From: Candidatus Galligastranaerophilus faecipullorum
GTDB lineage: Bacteria; Cyanobacteriota; Vampirovibrionia; Gastranaerophilales; Gastranaerophilaceae
DNA length: 53,047 bases
NCBI GenBank assembly: GCA_018713115.1
Contig: DVFS01000056.1
Location: 1 to 53,047, forward strand
Direction of reading: 5' to 3'
Shown here: one piece after another, positions 1 to 53,047 of the stretch
How positions within the stretch are numbered: the stretch's first letter is position 1
How the letters are laid out: each line of letters begins with the position of its first letter
Position numbers and translations under genes: made by a program
The notes under the pieces: generated by a model
Seen by the model: only the letters and a program-made list of their open reading frames with translations
Database searches by the model: none
What the model was told of the DNA's origin: nothing

Positions 1-81
1 AATTTGTAACATTTTTTCTCTAAAAAGGCACATTATTTGAGTCCGCGGAGTTTATTAATATATGGAAGTGGAGTATAGAAT

Positions 82-855
82 ATGAGTTATCCTCTAAATT
101 ATCAACAGCAATATATGCCTCAGGCAGTCCCGACTGCTACATGCGGTGCTGTTTCAATAAACATTATGAATCCGACCGTAGGCACTACAAACCCCATGTG
201 CCAGCCCTACCAAAACGGCATTTACCAGTATCCTCAAGCAAGTTACTATTCTGCCCAGCCGGCTCAAATGCAGTATCCTATGAATTACAACAATAATGTT
301 AATAATAATTCTCTAAACGCAGTCGGCGATTCTCAGTCTGCGGCTCAAACACCTGCTCCGCCTGCACCTGCTGCATCGGATGAAACAAAAAATGAAACTA
401 AAAAAGAGGATGAACTGAAGGAAAAAATCCCTCTTACCGATGATTATATAAAGTCACTGGAAAATTATTTAAATTCACAAGATTCAAAAGTGCGTTTGAT
501 GGGCGCAAAGGATGTCCTTGAAAGATTTAAGGAAGATCCTGCAAGAAAAAATGACGCCGCACTTACGGCACTTTTAAATAAAATTTTACAAGACCCCACG
601 GCTGCCGTAAGATTCCTGGGCTTAACCACGCTCGAAGCTGGCTATGCTACGGGTAACGAGCAAACAGTTCAAATACTGAAAGCAATTCAAGCCGACGGTC
701 AAAAAGAATACGGTGAAGATTCACTGTTAGCCTCACAAATCCTGCTTAACATGAGCGCAGGGGACAAAGTTAAATTTAAACCCGAAGGTGCTGCAGCCGA
801 AGAATTAGCTGCACGCGACAGTAAAAATGAAGAAAAAACTAAGGAGGCGGCATAA
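82..855 (+). CDS. Gln/Tyr/Pro-rich N-terminus plus helical (HEAT-like) repeat protein
   Basis: The 257-residue product is not a recognised family. Residues 1-75 are rich in Gln, Tyr, Pro and Asn, with a motif CGAVSINIMNP at about 21-31. Residues 76-115 are an Ala/Pro then Lys/Glu linker. Residues 118-230 look like alpha-helical HEAT/ARM-type repeats (SKVRLMGAKDVLERF, AAVRFLGLTTLEAG). There is no signal peptide or membrane segment. GGAG at 70-73, 8 nt before the ATG, supports the start. It overlaps the next gene by 1 nt (TAATG), so the two are translationally coupled. The gene at 1445 has the same plan and the same AVSINI motif, so the two are probably paralogues. A scaffold or protein-binding role is only inference. 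Confidence 0.75.
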   Translation: MSYPLNYQQQYMPQAVPTATCGAVSINIMNPTVGTTNPMCQPYQNGIYQYPQASYYSAQPAQMQYPMNYNNNVNNNSLNAVGDSQSAAQTPAPPAPAASDETKNETKKEDELKEKIPLTDDYIKSLENYLNSQDSKVRLMGAKDVLERFKEDPARKNDAALTALLNKILQDPTAAVRFLGLTTLEAGYATGNEQTVQILKAIQADGQKEYGEDSLLASQILLNMSAGDKVKFKPEGAAAEELAARDSKNEEKTKEAA

Positions 856-1301
856 TGGCTCTATTAAACGTAGCTTCAAAAGCAGCGGCGCTTATGGCCA
901 CAGGTGCTTCTTTGTATGATATTCATTCTCTCGGCAAAAGAGAGGCAAATATCAAACGGGAAAGCAATTATGCCGATGATTTTATTGCACAAAATATAGG
1001 TGCTTCAAAACTAAATTATCCCGGTGCAAAACACAATGCCATGAAACAATGGATTATGGATTTTCAATATCCTCTCCAATTGTCGGAGGTATGGAATACT
1101 GTTTCGGGGTATGTTACAGGAGCATTTAAGGGTATATGCTATAATGCTGCCACACTCGGCTTCTCCGCTCTGGCATTTTTTGCCAAGAAAGACGGCATGA
1201 AGAAATTCGGTGTGATAGGTCTTGGCTTATCTGTAGCATGGGATTTCATCAAAAACAGTACAAACCTGTTTGAAAAAACAGACTACCTTAGAAAGAAGTA
1301 A
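855..1301 (+). CDS. Small putative membrane protein, unknown function
   Basis: The 148-residue protein is unrecognised. Two hydrophobic stretches, about 97-112 (NAATLGFSALAFFA) and 117-133 (FGVIGLGLSVAWDFI), could form a membrane hairpin near the C-terminus. The N-terminal 60 residues are amphipathic and Lys/Asn-rich. It starts inside the stop codon of the upstream gene, with a strong AAGGAGG at 841-847, and sits between two related helical-repeat proteins. An association with them is plausible from coupling alone. The following 143 bp up to the next gene are AT-rich, and I see nothing in them beyond a probable promoter. Confidence 0.65.
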   Translation: MALLNVASKAAALMATGASLYDIHSLGKREANIKRESNYADDFIAQNIGASKLNYPGAKHNAMKQWIMDFQYPLQLSEVWNTVSGYVTGAFKGICYNAATLGFSALAFFAKKDGMKKFGVIGLGLSVAWDFIKNSTNLFEKTDYLRKK

Positions 1302-1444
1302 CGTCATAAACCCGTGCAGCGCAACGTAATTTGTGAAATGTTAAGAAAACTTAATAAAATTAAAAAAAATAGCAATTTATTTTAATTACAAGATTTATTA
1401 CAACTGTTAAAAAGCAAATCAATCTGACATAAAAGGAGATTTAT

Positions 1445-2551
1445 ATGATACAACCGCAGTATTCACAACCGATGTATTCACAGGCACCCAGTGCAGTCAG
1501 CATTAATATTTACGAACCTAAAAGCTATGGTTCTGCACAGCCTCAAAGTGTACCTTACGGCTATACAAACCAGCTTTATGCAATGCCTGAAACATCCGCC
1601 TGGGCTCCCCAAACACAGAGTGGTGTACAGTCTCCTTATCAACAATATGCTGCAAACCCTATAGTTCCGCAGTATGCTCCGGTGGCTCCCGTTGCGCCCC
1701 AGCCCATGCCTGAAAGCACTATAGATACGCAGACACAACAGGCTCAAACTACGGAGCAGACACAGGCGCAAACTCAAATGCCGGAAGTCCAACAGGGGGA
1801 GCAAGCTCCAAAAGTTGACACAGACGCATTACTTGCTGATTTAAAAAGCACCGATTACAACACTCAGGCAGAAGCAATAACATCCATTGCAAACTTTACA
1901 CAGGCAACACCCGATATTGCCCTTCAAGTTGCAACAGACCCCGTCAAACAGTCGTTGGTAGATATAATTAACTCCGACACAAGCGCACTTCCGGATGCAA
2001 CCCCTGAGCAAAAAGCGCTTGCCGAAAAACAAAACAAGGGTGAAAAATTAACCCCCGAAGAACAAGCTCAGCTTGACCAGCTTTCACCCAAAGTAGCGGC
2101 AAATAAAAACAAAATCTTTGCTCTGTTCACCTTGGCAATGGTGCAAAAGCTCTCCAGAGATAATGAAGCACAATACTCTCAATTCCAGACTGAACAAGGC
2201 AAACAGGCTCCCGCGCAATTGGCGCTTAAAGACTTAATGGGTTACAACGAAATAGTTAATACAATTCAAAATGAACCCAACAAAGAACTCAAAATAGCTG
2301 CAATTCAAGCTCTACAATACATTGCAAAACCCGAAGAAAAAGCAGAAGTGGAACAGGTTCTCCAATCTTCTCTGAATGATCAGGACGCAGATATAAAACA
2401 AACCGCTCAGGAAGCGCTTGCTAAATTAGGCGATGTTTCTCAACAACCGGCTCCCGCAGCTCCTCAAGATGCAGCTGCTCCCGAAGCAAATGCACAGGCT
2501 CCTGCGGAAGGACAACAGCCGGCTGAGCAAGCGGAACAAAAAACAGCTTAA
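1445..2551 (+). CDS. Gln/Pro-rich N-terminus plus HEAT-like repeat protein, paralogue of the first gene
   Basis: The 368-residue product repeats the plan of the gene at 82. A Gln/Tyr/Pro-rich N-terminus (1-125) contains SAVSINIYEPKSYG at 16-29 and Gln/Thr runs. It is followed by a helical-repeat region (about 126-330; LKIAAIQALQYIAKPEEKAEVE and DADIKQTAQEALAKLG resemble HEAT repeats) and an Ala/Pro/Gln-rich tail (330-368). There is no signal peptide. AGGAG at 1434-1438 supports the start. A strong intrinsic terminator follows. The conserved AVSINI core in otherwise low-complexity tails suggests a short binding or targeting motif, which is inference. Function unknown. Confidence 0.75.
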   Translation: MIQPQYSQPMYSQAPSAVSINIYEPKSYGSAQPQSVPYGYTNQLYAMPETSAWAPQTQSGVQSPYQQYAANPIVPQYAPVAPVAPQPMPESTIDTQTQQAQTTEQTQAQTQMPEVQQGEQAPKVDTDALLADLKSTDYNTQAEAITSIANFTQATPDIALQVATDPVKQSLVDIINSDTSALPDATPEQKALAEKQNKGEKLTPEEQAQLDQLSPKVAANKNKIFALFTLAMVQKLSRDNEAQYSQFQTEQGKQAPAQLALKDLMGYNEIVNTIQNEPNKELKIAAIQALQYIAKPEEKAEVEQVLQSSLNDQDADIKQTAQEALAKLGDVSQQPAPAAPQDAAAPEANAQAPAEGQQPAEQAEQKTA

Positions 2552-2592
2552 TTGAATAAGCACAAAACATCTTTAAGCTATTGAAAAAAACT

Positions 2593-2620
2593 AAACCCGA
2601 ACTGTTCTGGTTCGGGTTTT
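2593..2620 (+). terminator. Intrinsic terminator
   Basis: A perfect 10-bp stem (AAACCCGAAC at 2593-2602 with GTTCGGGTTT at 2610-2619) encloses a 7-nt loop and ends in a T run. It closes the three-gene unit at the start of the window. Confidence 0.85.
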
Positions 2621-2644
2621 CATTTATTAATATATATTAATTTT

Positions 2645-2673
2645 TTGATAAAATTTTCATACTGTTGTTAAAT
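2645..2673 (+). promoter_or_regulatory. Sigma-70-type promoter, probably leaderless
   Basis: TTGATA at 2645-2650, a 17-nt spacer and TTAAAT at 2668-2673. The -10 ends 6 nt before the ATG at 2680, so transcription should begin at or next to the start codon. No Shine-Dalgarno is present. Confidence 0.5.
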
Positions 2674-2679
2674 TGTACT

Positions 2680-2997
2680 ATGAGTAAAATAACCAGGTTT
2701 GACCCTAATAGTAACAATAAAAAAGTAGCACAGCTGAAAGCATATCTGGGATTTGAGTATATTAAACTTAAAAAAGACGTTAACGGTCTGGAGTTTAATT
2801 TTGAACATTTGTCCGAATATGCTAAAGGCGTAAGATATATTATATCTGTTGCAAGAAAAACAGACGGCACCACATCTGTCTATAATTTTTTTGTAGAAGG
2901 CGTAAAGCTAAATATATTTTTTGATGCATATTTTAATGGTAAAATTGAAGGCGAGATAATAGATATAGACAAGTTGAAACCGGAAAATCTTGCATGA
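2680..2997 (+). CDS. Small conserved-looking protein upstream of radical SAM gene
   Basis: The 105-residue basic protein is unrecognised. It is predicted alpha/beta, with no signal peptide or membrane helix. I chose the ATG at 2680 (MSKITRF) over an in-frame ATG at 2665 because the -10 element (2668-2673) lies between them. It overlaps the radical SAM gene by 4 nt (ATGA), so the two are co-translated. A role as partner or substrate of that enzyme is possible but only inferred from the coupling. Confidence 0.55.
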   Translation: MSKITRFDPNSNNKKVAQLKAYLGFEYIKLKKDVNGLEFNFEHLSEYAKGVRYIISVARKTDGTTSVYNFFVEGVKLNIFFDAYFNGKIEGEIIDIDKLKPENLA

Positions 2998-4772
2998 AAT
3001 CTCAAGAATTTTTAGATGAATACGCGCAGATTCTACATTCCTGCGAACGACCCTCAAGATATATCGGCGGGGAGTTTTTGAGTGTAAATAAAGATTTTTG
3101 CAGTGCGCAGGCAAGAGTTGCCTTTGTGTTTCCCGATAAATATGAAATAGGGATAAGTAATTTCGGACATAAGATTTTATATCACATAGTAAATTCAAAC
3201 GAAAAATATATGGCTGACAGAGCCTATGCGCCCGATAAAGATTTTTTGGAACTTGTCAAAAAAGAAGGTAAAGTCCTCTACGCACTTGAATCTAAAGTGT
3301 CGCTGCGGGAGTTTGATTTTCTCGGGTTTGCACTCCAGTATGAAATGTCCTATACAACCCTTTTAAAGCTTCTTGAATGCTCGGGAGTTCCTGTATTAAA
3401 TGATGACAGGGGTGATTGCGACCCGATAATTTTTGCGGGAGGTCCGTGTGCTTACAACCCTCTTCCGCTTTGCAAATTTGTTGATTTGTTTTTGATAGGC
3501 GATGGCGAAGAAGTTACGCTTGAGATACTTGATAAATATTTAACACTGAAAGACCTGCCAAGGGATGTTGTTTTAAAAGAACTCTCGAAGATAAACGGTG
3601 TTTTTTGCCCGAAATATCCCCAAAAAACCGTCAAAAGAATTTTTATTCCCGACAAAAAGTCGCACCCGACAAAATCGCCCGTTTCACATTTTGTAAGTGT
3701 GCATGACAGGGCAACTGTTGAAATTCGCCGCGGCTGCGGCAGGCTGTGCCGTTTTTGCCAGAGCGCACATACAAACTTGCCCGTAAGAGAGAGAAATAAA
3801 GAAGACATCATCTCTCTTGCCTGCGATTATGTTAAGAATACAGGCTATGACGAATACTCGCTGCTTTCGCTCTCTTCAAACGATCATACTTCAATTGAAG
3901 AGATTATTGAAAGATTAAACAAACACTTTGAAGGCTCGGGGGTTAATGTTTCACTGCCCAGCCAGAGGGCGGATAAGTTTTCTCTAAAACTTGCGCGGCT
4001 TATGCAGGCACAGAAAAAAACAACCGTTACAATAGCGCCTGAAGCAGGAAGCCAGCGCATGAGAGATATTATAAATAAAAACCTCAGCGAAGAACAGATT
4101 TTAAATGCCGTTCTCTCATGTGTTGAATGCGGCTGGGATAAGATTAAATTCTACTTTATAATAGGTTTGCCTTTTGAAGAGGACAGCGATGTTCTTGCAA
4201 TTGCCGATTTAATTAAAGCAATAAATGCTAAATGCATAGAAAGAGGACTCAGAATTCCTTTAATTACCTGTTCGATATCTGTCTTTGTGCCAAAACCACA
4301 CACGCCTTTTGGCTGGCATGGACAGGACAGATTAAGTGAAATTGAGCGCAAAAAAGCCCTCTTGCTTTCAAGAAAGCCCGAAATAAAAAATGCAAGACTG
4401 AATTTCCACTCCCCGCGGGTGTCTCAGCTTGAAGCTTTCTTGACCCGCGGCGGCAGAGAGGTTTCGGAGTTTATTTACCGGCTTTATAAAAACGGTTCCT
4501 ACCTTGACTCATGGGAAGAGAATATTGATTTTGATATGTATTACAAAACGGCTGAGTCGCTTGGTATTAATATTGAAAACGAAGCCGCAAAAACTTACGA
4601 CACAAGCGAGGATATGCCCTGGGATATTATTGACACGGGGCTTGATAAAAAGTGGCTTATAAACGAGTACAAACGCGCAAAAGAAGCAAAAACCACAATA
4701 CCCTGTGAGAGCAAATGTTCAAACTGCGGAGTGTGCAAGAACCTGAAAGTACATAAGGTATTTGATAAGTAA
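2994..4772 (+). CDS. Radical SAM protein with N-terminal B12-binding-like region (TIGR03960-like)
   Basis: The 592-residue protein has an N-terminal Rossmann-like region (about 35-220) resembling the cobalamin-binding-like domain of this family (PDKYEIGISNFGHKIL; IFAGGPCAYNPLP; LIGDGEE). The radical SAM core starts at RRGCGRLCRFC, with cluster cysteines C248, C252 and C255, followed by TIAPEAGSQRMRD and IIGLPFEEDSD. A Cys-rich tail (CESKCSNCGVCKNL) could bind zinc or a cluster. The family is uncharacterised and often fused or adjacent to a DUF2344 'radical SAM-linked' domain, which is absent here. No classical DxHxxG B12 motif is evident, so cobalamin binding is uncertain. It overlaps the small upstream gene and converges with the response regulator 1 nt away. 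Confidence 0.75.
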   Translation: MKSQEFLDEYAQILHSCERPSRYIGGEFLSVNKDFCSAQARVAFVFPDKYEIGISNFGHKILYHIVNSNEKYMADRAYAPDKDFLELVKKEGKVLYALESKVSLREFDFLGFALQYEMSYTTLLKLLECSGVPVLNDDRGDCDPIIFAGGPCAYNPLPLCKFVDLFLIGDGEEVTLEILDKYLTLKDLPRDVVLKELSKINGVFCPKYPQKTVKRIFIPDKKSHPTKSPVSHFVSVHDRATVEIRRGCGRLCRFCQSAHTNLPVRERNKEDIISLACDYVKNTGYDEYSLLSLSSNDHTSIEEIIERLNKHFEGSGVNVSLPSQRADKFSLKLARLMQAQKKTTVTIAPEAGSQRMRDIINKNLSEEQILNAVLSCVECGWDKIKFYFIIGLPFEEDSDVLAIADLIKAINAKCIERGLRIPLITCSISVFVPKPHTPFGWHGQDRLSEIERKKALLLSRKPEIKNARLNFHSPRVSQLEAFLTRGGREVSEFIYRLYKNGSYLDSWEENIDFDMYYKTAESLGINIENEAAKTYDTSEDMPWDIIDTGLDKKWLINEYKRAKEAKTTIPCESKCSNCGVCKNLKVHKVFDK

Positions 4773-4773
4773 T

Positions 4774-5133
4774 TTATTTTGCGAGTTTTTCTACCGCTGC
4801 AAGAAAATTCATAATATCTATGGGTTTTGTTATGTAGTTTTCGCATCCCAGCATTTTTGCGGTTTGTTTGTCTTTATCCATTGCAAAGGCAGACACGATA
4901 ATGGTTTTCGGGTATTTAATATTTTCGTCTTTTAATTTTTTTAAGAGTGAAAAGCCGTCAAGCACGGGCAGTTGTATATCAAGTATCATAAGGTCATATG
5001 CTGATGATTTTATTTTTTCATACGCTTCTTTGCCGTCGTAAGTTTTTGTAACATCATAGTTTTTTGCCTCCAGTATGTCGGTAAAAAGTTTCATATTGAC
5101 GGGGCTATCTTCAACTATAAGGATTTTTTTCAT
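4774..5133 (-). CDS. Single-domain response regulator (CheY/DivK-like)
   Basis: The 119-residue stand-alone receiver domain has the acidic pocket E8/D9, phospho-acceptor D52 (LMILDIQLP), switch residue S81 and the conserved K103 (YITKPID). There is no output domain, so it must act through protein contacts. Its start overlaps the stop of the histidine kinase gene by 4 nt, making the kinase its obvious phosphodonor. It is the last gene of the minus-strand regulator/kinase/receiver unit. Confidence 0.9.
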   Translation of the reverse strand: MKKILIVEDSPVNMKLFTDILEAKNYDVTKTYDGKEAYEKIKSSAYDLMILDIQLPVLDGFSLLKKLKDENIKYPKTIIVSAFAMDKDKQTAKMLGCENYITKPIDIMNFLAAVEKLAK

Positions 5134-6356
5134 ACTATCGCTCCTTTGAGCAGCACCTTAAATGTTGTACCTTTATTAACCGTACTTTCAAGTGTGATTT
5201 TGCCCTTGTGCAGTTTGACAAGTTCTTTTGTAATAGTAAGTCCCAGCCCTGTCGAACTCTGGCTTTTTGTGTAGATGTTGTTCAGGTGGACAAATTTTGT
5301 AAAAATCTTGTTGTGGTACTTTTTATCAATGCCGATACCCGTATCCTCCACTTCCAGAATAAAATCGCGCCCTTCACGCGATATTCTGATTTCAATTTTA
5401 CCTTTTTCGGGTGTAAATTTAATTGCATTGCTTAAAAGGTTATATAGTATCTGCTGCAGTTTTTGGTAGTCCGCTTTTATATTTTTTTTGCATTTATTTA
5501 TAAATTTCACATTTATGGACTTTTGTTCAAAAAGGGGCGTAAGCACATTAATTGCCTCCTGGATGGCGACGCCCGGGTCAAGTTCGCACGGCGAAATTTT
5601 CATAGCCTTGGATTCAATCTTTGACAGATCTAAAATCTCATTTATCATCCCTAAAAGGTGCAGCCCCGAGATTTGTATGTCTTTTACATATTCTTCCTGT
5701 TTGGTGTTTAAATCGCCGAAAATCTTACACCCCAGCGCCTGAGAAAAGCCAATAATTGCATTGAGCGGTGTTCTGAGTTCATGTGAGATATTAGCCAGAA
5801 ATGCGTTTTTTGTTTTGTCCAGCTCAAGCAGTTTTTTGTGCTGTTTTTCTATAACTTCATATGCGTTGTTCTTCTCAACTATTGCATCCTGTAAGGCCTT
5901 TAGCTGCATTTTAAATACATCGTTAAGTTCAAAATCTTTTATCAGGTAAGAAATCACGCTCACAAGTGCTTCAAAAGAAGCTTCTTCCTCCTTGTTGAAT
6001 TTATTTTCGCGCGCAAGAAAAACAATACCGTACAGCGAACTTCTGATAAGCAGTTTTGACACAAGTACAAAAGACTGCTTTCTGCCGCCTAAAAATATAT
6101 TATTAAATTCAACGGTATTTTTGTCGCACTGAACAATCTTTTCATATAAAGAATTATCTATGCCGTCTTTATTATTGCCCTTTTGTGCCTTGGGGATGAA
6201 ACTGCCCGAATCAATAAAATAGATTCCCGAAAAATCCGACTTTATATTACCTGCAATATTATCAAGCATTTTGGCATAAAAATCGCCCTTACCTGCCTGT
6301 TCGCAGTTAATCATCGAAGAGATAAGGGCTAATGTATCTTTAATATTGTTCTCCAT
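5130..6356 (-). CDS. Cytoplasmic GAF-type sensor histidine kinase
   Basis: The 408-residue kinase has no membrane segment. Residues 1-140 resemble a GAF domain (FSGIYFIDSGSFIPKAQKG; SSLYGIVFLARENKF). A coiled coil spans about 145-182. The HisKA domain carries phospho-acceptor H192 (ISHELRTPLNAIIGFS). The ATPase domain has an N box (N306/N310, NLLSNAIKFTP), a G1 box (DTGIGID, 338-344) and a G2 box (STGLGLTI, 368-375), so it should be active. It is coupled to the downstream receiver gene. It has no Shine-Dalgarno; a TTGCCT-N17-TATAAT promoter ends 6 nt before its ATG, so its mRNA is probably leaderless. The ligand is unknown. Confidence 0.9.
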   Translation of the reverse strand: MENNIKDTLALISSMINCEQAGKGDFYAKMLDNIAGNIKSDFSGIYFIDSGSFIPKAQKGNNKDGIDNSLYEKIVQCDKNTVEFNNIFLGGRKQSFVLVSKLLIRSSLYGIVFLARENKFNKEEEASFEALVSVISYLIKDFELNDVFKMQLKALQDAIVEKNNAYEVIEKQHKKLLELDKTKNAFLANISHELRTPLNAIIGFSQALGCKIFGDLNTKQEEYVKDIQISGLHLLGMINEILDLSKIESKAMKISPCELDPGVAIQEAINVLTPLFEQKSINVKFINKCKKNIKADYQKLQQILYNLLSNAIKFTPEKGKIEIRISREGRDFILEVEDTGIGIDKKYHNKIFTKFVHLNNIYTKSQSSTGLGLTITKELVKLHKGKITLESTVNKGTTFKVLLKGAIV

Positions 6357-6362
6357 TGCCTG

Positions 6363-6391
6363 ATTATATGCATTTTTATAAAATAAGGCAA
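6363..6391 (-). promoter_or_regulatory. Promoter of the histidine kinase gene, probably leaderless
   Basis: On the minus strand TTGCCT (6391-6386), a 17-nt spacer and TATAAT (6368-6363) place the transcription start at the A of the kinase ATG (6356). This promoter lies in the 45-bp gap after the upstream regulator gene. Confidence 0.55.
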
Positions 6392-6401
6392 ATTCTTAAC
6401 A

Positions 6402-6905
6402 CTATTGAATGTTTAATCTGTACCCGCCTTTGACGGCATTTTGCAGAATGTCCTCGTTAATTTTTGTTCTGAGGTTTTTAATGTATTTGTAAACATAGTC
6501 CGTGGGCAGTTCAAGCACGCTTGCAAGGTCTTTTGCATAGACTATCTGATTCTTGTTTTTAATAAAATGCTCTAAAACCGCCTGCTCTCTTTGTGTCAGA
6601 GATTTTTTAAACGTAATGTTAAGACCCGAGAAAAGGTCTTTCTTTTCTTCTTTATTAAGCGCCTTTTCTTGCATATCGACAGCCTTTGAAGCGATTTTTA
6701 AAATCTTTTCCTTTGGCTTTTCGCCGCTTATCTCTGATACTGTGGCGGAAATCTTTTCATTTTTTAAAACTATATCTACAATATCTCTTGTCTGTTTTTC
6801 TTCTTTTAAAGTTTTTCCCAGACGTTTTGCAAATTCCTCTAAAGTGATTTTCTCAAGAGAGCTTCTCCACTGTTTAATCTCTTCCTTACTCAAGTATTCA
6901 CTCAT
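6402..6905 (-). CDS. Putative transcription factor with OmpR-type winged helix, no receiver
   Basis: The 167-residue protein has a charged helical N-terminal region (1-100) with no detectable receiver domain. Its C-terminus (about 103-167) follows the OmpR/PhoB winged-helix pattern (LTQREQAVLEHFI, LASVLELPTDYVYKYIKNLRTKI, VKGGYRLNI). AGGGGA upstream supports the start. It is first in the minus-strand order with the histidine kinase and single-domain receiver. That suggests a split two-component system in which receiver and DNA-binding parts are separate proteins, which is inference. Confidence 0.65.
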   Translation of the reverse strand: MSEYLSKEEIKQWRSSLEKITLEEFAKRLGKTLKEEKQTRDIVDIVLKNEKISATVSEISGEKPKEKILKIASKAVDMQEKALNKEEKKDLFSGLNITFKKSLTQREQAVLEHFIKNKNQIVYAKDLASVLELPTDYVYKYIKNLRTKINEDILQNAVKGGYRLNIQ

Positions 6906-7044
6906 TTAGACTGTTCCCCTTTTATGTGCAATGTATTATCCATTTCCTTTTCTTTATAGCACATTCACTACCTAAAAATCAGCAAATATTTCATAAAGTA
7001 AATTTTTTTTTATAAATTTAAAATTTGTCAAAAAAGCCTTGACA

Positions 7045-7081
7045 ATAAAAAATGAGCCCCGCGATAAAAGCGAAGCTCATT
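7045..7081 (-). terminator. Intrinsic terminator of fba
   Basis: AATGAGC (7051-7057) pairs with GCTCATT (7075-7081), with an inner CGC/GCG pairing. Read on the minus strand it ends in a run of Ts, 26 nt after the aldolase stop codon. Confidence 0.75.
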
Positions 7082-7106
7082 GAAATGTATTTGTAAACAA
7101 AAAAGA

Positions 7107-8066
7107 CTAGTCGTCGGCGTGTCCTGCTGTTCCGAGCACGTCTTTCATTTTGTGAATAACCATTTCTTTTACGGCTGTTCTGCCGGGGCCCATATATTCT
7201 CTGGGGTCGAATTTTTCGGGATGTTCAACAAAGAACTCACGAATAGTCGATGTCATAGCCAATCTCAAGTCTGTATCGATGTTGATTTTGGCAACCCCGT
7301 TTTTAGAAGCATATGCAAGCATTTCTTCGGGAACACCCTGTGCGTCGGGCAGGTTGCCGCCGTATTTGTTGCATTTTGCCACAAATTCTTTAGGAACCGA
7401 TGAAGAACCGTGGAGTACAAGCGGGAAGTCATAACCTGCAACGTCATTTACGGCTTTTTTAATTTCAGCCAGTCTGTCAAAGTCAAGTTTTGCTTCGCCT
7501 TTAAATTTATAAGCGCCGTGAGATGTGCCTATTGCAACTGCAAGCGAGTCGCAGCCGGTTTCTTTAACAAATCTTGCGGCTTCTTCCGGGTCGGTGTATG
7601 TTGAATCTTTAGCGTGAACTTTAACATCGTCTTCTACACCTGCGAGTTTGCCGAGTTCTGCCTCTACCGAAACGCCTCTTGCATGAGCGTACTCAACAAC
7701 CTGTTTTGTAAGAGCAATGTTTTCTTCAAGCGGAAATCTTGAACCGTCTATCATAACCGAAGAAAAACCGCCGTCAATGCAGGATTTACAGATTTCAAAG
7801 TCTGCACCGTGGTCTAAGTGAAGTGCAATCGGAACCGTAGTTGTAGCAAGAGCAGCTTCTACGAGTTTGATTAAGTATGTCTGGTTGGCATATTTTCTTG
7901 CACCGGCAGAAACCTGTAAAATGATAGGCGAGCGGGTTTCTTCCGCAGCTTCCGCTATACCTTGCAGAATTTCCATGTTGTTAACGTTGTAAGCACCGAT
8001 TGCATATTTGCCTGCAAGCGCTTTTTTGAACATTTCGCCTGTTCCAACGAGTTTTCTTTCTGTCAT
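7107..8066 (-). CDS. fba: Class II fructose-1,6-bisphosphate aldolase
   Basis: The 319-residue cytoplasmic enzyme cleaves fructose-1,6-bisphosphate to dihydroxyacetone phosphate and glyceraldehyde-3-phosphate, or runs in reverse. The class II zinc site is visible: D85 and H86 in HLDHGAD, E135/E137 region (SVEAELG), H183 (GTSHGAYKF) and H219 (LHGSSSVP). The NIDTDLR phosphate-binding segment follows. I chose the ATG at 8066 because GAGG lies about 9 nt upstream; the longer frame to 8168 would add 34 residues lying in the promoter region. The gene is transcribed alone and diverges from the coiled-coil gene at 8235. Confidence 0.95.
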   Translation of the reverse strand: MTERKLVGTGEMFKKALAGKYAIGAYNVNNMEILQGIAEAAEETRSPIILQVSAGARKYANQTYLIKLVEAALATTTVPIALHLDHGADFEICKSCIDGGFSSVMIDGSRFPLEENIALTKQVVEYAHARGVSVEAELGKLAGVEDDVKVHAKDSTYTDPEEAARFVKETGCDSLAVAIGTSHGAYKFKGEAKLDFDRLAEIKKAVNDVAGYDFPLVLHGSSSVPKEFVAKCNKYGGNLPDAQGVPEEMLAYASKNGVAKINIDTDLRLAMTSTIREFFVEHPEKFDPREYMGPGRTAVKEMVIHKMKDVLGTAGHADD

Positions 8067-8137
8067 AATGTTTTTCCTCATTAATGTACCGTTATACACC
8101 CACAATCTTATAACAAAACCAATCCGATTACAAGACA

Positions 8138-8175
8138 AACTTAAATGTAACATTTTTGTTACATACACTTAAGTT
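8138..8175. promoter_or_regulatory. Perfect dyad between fba and the coiled-coil gene, candidate operator
   Basis: ATGTAACA (8145-8152), four T residues, TGTTACAT (8157-8164) form a perfect 8+4+8 inverted repeat. An outer pair AACTTAA (8138-8144) and TTAAGTT (8169-8175) extends it. It lies in the divergent promoter region, and spacing and symmetry suit a dimeric regulator. No poly-T tail follows, so a terminator is unlikely. The half-site TGTAACATTTTT also occurs near position 5-16. Confidence 0.45.
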
Positions 8176-8234
8176 ATACACATTTATGCCGATATAACCC
8201 ATATACGTACTTTTATGCGGAAAGGATGAATAAG

Positions 8235-10202
8235 ATGACTAGTGGTGTTGACGGCAACAGCTTTGACAGATTTTTTAAGATAACTGTACAAGCCTGGGAC
8301 CCGAGCGGTAACGGCGAAAACGACTGTTTGTCGCGAATTGCGCAAACTTCCATGAAAAATGCAGGCAACGCAGACGCCGGCAGCTGGGCTGCAATTGAAG
8401 CCAAGCAAAAAGAAATTCAGGAATACAACAATAAATATAATGATGAAAAAATTGAAAATGCAGATATTGTACACGAGGGTCAAGAAGTCCTTATTCCCCT
8501 TGAAGATGCAATAGAAGGTATCAGAAACGAGTTTGAAACCGTAACGGGCGAATATAACGAGGCTCAACAAACTATTGGAGATAAAACAGGCGAGCTTACA
8601 AGTGCAAATGAAGGTGTAAGTACGGCATTTGATGCCTTGCAAGAAGCACAGGAACTATACAATGCCGTAAAAGACGGTGACGATGAAAGCGCCAAGTCTT
8701 CTAAATTGTCTGCGCTGGAAACGGCAAAAAAAGAGTACAGAAAGGCGCTGGAAGAACAGCAAAATGCCCAAGAAGAGCTTGAACAAGCGCAATCTGACGC
8801 GGAAGAAATTCAAGATAAAATGGATGAGCTTGAAAAGAGTCTTGAAGAGTATACCGACAAAAAAGAACAAAAAGAAGATGAAATCGACCAGCAGTTAAAG
8901 GAAATCGCAGGCAATATTGAAGGTCTTGAAGAAGACCTCTCAAAAGCGCAGGACGAGCTTGATAAAATGAAACAAGAGCTGACAACCATGCAAGAGGGCT
9001 CCGAAGCTGCAAACGGCGGACATGAGACAGGAGCTAAAGGCTGGAATCAGATAGGCGACGAAGCCAAAGAGGCTCTTGAAACTTCAAAAAATAGTAAAGA
9101 TAACGCAGCTCTTCTGGGATTTTACGATGAAGAAGGAAATTTGATTTCCGAAGAGGACGCCGCAAATCAAGATATAGATTCTGATCTACTTAAAAGAGGT
9201 GAAGTTACCGGTTCAAAAATTATTGACGGTAATCGTGTCAAAAAATATGAGTTTGAAGACGGAAGCTCGGCTGAGTTTCATAAGGACGATAATGGTGATT
9301 TTACAAAACGCGGCACACGCTATAATGCTGACGGCACAATAACTTATCCTGACGGCTCAGTACATAATCCCGAAACAGGCGAAACTACACCTGCCGACGA
9401 AGCGGGTTCACAAACAGGCGACACTTCTGGTGATGATACATCTTTGACAGATGATGAAGCTGAACTCAATGCTGCCACTTATGAAGATGTTATGTCTAAA
9501 GAAAATTTGCTTGCCGGAATTGACGAAGATAGTGATATATACAAATACGTAAGTTCTCAGCTTGATTCTCCGGAATACAAGCCCGATATCAGTGTTACAA
9601 ATGGCGAAGAAACAAGAATATATTCGTCTGAAGTGCTCACAAATGCTCAACAGCTGCTTGACTTTGTAAATGATTATAAGGCCGATATGGCACATGCTGA
9701 AAATTATGAAGTATACAACAGTGATACAGGCAAATACGAGCAAAGTGAGGCCATGAAAGCTTATGCAGAAGAAAACAAAGAATTTGACCCTGCGGAACTG
9801 GTAAATCAGGACTACAATACGCGTATTGCGTCTTTAAACAGTGATTTGCCTCTTAATCCTTCTTCTGTCGGATCGGATTCCGGCGAGAATAACTACGAAG
9901 TCGAAACCGCAAGTTACAATAATAAAGCTGCGGAAATCCAAGAAGCATACGATGCAATAGAAAAATTTAAAGATTATTACAATAAAATTGAAGATCTCTC
10001 CGTTGAAGATTTGAAACAAGCACGTGAACTTATTGGCAATCATTCATATGACCCCAGAAGCATACTTGAAGATACGTATATGCCAAGTATAAGTGATGTT
10101 AACTTCGCACTTTATGAGTCTGACCCGGAACAATTTATACGTAATATTGCAGATATGGAGCATCAAATAGAATTGCTGACTGATTTAGGAATATTGAAGT
10201 AG
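8235..10202 (+). CDS. Large acidic coiled-coil protein with LysM-like N-terminus
   Basis: The 655-residue protein matches no family I know. Residues about 30-85 resemble a divergent LysM domain (NDCLSRIAQ at the start and NADIVHEGQEVLIPL at the end, like LysM NPDxIxxGQxLxIP), with an insertion between. Residues 90-270 are a long Glu/Lys/Gln coiled coil. A Gly/Asp-rich part with YNADGTITYPDGSVHNPETG (about 360-385) follows, then an acidic helical C-terminus. There is no signal peptide. I chose the ATG at 8235 because AAAGGA (8221-8226) abuts the ATG at 8226 but is 8 nt from this one. A cell-wall or export role is inference from the LysM-like part. Confidence 0.7.
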   Translation: MTSGVDGNSFDRFFKITVQAWDPSGNGENDCLSRIAQTSMKNAGNADAGSWAAIEAKQKEIQEYNNKYNDEKIENADIVHEGQEVLIPLEDAIEGIRNEFETVTGEYNEAQQTIGDKTGELTSANEGVSTAFDALQEAQELYNAVKDGDDESAKSSKLSALETAKKEYRKALEEQQNAQEELEQAQSDAEEIQDKMDELEKSLEEYTDKKEQKEDEIDQQLKEIAGNIEGLEEDLSKAQDELDKMKQELTTMQEGSEAANGGHETGAKGWNQIGDEAKEALETSKNSKDNAALLGFYDEEGNLISEEDAANQDIDSDLLKRGEVTGSKIIDGNRVKKYEFEDGSSAEFHKDDNGDFTKRGTRYNADGTITYPDGSVHNPETGETTPADEAGSQTGDTSGDDTSLTDDEAELNAATYEDVMSKENLLAGIDEDSDIYKYVSSQLDSPEYKPDISVTNGEETRIYSSEVLTNAQQLLDFVNDYKADMAHAENYEVYNSDTGKYEQSEAMKAYAEENKEFDPAELVNQDYNTRIASLNSDLPLNPSSVGSDSGENNYEVETASYNNKAAEIQEAYDAIEKFKDYYNKIEDLSVEDLKQARELIGNHSYDPRSILEDTYMPSISDVNFALYESDPEQFIRNIADMEHQIELLTDLGILK

Positions 10203-10218
10203 CGCTTAATTAATTATA

Positions 10219-10273
10219 TTTACACACTCCCAAAAAAACTGTATAATTTTAACATACAGTATAATGGGAGTGT
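10219..10273 (+). promoter_or_regulatory. rpiB promoter embedded in a nested inverted repeat
   Basis: TTTACA (10219-10224), a 17-nt spacer and TATAAT (10242-10247) make a near-consensus promoter. Two nested dyads share a centre at the -10: ACACTCCCA (10224-10232) with TGGGAGTGT (10265-10273), and ACTGTAT (10238-10244) with ATACAGT (10254-10260). The distal arm contains the Shine-Dalgarno GGGAG. It could be a repressor site or, on read-through RNA, a hairpin hiding the ribosome site. Confidence 0.55.
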
Positions 10274-10279
10274 TGTAAT

Positions 10280-10714
10280 ATGGAAAATTTAAAAATTGCT
10301 ATCGGTTGTGACCACGGCGGGTTTCACCTGAAGGAAAAAATCCTTGAATACCTTGAGGTGCACCACATCCAATACAAGGACTTCGGTATATATTCCCTTG
10401 AGCAGAGTGATTACCCGATTGTCGCAAAAGAAGTGGCTAAAGAAGTGGCTGAGGGCAATTTCGACAGGGGAATCCTTGTCTGCGGCACGGGGCTTGGCAT
10501 GTCAATTACCGCCAATAAAACAAAAGGCGTGCGCGCTGTGTGCCTTGAAAATACCTATTCCGCACGGGTTTCTCGTGCACACAACAATGCAAATATTCTG
10601 TGTCTGGGCGAACGCGTAATCGGTCAAAACCTTGCGCTTGATATTGTTGACGTCTGGTTAAAAACTGGCTTTGAAGGCGGCAGACATAAACGCAGAATTG
10701 ATATGATTGAGTAA
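10280..10714 (+). CDS. rpiB: Ribose-5-phosphate isomerase B
   Basis: The 144-residue RpiB/LacAB-family sugar-phosphate isomerase interconverts ribose-5-phosphate and ribulose-5-phosphate. The family signature is complete: GCDHGG at 9-14 (D11, H12), catalytic base C68 in CGTGLGMSITANK, H101 in RAHNNANILCLGERVIG and the basic tail GGRHKRRID that contacts phosphate. GGGAG 9 nt upstream of the ATG supports the start. It is followed after 82 bp by clpC, with no clear terminator between. The promoter sits in a striking nested dyad. Confidence 0.93.
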   Translation: MENLKIAIGCDHGGFHLKEKILEYLEVHHIQYKDFGIYSLEQSDYPIVAKEVAKEVAEGNFDRGILVCGTGLGMSITANKTKGVRAVCLENTYSARVSRAHNNANILCLGERVIGQNLALDIVDVWLKTGFEGGRHKRRIDMIE

Positions 10715-10796
10715 TAAAATAAAAATTGAAACTCAATATTTTTGTTGTAAAATAAAACTAAAGAATTAGTAACAACATATTAGGAAGTTTATAACA

Positions 10797-13250
10797 ATGT
10801 TTGAAAGATTTACCGAAAAGGCAATACGTGTAATAATGCTCGCTCAGGAAGAAGCGCGCAGGCTCGGACACAACTTCGTTGGCACCGAGCAGGTGCTTCT
10901 CGGACTAATCGGCGAGGGTACGGGAATTGCCGCAAAGACACTTAAATCTATGGGTGTCACCATAAAAGACGCGCGCGCTCAGGTGGAAAAAATTATCGGA
11001 CGCGGCAGCGGCTTTGTTGCGGTTGAAATTCCTTTTACCCCGAGAGCTAAAAAAGTCCTTGAACTCTCATGGGATGAGGCAAGACAGCTTGGGCACAATT
11101 ACATCGGTACGGAACACCTTTTGCTCGGATTAATCCGCGAGGGCGAGGGAGTTGCCGCAAAAGTCCTTGAAAACCTCGGTGTTGACTTGAACAAATGCAG
11201 GAGCAATGTTATAAAACTTCTGGGCGAAACAAAATCGACGTCATCGGGGGCGCAGACTGCTACCCCCGGTGCTTCTCAAAGCAAGGCAAAGACCCCAAGC
11301 CTTGATGAGTTCGGCACGGACTTGACTCTTGCCGCGCAGGAACAGCGTCTTGACCCTGTGGTAGGACGCGAAAAAGAAATAGAGCGCGTGATTCAAATTC
11401 TCGCCCGCCGTACCAAAAACAACCCTATTTTAATAGGTGAACCGGGCGTAGGTAAAACCGCAATTGCACAGGGGTTGGCACAGAAAATTGTGGACTGTGA
11501 AGTCCCCGATATTTTAGAGAATAAAAAAATAATACAGCTTGATATGGGGCTTCTCGTTGCGGGTACAAAATACCGCGGCGAGTTTGAAGAGCGCCTTAAA
11601 AAGATTATGGATGAAATCCGTCAGGCGGGAAATGTCATTCTTGTAATTGATGAAATGCATACCCTGATTGGCGCAGGTGCCGCAGAGGGTGCAATTGATG
11701 CGGCAAACATCTTAAAACCCGCACTATCAAGAGGTGAAATTCAGGTAATCGGTGCCACAACACTTGATGAGTACAGAAAACACATTGAAAAAGACTCCGC
11801 TCTTGAAAGACGTTTTCAACCCGTAATAGTTGACCAGCCTTCGGTTGACGAGACAATTGAAATTATAAGGGGCTTAAAACCAAAGTATGAAGAGCACCAC
11901 AAACTGCATATCTCGGATGAAGCAATTATCGCCGCTACCGAGCTTTCAAGCAAGTTTATAACGGAAAGATTTTTGCCGGATAAGGCGATAGATATTATCG
12001 ATGAGGCAAGTTCAAAAGTACGCCTCAATGTCTCTGCGCTTCCTCCCGAAGGACGCGAGCTTGAAAAACAGTTGAAAGCCATAATTAAAGAAAAAGAAGA
12101 TGCCATCCGCAATCAGGAATTTGAAAAGGCATCTGACTTAAGAGATGATGAGGCGAATCTTAAGGATAAAATCCGTGAAATTCAGGACAAATGGAGAAAT
12201 GCGCAGGATGAAAACAAGCCTACGGTAGGTGTGGAAGAAGTTGCGCAGGTAATTTCAACCATAACAGGTATTCCCGTTACAAAAATTACCGAAGGCGAGT
12301 CACAAAGACTTCTTAAACTCGAAGACACTCTGCATGCGCGCGTTATCGGCCAGCATGAGGCTGTGGTTTCGATTTCAAAAGCCATCCGCCGTGCGCGTGT
12401 CGGCTTAAAAAGTCCTAACCGCCCGATAGGCAGCTTTATTTTCTCGGGCCCTACCGGTGTGGGTAAAACTGAACTTGCAAAAGCACTTGCAGAAGCGGTT
12501 TTCGGTTCTGAAGATAATATGGTCAGAATCGATATGTCCGAGTTTATGGAAAAACATACGACCGCAAAACTCATCGGCTCACCTCCGGGATATGTCGGCT
12601 ATGATGACGGCGGGCATATGACTGAAATCATAAGGAAAAAACCATATTCGGTTGTGCTGTTTGACGAAATTGAAAAGGCGCACCCCGATGTGTTTAACAT
12701 AATGCTTCAAATCCTTGATGACGGCCGTTTGACTGATTCTAAGGGAAGACATGTAAGCTTTAAAAACACGATTATCATAATGACTTCAAATGTCGGCGCG
12801 CATATGATTCAAAACACTGCAAAACTCGGTTTCTCGGTTTCAAACGATGAAAAGAAAGACAAATATGAAAAACTCAAAGAAACCGTTATGGAAGAGCTTA
12901 AAAAGCAGTTCAGGCCTGAGTTTTTAAACAGAATTGACGATATTATCGTCTTTGCGCACCTTAATAAAGAAGAAATCAGGGAAATTGTAGACCTTATGCT
13001 CAATGACCTGTTTAAACGCCTTGATGAACGTCAGCTTAAAATTGAGGTAACTGACGCTGCTAAAGACTACCTTGCAAAAGAAGGCTATTCTGAAACATAC
13101 GGCGCAAGGCCGCTAAGACGCGTAATCCAGAAAAAAGTTGAAGACGTACTGGCGGAAGAAATTCTTACAGGCAATTACCAGCCCAATGACGAGCTTGTAA
13201 TGGATGTACATGACGATAAAATTGTAATTGAAAAGAAAGTAAAAGCCTAA
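10797..13250 (+). CDS. clpC: ATP-dependent Clp protease ATPase subunit ClpC
   Basis: The 817-residue Hsp100 unfoldase has a double Clp N domain (1-145), AAA domain 1 with Walker A GEPGVGKT (214-221) and Walker B VILVIDE (280-286), a middle UVR-type coiled coil (about 420-460, [11 protein letters not shown]), AAA domain 2 with GPTGVGKTE and [13 protein letters not shown], and the C-terminal D2 small domain. The LGF in [10 protein letters not shown] is the expected ClpP-docking tripeptide. Length and order match ClpC of cyanobacteria and Firmicutes rather than ClpA or ClpB. No clpP or mcsAB is adjacent. I see no CIRCE or CtsR-type site. AGGAAG upstream supports the start. Confidence 0.95.
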
Positions 13251-13260
13251 ATATTTTTAA

Positions 13261-13297
13261 CAATGCCTCTGTGTTGATACAGGGGCATTGTTGTATT
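13261..13297 (+). terminator. Intrinsic terminator of clpC
   Basis: CAATGCCTCTG (13261-13271) pairs with CAGGGGCATTG (13280-13290), 11 bp with one G-U pair and an 8-nt loop, followed by a T-rich tail. The rest of the gap to 13465 shows no convincing gene. Confidence 0.75.
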
Positions 13298-13465
13298 TGA
13301 ACTTATTTGTTAATCTTGACGTACGCATATGCCAAACAAGGTGCATTTTGTGCAAAAAACCAAAGAGTTTGCTTGTCATGCAGAGCCGGCACGGCAATAT
13401 ACGGCTGCACGATGTTATTTTTTTCTTTATACCGCATATTTACCATGTTATAAAAAGGAGAAAAT

Positions 13466-13768
13466 ATGTTTTACAATGTTTTAAACGCCAAAAAGATGAT
13501 TGACAGCTCTAAAATGTTTGAAAAAATGACACTGCTTGAAAAAGACAACAGCAGTCTGAGTCTTGTTGCCATTAAAAAGGAAGAAATAATTGACACACAT
13601 ACATCTATATGCGACGCTGCGGTATATCTGGTCGAAGGAAAAATAGAGCTTCATTTTGATGCGCAAATGTTTACTCTTGAAGAAAATGATATTTTAATGT
13701 TCAAAAAAGACCATCAGCACAAAGTTAGAGCTTTGAAGGATTCAAAGTTTCTGCTTATTAAAATTTAA
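13466..13768 (+). CDS. Small cupin-fold protein
   Basis: The 100-residue protein follows the cupin_2 pattern: two beta motifs, CDAAVYLVEGKIELHFDAQMFTLEENDILMF condensed as VYLVEGKIELHF (about 51-62) and LEENDILMFKKDHQHKV (about 70-86). H84 and H45 could bind metal, but the full metal-binding histidine set of cupin motif 1 is not obvious. AAGGAG 8 nt upstream supports the start. It stands alone between two terminators. Substrate unknown. Confidence 0.7.
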   Translation: MFYNVLNAKKMIDSSKMFEKMTLLEKDNSSLSLVAIKKEEIIDTHTSICDAAVYLVEGKIELHFDAQMFTLEENDILMFKKDHQHKVRALKDSKFLLIKI

Positions 13769-13775
13769 GAATACT

Positions 13776-13806
13776 CCCGCAGTGCAAGCCGCTGCGGGTA
13801 ATTTTT
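13776..13806 (+). terminator. Intrinsic terminator of the cupin gene
   Basis: CCCGCAG (13776-13782) pairs with CTGCGGG (13792-13798), followed by TAATTTTTA. It also lies at the 3' end of the convergent merR-type gene and may serve both. Confidence 0.65.
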
Positions 13807-14218
13807 ATCCTATATTTTCCTTCTCTCTTTTGTTTATGGGATTCCAGCTGTCTGCAAGATTATTTTCAATAAGATTTCGGTAAAATTTCTCTTTAAATTC
13901 AAGAAGAGCAAGCTGTTTTTTTAAATTTTTTATTTCCGTCTGCGCGCGTTTTTTTGTTGCGCGGATAATTTCATAGCGTTCATTTATTGTTGAGTCGCCC
14001 ATGATACACAGGTCAATATATCGTTTAATTGCCTTGTTTTCGGTTCCGACTGAGCGCAGGCATTTTACAATTTTGACCCAGTCAAGATCATTTTCACTGA
14101 ATTGCCTTATATTGTTTTTATCCCTTGTTACGAAAGGAAAAAAACCGCTTTTTGCCCAGAATCTTATTGTGTGTTCGGATACCTCCATAAGTTGTGCAAC
14201 TTCTTTTATTGTATACAT
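13805..14218 (-). CDS. MerR-family transcriptional regulator
   Basis: The 137-residue protein begins with the MerR winged helix (MYTIKEVAQLMEVSEHTIRFWAKSGFFPF, condensed: YTIKEVAQLMEVSEHTIRFW) and has the wing segment IRQFSENDLDWVKIVKCLR. A dimerisation coiled coil follows (about 85-120). No metal-binding cysteines or effector domain are seen, so the inducer is unknown. AGGGAGG 5 nt upstream supports the start. It diverges from a DMT exporter, and the 70-bp gap carries a 19-bp-spacer promoter with a central dyad, the classical target of a MerR activator. It probably controls that exporter. Confidence 0.85.
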   Translation of the reverse strand: MYTIKEVAQLMEVSEHTIRFWAKSGFFPFVTRDKNNIRQFSENDLDWVKIVKCLRSVGTENKAIKRYIDLCIMGDSTINERYEIIRATKKRAQTEIKNLKKQLALLEFKEKFYRNLIENNLADSWNPINKREKENIG

Positions 14219-14251
14219 TCTTACCTCCCTGAATATTTTAACACAATTATC

Positions 14252-14282
14252 TTGACTTAGAGCTGCTCTCAGATTTTATAAT
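14252..14282 (+). promoter_or_regulatory. MerR-type promoter (19-bp spacer with operator dyad) for the exporter
   Basis: TTGACT (14252-14257) and TATAAT (14277-14282) are 19 bp apart, 2 bp longer than optimal. The spacer holds AGAGC-T-GCTCT (14259-14269), extended by CT/AG outside. This is the arrangement MerR-family regulators untwist to activate. The -10 ends 6 nt before the exporter ATG, so the transcript is probably leaderless. Confidence 0.75.
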
Positions 14283-14288
14283 ATTAAT

Positions 14289-15197
14289 ATGAACAAAAGT
14301 CAATTTAAAAAACTTTATATACTTTGCAATATCTCGCTTCTGGGTGCGGCTTTAATCTCGGGGCTTTCCTTTGTGGCACAGAAAATCGGGATGACATACA
14401 CAGGCCCCTTTACCTTTAACACGCTCAGGTGTGCTATCGGTTCACTTTCTATCCTGCCGCTTATTTATTTTTTCAGAAATTCTGCAGATTTAAATAAAAT
14501 TAATACTTCAAAAGCAATCCTTTTTAAAGGCGCCTTTATTGCAGGCTGTATACTCTTTGTTGCTTTTTCAATAAACCAGTACTGTATGATTTACGCTCCG
14601 GCTTCTAAAGCGGGTTTTATAACATCTCTGTATGTAATTTTTGTGCCTGTCATAGCGGTTTTTATGAAACATAAGATGTTGTTGAATGTAAAAATCAGTA
14701 TACTGCTTGCACTGCTCGGGCTTTATTTGCTCTGTTCAAAGGGCTCTTTAAGTTTTGAGCCCTGGGATATTCTGCTGCTTTTGAGTGCTTTCTTTTTTGC
14801 ATTGCATATAATTGTTGTAAGTCATTACTCTAAAAAAGTCAGCGCACTTGCGCTTTCTTGCCTGCAGTTTGTCTTTGCCTGCATTTTATCGGCTCCGTTT
14901 ATGTTTATTCTGGAAACTCCAGCGCTTGCAAGTATTCTTGCGGGCTGGAAGCCGATTTTGTTTATAGGGGTCGTGGTGACGGGAGCGGCTTATACTTTGC
15001 AGATATTCGGGCATAAGGCTACACACCCGGTTCTTGCAACTTTAATATTGAGCAGTGAAGCAGTGTTTGCACTTCTTGGCGGTGTAATAATTCTGAATGA
15101 AACCCTCAGTATGCGCGAAATCTCAGGGTGTATCGTGATGATTGGTGCAATTATCCTTTCTCAGATAACTCCCAAAAATAAAATTATACAAAAATAA
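14289..15197 (+). CDS. DMT-superfamily (EamA) transporter
   Basis: The 302-residue inner-membrane protein has about ten hydrophobic segments arranged as two EamA repeats, e.g. 12-31, 40-60, 75-95, 100-118, 125-140, 148-168, 180-200, 210-230, 240-262 and 270-292. The repeat signature GLSFVAQKIGMTYTGPFTFN is at the N-terminus and a second set near PVLATLILSSEAVFALLGG. Such proteins export amino acids, metabolites or drugs; the substrate cannot be read from sequence. No Shine-Dalgarno precedes the ATG. The divergent MerR regulator and the operator in its promoter suggest inducible export. Confidence 0.88.
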   Translation: MNKSQFKKLYILCNISLLGAALISGLSFVAQKIGMTYTGPFTFNTLRCAIGSLSILPLIYFFRNSADLNKINTSKAILFKGAFIAGCILFVAFSINQYCMIYAPASKAGFITSLYVIFVPVIAVFMKHKMLLNVKISILLALLGLYLLCSKGSLSFEPWDILLLLSAFFFALHIIVVSHYSKKVSALALSCLQFVFACILSAPFMFILETPALASILAGWKPILFIGVVVTGAAYTLQIFGHKATHPVLATLILSSEAVFALLGGVIILNETLSMREISGCIVMIGAIILSQITPKNKIIQK

Positions 15198-15214
15198 GTC
15201 AGGAGAATTGAATT

Positions 15215-16060
15215 ATGAAAAAGATTATTAAAAACAAGACATTTGATTTTGAGCGCTCACTGTACGGTATATCTGATACACTTGTAGATTCATGCGAGTT
15301 TGCAGGTCCTGCCGACGGCGAGTCAGTACTAAAAGAATGCAGTAATATTTGCGTAGATAACTGTAAGTTTTCACTTCGCTATCCGATATGGCATGCAAAA
15401 GATTTTACGCTTAAGAACTCTGTGCTGGACTCTCTTACACGTGCTCCTTTGTGGTATTGCAGCGGCGGGGAAATTCAAAATTGTACAGTTGAGAGTATAA
15501 AATGCCTGAGAGAATGCAAAAATATCCAAATATTCTCTTCACATTTAAACTCCGATGAATTCGGCTGGAGGTGCAGGAATGTTAAAATTAAGGACAGCGA
15601 AATTAATTCAGTATATTTTCTTTTCGAGAGTTCAAACATAAAAATCGACAATCTTAAAATGAGCGGAAAATATTCGTTTCAATACACAAAAAACATACAT
15701 ATAAATAACTCATCACTTGATACAAAAGACGCTTTCTGGCACGGACAAAATATCACTGTTGAAAATTCGGTTGTAAAAGGCGAGTACCTCGGCTGGTTTT
15801 CAAAAAATCTTACTTTTATAAACTGTAAAATAATCGGTACACAGCCCCTTTGCTACTGCAAGAATTTAAAATTGATTAACTGCGCCATGGAGGATACCGA
15901 CCTTTCTTTTGAATATTCCGACGTTAAGGCTGATGTAAGGGGGAATATTGTTTCCGTTAAAAATCCCGCTTCGGGTGTTATATGCGCCGACAGCATTGGT
16001 GAAACAATATATGAGGATTCAGTGATTAATTGCAGGGCTAAAATAAAAATCAGACATTAA
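15215..16060 (+). CDS. DUF3737-like right-handed beta-helix protein
   Basis: The 281-residue protein resembles the DUF3737 family (ERSLYGISDTLVDSCEF; GESVLKECSNI; KFSLRYPIWHAKDF). It consists of repeating turns with Asn/Cys/Ser (KNVKIKDSEIN, NITVENSVVKG, NLTFINCKIIG), typical of a parallel beta-helix. No signal peptide is visible, so it should be cytoplasmic. Family function is unknown. CAGGAG about 10 nt upstream supports the start. It follows the exporter by 17 nt and may be co-transcribed with it. Confidence 0.75.
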   Translation: MKKIIKNKTFDFERSLYGISDTLVDSCEFAGPADGESVLKECSNICVDNCKFSLRYPIWHAKDFTLKNSVLDSLTRAPLWYCSGGEIQNCTVESIKCLRECKNIQIFSSHLNSDEFGWRCRNVKIKDSEINSVYFLFESSNIKIDNLKMSGKYSFQYTKNIHINNSSLDTKDAFWHGQNITVENSVVKGEYLGWFSKNLTFINCKIIGTQPLCYCKNLKLINCAMEDTDLSFEYSDVKADVRGNIVSVKNPASGVICADSIGETIYEDSVINCRAKIKIRH

Positions 16061-16123
16061 AAGTACTTGCATTTGTGATTTTATGTTAGAGTAAATAGAT
16101 ACACATTTGCTTGGATGTAACCG

Positions 16124-17140
16124 GTGAAAAATTTAGAGCTTCTGGACTGCACTCTGCGTGACGGCGGATATGTAAATGACTGGCATTTCGGCAGGGAATG
16201 CATTATAAAAATTGCCCGGGATTTGATTTTATCCGGACTTGAGCATGTTGAATGCGGTTTTCTGACAGACGGGCAGCCGGGGGATAACTTTTCTCTTTTT
16301 AACTCTGCCGATGATTTCAAAAGGGTATTTGACGGACAGGTTGACACATCAAAATGTGTTCTAATGATAAAAACAGGCAGCTTTGACTGTGCAAAACTTC
16401 CGCCTTCGGATAATAATTTTGCAAAGACTTTGAGGGTGATTTTTAAAAAATCCCAGTCGGATGAGGCGTTTGATTGTATAAAACGTCTGTCGGACAAGGG
16501 ATACAATGTTTTTGTTAATCCTACTTTTGTTACTCTTTATAATGAAAAAGAGTTTGAAAAGCTTTTAAATAACGTGAATATGATTCTGCCATATGCTTTT
16601 TCAATCGTTGATTCAATAGGGGCGCTAAGTGCTCAAAGTTTAAAAAAATATGCATTCGCGGCAGACGGAGTTCTTGATTCAAAAATTTCTCTTTGTCTGC
16701 ATACCCATAACAGCATGCAGCTTTCTTTTTCTAATGCCTGTGCTTTTTTTGCGTTGAATTTAAAAAGAAATCTTATAGTTGACTCGTCGCTGTACGGAAT
16801 GGGCAGAGGCGCAGGCAATCTGCCCACAGAGTCGATTTGCGATTATCTTAATCAAAACTATTCAAAAGAATATGATATGCCCCTTATTTACTCCCTGCTT
16901 GATACCTGTATTTCACACTTTTATAAAGCTTTTGGGTGGGGGTTTTCGCTGAAGTATTATTTATGTGCAAAATTCGGACTGCACCCGGATTATGCTCTTT
17001 ATCTTTTTAAAACAAAAAATCTCCCGCTCGGCCTAAGTTCAAAAGTGCTGAGAATGATTCCCGATAACAAGAAAGACACGTTTGATATCTTCCTCATTGA
17101 AAATTTATGTAAACAGGTTTTTGAGGAAACAAAAAATTAG
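16124..17140 (+). CDS. HMGL-like / 4-hydroxy-2-oxovalerate aldolase-like TIM-barrel enzyme
   Basis: The 338-residue protein opens with LLDCTLRDGGYVNDW, the DRE-TIM metallolyase signature (D8, R12, D13 for divalent metal and catalysis). The second metal-binding pair is in LCLHTHNSMQLS. LYGMGRGAGNLPTE matches the C-terminal barrel of HMG-CoA lyase/isopropylmalate-synthase relatives. The closest general type is the 4-hydroxy-2-oxovalerate aldolase subgroup, often found in surface-polysaccharide clusters. No such cluster or dehydrogenase partner is here, so the substrate is unknown. The start is GTG at 16124 with a weak GGA 8 nt upstream. It overlaps the convergent pflA by 4 nt. Confidence 0.8.
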   Translation: MKNLELLDCTLRDGGYVNDWHFGRECIIKIARDLILSGLEHVECGFLTDGQPGDNFSLFNSADDFKRVFDGQVDTSKCVLMIKTGSFDCAKLPPSDNNFAKTLRVIFKKSQSDEAFDCIKRLSDKGYNVFVNPTFVTLYNEKEFEKLLNNVNMILPYAFSIVDSIGALSAQSLKKYAFAADGVLDSKISLCLHTHNSMQLSFSNACAFFALNLKRNLIVDSSLYGMGRGAGNLPTESICDYLNQNYSKEYDMPLIYSLLDTCISHFYKAFGWGFSLKYYLCAKFGLHPDYALYLFKTKNLPLGLSSKVLRMIPDNKKDTFDIFLIENLCKQVFEETKN

Positions 17141-17886
17141 TTTAAAAGAGTTTCATAACCCGCTTTTTCAAACATTTCCCTTATTGTTTCAAGAGTTTTT
17201 CTGTCAGGCTCTTCAACATTTAAGGGGTATTTAAGCCCCAGTTTTTCCCATTTTTTCTGACCCATTTTATGATATGGCAAAAGTTCAACTTTTTCTATTA
17301 TTCCCCTGTAGTTTTCAAGATAACCTATAAGCCCCCTGATATATTCTTCATCCGAAGTATAGTCCGGCACAAGCACCTGTCGTATCCAGACTTTTTTGTT
17401 TCTCATGTAAAGGTATTTTAAAAATTCTTTAGCCGCTTCGTTGTCTTTGCCTGTTAAGTCTTTGTGTGCCGTTGTATCTGTATGTTTAATGTCAAGCAAA
17501 ACAAGGTCGGTGTAATCTATTGTACTTATGACATTATTGTCAATCTCAACGCAGCCGCAGGTGTCAAGGGCCGTGTGTATTGAGTTTTCTTTTAATTTTT
17601 TAAATAATTCGGCACAGAATTCCGCCTGCAAAAGCGGTTCGCCGCCGGATGCCGTGACACCGCCCCCTGAAAAGTTAAAAAAACTTTTGTATTTCAAAAT
17701 ATCAGAAAGCACGCTCTCAAGTGTTTTTATGCCAAGTGAGTTTTTTGCCCAGGTATCGGGGTTATGACAGTATTTGCACCTGAGCGGGCACATTTGGAAA
17801 AATATTACATACCGGACTCCGGGCCCATCTACCGTAGCGCCCGTTAATATTGAGTGAATATATGCAAGTTTTGTTTTTGTACCCAT
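17137..17886 (-). CDS. pflA: Pyruvate formate-lyase activating enzyme
   Basis: The 249-residue radical SAM enzyme installs the glycyl radical on PflB. Cluster cysteines C33, C37 and C40 (CPLRCKYCHNPDTW), SAM-binding GGEP at 81-84, and the DIKHTD and PDYTSDEE segments of PflA are all present, and length is typical. It has no clear Shine-Dalgarno. It faces the same way as pflB but is separated from it by the opposite-strand metallophosphoesterase, so it needs its own promoter in the 30-bp gap at 17887-17916. Its 3' end overlaps the convergent aldolase-like gene. Confidence 0.93.
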   Translation of the reverse strand: MGTKTKLAYIHSILTGATVDGPGVRYVIFFQMCPLRCKYCHNPDTWAKNSLGIKTLESVLSDILKYKSFFNFSGGGVTASGGEPLLQAEFCAELFKKLKENSIHTALDTCGCVEIDNNVISTIDYTDLVLLDIKHTDTTAHKDLTGKDNEAAKEFLKYLYMRNKKVWIRQVLVPDYTSDEEYIRGLIGYLENYRGIIEKVELLPYHKMGQKKWEKLGLKYPLNVEEPDRKTLETIREMFEKAGYETLLN

Positions 17887-17916
17887 TTGAACAGTTTTAT
17901 GTTAGCATAAATAACC

Positions 17917-18824
17917 ATGAAAAAAGTAATTTTATTATTATTCCTTATTTGTTTTGCACTGCTTTATTATATGCATTTTATTGCCCCTGACAGGTTGATT
18001 TTAAGAAAAAAGTTTTATTTTTGCACAGATGGAGCACGAAACTTGACGGTCTTAAGGTTGTATTGTTATCAGATATTCATTTTGGTGCAAGATATATGGA
18101 TTTAAACAAGTTAAACAAAATTGTCGATCTTGTAAACAAGCAGAATCCGGATTTGATTCTTTTTGCTGGTGATTTGGATGCAGAGCTTCTGATGTTCTCT
18201 AATGCCGATAAAAACGATGTTATAAAAGTACTCTCAAGACTTAATGCGCAGTATTTTAAGGGTGCGGTTTTGGGAAATCATGACTACAGCCCGCCCGGTA
18301 TTATACCGAGCGTACTTGAAAAATCACACTTTAGCGTGCTTAGAAACAAAATGGTGACACTTAATATCTCGGATACAAAATTAAAAATTGCGGGAATTGA
18401 TGATATCTGGTACTCAAGACCTGATTTAAATTCGCTTTTCTCGGGTCAAAACGACGGTGCCCCTTTGATTTTCCTGTCGCACAATCCTGATATTTTTCCG
18501 AACTTACCTGATTTTGTAAGTTTGACACTCAGCGGCCATACCCACGGCGGCGAAATCAGCTTTCCTGTTTTGGGTTCCCCCTTTGTGCCATCAAAATACG
18601 CACAGCGCTACAGAAAGGGTCATGTGGTCGAAAATTCAAGACATCTTTTTGTTTCAAGCGGAATAGGCACTCTGAGCGGGTTCAGGTTTTCAAATCCGCC
18701 GGAAGTTGTTATTCTTGAGCTAAGAAGGGAAACACAAAAAAATAAAATACAAAATACAAAACCAAAAAGGGGCTTCAGCAGGGACTATATAGCTCTTATA
18801 AGAAAATATTTTTACAACAAATAA
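17917..18824 (+). CDS. Membrane-anchored metallophosphoesterase (YkuE/YaeI-like), reading frame shifted at A6G
   Basis: Two frames together make one protein. From ATG 17917, 32 residues encode a membrane anchor and IAPDRLILRKK. The rest, DIHFG, GDLDAE, GNHDYS, HNPDIF and GHTHGG, the full calcineurin-like metal and catalytic set, is in the -1 frame from 18012 to 18824. The join lies at A_AAA_AAG (18006-18012), correctly phased for a -1 slip, giving about 302 residues with the usual anchor-linker-phosphoesterase plan. Without the shift the catalytic frame has only a TTG at 18021, with no Shine-Dalgarno or anchor. Relatives hydrolyse UDP-diacylglucosamine-type or phosphodiester substrates; the substrate here is unknown. 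An indel or sequencing error is an alternative to programmed frameshifting. Confidence 0.75.
18006..18012 (+). other. Slippery heptamer A_AAA_AAG at the frame change
   Basis: The zero-frame codons are AGA AAA AAG; a -1 slip continues as GTT TTA TTT, which is exactly the phosphoesterase frame. This is the same heptamer as the E. coli dnaX slip site. A weak CAGG lies 11 nt upstream, but I see no strong downstream stem-loop. Confidence 0.5.
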
Positions 18825-18833
18825 ATTTTTGTA

Positions 18834-18872
18834 TAAAAAAACAGTGCGGCATTACAACCGCACCGTTTTTTC
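18834..18872. terminator. Bidirectional intrinsic terminator
   Basis: GTGCGG (18844-18849) pairs with CCGCAC (18858-18863), flanked by an A-run on the left and a T-run on the right that also pair. It can terminate both the phosphoesterase (+) and pflB (-). Confidence 0.8.
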
Positions 18873-18888
18873 TTTAGAAACAAAGCTG

Positions 18889-21141
18889 CTAGAAGCGTTC
18901 GTGGAAAGTTCTTGAAATAACGTCTTCCTGCTGTGCTCTTGTAAGTTTAATGAAGTTTACGGCATAACCCGATACCCTGATTGTTAACTGCGGGTATTTT
19001 TCGGGATGTTCCATAGCGTCTTTGAGCGTTTCTCTGTCCAGAACATTTACGTTAATATGCTGGCCCATATTTGTCATATAGCCGTCAAGCATACCTTTGA
19101 GGTTGCTAATTCTGTCATCTTCTGTCTTGCCCAGTGACGCGGGAATAATCGAGAAGGTATTTGAAATACCGTCTTTTGCATGCTTAAAGGGCAGTTTGGC
19201 AACAGAGCACAGTGAAGCAAGCGCGCCGCATTCATCTCTGCCATGCAGCGGGTTTGCACCCGGCGCAAAAGGCACGTTTGATTTTCTTCCGTCAGGTGTG
19301 TTGCCGGTCTTTTTGCCGTATACGACGTTTGATGTGATTGTGAGAATCGACTGTGTAGGGATTGCGTTTCTGTATGTCGGAAGTTTTTCGATTTTACTCA
19401 TAAACCTTTCAACAAGGTTTGTTGCAATAGAGTCTACTCTGTCGTCATTGTTTCCGAATTTAGGGAAGTCGCCTTCTATTTCAAAGTCAACGGCTATGCC
19501 CTGCTCGTTTCTTATCGGTTTAACTTTTGCATATTTAATAGCCGAAAGCGAATCGACAGTTACGGAGAAGCCTGCAATACCGCAGCCCAGCTTTCTTACG
19601 ACATCTCTTTCCATGAGCGCAAGCTGTGCTTTTTCATAGTAGTATTTATCGTGCATAAAGTGAATGATGTTCAGCGCGTTGACATATGTTTTTGCAAGCC
19701 AATCCATCATAGAGTCGAACTTTTTAATCACTTCATCATAATTCAAATACTCTGATGTAACAGGTTCAAAACCTTGTGCAACGGTTGCAAAGGATTTTTC
19801 ATCCACGCCGCCGTTAATGGCATAAAGAAGTGCTTTTGCAAGGTTTGCACGTGCGCCGAAGAACTGCATTTCTTTACCGATAATCATAGGCGAAACACAG
19901 CATGCAATACCATAGTCGTCGCCGAACATCGGGCGCATAAGATCATCGTTCTCGTATTGAATGGATGAAGTGTTGATTGAAAGTTTTGAGCAGAATTTTT
20001 TGAAGTTATCAGGCAGATTTACCGACCAGAGAACAGTCATATTCGGCTCGGGTGCGGGACCCAGGTTTGTAAGAGTATGCAGCATACGGTAGCAGTTTTT
20101 GGTAACAAGCGTTCTGCCGTCATCACCCATACCTCCGATAGATTCCGTTACCCAGACAGGGTCGCCGCTGAAAAGTTCATTGTATTCAGGTGTTCTTAAA
20201 AAGCGAACCATTCTGAGTTTGATTACAAAATCATCCATAATTTCCTGTGCTTCGGATTCACTTAGAGTACCGTTTTTAATATCTCTTTGCGAGTATATGT
20301 CAAGGAATGTGGAAACTCTGCCAAGTGACATGGCCGCGCCGTTCTGGTCTTTAATTGCGGCAAGGTAGCCAAAGTATGTCCACTGTACGGCTTCACGGAA
20401 GTTGTTTGCAGGTTTTGAAATATCATAGCCATAGCTTTGCGCCATTCTTTTCATGGCTTCGAGCGCCAGAATTTGTTCCGAAAGTTCTTCTCTTTCGCGG
20501 ATAATATCGGCAGTCATATTTAAACTGTCAGAAGAAGCTTTTTCCGCAAGTTTTTCCTCTATAAGTCTGTCGATACCGTAGAGTGCTACTCTTCTGTAGT
20601 CGCCTATGATTCTTCCTCTGCCGTAAGCGTCGGGAAGCCCTGTTATAATACCGCTTTTTCTGCATGCGCGGATTTCGGGAGTGTATGCTTGAAATACCCC
20701 TTCGTTGTGTGTTTTTCTGTATTTAGTGAATATTTCTTTTACTTTTTCATCTTCCTGTAGTCCGTAAGCCTTGCATGAAGCTTCAACCATTCTGTGTCCG
20801 CCGTAGGGCATAATGGCTCTTTTTAGGGGCGCATCTGTCTGCAGTCCGACAATAAGTTCAAGGTCTTTGTTGATATAGCCTGCTTTGTAGGCGTCAATTG
20901 CAGAGGGGGTGGAGACATCGGCATCTAAAAGACCGTTGTTCTCATGCTCTCTTCTCATTAGTTCGCTCACTCTTTTCCAAACCTCAAGAGTTCTCTGTGT
21001 AGGACCTTCAAGAAAAGAGTCATCACCTTCGTAAGGCGTATAGTTTCTGCGTATGAAATCAACAACATCAATTGTTTCATTCCACGCTCCGCTGTTAAAT
21101 CCCTGCCAGCATGACAGAGTTTTATCAAGAGTACATTCCAT
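18889..21141 (-). CDS. pflB: Formate C-acetyltransferase (pyruvate formate-lyase)
   Basis: The 750-residue glycyl-radical enzyme converts pyruvate and CoA to acetyl-CoA and formate. The catalytic cysteine pair C414-C415 lies in GIACCVSPM, and the radical glycine is G725 in [12 protein letters not shown] near the C-terminus. Length and motifs match true PflB rather than diol dehydratase-type relatives. AGGAG precedes the ATG. A consensus TTGACA-N17-TATAAT promoter drives it, with a GTTAG-N6-CTAAC operator at the predicted start of transcription and a second perfect dyad next to it. The activase gene lies beyond the opposite-strand phosphoesterase gene. Confidence 0.96.
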
Positions 21142-21189
21142 GATTTTCTCCTTTTAATAATGTATGTTGTTAATCGGCACTGTCATATG

Positions 21190-21257
21190 AACGCACAAAC
21201 ATGTGCGTTAGGTGAAGCTAACAATAAGATTATATTTTAATATTTTATGCTTGTCAA
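21190..21257 (-). promoter_or_regulatory. pflB promoter and leader dyad
   Basis: On the minus strand TTGACA (21257-21252), 17 nt, TATAAT (21234-21229) is a perfect consensus promoter. Transcription should start near 21222. The leader begins with the operator at 21222-21207, then the perfect dyad AACGCACA (21190-21197) / TGTGCGTT (21202-21209), which may be a second operator or an RNA hairpin. Confidence 0.75.
21207..21222. promoter_or_regulatory. GTTAG-N6-CTAAC operator at pflB
   Basis: GTTAGGTGAAGCTAAC has the same 5-6-5 inverted-repeat form as the two sites in front of the DtxR-family regulator's operon (29419-29454). It overlaps the predicted pflB transcription start, a repressor position. 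Confidence 0.6.
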
Positions 21258-21283
21258 ACTGCCAAAACCCTTGATTTTCCGCG

Positions 21284-21303
21284 TTGTGAACTTTTGTTAA
21301 CAT
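21284..21303. promoter_or_regulatory. Rex-like imperfect dyad in the pflB-nrdD intergenic region
   Basis: TTGTGAA (21284-21290), six bases, TTAACAT (21297-21303) resembles the redox regulator Rex consensus TTGTGAA-N6-TTCACAA, with two mismatches in the right arm. It lies between two anaerobic enzymes' genes. No rex gene is in the window. Confidence 0.3.
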
Positions 21304-21384
21304 GCCCGATTTTAAAATATACTTCATTGACCGTATTTTTTAAAAATCTGTTCGACCATGCTAAAATTTTGTATTAAACTAGAC

Positions 21385-21490
21385 ATGTTCAATTGAGGAA
21401 AGCAAGGGTGTAAGTCCCTCACTGGTCCGCAGCCGTTACAGTCGGAATACTTGATTAAACACGATATTACGAGACTAATGAGGGGATTTA
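21385..21490 (+). promoter_or_regulatory. Compact cobalamin-type riboswitch in the nrdD leader
   Basis: The core at 21407-21446 matches the cobalamin riboswitch consensus GGTG.AA.TCC....C.G.CC.GC..C.GT.A....GGA. Pairings: AATTGAG (21391-21397) with CTTGATT (21450-21456); AGGG (21405-21408) with CCCT (21416-21419) around TGTAAGT; ACTG (21421-21424) with CAGT (21439-21442); CCG (21433-21435) with CGG (21443-21445). GGAAAG after the first strand matches the class II core. A 3' hairpin ATTA-CGAGAC-TAAT (21466-21479) sits directly before the Shine-Dalgarno GAGGGG and could be the kissing-loop/expression element. Large peripheral arms of class I are absent. The rest of the 353-bp gap holds the pflB promoter and no gene. 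Confidence 0.78.
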
Positions 21491-21494
21491 CATT

Positions 21495-23753
21495 ATGCAA
21501 AACGCACTTAACAATGACGAAAAAGTCGTCGAACTCAATTCGCATTTGGTAACCGACGCCATCAAAAAAGCAAGAGAAGCAAATATCGGGTTTGCAAATC
21601 AAATCGTGGATGCTTCGCGAGCTATTCTTGAGAATGTTTCAATCGTTAAAAAAGACGGAACAAAAGAAAAGTATAACGTGCAAAAAGTAGTAAACGCCGT
21701 AAAAAAATCCGCGGCAAGAATGCTTATTGAATTTTCCGAAGATGAAACAGATAAAATTTGTGATTTCGTTAACAAAAATGTGGTACAGATGAAAAAAAAC
21801 GAAATCGGAATTTTAGAGATACACAACATTGTAGAGAGCGTGCTTGAAGAAATTAATCCCAGGGTTGCACAGAGTTATCGCAACTACAGAAACTATAAAA
21901 CAGATTTTGTTCATATGCTGGATAAAGTTTTTCAGGAAAGCCAGAAGATTATGTACATAGGCGATAAGGAAAACTCAAACTCCGATTCCGCCCTTGTTTC
22001 CACTAAGCGTTCATTAATATTTAACCAGCTGAATAAAGAACTCTATAAGAAATTTTTCCTGACAGTAGATGACCTGCAGGCAATTCGCGAGGGCTATATC
22101 TACATCCACGATATGTCCGCGCGCAGAGATACCATGAACTGCTGTCTTTTTGATGTTGCCAATGTTTTAAAAGGCGGTTTTGAAATGGGCAATCTCTGGT
22201 ATAACGAGCCAAAAACACTTGATGTTGCATTTGATGTAATAGGCGACATCGTTATGGCTGCGGCAAGCCAGCAGTACGGCGGCTTTACGGTAGCCGAGGT
22301 TGATAAGCTTCTTGCTCCTTATGCACAGAAGTCATATGATTTACAATATGACAGATATGTTTGTATGGGGCTTGATTTTGAAAGAGCTAAAACAGAAGCC
22401 CTTAATGATGTAAAACATGATTTTGAACAGGGTTTTCAGGGCTGGGAGTATAAATTTAACACTGTGGCCTCCTCGCGCGGAGATTATCCCTTTATTACAA
22501 TGACTTTTGGTCTTGGTACCGAACAGTTTGAAAAAATGGCTTCTATGGTAATGCTTAAAACCAGAGAGGGCGGCCAGGGTAAAAAGTCTTGCAAAAAACC
22601 GGTTTTGTTTCCAAAGCTCGTATTTTTATATGACAAAAACCTTCATGGCGAGGGCTGCGAGCTTTATGATCTCTACAAGGCAGGTGTTGAGTGCTCAAAA
22701 AAAGCTATGTATCCAGACTGGCTTTCCCTTACGGGTGACGGTTATGTAGCTTCAATGTATAAAAAATATAAAAAAGTAATTTCTCCCATGGGCTGCAGGG
22801 CGTTTTTATCTCCCTGGTTCGAGCGCGGCGGGATGTATCCTGCCGATGAGAACGATACACCTGTTTTTGTCGGTCGTTTTAATGTGGGTGCTGTAAGTTT
22901 GCACCTTCCGATGATTCTTGCAAAAGCAAGAAAAGAAAGCAGGGATTTTTACGAAGTGCTTGATTATTATCTGGAGTTAATCAGAAAAATTCATATAAGA
23001 ACTTATGAGTATCTGGGCGAAATGAAAGCTTCGGTTAATCCTCTGGCGTACTGCGAGGGAGGTTTTCTCGGCGGTCATTTAAAACCGTCGGATAAAATTA
23101 AACCTCTTTTAAAGGCTGCAACGGCGTCATTTGGTATTACCGCATTAAATGAACTTCAAGAACTTTACAATGGCAAGTCGCTTGTCGAAGACGGCAAATT
23201 TGCTCTTGAAGTTATGGAATACATAAACAAAAAAGTAGTTCAATTCAAAGAAGAGGACGGTAATCTTTATGCCATTTACGGCACTCCGGCAGAAAACCTT
23301 TGCGGACTTCAGGTCCAGCAGTTCAGAAAAAAATACGGCATAGTTGATAAGGTATCTGACAGAGGCTATGTTTCAAACAGTTTTCACTGCCATGTCGCAG
23401 AAGATATTACTCCGATTGAAAAGCAGGATATTGAAAACCGTTTCTGGAATCTTTTTAACGGAGGAAAAATACAATACGTTAAATATCCGGTTTCATACAA
23501 TACTCAGGCAATTGAAACTCTTGTGCAGCGTGCAATGGATATGGGATTTTATGAAGGTGTGAATCTTTCGCTGGCATACTGTGATGACTGCGGTCACAAG
23601 GAGCTTTCTATGGATGTCTGCCCCAAGTGCGGAAGCCGAAACCTTACCAAAATAGACAGGATGAACGGCTACCTTTCGTATTCCCGCGTTAATGGCGACA
23701 CAAGGCTGAACGATGCCAAAATGGAAGAAATTAAAGACAGAGTGAGTATGTAG
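21495..23753 (+). CDS. nrdD: Anaerobic ribonucleoside-triphosphate reductase (class III)
   Basis: The 752-residue oxygen-sensitive glycyl-radical enzyme makes deoxyribonucleotides from NTPs. An ATP-cone regulatory domain lies near residues 50-140 (IVKKDGTKEKYNVQKVVNAV). The catalytic barrel contains the DMSARRDTMNCCLFD and GEGCELYDLY regions. The C-terminal zinc ribbon is CDDCGHKELS..CPKCGS and the radical glycine is G725 (RMNGYLSY). GAGGGG about 9 nt upstream supports the start. It is followed after 1 nt by its activase nrdG. A cobalamin-type riboswitch in the leader suggests repression when B12 is available for a B12-dependent class II reductase, which is not in this window. Confidence 0.95.
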   Translation: MQNALNNDEKVVELNSHLVTDAIKKAREANIGFANQIVDASRAILENVSIVKKDGTKEKYNVQKVVNAVKKSAARMLIEFSEDETDKICDFVNKNVVQMKKNEIGILEIHNIVESVLEEINPRVAQSYRNYRNYKTDFVHMLDKVFQESQKIMYIGDKENSNSDSALVSTKRSLIFNQLNKELYKKFFLTVDDLQAIREGYIYIHDMSARRDTMNCCLFDVANVLKGGFEMGNLWYNEPKTLDVAFDVIGDIVMAAASQQYGGFTVAEVDKLLAPYAQKSYDLQYDRYVCMGLDFERAKTEALNDVKHDFEQGFQGWEYKFNTVASSRGDYPFITMTFGLGTEQFEKMASMVMLKTREGGQGKKSCKKPVLFPKLVFLYDKNLHGEGCELYDLYKAGVECSKKAMYPDWLSLTGDGYVASMYKKYKKVISPMGCRAFLSPWFERGGMYPADENDTPVFVGRFNVGAVSLHLPMILAKARKESRDFYEVLDYYLELIRKIHIRTYEYLGEMKASVNPLAYCEGGFLGGHLKPSDKIKPLLKAATASFGITALNELQELYNGKSLVEDGKFALEVMEYINKKVVQFKEEDGNLYAIYGTPAENLCGLQVQQFRKKYGIVDKVSDRGYVSNSFHCHVAEDITPIEKQDIENRFWNLFNGGKIQYVKYPVSYNTQAIETLVQRAMDMGFYEGVNLSLAYCDDCGHKELSMDVCPKCGSRNLTKIDRMNGYLSYSRVNGDTRLNDAKMEEIKDRVSM

Positions 23754-23754
23754 T

Positions 23755-24243
23755 ATGAATTATCATAATATAACAACGGATGATATGCTTAACGGCGATG
23801 GTCTAAGGGTTGTTTTGTGGGTGGCCGGCTGCACTCATCACTGTGACGGCTGCCAGAATCCTATCACCTGGGATATATCGGGCGGACTGCCGTTTGACAG
23901 GGAAGCTGAAAAAGAGTTATTTGAAAAGCTTGATAAAAATTATATTTCAGGAATTACATTCAGCGGCGGCGACCCGCTGCACCCTATGAACCGCCAGGAA
24001 GTATGCAGGCTTGTTAAAAAAACACATGAACTTTTTCCGAATAAAACAATCTGGGTCTACACAGGTTTCTTATGGGAAGATGTTAAGGATATTGAAGAGA
24101 TGAAATATGTTGATGTCCTTGCTGACGGCCGGTTTGAACAAGATAAACTTGATAACAATTTAAAATGGGTCGGAAGTCCGAATCAGCGTGTTATTGATGT
24201 AAAGAGAACTATTTCGGACGGCAGAATTTTTCTTCATGTCTAA
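23755..24243 (+). CDS. nrdG: Anaerobic ribonucleotide reductase activating protein
   Basis: The 162-residue radical SAM activase generates the NrdD glycyl radical. Cluster cysteines are C26, C30 and C33 (AGCTHHCDGCQNP), followed by TFSGGDPLHP for SAM binding and the short minimal barrel typical of NrdG. It begins 1 nt after the nrdD stop, so the two form one operon under the same riboswitch leader. No terminator is obvious in the 117 bp downstream. Confidence 0.94.
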   Translation: MNYHNITTDDMLNGDGLRVVLWVAGCTHHCDGCQNPITWDISGGLPFDREAEKELFEKLDKNYISGITFSGGDPLHPMNRQEVCRLVKKTHELFPNKTIWVYTGFLWEDVKDIEEMKYVDVLADGRFEQDKLDNNLKWVGSPNQRVIDVKRTISDGRIFLHV

Positions 24244-24248
24244 ATAAA

Positions 24249-24331
24249 TTGTTACATTTAGTTTACATTTGCCTGAATTATCTAAAGTCAGCTGCCATTA
24301 TGTCGATGTACCTATTATATATACGTATATA
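24249..24331 (+). promoter_or_regulatory. Upstream region shared with the gene at 8235
   Basis: TTATGTCGATGTACC (24298-24312) matches TTATGCCGATATAACC (8184-8199), and ATATACGTA recurs at 24319-24327 and 8201-8209, both within 45 nt of the start codons. Here it forms the perfect palindrome TATATACGTATATA (24318-24331). TTGTTACATTT (24249-24259) recalls the TGTTACAT half-site at 8157. This suggests a common regulator. Confidence 0.4.
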
Positions 24332-24360
24332 CTTAGGCAGTTAAATTAAAGGATGGCAAC

Positions 24361-26199
24361 ATGGGAACAAATGTCAATTTAGTGGATGTATTGAAAAAAA
24401 TTGCATCTGATGCCGGATTTATAAGTTCGGCAGGCTCTAAGTTCGGCGCAGGCGAGACGCTTGAACTGCTCTTCATTTCAGGCGGTTCGGACAAAGCCGA
24501 TACTCTGGTTTTAAAGGATACAAGCGGAGACAATTATTCAATTTCAGCACAAAGCCTGCAGGGGTATTTATCTGATGATGAGTTTAATGCCCTTATGGCG
24601 GGAGGTGAAAATAAAGTCACGGAAGTTCCGCAGGATATTTCCGCTACCGAAATTACCCTCGGCACAACAAGCGGGGTGGAAGCTAACACACAGGTAGAAG
24701 AAACGGCATCTGTAGGGTCTTCCGAACAAATTGAAAAAGAAATAGAAGCGCTTGAAAGGCAAAAAGCTGCTAATAACGAGGTTATGACTTCGCTAAAAGA
24801 GCAGATTGAAGTGCTGCGAGAAAAAGTTGAACAATCCATAAAAGAAGCCCTTGAAGCTATGGAAGAGGCAACAGATGAGCAGCAAAAACAAGCTGACAGG
24901 ATTGTACAAAAACAACTGGAAGATTTTCAGGACAGAAAAGCTGACGGCGAAAATGTAACACCTGAGGATCTTGCTGCGTCAGTGAAATCCGCAATATCTG
25001 CGGAAGGAATGCCTGAAGGATTCTCAACTGCTGTGTCGCAGCTTCTGTTTGCCGATACCAATGTTGCCCTTATGAATAGTCTTCTTGATCAGTTGAGCAC
25101 CAAAGTTCAGATTGGAAAAGACCTTGATAAACAGCTTGATACGCAAAATGAAGCTCTGGAAGCTGCAAAACAAGCCGAAGAAGCTGCAAAATCCTGCGAC
25201 CCTATCGGATTCCAGATGGGCGGAATTGATACCGACGGCGACGGTAAAGCGGGTAATGCTCAGTTCGACTTTTTCTACGACCATGACGATGACGGCAAAA
25301 TTAACTCACTTGATGACTTTGTCGGCGCAAAGGCAGATAAGGCGGGTGAAGACGGATGGAATGAAATTGAAAACCTTGACGGCGCCGGCGGTGCAAAAGA
25401 CGGGCAGATTACGGCAGATGAACTGACAAATGCCGGCATTAAAGTTATGGTAACCGATGAAAACGGCAAACAGTCCGCTATGGACATAAGCGAGTTTGAA
25501 GAAAAATTCGGCAAAATCGAAATCAACTCTCAAGATACAGAAGCGGGTGAGAATGGTTTTGTCGATAATGTCGGCCCTAAAAACTTTGATTCCGACGCAG
25601 GCAACAAGCTCCTGAGCTCTTTTAGTCTTAAGGTAGGCGGACAGGATTTAAACGGTTATCAGACAAGCGATACACAAGACTGGCTGGTTGAAAACTTTGC
25701 AAGCGTAATGGATATTGACAGTCTTAAAGAAGAGGGTGTTGATGTTTCCTCTATTGAAAATCTTCAGTCAGGAGAGCAAACAGATTTTGATAAATTCATA
25801 GAAGAATACAGAAACACCGTTATACCTCAACTTGAACAGGAAATTAAAGACGCATACGCCCAGCTTGGTTTCTCTGAGGATCTTGTGAATTCCATAAAAG
25901 AACTTGCCCAAGCTACGGCTGAAGTTGAAAGTTCAAGAATTGAAAACGAAATCGAAGCCAAGCAGGAAGAAGCAGCGCAAGAAGGCAAAGACTCGGATGA
26001 AGCTGCTGCCCAAATTAAAGAAGACGGAACAGATGTCGTAAATGAAGGCGAAATCGAAACAGTAAGCGACTCTGCAATACCGGAGGAAACGGTTGCTGTC
26101 GCAGACAGAGCAGTTGATACCGTAAGTGCTGCCGCAGATGCAGCAAATGCAGCAGGCATAGTTGATGACATTCTGCTTCCGGAAGAAGATACTATATAA
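24361..26199 (+). CDS. Large acidic coiled-coil protein with EF-hand-like calcium motifs
   Basis: The 612-residue protein is unrecognised. A short globular N-terminus (1-90) is followed by a coiled coil (about 118-195 and 245-275). EF-hand/dockerin-like loops follow: DTDGDGKAGNAQFDFF (about 291-306), DHDDDGKINSLDDF (about 308-321) and a degenerate DGAGGAKDGQITADEL (about 341-356). An acidic helical C-terminus ends in Ala/Val/Asp-rich sequence. There is no signal peptide or membrane helix. The loops carry D-x-D-x-D-G ligands, so calcium binding is plausible. AAAGG about 9 nt upstream supports the start. Composition, size and upstream elements match the gene at 8235, though sequence similarity is not obvious. 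Confidence 0.7.
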   Translation: MGTNVNLVDVLKKIASDAGFISSAGSKFGAGETLELLFISGGSDKADTLVLKDTSGDNYSISAQSLQGYLSDDEFNALMAGGENKVTEVPQDISATEITLGTTSGVEANTQVEETASVGSSEQIEKEIEALERQKAANNEVMTSLKEQIEVLREKVEQSIKEALEAMEEATDEQQKQADRIVQKQLEDFQDRKADGENVTPEDLAASVKSAISAEGMPEGFSTAVSQLLFADTNVALMNSLLDQLSTKVQIGKDLDKQLDTQNEALEAAKQAEEAAKSCDPIGFQMGGIDTDGDGKAGNAQFDFFYDHDDDGKINSLDDFVGAKADKAGEDGWNEIENLDGAGGAKDGQITADELTNAGIKVMVTDENGKQSAMDISEFEEKFGKIEINSQDTEAGENGFVDNVGPKNFDSDAGNKLLSSFSLKVGGQDLNGYQTSDTQDWLVENFASVMDIDSLKEEGVDVSSIENLQSGEQTDFDKFIEEYRNTVIPQLEQEIKDAYAQLGFSEDLVNSIKELAQATAEVESSRIENEIEAKQEEAAQEGKDSDEAAAQIKEDGTDVVNEGEIETVSDSAIPEETVAVADRAVDTVSAAADAANAAGIVDDILLPEEDTI

Positions 26200-26220
26200 T
26201 ATCCAGCATTCAATGTTTAC

Positions 26221-26247
26221 AAGGCGCTCTTTTAAGGGCGCCTTTTT
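26221..26247 (+). terminator. Intrinsic terminator
   Basis: AAGGCGCTC (26221-26229) pairs with GGGCGCCTT (26236-26244), 9 bp with one G-U, a 6-nt loop and a T-run. It ends the coiled-coil gene and touches the 3' end of the convergent pump gene. Confidence 0.85.
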
Positions 26248-27841
26248 ATATTACGCCTCTGTGTTTAAATATACGGTAATATGCGCGAATAGTTGTTGTA
26301 ATTTTCTTTTTCCTCGGCATTTTAAAAAGTAAAATCAAGGGTATTGCAAGTATGCACATAAGAGCCAGAAGTAGAAAAATGTCATAAAATGCGCAGAGTT
26401 TGGCTTGCGAGAGCATTTGTTTATAAAGATATCCGTTTGCTTTTTTTGCGGCAATATAGGGGGCAAAGTAAGTCATAAATTTTGTTTTCAGGAGCAGTAT
26501 TTTATAGTGAAAATTTAAATTTGTTCCCGAAAGATATGCTACAAGGTAGTTCTGGTGCACCTGTGATACGCGGGTAACAAAGGTTGACACGGCAGATGTT
26601 GATATTGCCGTCACTATATTTTTAAAAAGGGCATGTAGTCCTGCGGCATCTGCAAGCTTTGTTTTTGAAAGTGTTAAAAAAGAAAGGGCGCTTACCGGTA
26701 CAAAAGTTACTGCTATTCCTATTCCGAGTATGATATTGGGCAATATTATACTCTCGAGAGATGAAGTGTTATTAAGCCTTGAGAACATAAACACCGACCC
26801 TCCCATAATTACAAGACCTATTGCGGTTAATATTCTGTTTTCAACTTTATCTGCAATTTTTCCCATGACAAGCAGACCGATAAAGCAGGATATTGCCCTC
26901 GGGAATACCGAAACCCCGGCAAAAAACGGGGAATAGCCAAGAATATTCTGTACAAACATGGGTATTAACAGCAAGGTGCCATAGAGCATGATGTTTATGA
27001 AAGAACTTATCATTGTGCCGATAAGAAAATTTCTGTCTTTAAAGACACGTACATCAACTATGGGTTTTTTCCCTTCAAGTTCCCAAACATAGAAAAATAC
27101 AAATGAAACTACCGAAATAAGTGTCAGCCAGTATATCCAGTAAGTATCAAACCAGTTAAATTGCTCTCCTTTATCAAGCACAATCTGCATGCAGCCCATG
27201 CCCAGTATAATTGCAAAAAGGCCGACAATATCAAGCTTGCGTTTTGTGTTTGTTCGCTCTGCCGTGTCGTTTATAAAAAATTTTATAAGAACAAGACTTA
27301 TAAGGCATATGGGTATATTCATTATAAAAACCCACTGCCAGGAATAGTTATCTGTAAGATATCCTCCCACAAAAGGCCCGAAAAGAGGTGAAAACATTGC
27401 CGCAAAACCAAAAAATCCCATTGCAACCCCTTTTTTCTCGGGAGGAAACGTTTCCAGAAGCACTGCCTGCGCGAGCGGCAAAAGCGCCCCGCCTGCCGCC
27501 CCCTGAACGACGCGGCAGAGAATAAGCATGTGTAAATCTTTAGAGAGCAGGCACAATATGCAGCCAAGGCAAAACAAGCTGACGCTCCAGTATGCAACCG
27601 CTTTTTTGCCGCAGGCGTTTACCCACCACCCGAATATGGGGAGCATAATGCCGCCTGATATTATGTATGCGGTAATTATACTGTTTGCTTCATAAGGGGT
27701 TGCCCCAAAGTAGCCTGCTATATGCGGCTGGCATACGTTTGTTGCAGATGAAGCAACCATTGACATAAAGGCAGGCAAAAGTATGCTTATTGCCACAATG
27801 TAGGGATTTACTTTCTTTTGTGTTGTTATTTGCGTCGACAT
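26246..27841 (-). CDS. emrB: EmrB/QacA-type multidrug efflux transporter (MFS, DHA2)
   Basis: The 531-residue, 14-helix inner-membrane proton antiporter has the DHA2 hallmarks: an N-terminal SSATNVCQPHIAGYFG segment after helix 1, GWWVNACGKKAV in the 2-3 loop, LILCRVVQGAAGGALLPLAQAVL in helix 4 (condensed RVVQGAAGGALLPLAQ), and GFFGFAAMFSPLFGPFVGGYL (motif C, GPxxGG). Paired with an EmrA adaptor and TolC it would expel drugs across both membranes; TolC lies 1.7 kb away and an EmrA 24 kb away. It follows the DtxR-family gene by 52 nt with a 9-4-9 dyad between. The Shine-Dalgarno (AAGG) is weak and distant. Confidence 0.88.
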   Translation of the reverse strand: MSTQITTQKKVNPYIVAISILLPAFMSMVASSATNVCQPHIAGYFGATPYEANSIITAYIISGGIMLPIFGWWVNACGKKAVAYWSVSLFCLGCILCLLSKDLHMLILCRVVQGAAGGALLPLAQAVLLETFPPEKKGVAMGFFGFAAMFSPLFGPFVGGYLTDNYSWQWVFIMNIPICLISLVLIKFFINDTAERTNTKRKLDIVGLFAIILGMGCMQIVLDKGEQFNWFDTYWIYWLTLISVVSFVFFYVWELEGKKPIVDVRVFKDRNFLIGTMISSFINIMLYGTLLLIPMFVQNILGYSPFFAGVSVFPRAISCFIGLLVMGKIADKVENRILTAIGLVIMGGSVFMFSRLNNTSSLESIILPNIILGIGIAVTFVPVSALSFLTLSKTKLADAAGLHALFKNIVTAISTSAVSTFVTRVSQVHQNYLVAYLSGTNLNFHYKILLLKTKFMTYFAPYIAAKKANGYLYKQMLSQAKLCAFYDIFLLLALMCILAIPLILLFKMPRKKKITTTIRAYYRIFKHRGVI

Positions 27842-27855
27842 AAAAATTAATTACC

Positions 27856-27877
27856 TTGTGTTATGATAATAACACAA
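27856..27877. promoter_or_regulatory. Perfect 9-4-9 inverted repeat upstream of emrB
   Basis: TTGTGTTAT (27856-27864), GATA, ATAACACAA (27869-27877). It is 15 nt before the emrB start codon and contains the only AAGG ribosome-site candidate in one arm. It may be an operator or a translation-controlling hairpin. It does not match the GTTAG-N6-CTAAC sites. Confidence 0.45.
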
Positions 27878-27893
27878 AGAAAAATCATGCGGA

Positions 27894-28310
27894 CTAAGTT
27901 TTATATTTATTTTTAAATTCATCTCCGTAGTTTATACGGTAGTATTTTGTAAAAGCTATAATGCGTTTGAGAACATCTTTTGAAACTATGTGCTCTATTT
28001 TGCATGCATTATCCTGTGCCTCATCATGTGAGGCACCGAGAACTCCGGCAAAAAAATCATATAGCGATTTATGTTTTTCTATAACTTCCCTGGCGGTTAT
28101 TTCACCTTCTTTGGTAATTGTTATAGCGTCGTAGCGCCCGTAATTGATAAGTTTTTTATCACTTAGTTTTTTAAGCGCCTCTGTAACTGATGCGCGGCTT
28201 ACACCCAGCGCACGCGAAACATCGATTGCTTTAACCGAATTGTTTTTTTCGAAAATCATATAAACTGCCTCAAGATAATCCTCAAGGCTGGAAGTCAGTT
28301 TTTCATTCAT
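27894..28310 (-). CDS. DtxR/MntR-family metal-dependent repressor, short form
   Basis: The 138-residue protein comprises an N-terminal winged helix (SLEDYLEAVYMIFEK; ALGVSRASVTEALKKLSDKKLI) and a dimerisation domain (IEKHKSLYDFFAGVLG; DNACKIEHIVSKDVL), with no C-terminal SH3/FeoA-like domain. Candidate metal ligands are D11, E14, H80, C103, E106 and H107. C103-E106-H107 matches the iron regulators DtxR/IdeR (C102-E105-H106), whereas D11 matches MntR, so metal identity is open. I chose the ATG at 28310 because it gives the family's N-terminus and follows the upstream stop by 4 nt; the longer frame to 28370 overlaps that gene. It probably binds the paired operators in front of its own operon. 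Confidence 0.85.
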   Translation of the reverse strand: MNEKLTSSLEDYLEAVYMIFEKNNSVKAIDVSRALGVSRASVTEALKKLSDKKLINYGRYDAITITKEGEITAREVIEKHKSLYDFFAGVLGASHDEAQDNACKIEHIVSKDVLKRIIAFTKYYRINYGDEFKNKYKT

Positions 28311-28314
28311 TAAC

Positions 28315-29397
28315 TCAATTATGGTTATGATTTTGTGCTTTGTCAAGTTTTTGCGCTTTAGCACGGGCACAATTATTATCTCCGTTTCTGTATCCTACAG
28401 CTGTTCTGTAGCCTGAAATGAGGTACATTACAGGTAATAACGGCTCAATCCATTTTACACCCGAGAGCACTCCTGCTGTTGCAATATCGTCAGTATGCAG
28501 TGCAATGTCAAGCGCTTCGGGCTTTCTTTCTTCATTATTTCCCATCTGTTTCATACCTTTTTTTCCGCACTTATCAATAACGGGATTTACAAATTTATTT
28601 CCTATAATGTTTGCAATCCGGCTCCCGCCGATGACGCCTACCGAGAGAATTCCGCTTAAAATAATTCCTGTTTTCTTTAAGGGTGTAAGGTTTTTTATTA
28701 TTCCTTTTTCATTGAGTTTTTCTGCCGTGTATAAAAACGTTCCCGCACCGACATTACATAAAAATATGTTTGCAAAAAACTGATAAATTCCTTCTTTGAT
28801 TTTATTTTTTGTTTTTTCACCTGATGATTCATTTGTGAGCTTATCTGCTGCAACTCCGCCTGCAACTCCTGAGGCCACGGGTATGAAACCCATTATTGAA
28901 AGTCCGGATATTTCCTCAACAATTTTTTTTGACGTAATATCTTCTTTGTTCCCAAAAAGCGTGTTTATTATTTTTTCTGCGCCGTTTTTATCTTTAACAG
29001 CAGCAAGCAGTGTATCCGTTTCTTTTAGCGACAGCATTTTTTCTTTTGCTTTATTTAAAATTCTGACCGTGTTTTCCTCAAGTTTTGAATTCTGGTTTTT
29101 AAACTCGTCAATTGCTTTTTGCTGCACAAGAAGTATTTTTTTTCTCGGTATCGTTTCAATGAGGCTTTTCCCTTTAATTTTAATTAACTTTGCGCCCAGA
29201 AGAGAAGCCGAGGTAATGGCAGAAAGAATTACGGCGTTTTTTACGGCGCGTTTTTTTCTTTCATTTTGCGGTTGTTCTAATGTATCTTTTATTCCGAAAC
29301 CAAGCGCGGCCGTTGTCAGAATGAATGGCATTTTATGTGCAAGTGTGTTTGAAAGAAGAGGCTGGTCGAGAAATTTTCCAAGTGATGAAATTTTCAT
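28315..29397 (-). CDS. Unknown membrane protein, first gene of the DtxR operon
   Basis: The 360-residue protein is unrecognised. Hydrophobic segments lie near residues 22-36, 55-70, 175-195 (LSIMGFIPVASGVAGGVAA), 215-235, 250-270 and 325-345, separated by Lys/Glu-rich helical parts (about 75-165), so it may be a multi-pass or peripheral membrane protein. GGAG 10 nt upstream supports the ATG at 29397 over the longer frame to 29436, which would begin within the operator region. It is transcribed from a TTGACA-N17-TATTGT promoter covered by two DtxR-type operators and is followed after 4 nt by the regulator gene. A metal-related role is inferred from that control only. Confidence 0.65.
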   Translation of the reverse strand: MKISSLGKFLDQPLLSNTLAHKMPFILTTAALGFGIKDTLEQPQNERKKRAVKNAVILSAITSASLLGAKLIKIKGKSLIETIPRKKILLVQQKAIDEFKNQNSKLEENTVRILNKAKEKMLSLKETDTLLAAVKDKNGAEKIINTLFGNKEDITSKKIVEEISGLSIMGFIPVASGVAGGVAADKLTNESSGEKTKNKIKEGIYQFFANIFLCNVGAGTFLYTAEKLNEKGIIKNLTPLKKTGIILSGILSVGVIGGSRIANIIGNKFVNPVIDKCGKKGMKQMGNNEERKPEALDIALHTDDIATAGVLSGVKWIEPLLPVMYLISGYRTAVGYRNGDNNCARAKAQKLDKAQNHNHN

Positions 29398-29418
29398 GCG
29401 GTATTGCTCCGGTATAAT

Positions 29419-29481
29419 GTTAGACGCTCCTAACACATGTTAGGCATGTCTAACAATATGATAAAATGTAAAAAATGTCAA
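29419..29481 (-). promoter_or_regulatory. Promoter with two tandem GTTAG-N6-CTAAC operators
   Basis: On the minus strand TTGACA (29481-29476), 17 nt, TATTGT (29458-29453). Operator 1 GTTAGGCATGTCTAAC is at 29439-29454 (overlapping the -10) and operator 2 GTTAGACGCTCCTAAC is at 29419-29434. Their centres are 20 bp apart, two helical turns, allowing two repressor dimers on one face. This predicts autorepression of the DtxR operon. Confidence 0.75.
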
Positions 29482-29528
29482 CAGTACAAAAGAAAATTGC
29501 ATACCTGTATATCGTTTTTGTGCGACAG

Positions 29529-30830
29529 TTATAAGTTTACGGCTATATCCAGATTTTCCACATCAACTTCTCTTAAGAAATTTATATATGCAGAGTAGTA
29601 CTGTGTAAGTGCCGTGGTGTAACCGATTATAATAGACCTGTAGGACTGTTCTATAAGTATGAGCGGCGTGAGGTCTGTCTTGCCATCTTCGTAGTTTTTC
29701 TTGGAGGTTTTCATCATTCTTTTTGAATCTTCTATAAGGGAATCTGTATAGTAGTTTAAGTTAGTCTGGGCATTTACAAGTTTTTCGTATGCGGAGCTTA
29801 AGTTTGCAAATGCGTTGTTCTGTGCGGCTGCGTATTTAAGTTCGGCTTTTTCTATTTCTAGCTTTGCGTTTTTAATTTCAGGTGCAAAGTTGTATAAAAT
29901 CGGCAAATTGACAAGATTTGCATTCACATAAGCTCCGTTTAAGTATCTTCCGGCTTCACCCGACATGCCTATCGGCTGAAACAGGTATCCGCCGCCGATT
30001 TCAATATCGGGTACGCGTTTGCTTGTTTCAATTTTAAGGTTGTTCTTTGCAACCTCAATTTCCTTCTGGGCAATTTTAAGGTCGTATCTGTTTTGCTCGG
30101 CAAGTGCAAGAATATCGCTAAAACCCGGTAATTGAGTCTTGGGAGAAGGGGTTAAAAGTTTGTCAAAATGCCCGTCTTCTTCAAAAGATTCTACTATGGA
30201 ATCGTAAATAGGGTCGGTATCCATTACACTGTTAAACTGGAAGCGCGCCGCCATAATATTCGTGCGCGCGGTATTCAGCTGTGTTTTTATATGGTTGATT
30301 GAAATGTCAGACTGGATAACATCTGTTTCGCTTGCCTTACCAGCTTTGTAGCGTTCTTTTACAAGACGGTTAATCTCAAGCAGTGATTTTTCTTCAATTT
30401 CAAGAGAGTCAACAATGGTTTTTGCACTTACCAGATTAATATAGGCTTCACGGACATCCATTTTCAGGTCGAAATTTTTGTAACGTGCAGTTTCGTCGCT
30501 TACTTCAAAGCTTGCCTGTGCGCTTTTTTTGCGGTGTTTTCTTTTAAAAACTTCAATCATTTGTGTAACACCTATACCATGGGGGTTGCCTTTTCCTGCA
30601 GAACCTATCATCCAGTTTGTATCAATAGAGGGGTTTTGCAGTCTGTTTGCAGCTTTTATATTATTTTTGGCAATTTGTACATTGAGTTTTTGGCTTTGAA
30701 GCTCCATGCTGTTTTCAACAGCAATGTCTATTGCTTCCTGTATTGAGATTTTAGTAATTTCTTCAATACAGAAAGCTCCAGACGACAATGCTATAAGTAC
30801 TATTGCTGCCAGCGCGGCTCTTACTCTCAA
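29529..30830 (-). CDS. TolC-family outer membrane efflux channel
   Basis: The 433-residue protein has a signal peptide (MRVRAALAAIVLIALSSGAF, cleavage near residue 21) and two OEP repeats of long coiled-coil helices with strand segments, e.g. ISIQEAIDIAVENSMELQSQ and NAYLNLVSAK-like DVREAYINLVSAKTI in repeat 1, and LALAEQNRYDLKIAQKEIEV in repeat 2. It forms the trimeric channel used by tripartite pumps. The start is TTG at 30830, favoured by AAAGG 6 nt upstream and an immediate signal peptide. It is a single gene; probable partners are the EmrB-type pump downstream and an EmrA-type adaptor. Confidence 0.9.
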   Translation of the reverse strand: MRVRAALAAIVLIALSSGAFCIEEITKISIQEAIDIAVENSMELQSQKLNVQIAKNNIKAANRLQNPSIDTNWMIGSAGKGNPHGIGVTQMIEVFKRKHRKKSAQASFEVSDETARYKNFDLKMDVREAYINLVSAKTIVDSLEIEEKSLLEINRLVKERYKAGKASETDVIQSDISINHIKTQLNTARTNIMAARFQFNSVMDTDPIYDSIVESFEEDGHFDKLLTPSPKTQLPGFSDILALAEQNRYDLKIAQKEIEVAKNNLKIETSKRVPDIEIGGGYLFQPIGMSGEAGRYLNGAYVNANLVNLPILYNFAPEIKNAKLEIEKAELKYAAAQNNAFANLSSAYEKLVNAQTNLNYYTDSLIEDSKRMMKTSKKNYEDGKTDLTPLILIEQSYRSIIIGYTTALTQYYSAYINFLREVDVENLDIAVNL

Positions 30831-30912
30831 TTTTAACCTTTGTATATCTAAAATATGTGCTCTATGATTTTACCATTAATATTACATTCTGGCACCTTTT
30901 TTACAAATCTGT

Positions 30913-30918
30913 TATTAT
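30913..30918 (+). promoter_or_regulatory. -10 element of the sugar porter gene, probably leaderless
   Basis: TATTAT ends 6 nt before the ATG at 30925 and there is no Shine-Dalgarno. The -35 is not clear. Confidence 0.35.
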
Positions 30919-30924
30919 GAATAT

Positions 30925-32295
30925 ATGAAAAAGCATGAGTTCTGGTTATATTTTACTGCGCTTATGGCGGCACTCGGCGGATTACTTTCGGGTTACGATA
31001 CGGGCGTAATCTCGGGTGCACTTCTGTTTATAAACCAGAGCTGGGATTTAAGCGTTTCACAGCAGGGACTTCTTGTGAGTTCCGTTTTGATAGGTGCACT
31101 TACAGGTGCTGCAACTACAGGAGTTTTTGCGGATATTTTCGGCAGAAAGAAGATTATTATAGCAACTGCAATAATGTTTTTTATAGGTTCAATTTTCTGT
31201 GCACTTTCCCCTAATGTTGAATTTTTGATTTTTGCTAGAATATTTACGGGCTTTGCAGTTGGTGCGGTAAATTTTGCCACACCTCTGTATTTATCTGAAG
31301 TTTCTCCAAAGGAGAAGCGGGGTATGTTTGTTTCGCTTTTTCAACTTGCAATTACGGCGGGTATACTTTTTTCCTACGGGGTAAATGCAGTTTTTGCAAA
31401 TTTTCAACACAGCTGGAGGTTAATGCTGCTTGCGGGAGTTATACCTGCAGGAGTGCTGATGTGCGGCATGTTCTTTTTGTACGATACGCCAAGATGGCTC
31501 GTTCTTAAAGGAAGAGAAAAAGATGCGGCGCTTGCCTTTAAAAAAATACAGGGTGATATTGACGTCGATTATGAAATTTCCGAGATAAAAAAATCTTTTA
31601 TCTCGCAAGACGGTGCAAAATTTAAAATTAATTCATTATTTAAAAAATGGCTTATTATGCCCTTTGTGGTCGGCATCGGCATTATGTTTGCCCAAATTTG
31701 CACGGGTGTAAATACAATTATCTATTATGCCCCCACAATATTTAAGCTTGCAGGATTTGACAGTAACCAAAGCGCAATTTATGCCACCGGTCTTATCGGT
31801 GTAGTAAATTTCCTTATGACTTTTGTGGCAATAGCATACAGTGACAAACTGGGAAGAAAACCTCTTTTGTACATTGGGCTTGGCGGCATAATGCTGAGTC
31901 TTATAGTTATGGGCAGCGTTTTTGCTTTTTCTTTGCAGCTTGGCGATTATGTAAAATGGTTTGCGGTCGGCAGTTTAATTTTGTATATTATCTGTTTTGC
32001 ATTCAGTCTTGGGCCTGTCGGCATGACGCTTATTTCAGAAGTATTTCCGCTTAAGGTAAGAGGAGTCGCAATGAGTATTTGCATGTTCTCCAACTTTGTT
32101 TTTAATTTTATAATCACATACTCATTTCCGATTATGCTGAATAAAATAGGTGCTGCGTATACATTCTGGTTTTTTGTTTTGGTGTGTATTTTCTGCCTGT
32201 TTTTTGTATACTTCCTGGTACCCGAGACCAAGGGGACTGCCCTTGAAAAAATAGAAGAAAACTGGAAAAACGGCGTGAGAGCGCGGGATTTTTAG
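30925..32295 (+). CDS. MFS sugar porter (XylE/GalP/AraE-like sugar:H+ symporter)
   Basis: The 456-residue, 12-helix inner-membrane transporter has the sugar-porter signatures: LSGYDTGVISGALLFI in helix 1, DIFGRKK after helix 2, YLSEVSPKEKRG after helix 4, QICTGVNTIIYYAPTIF in helix 7, DKLGRKPLL after helix 8 and VPETKGTALEKIEE at the C-terminus. The helix-7 QxxxGxNxxxYY residues bind hexose or pentose in XylE. The exact sugar cannot be told. It overlaps the convergent Memo-AMMECR1 gene by 4 nt. It lacks a ribosome-binding site. Confidence 0.9.
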   Translation: MKKHEFWLYFTALMAALGGLLSGYDTGVISGALLFINQSWDLSVSQQGLLVSSVLIGALTGAATTGVFADIFGRKKIIIATAIMFFIGSIFCALSPNVEFLIFARIFTGFAVGAVNFATPLYLSEVSPKEKRGMFVSLFQLAITAGILFSYGVNAVFANFQHSWRLMLLAGVIPAGVLMCGMFFLYDTPRWLVLKGREKDAALAFKKIQGDIDVDYEISEIKKSFISQDGAKFKINSLFKKWLIMPFVVGIGIMFAQICTGVNTIIYYAPTIFKLAGFDSNQSAIYATGLIGVVNFLMTFVAIAYSDKLGRKPLLYIGLGGIMLSLIVMGSVFAFSLQLGDYVKWFAVGSLILYIICFAFSLGPVGMTLISEVFPLKVRGVAMSICMFSNFVFNFIITYSFPIMLNKIGAAYTFWFFVLVCIFCLFFVYFLVPETKGTALEKIEENWKNGVRARDF

Positions 32296-33623
32296 ATATA
32301 TTCAGTATTAAACCGGTAAGCTTTAAGAGTTTGCGAAAAGTAATCCATACCGAGACCCGCCTTTTGTTTAAGGGAATTTAAAAAGAGTTTTTTATCCGGC
32401 AGCTGCTCCCAGACGCTTGGCAGGTAAACCGCTTGATAATTCTTTTCTTTTATTATAATTCCGTCTTTAAAGGGTGTGATTTTTGAAAGTAAATCATCCT
32501 GTGAGTCAAAAAGAATTTCATGCGGTTCGCTCAAAAGAGAGATTTTAATCTGAATATCATCAATTTCATCATTTCTTACAGGTAAAAATCGCGGGTCATG
32601 ATACGCTGCCGATGCCGCGTTTAAAATAAGGTCATTAATAAGTGCCCTGTGTGCAGCTATTGAACCTATACAGCCGCGAAGTGCACCGAATTTTTCGAGA
32701 GTTACAAACGAGGCACCCATGCTGTCAAGAACTACAGGGTACTCATCGGGCATATAATTGCCTTTATTTATAATTGAATTGCGGCAAATACTTTTTAAAA
32801 ACCCGCCGTATTGTTCCTTTAAGTATTTGTTTGTGCTTCCTTCGTACATAATCCAGCTGCCATAGCCTACCACACGTTTTTTGTCATGTGTTATATCAGA
32901 AGAGTTGTGCATATCAAGCCTTATGAAAGAAAAGTTTTTAGCTTGCGCAAAATCTGTGGCCGCCACAATACCTGCGGCATTGCATGCCTGATGTGTGTTA
33001 AATCCTGAAACATTTGTGCTTTCAATCATTTTAGCAGTTATCGCATCGCACTTTCGCGCCGTTCTGTCATCAAGGAAGTGGCTTAAGTCGGATGAGATTA
33101 TAAAGGCATTTTGCAGATTATTATAGTAATTTTCGATAATCTTTTTTATACATTGTGCGGCACATCCGCCTGCAAGAACGGGAATTATTTTAAAATCTTT
33201 TAACAAATTTATCAAAAACGGCAGATGAACCTCAATCGCATGTTCTCCTTCGTATGCTTCATCAAGTTTAAGACATCCGAAATTTTGTGAAAGCTCCTCT
33301 GAAATAACTTTGTTTTGAGGAATTATACCAAGAGGTGTTTCAAAAGAGTCATATGTGCATATTGCCGCACCTTCGAAGTACATTTTATGCGCAGGGGCTA
33401 TAATAAAAATATTTTTAACATTATTTGCAATTGCGGATAATGCAAGATATGCACTTTCGCCCGAGTATACATATCCCGCATGCGGGGCAATGACCAATCT
33501 GGAGTCTGTTTTTGCAAAGCGCACGGCGGGCATGTTTTTGCATTTTTCCATAAAGGCAATAAGTTTTTCTTTGCTGCCCGGATAGAACATACCCGAAACG
33601 GCAGGTTTTTTAATATTTGTCAT
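32292..33623 (-). CDS. Memo-AMMECR1 fusion (AmmeMemoRadiSam system proteins B and A)
   Basis: The 443-residue protein fuses two domains. Residues 1-262 are Memo-like, with KPAVSGMFYPGS, H48 in IAPHAGYVYSG, GEHAIEVHLPFL, SSDLSHFL and RVVGYGSWIM; Memo is related to extradiol dioxygenases with a metal-like His/Cys pocket. Residues about 270-443 are AMMECR1, with SFVTLEKFGALRGCIGS and AYHDPRFLPV. Together with the divergent radical SAM enzyme this is the complete AmmeMemoRadiSam set, conserved in anaerobes and archaea and of unknown biochemical role. GGAG about 8 nt upstream supports the start. Confidence 0.9.
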   Translation of the reverse strand: MTNIKKPAVSGMFYPGSKEKLIAFMEKCKNMPAVRFAKTDSRLVIAPHAGYVYSGESAYLALSAIANNVKNIFIIAPAHKMYFEGAAICTYDSFETPLGIIPQNKVISEELSQNFGCLKLDEAYEGEHAIEVHLPFLINLLKDFKIIPVLAGGCAAQCIKKIIENYYNNLQNAFIISSDLSHFLDDRTARKCDAITAKMIESTNVSGFNTHQACNAAGIVAATDFAQAKNFSFIRLDMHNSSDITHDKKRVVGYGSWIMYEGSTNKYLKEQYGGFLKSICRNSIINKGNYMPDEYPVVLDSMGASFVTLEKFGALRGCIGSIAAHRALINDLILNAASAAYHDPRFLPVRNDEIDDIQIKISLLSEPHEILFDSQDDLLSKITPFKDGIIIKEKNYQAVYLPSVWEQLPDKKLFLNSLKQKAGLGMDYFSQTLKAYRFNTEYI

Positions 33624-33661
33624 AGTTACTCCGTGGTATTTTTATATACTAATAAATCAAT

Positions 33662-33667
33662 TATAAT
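33662..33667 (+). promoter_or_regulatory. -10 element of the amrS-like gene, probably leaderless
   Basis: TATAAT ends 7 nt before the ATG at 33675. No Shine-Dalgarno is present in the 42-bp divergent gap, so transcription probably starts at the start codon. Confidence 0.4.
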
Positions 33668-33674
33668 GTATTTT

Positions 33675-34679
33675 ATGAATTATTGTACCAAGCAGAGCGA
33701 TAATGTAATTGTCTGTGATGTCTGCCCCAGACACTGCAGATTAAAATCCGGTCAGAGCGGCTTTTGTTACGTCAGGGTAAACACGGGATTTTGTGTAGAA
33801 TTTGCTTCTTACGGGCATATCACGGGGCTTGCGGTAGATCCTGTTGAGAAAAAGCCGCTGTATCATTTTTATCCTTCAACAAATACTCTGTCGCTCGGGA
33901 CATATGGCTGCAATATGGGCTGCAGGTTTTGTCAGAATTATTCCACAACGAAAACGAGGTACAATCCCTTTGCTCTTCCTTATGTATCACCCGAGCAGGC
34001 GGTGCAGGCTGCGCATTTGCATAATTGCAAAAGTATTGCCTTTACCTATAATGACCCTGTGGTTTTTCTGGAATATGCCATTGACACGGCAAGAATAGCA
34101 AAAAGTGAGGGCTTGCAAACAATTGCCGTGAGCGCAGGTTACATCGAAGGAAGGGCAAGAGAAGCTTTATTTTCGTGTATGGATGCGCTAAACATTGATT
34201 TAAAAGGGTTTAGTGCTGAATTTTACTCTAAAAATTGTCTTGCGGATTTCAAAAAAGTTCTCGATACTATATACTATATCCACACGCAGACCCGCTGCTG
34301 GCTTGAGATTACAACATTGCTGATTGAAGGTGAAAATGACTCGGATGATATGTTAAACAGCCAGTGCGCCTGGATAAAAGAAAACCTTGGGCCTAATGTC
34401 CCGCTGCATTTTAGCGCCTTTCATCCTGCGTATAAATTTTCAAACAGACCTGCTACCTCGCCTGCCACACTTATGCGCGCCTGTGAAATTGCCAAAACGC
34501 ACGGTCTTAACTATGTTTATACTGGAAATATAAGAAATGAAAAAACTTCAACAACATACTGCAAGTGCTGCGGCTCGCCCCTGATTGTACGTGACGGTTT
34601 TAGGGTTGTCAGGTATAATCTCGACGAGTTTGCGCGTTGCAACAACTGCAAGACACTGTGCAACGGAATTTTTATTTAA
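33675..34679 (+). CDS. amrS: AmmeMemoRadiSam system radical SAM enzyme
   Basis: The 334-residue radical SAM enzyme has an N-terminal cysteine region CDVCPRHCRLKSGQSGFC, cluster cysteines C79, C83 and C86 (GTYGCNMGCRFCQN), TYNDPVVFLEYA, a SAGYI segment and LNIDLKGFS, matching the PflA-like AmrS family. The C-terminus carries extra cysteine pairs (CKCCGS..CNNCKTLC) that look like a rubredoxin/zinc-ribbon. I chose the ATG at 33675 because the -10 element lies 7 nt upstream; an ATG at 33666 overlaps that element. It diverges from the Memo-AMMECR1 gene and converges with the acyl-CoA ligase gene, overlapping by 8 nt. Confidence 0.85.
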   Translation: MNYCTKQSDNVIVCDVCPRHCRLKSGQSGFCYVRVNTGFCVEFASYGHITGLAVDPVEKKPLYHFYPSTNTLSLGTYGCNMGCRFCQNYSTTKTRYNPFALPYVSPEQAVQAAHLHNCKSIAFTYNDPVVFLEYAIDTARIAKSEGLQTIAVSAGYIEGRAREALFSCMDALNIDLKGFSAEFYSKNCLADFKKVLDTIYYIHTQTRCWLEITTLLIEGENDSDDMLNSQCAWIKENLGPNVPLHFSAFHPAYKFSNRPATSPATLMRACEIAKTHGLNYVYTGNIRNEKTSTTYCKCCGSPLIVRDGFRVVRYNLDEFARCNNCKTLCNGIFI

Positions 34680-36363
34680 CCGCTGTCAGTTCTTTTACGC
34701 TGTTTCTCTTAACTTTCCTTGTAGTTGTCCTTGGCAGAGGCTCTTTTAATATGTAAATGTTCACCGGTCTTTTATAGGGTGCAAGTTTTTGTGAAAGCTG
34801 TTTTACCTCTTGTCTTACTATGTCATATACATTATCAAGTTCGGCTATATCGTCGGAGGGCAAAATTGCAATTGCTATGTCTTCCGAGTTGTCATTTGAA
34901 TTTTTCTTGTTTTTTATGCCAAAAACGCAGAGTTCCTTAAATTTAGGGGATTTTTCAAGTACGGACTCAACTTCTTCGGGAAAAACTTTTTTTCCGCCCG
35001 AAAGCACTATCATGCTCTTAATCCTGCCAGTTATATAAAGATAATTATCTTTATCCAGTTTTGCAATGTCGCCGGTGTGCAGCCAGCCGTCTTTGTCGAT
35101 GACTTCATTTGTCAGGTCGGGGCGGTTATAATACCCTTTCATAACACTTAATCCGCGAAGCAAAAGCTCGCCTGTATTTTTGTCTATTTTTGCCTCAAAA
35201 CACTTTAACGGGCGGCCGACGGAGGCAAGATTGTGCCGGTTTTCACAGTTTACGCTTACAACGGGACTTGTTTCGCTTAGTCCGTAGCCATGAAATACTT
35301 TTATGCCAATTCTTTCAAAGAATTTGCCCACGTTAATGTCAAGCGGTGCGCCGCCGGTTATGCAACCCGTAAATTTTCCGCCGAAACTGTTATGTATATT
35401 TTTAAACATAAGTCTTTTTATTCCCGTAAAAGGTATGAACTTTGCCAAATAATACATGAGTTTAAAACTTGTTCTGATAAAAGGCGGCGAGGTGTTTATT
35501 TTATTTTCAATACTTGACTTTAAAAGTTTTAAAAACGCAGGTACTACTATCATAAAGTGTACATTTTTTTCGCACATAGTACTTAAAATATCCTTAGGGC
35601 GGAGGCTTTGGGTATAATATATCGACAGACCCCAGTTCATAAAAAGAGAAAAACCGACGGTAAGTTCAAAAAGATGGTTCATCGGCAAAATCGAAAGTAC
35701 GGAAATATCTTCCCTGCCGTATTCAGGGAAAATATAATCTTTAACCCACTCAAGCGATTCAAGCTGTGTAATCATATTCAGATAACTAATCTCAACACCT
35801 TTGGGCGAGCCCGTGGTGCCTGAAGTGTAGATTAGAAGCGCGCCGGAGCGAAGATTTCTGCGTCTGAACTTGCCTTCATAGTTATTTTCAAAATTGTATA
35901 TTGTTTTATAAGAACCGCACTGCGGGGAGTCGTCCATAAGCACAAGCTCTTCTATAAAATCCAGTTTTTCTTTTAGCATTTGTCCCGTGCTGATAAAATT
36001 GGCACTGACAAAAAGTACGCGCGGTTTACAGTCGGATAAAATTGAACAAAGTTCATGCTCTGTAAGCTTTATATCAAGAGGGGTAAAGACGGTTCCTGAA
36101 AGTGCGGAAGCAAAAAAGCAGGCGCCGAATTCAGGTTTGGATTCACATATAACAGCAACTCTGTCGCCGATTTTAAGCCCCGCTTCTTTTATCATCCAGT
36201 TTGCAATTTTTCTTGAGAGCAACCCCACGCCTTTGTAGGTAAATTCTCTCCATCCGTACTGGGTTCTTGTGCCCAGAGCGATTTTATTTTCAAAACGGTT
36301 TGTTTTGTTCTCAAGAAACATTAAAACATTTTTTTCAATCAGCCGTCTTCTTTTATTTTTCAT
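34672..36363 (-). CDS. AMP-dependent acyl-CoA synthetase/ligase (long-chain type)
   Basis: The 563-residue adenylate-forming enzyme activates a carboxylic acid, probably a fatty acid, with ATP and CoA. The P-loop motif LIYTSGTTGSPKGVEIS, the A5 motif HGYGLSETSPVVS, the A7 motif GWLHTGDIAKLD and the A8 hinge ITGRIKSMIVLSGGKKVFPEEVE are present, and the catalytic Lys region TTRKVKRNSV is at the C-terminus. I chose the ATG at 36363 because GGGAG lies 7 nt upstream. A nested inverted repeat covering a promoter separates it from the upstream hydrogenase gene. Chain-length preference is unknown. Confidence 0.87.
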   Translation of the reverse strand: MKNKRRRLIEKNVLMFLENKTNRFENKIALGTRTQYGWREFTYKGVGLLSRKIANWMIKEAGLKIGDRVAVICESKPEFGACFFASALSGTVFTPLDIKLTEHELCSILSDCKPRVLFVSANFISTGQMLKEKLDFIEELVLMDDSPQCGSYKTIYNFENNYEGKFRRRNLRSGALLIYTSGTTGSPKGVEISYLNMITQLESLEWVKDYIFPEYGREDISVLSILPMNHLFELTVGFSLFMNWGLSIYYTQSLRPKDILSTMCEKNVHFMIVVPAFLKLLKSSIENKINTSPPFIRTSFKLMYYLAKFIPFTGIKRLMFKNIHNSFGGKFTGCITGGAPLDINVGKFFERIGIKVFHGYGLSETSPVVSVNCENRHNLASVGRPLKCFEAKIDKNTGELLLRGLSVMKGYYNRPDLTNEVIDKDGWLHTGDIAKLDKDNYLYITGRIKSMIVLSGGKKVFPEEVESVLEKSPKFKELCVFGIKNKKNSNDNSEDIAIAILPSDDIAELDNVYDIVRQEVKQLSQKLAPYKRPVNIYILKEPLPRTTTRKVKRNSVKELTAVK

Positions 36364-36371
36364 ACAACACT

Positions 36372-36422
36372 CCCGATACACCTGACACAAAATATTTTAC
36401 TGTGTCATGGCGTATCGGGCAA
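36372..36422 (-). promoter_or_regulatory. Promoter in a nested inverted repeat upstream of the acyl-CoA ligase
   Basis: Outer arms CCCGATAC (36372-36379) and GTATCGGG (36412-36419), inner arms TGACACA (36383-36389) and TGTGTCA (36401-36407), 11-nt AT-rich centre. On the minus strand TTGCCC (36422-36417), 17 nt, TAAAAT (36399-36394) is embedded, with the -10 at the dyad centre. The geometry matches the rpiB promoter. The 3' arm ends in the Shine-Dalgarno. Confidence 0.55.
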
Positions 36423-36437
36423 ATGTTTAATAATATT

Positions 36438-37883
36438 TCAAACAATAGGCTTTGAATCTTTTGTAAATTCACTAACGGCTTTAGTTGCGGTTCTTACCGT
36501 ATTTAAGCAGTCGTTTCCGCCGACGCAGCCTCCTTCGCAGCACATAACTTCAATTAAGTTGCCAAACTCGCACTGACCTTTTTTTGCAAAACCTTTTAGT
36601 GCTCTTATTGACTCTTTGTTTATGCCGTTAACAAGGTAGGGCTTAATTTCGGTTTTGCCGTTATCGGCAGCTTCAACCGATTTGGCTACTCCTCCCGTTA
36701 TGCCAAAGTTGCGTCCTTCGCGCGATGCTTCGGTTTCAAACGGTGTTTCTTCCAACTCGCTCAGTTCAATTTTGTTTGCAACAAAGAGTGCGCCAAGCTC
36801 TTCATAGTTCATTACATAATCAACATTTGGATTCTTTAGTGCTTCGCTTTTTTTGGCTACACATGGCGAAACAAAAACACTTACCGCATCGGGAATCTTT
36901 TGTTTTACAATCTCTGCGATATAGTACATAGGGGTTTTTGTATCTGACCTGAACGGAGCAATTTCACTCATGTGCTTGTCAACAAGGTTATTATAGCCCG
37001 CACAGCAGGATGTTGTCATAAACTGTGCACCATTGTTGAGTCTTTCATTAAATTCTTTTGCTTCATTTTTTGCCGTAATGTCTGCCCCCTGGGCAACTTC
37101 AAAGACATCGGAGAAACCGCACTTAAGCATGGCGGTTTTTATCTGGTATATAGAGGCGGGAAGCTGTCCTGCAATTGAAGGTGCAATCATTGCAACTACT
37201 TTTCTGCCCTGTTTAATTTTGGTTAAAATGTCAATAATCTGACTTTTTTCATGTATTGCGCCAAAGGGACAAGCACTGACGCATTTACCGCAGGTTATAC
37301 ACTTTTCAAAGTCTATTCTTGCATGTCCCTGTTCGTCTTTTGAAATAGCATCTACCGGGCATGCGTTTTCACAGGGGACAACAATTTTTACTATTGCATG
37401 GTAAGGGCAGACCTGAATGCATTTTGTGCAGTTTTTGCATTTTGAACTGTCAATTTGTGATTTGCCGTTAACAATAGAAATAGCGCCGAACTTACAGTTT
37501 TCAAGACAAGGACGCGCAACACAGCCCTGACACAGGTCTGTTACAAAAATTCTGTTTGGCACACAGCCCTTGCAGGCGGATTCAAGCACGGTGAGAGTTT
37601 TTTCATCGGGTTTTTCCCTGTTTTGTGCCTCTTTTGCATAGTTAGATAATAAAATCCTTTCATCGGCACCTTCCATGGGGAATCCGAGTGTTGCAATTAT
37701 TCTGTTTCTCAATATTTCGCGTTCTTTATAAATGCAGCATCTGTAAGGCACTTCAGAGCCCTTCGGGCGCATTTCAAAAGGAATTAAACGTGTATTTTCT
37801 TCAAAATCATCTGACAAAAACGCTTTAATGGTTTTAATTAGTATCTCTTTTTTTAAGTGTGTTGCCTGATTATTCTTGTCCAT
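36438..37883 (-). CDS. [FeFe]-hydrogenase-like protein, group-B-like, with multiple ferredoxin domains
   Basis: The 481-residue protein has an N-terminal Cys-rich region and two-to-three [4Fe-4S] motifs (CKNCTKCIQVCP, CITCGKCVSACP, and CPVDAISK region), then the H-cluster domain: loop 1 TTSCCAGY (C293, C294), loop 2 SPCVAKKSEA (C341), loop 3 EVMCCEGGCVGG (C449, C453). All four cluster ligands and the proton-relay Cys are kept, but Pro, Met and Ala of the group A signatures are replaced (A, S, C), as in group B enzymes. A C-terminal iron-hydrogenase small domain is not seen. I prefer the ATG at 37883 over a TTG at 37901. It overlaps the upstream [2Fe-2S] gene by 14 nt. Reaction direction is unknown. 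Confidence 0.82.
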   Translation of the reverse strand: MDKNNQATHLKKEILIKTIKAFLSDDFEENTRLIPFEMRPKGSEVPYRCCIYKEREILRNRIIATLGFPMEGADERILLSNYAKEAQNREKPDEKTLTVLESACKGCVPNRIFVTDLCQGCVARPCLENCKFGAISIVNGKSQIDSSKCKNCTKCIQVCPYHAIVKIVVPCENACPVDAISKDEQGHARIDFEKCITCGKCVSACPFGAIHEKSQIIDILTKIKQGRKVVAMIAPSIAGQLPASIYQIKTAMLKCGFSDVFEVAQGADITAKNEAKEFNERLNNGAQFMTTSCCAGYNNLVDKHMSEIAPFRSDTKTPMYYIAEIVKQKIPDAVSVFVSPCVAKKSEALKNPNVDYVMNYEELGALFVANKIELSELEETPFETEASREGRNFGITGGVAKSVEAADNGKTEIKPYLVNGINKESIRALKGFAKKGQCEFGNLIEVMCCEGGCVGGNDCLNTVRTATKAVSEFTKDSKPIV

Positions 37884-38133
37884 TTTCCAACTTTCTATCA
37901 ATTACTTCCAAAACTTTTTCAACCGTTGCCTTGTTAATAACTTCAAGGTCAACCATTACATAAGGAGCCTGGGATTCGGTATTTGAAGAACAGAAATCCA
38001 AACATGGCGAAGCCGAAACTTCTACCCTGTCACCGTATTTTTCGGGGATTATGTCCGTTAATTCCTGCAGGTCTGATGCACCCATTACAAAACAGGTTGT
38101 ACCCATGCAGATTTTTACGTTGATTTTTTCCAT
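37870..38133 (-). CDS. Small thioredoxin-like [2Fe-2S] ferredoxin
   Basis: The 87-residue protein has the Trx-fold [2Fe-2S] pattern of NuoE/HydC C-terminal domains: C9 and C14 (CMGTTCFVMG) and C44 and C48 (SPCLDFCSSN). It is a likely electron carrier or subunit for the hydrogenase-like protein with which it overlaps by 14 nt. It lies 9 nt after the phosphatase gene in the same operon. Confidence 0.83.
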   Translation of the reverse strand: MEKINVKICMGTTCFVMGASDLQELTDIIPEKYGDRVEVSASPCLDFCSSNTESQAPYVMVDLEVINKATVEKVLEVIDRKLENGQE

Positions 38134-38142
38134 TTCATCTCC

Positions 38143-39306
38143 TTATATATAACGAAGCGTCACTCTTTTAATATACTTGTCTTCAAGTATTTTTGCCATC
38201 TTTTTTACTATATTTTTGCGAATTTCTATTTCAATCGGCAGATTAGGATCATAGTGCGCCTGATTTAATTTTGCACCAACCATAAATTCAATGCAATCAC
38301 TGCTTAATAAAAACTGCATAAGTTCATATGCGGCATTTTTTTCTTTATCGTGAAAGCCGTTTTCAAGGTACTCGACAGTCCTTGTAAGGGTTAATATGCC
38401 CTCAGTTACAAGGTCTACACCCTCCATTTGCGACACGGCAGGAAGTTTGCCGACACTGCGCGCTATATCGCACCTGACGGGAATATTTAACTCTCTGGAT
38501 ATAAGATTAGCGGTAGTTCCTCCGCAGATTGCCTTTTTTGCCTTTGAATTATAGAATTCATTTGCATATTCATTGTCTTTTTCCTGATGATAAGGCGGGC
38601 CTGTAAAAATTAGTGCACGTCTTGGTTCCCTGTAATATATAACGCAGCAGGAAGTGTCGTCTTTGGGCTTTCTGTCTACCTCCGTGTTAACCGCAACTCT
38701 TACCACAAATTTTGCAAGTTCGCTGCTTGAAATGTCCGGTTTATCCTTTATTTTTTCAAGTAAAAATCTTATCAATCCGGAGCGCCTGAGCCCGAGTTTA
38801 AGCTCGGGGTTGCCAAGTCCTGCCTGTGTTACGCCGTCAGAGCAGAATATAAGTCTGTCACCCAGCTTTAGTTTGATTTTATACACATGCATATGGCGGT
38901 TTTTAAACGTATCTGAATCAATCACTTTGTACTCGGGTTCAATAACCCTGCCGTCACTTATATAAATGAAATTGGGATTGCCCTCTTCCACTATTTTTAC
39001 CTCGCCGTCTTCAGAGCAGTGCGCAACCGAGAAGGTTGAATAACTTATTTTTCTGACCCGGCAAACAGGAAGCGAGTTCATAATAACCTCGCATGCCGTT
39101 TTTATGTCGGCTCCCGCCTCAACAAATTTTAAGAGCATGGTGGCGGTCATGGTTGCAAGAATATTGGCTTTAATTCCGCTCCCCAATCCGTCTGAGAGTA
39201 CGGCAATTAATGTACCCATATCGGGATACCTTTTTGAGAGAAAGTAATCCCCGTAAGTGTTCTGGTTATACTTTTTTTCCTGCGCGCAGTCAATGTCTAT
39301 AAACAT
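38143..39306 (-). CDS. SpoIIE-type PP2C serine phosphatase paired with sensory hydrogenase
   Basis: The 387-residue protein carries a PPM/SpoIIE phosphatase fold in residues 1-230, with metal-ligand motifs VLSDGLGSGIKA (D near 38), IFCSDGVTQAGLG and KDDTSCCVIYY. The C-terminal region (240-387) is an additional alpha/beta domain without a clear match. Phosphatases of this type regularly follow sensory [FeFe] hydrogenases of group C. Its start overlaps the stop of that gene by 1 nt, so they are coupled. The phosphoprotein target, perhaps an anti-sigma antagonist, is not in the window. Confidence 0.82.
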   Translation of the reverse strand: MFIDIDCAQEKKYNQNTYGDYFLSKRYPDMGTLIAVLSDGLGSGIKANILATMTATMLLKFVEAGADIKTACEVIMNSLPVCRVRKISYSTFSVAHCSEDGEVKIVEEGNPNFIYISDGRVIEPEYKVIDSDTFKNRHMHVYKIKLKLGDRLIFCSDGVTQAGLGNPELKLGLRRSGLIRFLLEKIKDKPDISSSELAKFVVRVAVNTEVDRKPKDDTSCCVIYYREPRRALIFTGPPYHQEKDNEYANEFYNSKAKKAICGGTTANLISRELNIPVRCDIARSVGKLPAVSQMEGVDLVTEGILTLTRTVEYLENGFHDKEKNAAYELMQFLLSSDCIEFMVGAKLNQAHYDPNLPIEIEIRKNIVKKMAKILEDKYIKRVTLRYI

Positions 39307-41027
39307 TATTTACCGTCTCCGGATTCAGAGGTATCATAGTCTTGAGCTATTGTGCTTAAAAGAAGTTCTGTTTCCACCATATGCTCGCCTAAAAGACAGG
39401 CAATTTCCTGAACAATTGCAATATTTTTATTTATAACCTCGTGCGCTTTCTGGGCGATTTTTTCACGCCCCAGTTCACTTTGTGTAACGTCAGTTATAAT
39501 GGCGCCCGCCAGTTCATTTTTTTCTATTGAAAAAGCGCTTATGTCGTACAGTCTGTTTTTGACGGGATAGTGCTCTTTATGTATATCGCGCGATGTTTTA
39601 AGAGTTTCTTTAAAAATATCCGAAAAATCGACTATCCTGTCAATGCAGGCTCCGTTTAGGCCTTCGGGTCGGTCAGAGAAAATATCGTACATATCCGAGC
39701 AAAACATCTTCATGAATGCTTCGTTTGACTCGACGATTTTTAAATCTTTATCTACCATAACAATAGCGGAAGGCATACATCTTAACATGGCGGCCGCCTT
39801 TTGCATGGCTATTTTTCTCATATAGGAAACGCACATTGAAGGTTCAGCCTCGCCGGACAAAAGAGCACAAGCAAGCTCTCTGCAGGTATTATAGCCGCAT
39901 CCTCCGCAGTTAAGCTCGTCTTCCTCGGTATATTTGCCTATTTTTTTAAGTGCTTCCGTTATTGTTTCAAAATTGTATGCAGGTTTTTCAACTGGTTTTT
40001 TAACATATTCTTTTTCGACGACTGTTTTTGGATTCTGCGGAATGCACTCCCTGTTTTTAACTTTTGACAAGACATCGCTTATTCTTATAAGCTCAGATTT
40101 TTTTGTGGAACTGCACGGGCCTGCCAGACAGCCGCCGTTGCATGCAAGTGCTTCAATAAAGATTTTTTTGTTAAGCGTTGAAACATCCAGTCCTTTAAGT
40201 GCTTTTTCAAGATTTTCTATTGAACTTATGTTTAAAAGCGTGACATCATCTGCCATATGACCCTTCTTGATTGTTTCGTTCATGCCGCCTTCAATAGGGT
40301 ATAGCGAGCCCTCGTGTGCAGTTTCGGGGACAAAAGATTCATTGTGTAAAGACTCAAGGTCATCAACAGATATGTATTCTTCCTGAATCCAGAGTTTTAA
40401 TTCTTCAAAAGTCAGGGCGGCATCAATGAGCTCCGGATTTGCGTCTGACTCATTCTTTTTAGCAATGCAGGGTCCTATGAAAACAACCCTTATATGATTG
40501 CCGTATATTTCCTTGAGCATTTTTGCATGTGTAAGTGCCGGAGAGGCAATGGGAACGATGTTTGGAAGAAATTTTGTATTATAAAGTCTTATATAATCTA
40601 CCACAACAGGGCATGCACTTGATATAAAAAGTCCGCTGTCATGGTTTTTCATAATTCTTGCACATTCAATTGACACTTCCTGTGCACCCAATGCGGTTTC
40701 GCTTACGTGTTTAAACCCGAGTTTTTTAAGCAATGCAATCATTGCTGACGGACTGTAGTCAAACACTCCAAGCCAGCTTGGTGCAAGAGAAACGTACACT
40801 TCCTGCTGTGCACGAAAAAGGTTTTTAACCTTTTCAACATCGTTTCGGACTCTTTTTGCGTTATTGGGGCATGCCTGAACGCAGGTGCCGCACGCTATAC
40901 ACTTGTCCGGTATAACGGAAGCATGCCCGTTTTGAATACTTATTGCCTTGACATGACACTCTCTTACGCACTTATAACAGTCATGACACTCATTGTTTAA
41001 GGTATAAACCGGGTAAAGTTTATCCAT
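39306..41027 (-). CDS. hydS: Sensory [FeFe] hydrogenase with PAS domain (HydS-like, group C)
   Basis: The 573-residue protein has two [4Fe-4S] motifs (C14/C17/C20/C24 and C43/C46/C49/C53), an H-cluster domain with loop 1 SSACPVVV (A138, C139), loop 2 IGPCIAKKNE (C187) and loop 3 EALACNGGCLAG (C296, C300), a third Fe-S domain (GGCGYNTCRELACALL, about 375-400), a PAS domain (about 420-530) and a short helical tail. Ala replaces the proton-transfer Cys of catalytic enzymes, as in Thermotoga HydS. Its operon partner is a PP2C phosphatase. H2 or redox sensing is family knowledge plus inference. Confidence 0.87.
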   Translation of the reverse strand: MDKLYPVYTLNNECHDCYKCVRECHVKAISIQNGHASVIPDKCIACGTCVQACPNNAKRVRNDVEKVKNLFRAQQEVYVSLAPSWLGVFDYSPSAMIALLKKLGFKHVSETALGAQEVSIECARIMKNHDSGLFISSACPVVVDYIRLYNTKFLPNIVPIASPALTHAKMLKEIYGNHIRVVFIGPCIAKKNESDANPELIDAALTFEELKLWIQEEYISVDDLESLHNESFVPETAHEGSLYPIEGGMNETIKKGHMADDVTLLNISSIENLEKALKGLDVSTLNKKIFIEALACNGGCLAGPCSSTKKSELIRISDVLSKVKNRECIPQNPKTVVEKEYVKKPVEKPAYNFETITEALKKIGKYTEEDELNCGGCGYNTCRELACALLSGEAEPSMCVSYMRKIAMQKAAAMLRCMPSAIVMVDKDLKIVESNEAFMKMFCSDMYDIFSDRPEGLNGACIDRIVDFSDIFKETLKTSRDIHKEHYPVKNRLYDISAFSIEKNELAGAIITDVTQSELGREKIAQKAHEVINKNIAIVQEIACLLGEHMVETELLLSTIAQDYDTSESGDGK

Positions 41028-41030
41028 ATA

Positions 41031-41276
41031 TCAACCCCTGACTTTATCTAGTATTTCCTTAAGTTTTTCATCTGTAATATTTGAGTACAGTTTTCCGTTT
41101 ATTGTAATATTCGGCCCCTCGGCGCATTTCCCTTCGCAGCGCGAGCCTGTTATGTCGATTTTGGCATCTAAATTATTTTCTTCTACATATTTTTCAATAA
41201 AGTTTAAACGTTCTTCATTTCCGCGTGCAAAGCATGAACTGCCGAGACACACCGTAATATTTAGTTCCTTCTCCAT
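41031..41276 (-). CDS. Small thioredoxin-like [2Fe-2S] ferredoxin
   Basis: The 81-residue protein has C10 and C15 (CLGSSCFARG) and C46 and C50 (SRCEGKCAEG), the NuoE-type [2Fe-2S] pattern. It is first in the minus-strand operon, 3 nt before hydS, and probably passes electrons to or from it. I chose the ATG at 41276 (MEKELNITVC), with AGGAA about 10 nt upstream; the longer frame to 41333 adds a tail unlike the family. It diverges from hydC across about 130 bp. Confidence 0.83.
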   Translation of the reverse strand: MEKELNITVCLGSSCFARGNEERLNFIEKYVEENNLDAKIDITGSRCEGKCAEGPNITINGKLYSNITDEKLKEILDKVRG

Positions 41277-41406
41277 TTTTGCGTTCCTGTTTACGTTAAT
41301 ATACAGTATAGTCCAAAGCGAGTATTTAAGCAATTTAATATTTGATTTAATAACTTTTACGTGTAATAATCACTATAAGGGTTGTTAGTTAAATAAGGAG
41401 ATGCCC

Positions 41407-41907
41407 ATGAGCACACAAACATCAGGTGTTATTAACTTTAAAAAAGTTGATGACATCATTGCCTCCTGCGGTGCAAAAAAATCAAACCTCATAGCCATTC
41501 TTCAAAAAGTACAGGAAGAATTCAGGTACTTACCTCAGGATGTTATTACCTATATAGGCACAAAAATTGACGGATTGTCACCCGCAACTGTTTATGGGGT
41601 GGCAACTTTTTATGCACAGTTTTCGCTTGAACCAAAAGGCAAGTACGAAGTTAAATGCTGCGACGGCACAGCATGCCATGTGCGCGGTTCAATGCCTGTG
41701 TATACTTATCTTGCGGGTAGGTTTAATCTGAAAGAAGGCAAATACACATCGGATGATGGCATGTTTTCTCTGGAAACCGTAAGCTGTCTTGGTGCATGCG
41801 GACTTGCACCCGTTGTTGTTATTAACGGAAAAGTTTATCCGCAGATGACTCCCGATGCGATTAAAATTATTATCGATACAATTGTGCGCGAAGAAAACGA
41901 GGGTTAG
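41407..41907 (+). CDS. hydC: Electron-bifurcating [FeFe] hydrogenase subunit C (NuoE-like)
   Basis: The 166-residue protein has the NuoE helical N-terminus (LIAILQKVQEEFRYLPQDVI) and thioredoxin-like [2Fe-2S] domain with C85, C90, C127 and C131 (CCDGTACHVRG, SCLGACGLAP). It is the small subunit of the HydABC complex. I chose the second ATG at 41407 because AAGGAG (41395-41400) abuts the first ATG at 41401 but is 6 nt from this one. It is followed after 2 nt by hydB. Confidence 0.9.
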   Translation: MSTQTSGVINFKKVDDIIASCGAKKSNLIAILQKVQEEFRYLPQDVITYIGTKIDGLSPATVYGVATFYAQFSLEPKGKYEVKCCDGTACHVRGSMPVYTYLAGRFNLKEGKYTSDDGMFSLETVSCLGACGLAPVVVINGKVYPQMTPDAIKIIIDTIVREENEG

Positions 41908-41909
41908 GT

Positions 41910-43778
41910 ATGGAAACTGAAGTAAAAAAATTAAATATTAATATTGAAGAAGAAAAAAACAAAGCGTGTGAAGTCATAAAAAAACAGGGATTAAGAGTCC
42001 TTGTTTGCAATGGCACAGGCTGTATTGCAAACGGCTCAAATGAAGTTATAGCCAGGTTTAGCGAACTGGGTGCAGATGTTTCAATTTTAAGCGCACATGA
42101 CAAAGTTACAATTGTTCCAACAGGCTGCCATGGTTTTTGCGAACAGGGCGTGCTTGTAATTATCCCCGACTTTGACATTACATACGTAAAAGTTAAACCG
42201 GAGGACGTTGAAGAAATCGTAAACAGCCACATAAAAGACGGCAAGCCTGTTGAAAGACTTCTCTATACAGATCCTAAGTCGGGAAATCACGTGTATAAAA
42301 GCGAAGAAATTAATTTTTATGCCAAACAAACGCGTACATCGTTGAAAAATTGCGGCGAAATTAATGCCGAGTGTTTGGATGAAGCTATCGCGGCCGGTGC
42401 CTACCGAGCTCTTGCAAAAGTCCTTGAACAAAATAACCCCGATGCCGTGATAGAAGAAATTGAAAAATCAGGCCTCAGAGGCCGCGGCGGAGGCGGTTTC
42501 CCCACAGGAAGAAAATGGCGCTTTACGGCTGCAAACAGAGGCGGTAAGTCTTATGTTGTCTGTAACGGTGATGAAGGCGACCCGGGTGCATTTATGGACA
42601 GATCCGTTATGGAAGGCGACCCTCATAAACTGCTTGAAGGCATGGCAATTGCAGGCTTTGCAATAGGTGCCGATGAAGCTTATATTTATGTGCGCGCCGA
42701 ATACCCCCTTGCAATTAAACGTTTAAGAATTGCAATTAAACAGGCGGAAGAGCGAAATCTGCTCGGTAAAAATATTATGGGAAGCGGATTTGATTTTGAA
42801 ATTCACATCAAAGAAGGCGCCGGAGCATTTGTGTGCGGTGAAGAAACAGCGCTTATGGCCTCAATTGAAGGCGAGCGCGGCATGCCAAGACCGAAACCGC
42901 CCTTCCCTGCAAACTGCGGACTTTTTGGGCGCCCTACCCTTATAAATAACGTGGAAACGCTTGCAAATGTTCCCGTTATTATAGATAAAGGCGCGCAGTG
43001 GTTCTCTTCATTCGGCACGGAAACTTCAAAAGGCACCAAAACTTTTGCACTTACCGGCGAGGTTAACAATACAGGCCTGATAGAAGTTCCCATGGGAACA
43101 ACTTTAAGAGAGATTGTATTTGACATAGGCGGCGGCATCAGAAACGGCAAAAAATTTAAAGCCGTTCAAATCGGCGGCCCGTCAGGCGGATGTTTAACAG
43201 AAGAGCACCTTGATTTACCAATGGATTACGATAATCTCATAAAAGCCGGTGCGATGGTCGGCTCAGGCGGACTTGTAGTAATGAATGAGGACACCTGTAT
43301 CGTTGAGGTTGCAAGGTTCTTTATGCATTTTACGCAAAATGAAAGCTGCGGAAAGTGTGTTCCATGCCGCGAGGGCACGAAAAATATGCTAAAAATACTT
43401 GAAAAAATCGTTCGAGGACAGGGTGAAATGAAAGACCTTGATACACTTGAAGAGCTTGCTCTTGCCGTTAAAGAGGGCTCTCTGTGCGGTCTTGGTAAAA
43501 CAGCTCCAAACCCTGTGCTCTCTACTCTTAAATATTTCAGAGATGAGTATATTGCACACATAAAGGACAAAAAATGTCCCGCAGGTGTTTGCAGTGCTCT
43601 TAAAGTTATTAAAATTAATGAAGAACTCTGCAAGGGTTGTACAAAGTGCGCAAGAAACTGTCCTGTAGGCGCTATTGAGGGAACTGTAAAAAATCCTCAC
43701 AAAATTAATCAGGACAAATGTATCAAATGCGGCGCCTGCATAAGCGCATGCCCGTTCAAAGCAATTTCGCAGGCATAA
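41910..43778 (+). CDS. hydB: Electron-bifurcating [FeFe] hydrogenase subunit B (NuoF-like, flavin/NADH)
   Basis: The 622-residue protein has an N-terminal Trx-like [2Fe-2S] domain (C33, C38, C73, C77), the NuoF FMN/NAD(H) core (GLRGRGGGGFPTGRKW; NGDEGDPGAFMDR), an SLBB segment, the NuoF [4Fe-4S] site C480/C483/C486 (ESCGKCVPCREGT), and a C-terminal 2x[4Fe-4S] ferredoxin (CKGCTKCARNCP, CIKCGACISACP). This order is the standard one for HydB, which couples NADH and ferredoxin oxidation to H2 formation. GAGGG about 6-10 nt upstream supports the start. It lies between hydC and hydA. Confidence 0.93.
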   Translation: METEVKKLNINIEEEKNKACEVIKKQGLRVLVCNGTGCIANGSNEVIARFSELGADVSILSAHDKVTIVPTGCHGFCEQGVLVIIPDFDITYVKVKPEDVEEIVNSHIKDGKPVERLLYTDPKSGNHVYKSEEINFYAKQTRTSLKNCGEINAECLDEAIAAGAYRALAKVLEQNNPDAVIEEIEKSGLRGRGGGGFPTGRKWRFTAANRGGKSYVVCNGDEGDPGAFMDRSVMEGDPHKLLEGMAIAGFAIGADEAYIYVRAEYPLAIKRLRIAIKQAEERNLLGKNIMGSGFDFEIHIKEGAGAFVCGEETALMASIEGERGMPRPKPPFPANCGLFGRPTLINNVETLANVPVIIDKGAQWFSSFGTETSKGTKTFALTGEVNNTGLIEVPMGTTLREIVFDIGGGIRNGKKFKAVQIGGPSGGCLTEEHLDLPMDYDNLIKAGAMVGSGGLVVMNEDTCIVEVARFFMHFTQNESCGKCVPCREGTKNMLKILEKIVRGQGEMKDLDTLEELALAVKEGSLCGLGKTAPNPVLSTLKYFRDEYIAHIKDKKCPAGVCSALKVIKINEELCKGCTKCARNCPVGAIEGTVKNPHKINQDKCIKCGACISACPFKAISQA

Positions 43779-43791
43779 GAGAGGTAAAGAT

Positions 43792-45549
43792 ATGACAAAC
43801 ACATTATATATAAACGGTAAAGAATGCAGCTATACTGATGAACCCAATTTGCTTGAGGTTATAAGAAATAACGGTTTTAATGTACCCACTTTTTGCTACA
43901 GACCCGATTTAACCCAGTTCGGTGCCTGCAGGATGTGCGTGGTCGAAATTGAAGGAAGGGGAATTCAATCATCCTGTACTATGCCTCCGGAACCAGGTCT
44001 GAAAATACATACAAATACCGAAAAAACAAGAAGAATAAGAAAAATTGTTCTTGAACTGCTTCTTGCAAACCATGACAGAGAATGCACAACCTGTGATAAA
44101 TCCGGCAAATGCGAACTGCAGCAATATGCGCAGGAGTATGGCATAAAAGACATAAGATTTGCAAAAAAGAAACCGCAGGAGTATTTGCCTATAGATGACG
44201 GAAATCCTTCAATTGTGCGCGACCCGAACAAATGTATTCTCTGCGGTGCTTGCGTCAGAGCATGTGCCGAATTTCAGGGACACAGTGTGTTAGGGTTTGC
44301 AAACAGAGGGTCTAAGACCGTTGTCCAGCCTATGGCAGGCAAAACCCTCGGCTCGGTTGATTGTGTGTTCTGCGGCCAGTGTCAGGCAGTTTGTCCTACG
44401 GGCGCACTTACCATTAAAACAGATATCGACAGAGTATGGGATTTAATTAATGACAAGGAAAAGAAGACCGCAGTGCAAATGGCTCCTTCGGTGCGCGTGG
44501 CGCTCGGCGAAGAGTTTGGTTTAAAGCCCGGCGAGAACGTGATAGGTAAACTCAATGCAGCCTTGAGGCAGCTTGGTTTTGATCTTATTTTTGATACAAA
44601 TTTCTCAGCCGACTTAACCATTATGGAAGAGGCAAGCGAGTTTATAGAAAGACTCACAAAAGGCGAAAACCTCCCGCTGTTTACTTCTTGCTGTCCTGCC
44701 TGGGTACGCTACCTTGAAACGCAGCACCCTGACATGCTCAAACATTTATCTACATGTAAATCGCCGCAGGGAATGCTTTCTCCAATAATTAAAGAGCTTG
44801 TTCCAAAGTATTACGATGGTTACACCAAAGACAACCTTTATGTTGTTTCAATTATGCCCTGCACGGCTAAAAAAGCTGAAGCTGTACGCGGACAGCTTTA
44901 TGACAACGACAGGCCGCAAACAGATATTGTTCTTACAACGCAAGAGATTGCGCGTATGCTGAAATCCGCAGGTATTGACCTTGCAGTAATCAACCCTGAG
45001 CCCAACGACTCTCCTTTTGGCTGCTACAGCGGAGCCGGCACAATTTTTGGCGCATCTGGCGGTGTAGCGGAAGCTGCCGTCAGAACAGCATATGAGTTTG
45101 TAGTGCATGAGCCCCTTGAAAATCTTGATTTTAAACCCCTTCGCGGTGTGGATAAAAATCACAGAACCAAGGAGGCGGAAATCGATATCAAGGGTACAAA
45201 AGTAAAGGTGCGTGTTGTATCGACACTTAAAGAAGCGGAAAAGTCTATTAAGGAGCTAAAAGAAGGCAGGGCGGATTTCCACCTTCTTGAAGTAATGGCT
45301 TGTCCGGGCGGCTGTATCAATGGCGGCGGTCAGCCAAGAAGCTGTGATGATATTAAGATTAAAGAACAGCGTGCAGAAGGGCTTTATGAAGAGGACAGGG
45401 AGCTTCCCGTAAGAAAATCCCATCAAAACCCTGATATTGTAAAGCTATACGAGGAGTTTCTTGAAAAACCCAATTCCCATAAGGCACATGAACTATTACA
45501 CACAACATATTCGGATATGTTCAAGAATTCCTACAGAGATCTTGTATAA
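43792..45549 (+). CDS. hydA: Electron-bifurcating [FeFe] hydrogenase catalytic subunit A
   Basis: The 585-residue group A enzyme has an N-terminal [2Fe-2S] domain (C35, C46, C49, C62), the His-Cys [4Fe-4S] site (H94, C98, C101, C107), two [4Fe-4S] clusters (C148/151/154/158 and C191/194/197/201), and the H-cluster: loop 1 FTSCCPAW (C300 proton relay, C301), loop 2 IMPCTAKKAE (C357), loop 3 EVMACPGGCINGGGQP (C504, C508). The C-terminal small-subunit-like helix (YEEFLEKPNSHKAHELLHT) is present. All catalytic residues are intact. AGAGAGG precedes the ATG. Maturases HydEFG are not in the window. A strong terminator follows. Confidence 0.95.
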   Translation: MTNTLYINGKECSYTDEPNLLEVIRNNGFNVPTFCYRPDLTQFGACRMCVVEIEGRGIQSSCTMPPEPGLKIHTNTEKTRRIRKIVLELLLANHDRECTTCDKSGKCELQQYAQEYGIKDIRFAKKKPQEYLPIDDGNPSIVRDPNKCILCGACVRACAEFQGHSVLGFANRGSKTVVQPMAGKTLGSVDCVFCGQCQAVCPTGALTIKTDIDRVWDLINDKEKKTAVQMAPSVRVALGEEFGLKPGENVIGKLNAALRQLGFDLIFDTNFSADLTIMEEASEFIERLTKGENLPLFTSCCPAWVRYLETQHPDMLKHLSTCKSPQGMLSPIIKELVPKYYDGYTKDNLYVVSIMPCTAKKAEAVRGQLYDNDRPQTDIVLTTQEIARMLKSAGIDLAVINPEPNDSPFGCYSGAGTIFGASGGVAEAAVRTAYEFVVHEPLENLDFKPLRGVDKNHRTKEAEIDIKGTKVKVRVVSTLKEAEKSIKELKEGRADFHLLEVMACPGGCINGGGQPRSCDDIKIKEQRAEGLYEEDRELPVRKSHQNPDIVKLYEEFLEKPNSHKAHELLHTTYSDMFKNSYRDLV

Positions 45550-45571
45550 CAGAGTTGTAGTGAACACAAAT

Positions 45572-45602
45572 AAAAACCGGACACTATTTTGTCCGGTTTT
45601 TT
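45572..45602 (+). terminator. Intrinsic terminator of hydCBA
   Basis: AAAAACCGGACA (45572-45583) pairs with TGTCCGGTTTTT (45590-45601), a perfect 12-bp stem with a 6-nt loop and T-run. Confidence 0.9.
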
Positions 45603-45672
45603 CTACTTGATGCACACAGTTAGTGACAAATATAAGTTTGCAAAAGTTTATTGTTCTTAGTACAATAAGTGA

Positions 45673-45760
45673 GGAGAGTTGTCCGAGCGGTTTATGGTGC
45701 GGATCTCGAAAGTCCGTGCAGGCTAATTACCTGCCGAGGGTTCGAATCCCTCACTCTCCG
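45673..45760 (+). tRNA. tRNA-Ser(CGA)
   Basis: The 88-nt class II tRNA has acceptor stem GGAGAGT (45673-45679) with ACTCTCC (45753-45759), discriminator G, anticodon stem CGGAT/GTCCG around loop CTCGAAA (anticodon CGA, reading UCG), a long variable arm GCAGG/CCTGC typical of tRNA-Ser, and T arm GAGGGTTCGAATCCCTC. No CCA is encoded. It is immediately followed by a defence-like gene. Confidence 0.95.
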
Positions 45761-45785
45761 TATTTATTGATTGTGTGTGGGGATT

Positions 45786-48098
45786 ATGAGTATGTTTGCA
45801 ATTGACAAGGAAGAGTTATTTAAAGAAGCACTGCAAAATGGTTTTAACCTTTTTACCGGCGCCGGTTTTTCGACACTTCCTTCCCCTGAAGGTAAATGCC
45901 TGCCTCATGCTGCCGATCTCGCAAAAGAAATTTGTGAAAAATTTAGTATAGATGAAAGATTTTCAAATGACCTTGAAAAGTTGTCAGGAATTTTGAATAC
46001 GCGCTCAAAGCAGCAGTTTCAAGAATACTTAAGGACAAAATATACGGTAAGTTCGTACAATCAGTTGTATAATGTATTGGACAAGCTGAATATTCGTTCC
46101 TATATTACGACCAATATTGATAATATCCCCCATTGTGTTTTTGGGAATAACAAACGCCACTACATGCAAAGCATTGTTATGCAGGGTGCCGCTAAGCGCT
46201 ATTCAGAGGTTGTTACTTATATACCGTTACATGGCGAAGTAAACAATCCTGATTCAAATTTATATTTCGGAAAAAACGAGCTTGCAAACGTAGATGACTC
46301 TAACAAGGAGCTGTTTCATTCAATGGAGGCCGAGCTATATAAAGCACCAACGCTTTTTTGCGGCTATGGCTTTCATGACGGATGTGTTAACCGTGCAATT
46401 TCAAAAATACTTACTAATAAACCCCAGCGTATTTGGGTTCAGTGTCTGCCGGATGATACAGAAAACATCGATTATTTTCGAGCATTAGGTTGTTATGTCA
46501 TTGTGTCTGACACTAAAGAACTTTTAGAGTGGCTTGAAAGAAATGCACCCCTTGCTAATGATGTTGACTCTGTTACAAACTTGCCCGCGCCGCTTATTAA
46601 ATATACCATTCCCGATACAAACAAAATTAGCACCGTTTCTAAAAAAGAATACTTTTTAAATGCCGCTACTGACTGGTACTGCATTTTGTCGGGGTATCCG
46701 GCTGCTACTTCTTTTGTGGATAATATATATGAAAATATTTTACAAAACAAGAATCTCGTTATAGTCGGAATCCCGTTTTCAGGTAAGACCACTTTGCTTA
46801 TGCAGCTTGCAGCAAGCTTTAATTCTCGGGAGGCAAAATTAAAACTTTTTTTGTCCAATGCAACTCCTCAACAGGCAAGACAAATTGTAAATAACATCGG
46901 TAACAAACCTGCGATTGTTTTTATTGATGATTTTTCAAACGATATAGAGGCTGCCGGAATTTTTATGGAACGCCAAAATATTAGAGTTGTCTGTGCGGAT
47001 AGCGATTATGTTTTTGAAACTTCAAAACATCTTGTTGAAAATATTGATTATAAAAAAGTTGATTTCGGGGAGCTTAGTGTTGAGGATTCTCAAAAAATAT
47101 TCGAGAAGATTCCTCAAAATCTAAGGAAGGAATATTTTTCATATAAAGAAACTGGCAGCGATAAGTTTTCAATGTTTGAAATGATGGCTAAAAATGTCGA
47201 TAAAATCCTTTCAGCTGATAAGATAAAATTTATTCTTACAAAAATTAAAAATATGTCTTACGAAGCCTTTGAAATAGTTGCAATTGCCGCATATTTAACA
47301 AAAAATAAATCAATTTTAAGCACCAGCGTATTGTTTTCGTATTTTGAAACTTCTGATTATGAATGGTTAAAAACACAAATAAATGTTGTCAAAAATTATT
47401 TATCCGAAATAAACGTCCCTTTGACTGAAGATGAATATGACCAGGATTACTATGTGCTGCGCTCGCGCCTGTTTGTAAGACAAGCATTTTATGTACTTAC
47501 TGACTGTTTAAAACGCGAGTTTGCCAAAATAGTAAGAAAATTTATTACTAAAGTTCCGCCTTACAACATATATGAACACTACATATTCAAACGTTATGCA
47601 TACGATGCGAAGCTTTTTTATAAATTGTTTAATGATAAGGCGCTTGATTTATATGAGATTATTTACAGCTATGAACGAAATGCTTTTACCCTTCAGCAGC
47701 GCGCGATGTATAAGTTTCATTTAAAGGATTATACCGGCGCATATGCAGATATCGAAGAAGCTATAAATAAAAGTCCGCACAATTTTAGCATCAAAAATAC
47801 GCTTGCAACAATTCTTTTTAATGCCAATAAAAATATTAATACAGATGCTGCCCTTGACAAGCTTAAAGAAGCAATGTCAATACTGGAAAAGTGTTACAAA
47901 AGCGACAAAAGAAAAATATTCCATGCTACAGACTATGCAAATTTTGCAATTTTTCTTGCACGTGAACATAATATACCGGATTATCTTAATATTGCCGAAC
48001 TTTGGCTTAAAGACATTTTGGAACAAGACGAAGTGACAAGACAGCGCGAAAAATCGCTCCTCGGATTACTAAAGGACATTGACAGCATTAAAAATTAA
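45786..48098 (+). CDS. SIR2-STAND-TPR protein, Avs5-like anti-phage defence candidate
   Basis: The 770-residue protein has an N-terminal SIR2-type NADase domain (about 1-255: FTGAGFST at 23-30, N110 in ITTNIDN, H149 in PLHGE), a STAND-like P-loop ATPase (Walker A GIPFSGKTT 328-336 with K334; Walker B AIVFIDD with D381/D382), a helical region, and a C-terminal TPR-like sensor region (about 640-745). Catalytic SIR2 Asn and His are kept. Such proteins (Avs5 and relatives) deplete NAD+ on phage recognition; immunity here is inference. It starts 25 nt after tRNA-Ser and stands alone. ATG 45786 or 45792 may be used; GGGG at 45779-45782 fits the second better. Confidence 0.8.
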   Translation: MSMFAIDKEELFKEALQNGFNLFTGAGFSTLPSPEGKCLPHAADLAKEICEKFSIDERFSNDLEKLSGILNTRSKQQFQEYLRTKYTVSSYNQLYNVLDKLNIRSYITTNIDNIPHCVFGNNKRHYMQSIVMQGAAKRYSEVVTYIPLHGEVNNPDSNLYFGKNELANVDDSNKELFHSMEAELYKAPTLFCGYGFHDGCVNRAISKILTNKPQRIWVQCLPDDTENIDYFRALGCYVIVSDTKELLEWLERNAPLANDVDSVTNLPAPLIKYTIPDTNKISTVSKKEYFLNAATDWYCILSGYPAATSFVDNIYENILQNKNLVIVGIPFSGKTTLLMQLAASFNSREAKLKLFLSNATPQQARQIVNNIGNKPAIVFIDDFSNDIEAAGIFMERQNIRVVCADSDYVFETSKHLVENIDYKKVDFGELSVEDSQKIFEKIPQNLRKEYFSYKETGSDKFSMFEMMAKNVDKILSADKIKFILTKIKNMSYEAFEIVAIAAYLTKNKSILSTSVLFSYFETSDYEWLKTQINVVKNYLSEINVPLTEDEYDQDYYVLRSRLFVRQAFYVLTDCLKREFAKIVRKFITKVPPYNIYEHYIFKRYAYDAKLFYKLFNDKALDLYEIIYSYERNAFTLQQRAMYKFHLKDYTGAYADIEEAINKSPHNFSIKNTLATILFNANKNINTDAALDKLKEAMSILEKCYKSDKRKIFHATDYANFAIFLAREHNIPDYLNIAELWLKDILEQDEVTRQREKSLLGLLKDIDSIKN

Positions 48099-48108
48099 CT
48101 TTAATCTC

Positions 48109-50883
48109 TTACTTTATCTTCTTAAGGGATGATATAAAATTGTTATGCTCCACATCACCGTCTACTTTTGTTAAAAAGACCTGGCAGTCTTTATCATCTG
48201 CGTCTATGGGGGGCAGGAATTTTAACTCGGCTGCATAATAGCTGCTGTCATTTCTTGAACTCAACGGAACACGGTTTGCAAGGCTGTTTAAGGAAAGATT
48301 TCTTAAGAAACCGCCAAAGCCTTTGTGCTTGCTTGAAAATTTAGTATAAATCCTCAATGTGGCATCGCGCGTAATAAGGTCAAATCTGCCTACAATAAGT
48401 GAACTCAACTGGGGCGAGCGGGATTTGATAATAATTTTTTCTATCACGTTATTTGCTATTTCCAAGTCACCGTCAATTTTGTCAAAATTTCCCTCGGGAA
48501 TATTTACAAGGTCAACAATTGTTGAGGGGCTTATCATAGCAAGCGGATTTCTAAAAAGTGCCGCAAATTTAAGAACATATTCAATCAGCCCGATTTTTCC
48601 TATTGTACCGTTTTTGACCGCAAATTTAATGAACCCGTTAAGAGCCAGTGTTTCATCAGTGTGAAAACTGATGACTCCGCTTGCCTTGCCGGAAATTTCA
48701 CGGCTCAGACCGAGGATTGACGTTGCCATAATATCGGAGTTTATATCTTTTACACCAAGCAGCAGATTATATTTATGATTTTTAAGATCACACTTGATTT
48801 TACAGGAGGAAATTCCTTCCGCAATGTCAAATCTGTTTGAGAAAATATTTAAAATGCCGTTTTTATCAAGAGTAAGAGTAGCCTTTAAATTACCAAAGTT
48901 TATATCTTTGTATTTACCTTTGACCAGATTAAATACACAGTTTTCAACAATCAATAAACCTGTATCAAAAACAGGGGCGCTGTCGAGATTTTTGGTTTCA
49001 TCCAGATTATTTTCATCAGCCACGACAAGCTTTTCGACATTTTGTTTGTCTGCGGTGCCTGTTTTATTCTGAGCATTCATTGAACTCATAATCCGCTCCG
49101 CATCAATATTGTCTACAGTCAAATTTACATCTTTAATTACGACCGGCAGTTTTATTTCATTAAGCATAACGCCGTTCAACTCGTAGTCTGAACGCTTAAA
49201 CTTGCCGTTTGTGCTGAGTTTTATGTCCTTTCCTGCGGCTGTAAATTTTGCTTCTTTGATAAAAAGTCTTTGCGCCGGAATTGCAACCTTGTCCATTGAC
49301 ATGTCAGCTTTAATGTATGGCACTTCAGAATCGGCAATAAGTTCTAAATTACCTGCAATCTGCCCTTTTCTAAAGACTTTTTGACCTATAAGCACATTTA
49401 AAAACTCACTTGGAAGCGGTTTTGGAATAGTAAAACCTATATTTTTAAGTGCACACGTCTTTGCATCAAGCTTGCCCCATATAGTAAGAAGAGGTTTTAT
49501 CTTGCTGTTTCTGTCAATCGTTGAGGCAATATAGTAATTTATTTTTTTTATATTTATAACATCGGGGTCAAGGTCAATATCAACAGTTGCAACTCTGTCG
49601 TAATTAACGGGGGTAAGTGAGGCGCCGTCGACAAGGAGGTCGCTTCCTTTTTTGAGCATAAAGGCGCACCAGACATTCATATCTGAAAATTTTGAGTTGT
49701 AGTAAACAAGCGTATTTGCAACACCTGTTATCTCAAGCGGATAGCCGACTATTTTTGAAAGGTGATTTTTTGAAAACTCTTTCCCTGCAAGGGCTTTAAC
49801 TATAATATCAGTTTCAAAAGATTTTAAATAGTCTTTAATTGTGCCCCTGACCTCAATTGTATTATTTTTGTCATTGCAGTAGTAGCCTTTTATATCCGAA
49901 AGTGTAATAATATCCGGCTTAATGTCAATATATCCTGAATCTACCGTGACCTTAAGATCGCTTAAGGGTACAAGTGTAATCTTGCTTTTGTTGAGATTAA
50001 CAAAACCTTCTAATCCTTTATTTGTCATATCGACATTGAAATCAAAATCGCCGCTGATGTCTTTAAAGTAAGAAAGTATTTCTTCCCCGTTCGGGATAAT
50101 AAAATTAGTCCTCAGCAGCCCGGCAACGTATGCCAGGTCAAATTTTTCAGAGTTTACATTTGCGCTGAAGGATTTTTCACCCAGCTGTGCATTGATAAAC
50201 ATTTTGGATTTGTTAATATCAAGAGCGAGATTATCAACGATAAATTTCCTGTTTTTTGTGTATACGCGGTCATTATCTTTGAGTTTAAAAGATATTTTTC
50301 TGCCGTTGTCAATAATATCTAAAACGACATCAAAATGGACATATTTAGGATTTCTTTGTGCCGTTATTTCAAGATTTGAGCCGTCAAACTTTACAGAGGT
50401 CTTGCTTGATACCGCGTAGCAGATTATGCATTTTTTCACGTATAAAAGCGAATTAAAAAGATCCGGGCGCGAGAGCACGGGTTTTTGTTCCTTATCCTGC
50501 GATTGAGGACACAGGGACATAATTTCATTAACGTTTGCAAATATATAATCTGCGCCGAGCTTGTTTATAACGATTCTTTTTTGAAAGAGCCTGATAAGAG
50601 AAATATCCGCGTCAAAATTTTTCACATTTAAAATGTCATTATTGTTTTTTATAATATATAATTCATCGAGTTTAAATGTAATTCTCGGTGCAAGAGAAGT
50701 TTTTAAGACGGGATTAACTATTTTCAACTCTGCATGGAGTGAATCTTTAACACATTTTTCTAATAAACCGAGAACTTTTGTATTGGAAACTGCATAAGGC
50801 AGAACGATAAGATAAAAAATAAGAGCCAGCAAGATAACAGCAGCAGTTATAGCTGACAGGTATACAAGAGTCTTTTTTGTCAT
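48109..50883 (-). CDS. AsmA-like inner-membrane/periplasmic protein
   Basis: The 924-residue protein has one N-terminal membrane anchor (about 6-30, LVYLSAITAAVILLALIFYLIVLPY) and a long periplasmic beta-rich region with the AsmA pattern near both ends (VLKTSLAPRITFKLDELYI; KADMSMDKVAIP; GKASGVISFHTDETLALNGFIKFAVKNGTIGKI, condensed GFIKFAVKNGTIGKI). AsmA/TamB-type proteins form grooves moving lipids between membranes, supporting a two-membrane envelope. I chose ATG 50883 because AAGG lies 5 nt upstream; a longer frame to 50898 adds five residues. It converges with the SIR2 gene, with 10 bp between stops. Confidence 0.82.
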   Translation of the reverse strand: MTKKTLVYLSAITAAVILLALIFYLIVLPYAVSNTKVLGLLEKCVKDSLHAELKIVNPVLKTSLAPRITFKLDELYIIKNNNDILNVKNFDADISLIRLFQKRIVINKLGADYIFANVNEIMSLCPQSQDKEQKPVLSRPDLFNSLLYVKKCIICYAVSSKTSVKFDGSNLEITAQRNPKYVHFDVVLDIIDNGRKISFKLKDNDRVYTKNRKFIVDNLALDINKSKMFINAQLGEKSFSANVNSEKFDLAYVAGLLRTNFIIPNGEEILSYFKDISGDFDFNVDMTNKGLEGFVNLNKSKITLVPLSDLKVTVDSGYIDIKPDIITLSDIKGYYCNDKNNTIEVRGTIKDYLKSFETDIIVKALAGKEFSKNHLSKIVGYPLEITGVANTLVYYNSKFSDMNVWCAFMLKKGSDLLVDGASLTPVNYDRVATVDIDLDPDVINIKKINYYIASTIDRNSKIKPLLTIWGKLDAKTCALKNIGFTIPKPLPSEFLNVLIGQKVFRKGQIAGNLELIADSEVPYIKADMSMDKVAIPAQRLFIKEAKFTAAGKDIKLSTNGKFKRSDYELNGVMLNEIKLPVVIKDVNLTVDNIDAERIMSSMNAQNKTGTADKQNVEKLVVADENNLDETKNLDSAPVFDTGLLIVENCVFNLVKGKYKDINFGNLKATLTLDKNGILNIFSNRFDIAEGISSCKIKCDLKNHKYNLLLGVKDINSDIMATSILGLSREISGKASGVISFHTDETLALNGFIKFAVKNGTIGKIGLIEYVLKFAALFRNPLAMISPSTIVDLVNIPEGNFDKIDGDLEIANNVIEKIIIKSRSPQLSSLIVGRFDLITRDATLRIYTKFSSKHKGFGGFLRNLSLNSLANRVPLSSRNDSSYYAAELKFLPPIDADDKDCQVFLTKVDGDVEHNNFISSLKKIK

Positions 50884-50954
50884 ATTAACCTTAAGCATAA
50901 TTCAATTCCGTTAACAAAATTATAACATGGACAATTTTATGGTATCATTAAATT

Positions 50955-51866
50955 ATGAAAAGGATTGTTTGTTTGATTTTTTTAATATTTTTCCTTTGTA
51001 CGAAAGCAAGCGCACAGAATCAAGCGCCTTTGCAAGGCGTTCTCAAGATGGAAGACGTCACGGTATTTTCCGAAGATAATAAATTCGGATTGAAAGATAA
51101 ATCTGGAAATACGGTGCTGAATGCAGATTATAAAAAGCTTATCAGACTGGGTAATTCTTCCTGGATAGCGCAAAAAGGTTCAAAGTTTGGAATTATTGAT
51201 TCAAACGGGAATATACTTGTTCCAATTAAATACCGCCACGTAGACAGATTTTTCGGTAAATATGCAAAACTCGGGAATGACCATGACTTCGGTCTGTACA
51301 ATGAATTCGGTGAAATTGTAATAGTTCCTGAATACACAAGAATTGATCCCCTTTTCGGGCAGAATTTCCTGACATGCCAAAACTATAAATACGGAATTGT
51401 TGATTCTAACGGCAGGGAAATCCTAGAGAATGATTATGATGACATCTATATGCCAGACCCGCAAACGCTTAGAATTAAATATGAGGGCGAATGGTACGAA
51501 ATTGAAAGAGCTGCAGAGAGTGAAATCGTACCACCTGAAAATACAAGCAGAATAAGTGTCGACGGGAATGAACTCAAAATTACAAAAGTAATAACCGACA
51601 CAGGACTTATGTCGGGCTATGGCGCACTTACTGCCGCCGATTATTTGCTTAAGCTGGTAACGTCGATTTCTCCCGCCTACGAGCAGACAATTGACGAACT
51701 TATGTTCTCCCAGGGGGCTGAAACGGTTAATATTCTTTTTAAACTGGGCTGGATTCCGAAATTTCCCTTTACTTATGCAAAAAAATACTATCAAAATCTC
51801 AGAAATCCATATAACGGCCCGCTTTCGGATATTAGGGACGATGTTAAAAAACAGCTTAAGAATTAA
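50955..51866 (+). CDS. Secreted WG-repeat protein
   Basis: The 303-residue protein has a signal peptide (KRIVCLIFLIFFLCTKASA, cleavage after about residue 20). WG-type beta repeats span 30-185: NKFGLKDKSGNTVLNADYKKL, GSKFGIIDSNGNILVPIKY, DHDFGLYNEFGEIVIVPEY and NYKYGIVDSNGREILENDY (each a KFG/KYG-DxxG-I-P-Y unit). The C-terminal 100 residues are helical and unrecognised. WG repeats mediate binding in exported or surface proteins. The ATG has no clear Shine-Dalgarno. It diverges from the AsmA-like gene and converges with the EmrA-type gene 17 bp away. Confidence 0.83.
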   Translation: MKRIVCLIFLIFFLCTKASAQNQAPLQGVLKMEDVTVFSEDNKFGLKDKSGNTVLNADYKKLIRLGNSSWIAQKGSKFGIIDSNGNILVPIKYRHVDRFFGKYAKLGNDHDFGLYNEFGEIVIVPEYTRIDPLFGQNFLTCQNYKYGIVDSNGREILENDYDDIYMPDPQTLRIKYEGEWYEIERAAESEIVPPENTSRISVDGNELKITKVITDTGLMSGYGALTAADYLLKLVTSISPAYEQTIDELMFSQGAETVNILFKLGWIPKFPFTYAKKYYQNLRNPYNGPLSDIRDDVKKQLKN

Positions 51867-51883
51867 CTGACCCGCGCATTTTG

Positions 51884-52996
51884 TTATCTTATTTTTATTT
51901 TAGGCACAACCGACATGCCCGGTGCAATATTGTAATTTGAAATATCCTCCGTAAAAATAATCTTAACGGGAATTCTCTGTACTATTTTTACATAGCTGCC
52001 GACAGCATTTTCCGGAGGGAAAAGACTTGATTTTGCGCCCGTTGCCCTCTGAAGGCTGTCCACCTTGCCTTTAAATCTCTTTTTTGGATATGTGTCAACT
52101 TTGATTATCACCTCCTGCCCGGGACGTACCTGCTCAAGCTGGGTTTCTTTGTAGTTTGCAACAATCCATACTTCATCAGACACAATGGACATAAGAGGCT
52201 GCGCCACCTGCACATAGTTGCCTTCCTCTACGGTTCTGGCCGAGATTTTGCCGCTTTGCGGCGCATATATTTTTGTGTATGACAGGTTTAGTTTTGCCTC
52301 GTCAATTTCACTTTCCAGACGCTTTATCTGCGCCTCTATTTCTTGTTTTTTTGCAATTGAAGATTGAATCGCAATGTCTGCCGCACGTTTCTTTTCCTGT
52401 TCTGCAAGATAATTTGCATTCAATGAAACATATGCTGTTTTTGATCTGTCAAGCTCTTCTTTTGAAACAATACCGTCTTTTGAGAGTTTTAAGTCCCTGT
52501 CATAAGTTCTTTTTGCATAATCGAGTCTTGACTTGACACTTGAAATATCTTTTACGGTTTTATCTGAAACACTTGTATTTTCAAGAATATTCTTATGAGA
52601 TGCATTTAACATGGCTTTTGCTTCAAGCAGTTTTGCCTCTTTCTGTTCAAGCGCCACGATATAGTCATTCGGGTCAATTTCCAAAAGCAAATCGCCTTTT
52701 TTTACTTCCTGGTTATCTTTTATCAAAAGTTTTACTACAGGGCCTGAAACCCTCGGAGCAATTGAGATAATATGCCCTTCCACAAACGCATCATCCGTTG
52801 ATTGATAGTAATGGGCATGCAGCAGTGCATAAATTCCGCCGAGCGCCAGTAATGAAAAGGTGATTACGGGAACAACAATGCGCTTTTTAACTTTATGAAC
52901 TTGCCGGCCCTCTTTTTTGGGCTGTTTAAACTCGGTATTGCGATTTTTGTCATTTTTGTGCTTGATATTTTCTTTGCTTTCGTTGTTTTCGGCCAT
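51884..52996 (-). CDS. emrA: EmrA/HlyD-family membrane fusion protein
   Basis: The 370-residue adaptor has a basic cytoplasmic tail (1-37), one membrane helix (about 38-60), a lipoyl half (STDDAFVEGHIISIAPRVSGPV, condensed DAFVEGHIISIAPRVSG), a long alpha hairpin (about 110-235), the second lipoyl half (YTKIYAPQSGKISARTVEEG) and a beta-barrel domain (VRPGQEVIIKVDTYP). It bridges an inner-membrane pump of the EmrB type to TolC. GGAGAG 4-9 nt upstream supports the start. The matching EmrB and TolC genes are more than 20 kb away, although another pump gene may lie beyond the window edge. Confidence 0.9.
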   Translation of the reverse strand: MAENNESKENIKHKNDKNRNTEFKQPKKEGRQVHKVKKRIVVPVITFSLLALGGIYALLHAHYYQSTDDAFVEGHIISIAPRVSGPVVKLLIKDNQEVKKGDLLLEIDPNDYIVALEQKEAKLLEAKAMLNASHKNILENTSVSDKTVKDISSVKSRLDYAKRTYDRDLKLSKDGIVSKEELDRSKTAYVSLNANYLAEQEKKRAADIAIQSSIAKKQEIEAQIKRLESEIDEAKLNLSYTKIYAPQSGKISARTVEEGNYVQVAQPLMSIVSDEVWIVANYKETQLEQVRPGQEVIIKVDTYPKKRFKGKVDSLQRATGAKSSLFPPENAVGSYVKIVQRIPVKIIFTEDISNYNIAPGMSVVPKIKIR

Positions 52997-53047
52997 ATTC
53001 TCTCCAATTAAAATCTATACACACATATCTACTTTATCCAGCAGATT

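Follow-up and report, generated by a model that had tools for sequence, protein, structure and literature searches.

The leader of the anaerobic ribonucleotide reductase gene nrdD in Candidatus Galligastranaerophilus faecipullorum is very probably a cobalamin riboswitch of the compact class II type (AdoCbl-II), which would act on translation and be OFF with cobalamin. In the window, that is, the whole analysed stretch of 53,047 nucleotides, the leader occupies positions 21385-21495, and its bases are as the sequence-only reading had described them. It is followed on the plus strand by nrdD (21495-23753; class III reductase with an ATP cone; TIGR02487 573 bits, PF13597 and PF03477) and by nrdG, the gene of the NrdD activase (23755-24243; TIGR02491 189 bits), and both proteins exceed the curated NCBIfam cut-offs. 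The three closest named NrdD relatives come from Candidatus Gastranaerophilales MAGs, with 89-92% identity. A possible promoter for the leader, TTTAAA-17-TAAAAT with a TG preceding its second hexamer, lies at 21339-21367 of the plus strand and is weak (9 of 12 in the consensus scan); many homologous leaders, read by eye, possess TTGACA/TATAAT-like boxes at a similar distance. Upstream, on the minus strand, a divergent pyruvate formate-lyase gene was found (18889-21141, 1217 bits), which is faced by a perfect sigma-70 consensus TTGACA-17-TATAAT at 21229-21257 of the same strand. After nrdG there is a 612-residue open frame (24361-26199) with DxDxDG-like stretches that by eye resemble EF-hand or dockerin calcium sites.

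The cobalamin riboswitch core proposed earlier for this leader was recovered in an E-value search of 261 bases as a match to RF01689 (AdoCbl-II) at 21385-21458 of the plus strand, with 27.9 bits and E 1.1e-4 (1.7e-4 when the whole genome of the organism was searched), which spans the full model, positions 1-81 of 81. The gathering score of RF01689 is 36.5 bits, and the Rfam gathering-threshold scan of the window returned no match to any family, RF01482 included. The outcome of the covariance-model check is therefore divided: membership by gathering score was not found, while a significant full-length structural match stands beneath it, with two lower-scoring matches from the same clan below that. 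A class I cobalamin riboswitch (RF00174), which matches weakly at the same position, was rejected at 17.1 bits, under its gathering score of 31.5. The short class II-like layout suggested from the sequence holds; we take this Rfam label to correspond to class II. Like RF01689, the window element consists of a P3-P6 core and lacks the peripheral arms of class I; it differs in staying under the gathering score, and nine relatives' nrdD leaders differ in bearing an arm at P6. The orthologous nrdD leader of another genome of the same genus (G095, locus L038), about 507 bases before its NrdD match, scores 38.9 bits, above the gathering score. Across the family, a search at E 0.1 detected AdoCbl-II elements in 177 of 192 genomes; 146 genomes have one over the cut-off, and the scores reach 54.4 bits.

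The predicted helices of the window element are P3 (21388-21397 with 21450-21459, with one mismatch, C21390 with A21457), P4 (21405-21408 with 21416-21419), P5 (21422-21424 with 21430-21432) and P6 (21433-21435 with 21443-21445). P5 encloses the loop L5, GTCCG (21425-21429). Downstream, the hairpin P13, ATTA-CGAGAC-TAAT (21466-21479), adjoins the Shine-Dalgarno sequence GAGGGG (21480-21485), just as had been read from the sequence, and its loop L13 (21470-21475) can pair with L5. The kissing loop had been called imperfect; the pairing itself stands, and it consists in fact of five pairs, G21425-C21475, U21426-A21474, C21427-G21473, C21428-G21471 and G21429-C21470, with a single bulged base, A21472.

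NrdD is present in 143 of the 192 family genomes, and we read 150 NrdD loci (149 listed matches and the window) in 133 genomes, weaker NrdD matches being outside this set. The riboswitch core, allowing at most one mismatch to the pattern, lies just upstream in 74 of the 150 loci. A looser pattern gave 68 matches, two of them false (L052 and L053), and the stricter one gave the 74. All 74 leaders possess an L13-type hairpin loop downstream of the core, as judged with a loop pattern that was composed after inspection of the sequences, and in 69 of them the first ATG follows this loop by 10-19 bases (it is farther away in L098, L105, L106, L110 and L133). Within the genus of the window, all seven nrdD leaders read, the window included, have kept the core together with L5 and a loop of the L13 type. 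No cobalamin riboswitch was found by Rfam E-value in the 20 of the 76 switchless loci that were searched again (the nine from genomes with an NrdJ match and eleven others), and the remaining 56 were judged on the sequence pattern alone. Some leaders are enlarged: nine (L106, L110, L117, L137, L138, L141, L144, L159 and L171) are extended at P6 by an extra arm of about 40-60 bases, L155 has an inserted arm in P4, and the L5 and L13 loops persist in all ten.

Covariation in homologous nrdD leaders, expected from the sequence-only reading, was examined in an alignment of 58 distinct leaders, which remained from the 74 after exclusion of 12 (the nine extended at P6, two whose P4 is odd and one truncated by the end of its contig) and of four duplicates. 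The structure tested, P3, P4, P5 and P6 with two of the kissing pairs, is paired in 85.5% of the cells. Its covariation score of 0.228 exceeds the mean of 0.103 for shuffled alignments and was reached by none of 500 shuffles, while the structure slid along the alignment scored 0.042-0.114; the shuffles ignore relatedness, the slides do not. Twelve pairs show two-sided change, a number which 6 of the 500 shuffles reach. Eight of the ten P3 pairs (73.8% of cells paired) and three of the four P4 pairs (88.8%) belong here, and these 11 pairs provide covariation support for both helices. P5, with 96% of cells paired, and P6 are nearly invariant and so carry no covariation information. Because of the E-value and of the conservation with covariation in nearly half of the NrdD leaders read, a chance match is unlikely.

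The two kissing pairs that can be tested in the alignment are paired in every one of the 58 leaders, and all five L5-L13 pairs are intact in 73 of the 74, with changes on both sides. GUCCG occurs with CGAGAC (38 leaders), CGCGAC (7), CGUGAC (3) and CGGCAC (1), GACCG with CGGAAAUC (17) or CGGUAAUC (5), GGCCG with CGGAAAUC (1, forming a G-U pair) and GUUCG with CGAAAC (1). In the CGNGAC loops the predicted bulge base is the one that varies (A, C or T). The single leader that breaks a kissing pair combines GACCG with CGGAAAAC. The GACCG group may be a single clade, and the two-sided change at the second kissing pair may reflect few evolutionary events.

A B12-dependent reductase, NrdJ, had been predicted elsewhere in the genome, and it was indeed matched there with 735 bits. 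The same genome has two CobA/BtuR-type matches and one B12-binding domain match, and searches of it gave no match to a PF01923-type adenosyltransferase or to a class I small subunit; the latter was matched in only 2 of the 192 family genomes and in none of the other 190. Of the 71 genomes whose nrdD has the switch, 65 gave an NrdJ match, against 9 of the 62 whose nrdD was found without it (Fisher p 1e-20, kinship ignored). Counted by genus majorities, 20 genera have NrdJ with the switch, 3 the switch alone, 3 NrdJ without the switch and 9 neither (p 5e-4). The exceptions are six genomes with a switched nrdD and no NrdJ match, and nine with an NrdJ match in which nrdD was found without the switch. 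One of these nine, G009, has an NrdJ match below the cut-off (157 against 400 bits) on the same contig as a class I small-subunit match, so that its NrdJ-like match probably belongs to class I; it was kept in the count. Outside the NrdD-locus set NrdJ was matched in 54 of 59 genomes, ten of these 59 having an NrdD match nonetheless. Among the 62 switchless genomes 53 lack an NrdJ match. A class I small subunit was matched in one of these, G130, which leaves 52 in which the searches found no reductase besides NrdD and in which shutting off nrdD by B12 would be harmful.

NrdJ is an adenosylcobalamin enzyme, and the switch follows it through the family. Together with the fact that the best Rfam match is to the AdoCbl-II family, this makes it unlikely that the aptamer, though real, binds a different ligand, namely hydroxo- or methylcobalamin or another cobamide. 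This explanation overlaps with the preferred one in everything except the ligand, and riboswitches preferring aquo- or methylcobalamin do exist, for example env8 (PMC7689651).

How the element would control nrdD can be approached from its 3' side. In 66 of the 74 leaders the 3' strand of P13 shares bases with an SD-like string. For the window this overlap is limited to a single G-U pair, T21465 with G21480, beyond which the Shine-Dalgarno sequence adjoins the stem. Most leaders of the genus are alike in this: in 6 of the 7, P13 and the Shine-Dalgarno sequence are adjacent or have one base in common. No terminator-like site was found in 21150-21600, and a transcription-terminator platform was rejected on this ground. 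The overlap in relatives and the lack of a terminator-like site favour translational control. For ligand binding, ligand form and direction of control we infer the following scheme. Cobalamin, most likely adenosylcobalamin, would bind the P3-P6 core, whereupon L5 (GUCCG) would kiss L13 (CGAGAC) and hold the P13 hairpin in place next to the Shine-Dalgarno sequence or on top of it, so that NrdD synthesis, and that of NrdG if translation is coupled, would be blocked. Cells with B12 would rely on the B12-dependent NrdJ, and without B12 the ribosome binding site would open and NrdDG would be made.

The opposite direction of control was also considered, because the minimum free energy fold of the window leader is not the aptamer. 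In this fold (-28.5 kcal/mol, z -2.0) the P4 strand (GGUGUAAGUCCCUCA) pairs with the Shine-Dalgarno sequence and spacer (UGAGGGGAUUUACAUU), which would make the element an ON switch if the pairing were the ligand-free state and the ligand freed the Shine-Dalgarno sequence. The fold lies 17 kcal/mol under the aptamer-constrained one (-11.5 kcal/mol), a constraint that ignores the ligand and the kissing loop; the mean gap over 62 leaders, under constraints slightly lighter than those of the window, is 4.6 kcal/mol. The window's own two halves pair at -18.8 kcal/mol, a rank of 0.06, which places them in the top 6% when the partner of the Shine-Dalgarno side is swapped, and at least four of the 12 post-loop bases are paired into the core in 34 of the 62 leaders folded. 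However, over these 62 leaders own halves pair no more strongly than swapped ones (mean rank 0.53, -9.1 against -8.9 kcal/mol), which shows no visible selection for the pairing, and a conserved P4-SD ligand-free state was rejected for that reason. The conserved features are instead the kissing loop and the P13-SD overlap, and an ON switch would have the B12-free enzyme made while B12 is present. We therefore regard this direction as very improbable and consider that the pairing simply arises when a CCC strand meets a G-rich Shine-Dalgarno sequence, or that it is peculiar to the window. A bolder composite, in which one small RNA picks between two oxygen-independent reductases across the family, is kept with NrdJ and is missing where NrdD is the sole reductase found, and in which the P4 strand of the window additionally acts as an anti-Shine-Dalgarno in a bistable RNA, seems quite unlikely as a whole. 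That the window holds a decayed, non-functional copy, as the score of 27.9 bits under the cut-off and the P3 mismatch might suggest, is scarcely credible given its intact kissing pairs and the preservation of core, L5 and L13 loop throughout the leaders read in its genus.

The OFF switch on nrdD fits into a known regulatory pattern. Control of NrdD had been presented in the sequence-only reading as an extension of the logic by which B12 shuts off B12-independent isozymes; this is not new, as B12 control of nrdDG was published in 2004 and 2013. Desulfovibrio vulgaris and Desulfuromonas were reported to have B12 elements ahead of nrdDG and to encode NrdJ elsewhere (2004, PMC545781), a cobalamin riboswitch precedes nrdDG in Propionibacterium acnes (2013, PMC3848588), and another precedes nrdD in an Antarctic Chlorobium (2021, PMC8620254). 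In the first two of these reports the targets and the NrdJ/NrdDG logic are the same as here, but the lineages are different and the passages name no structural class. In P. acnes, moreover, the authors see transcripts of nrdAB that end before the first gene (PMC3848588), in contrast to the lack of a terminator-like site here. The Escherichia coli btuB riboswitch likewise has a kissing loop and blocks the binding of ribosomes in a B12-dependent manner, as is proposed for the nrdD element, but its aptamer has about 200 bases and its target is a transporter (PMC7689651). Titles and abstracts retrieved for the lineage with riboswitch or cobalamin terms contain no report of an nrdD switch in Gastranaerophilales. 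What is new here is the compact class II-type element, the lineage, the family-wide association with NrdJ and the kissing-loop variants, the target and the logic being already published.

AdoCbl-II elements of the family are also found before other genes. The second one in the genome of the window (L003, contig C23, minus strand, 11719-11784, 35.5 bits) precedes an open frame with the motif CPHG-x5-CP[IV]C, and so do 26 of the 30 best-scoring elements of the family (L006-L035), the other four preceding NrdD-like frames. The CPHG-x5-CP[IV]C frames are mostly of about 215-275 residues, and the protein from the genome of the window has no Pfam match over the cut-off. The protein is possibly controlled by B12, and it is perhaps a more novel lead than the nrdD switch.

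The kissing loop occurs in natural versions that compensate one another (GUCCG/CGAGAC, GACCG/CGGAAAUC and GUUCG/CGAAAC), and these offer a means of probing cobalamin riboswitches of the class II type. That the nrdD switch follows NrdJ within one family allows a comparison between relatives to test the principle by which an enzyme independent of a cofactor is shut off by that cofactor. For these gut relatives of the cyanobacteria, this suggests that the supply of B12 in the gut sets which ribonucleotide reductase they use.
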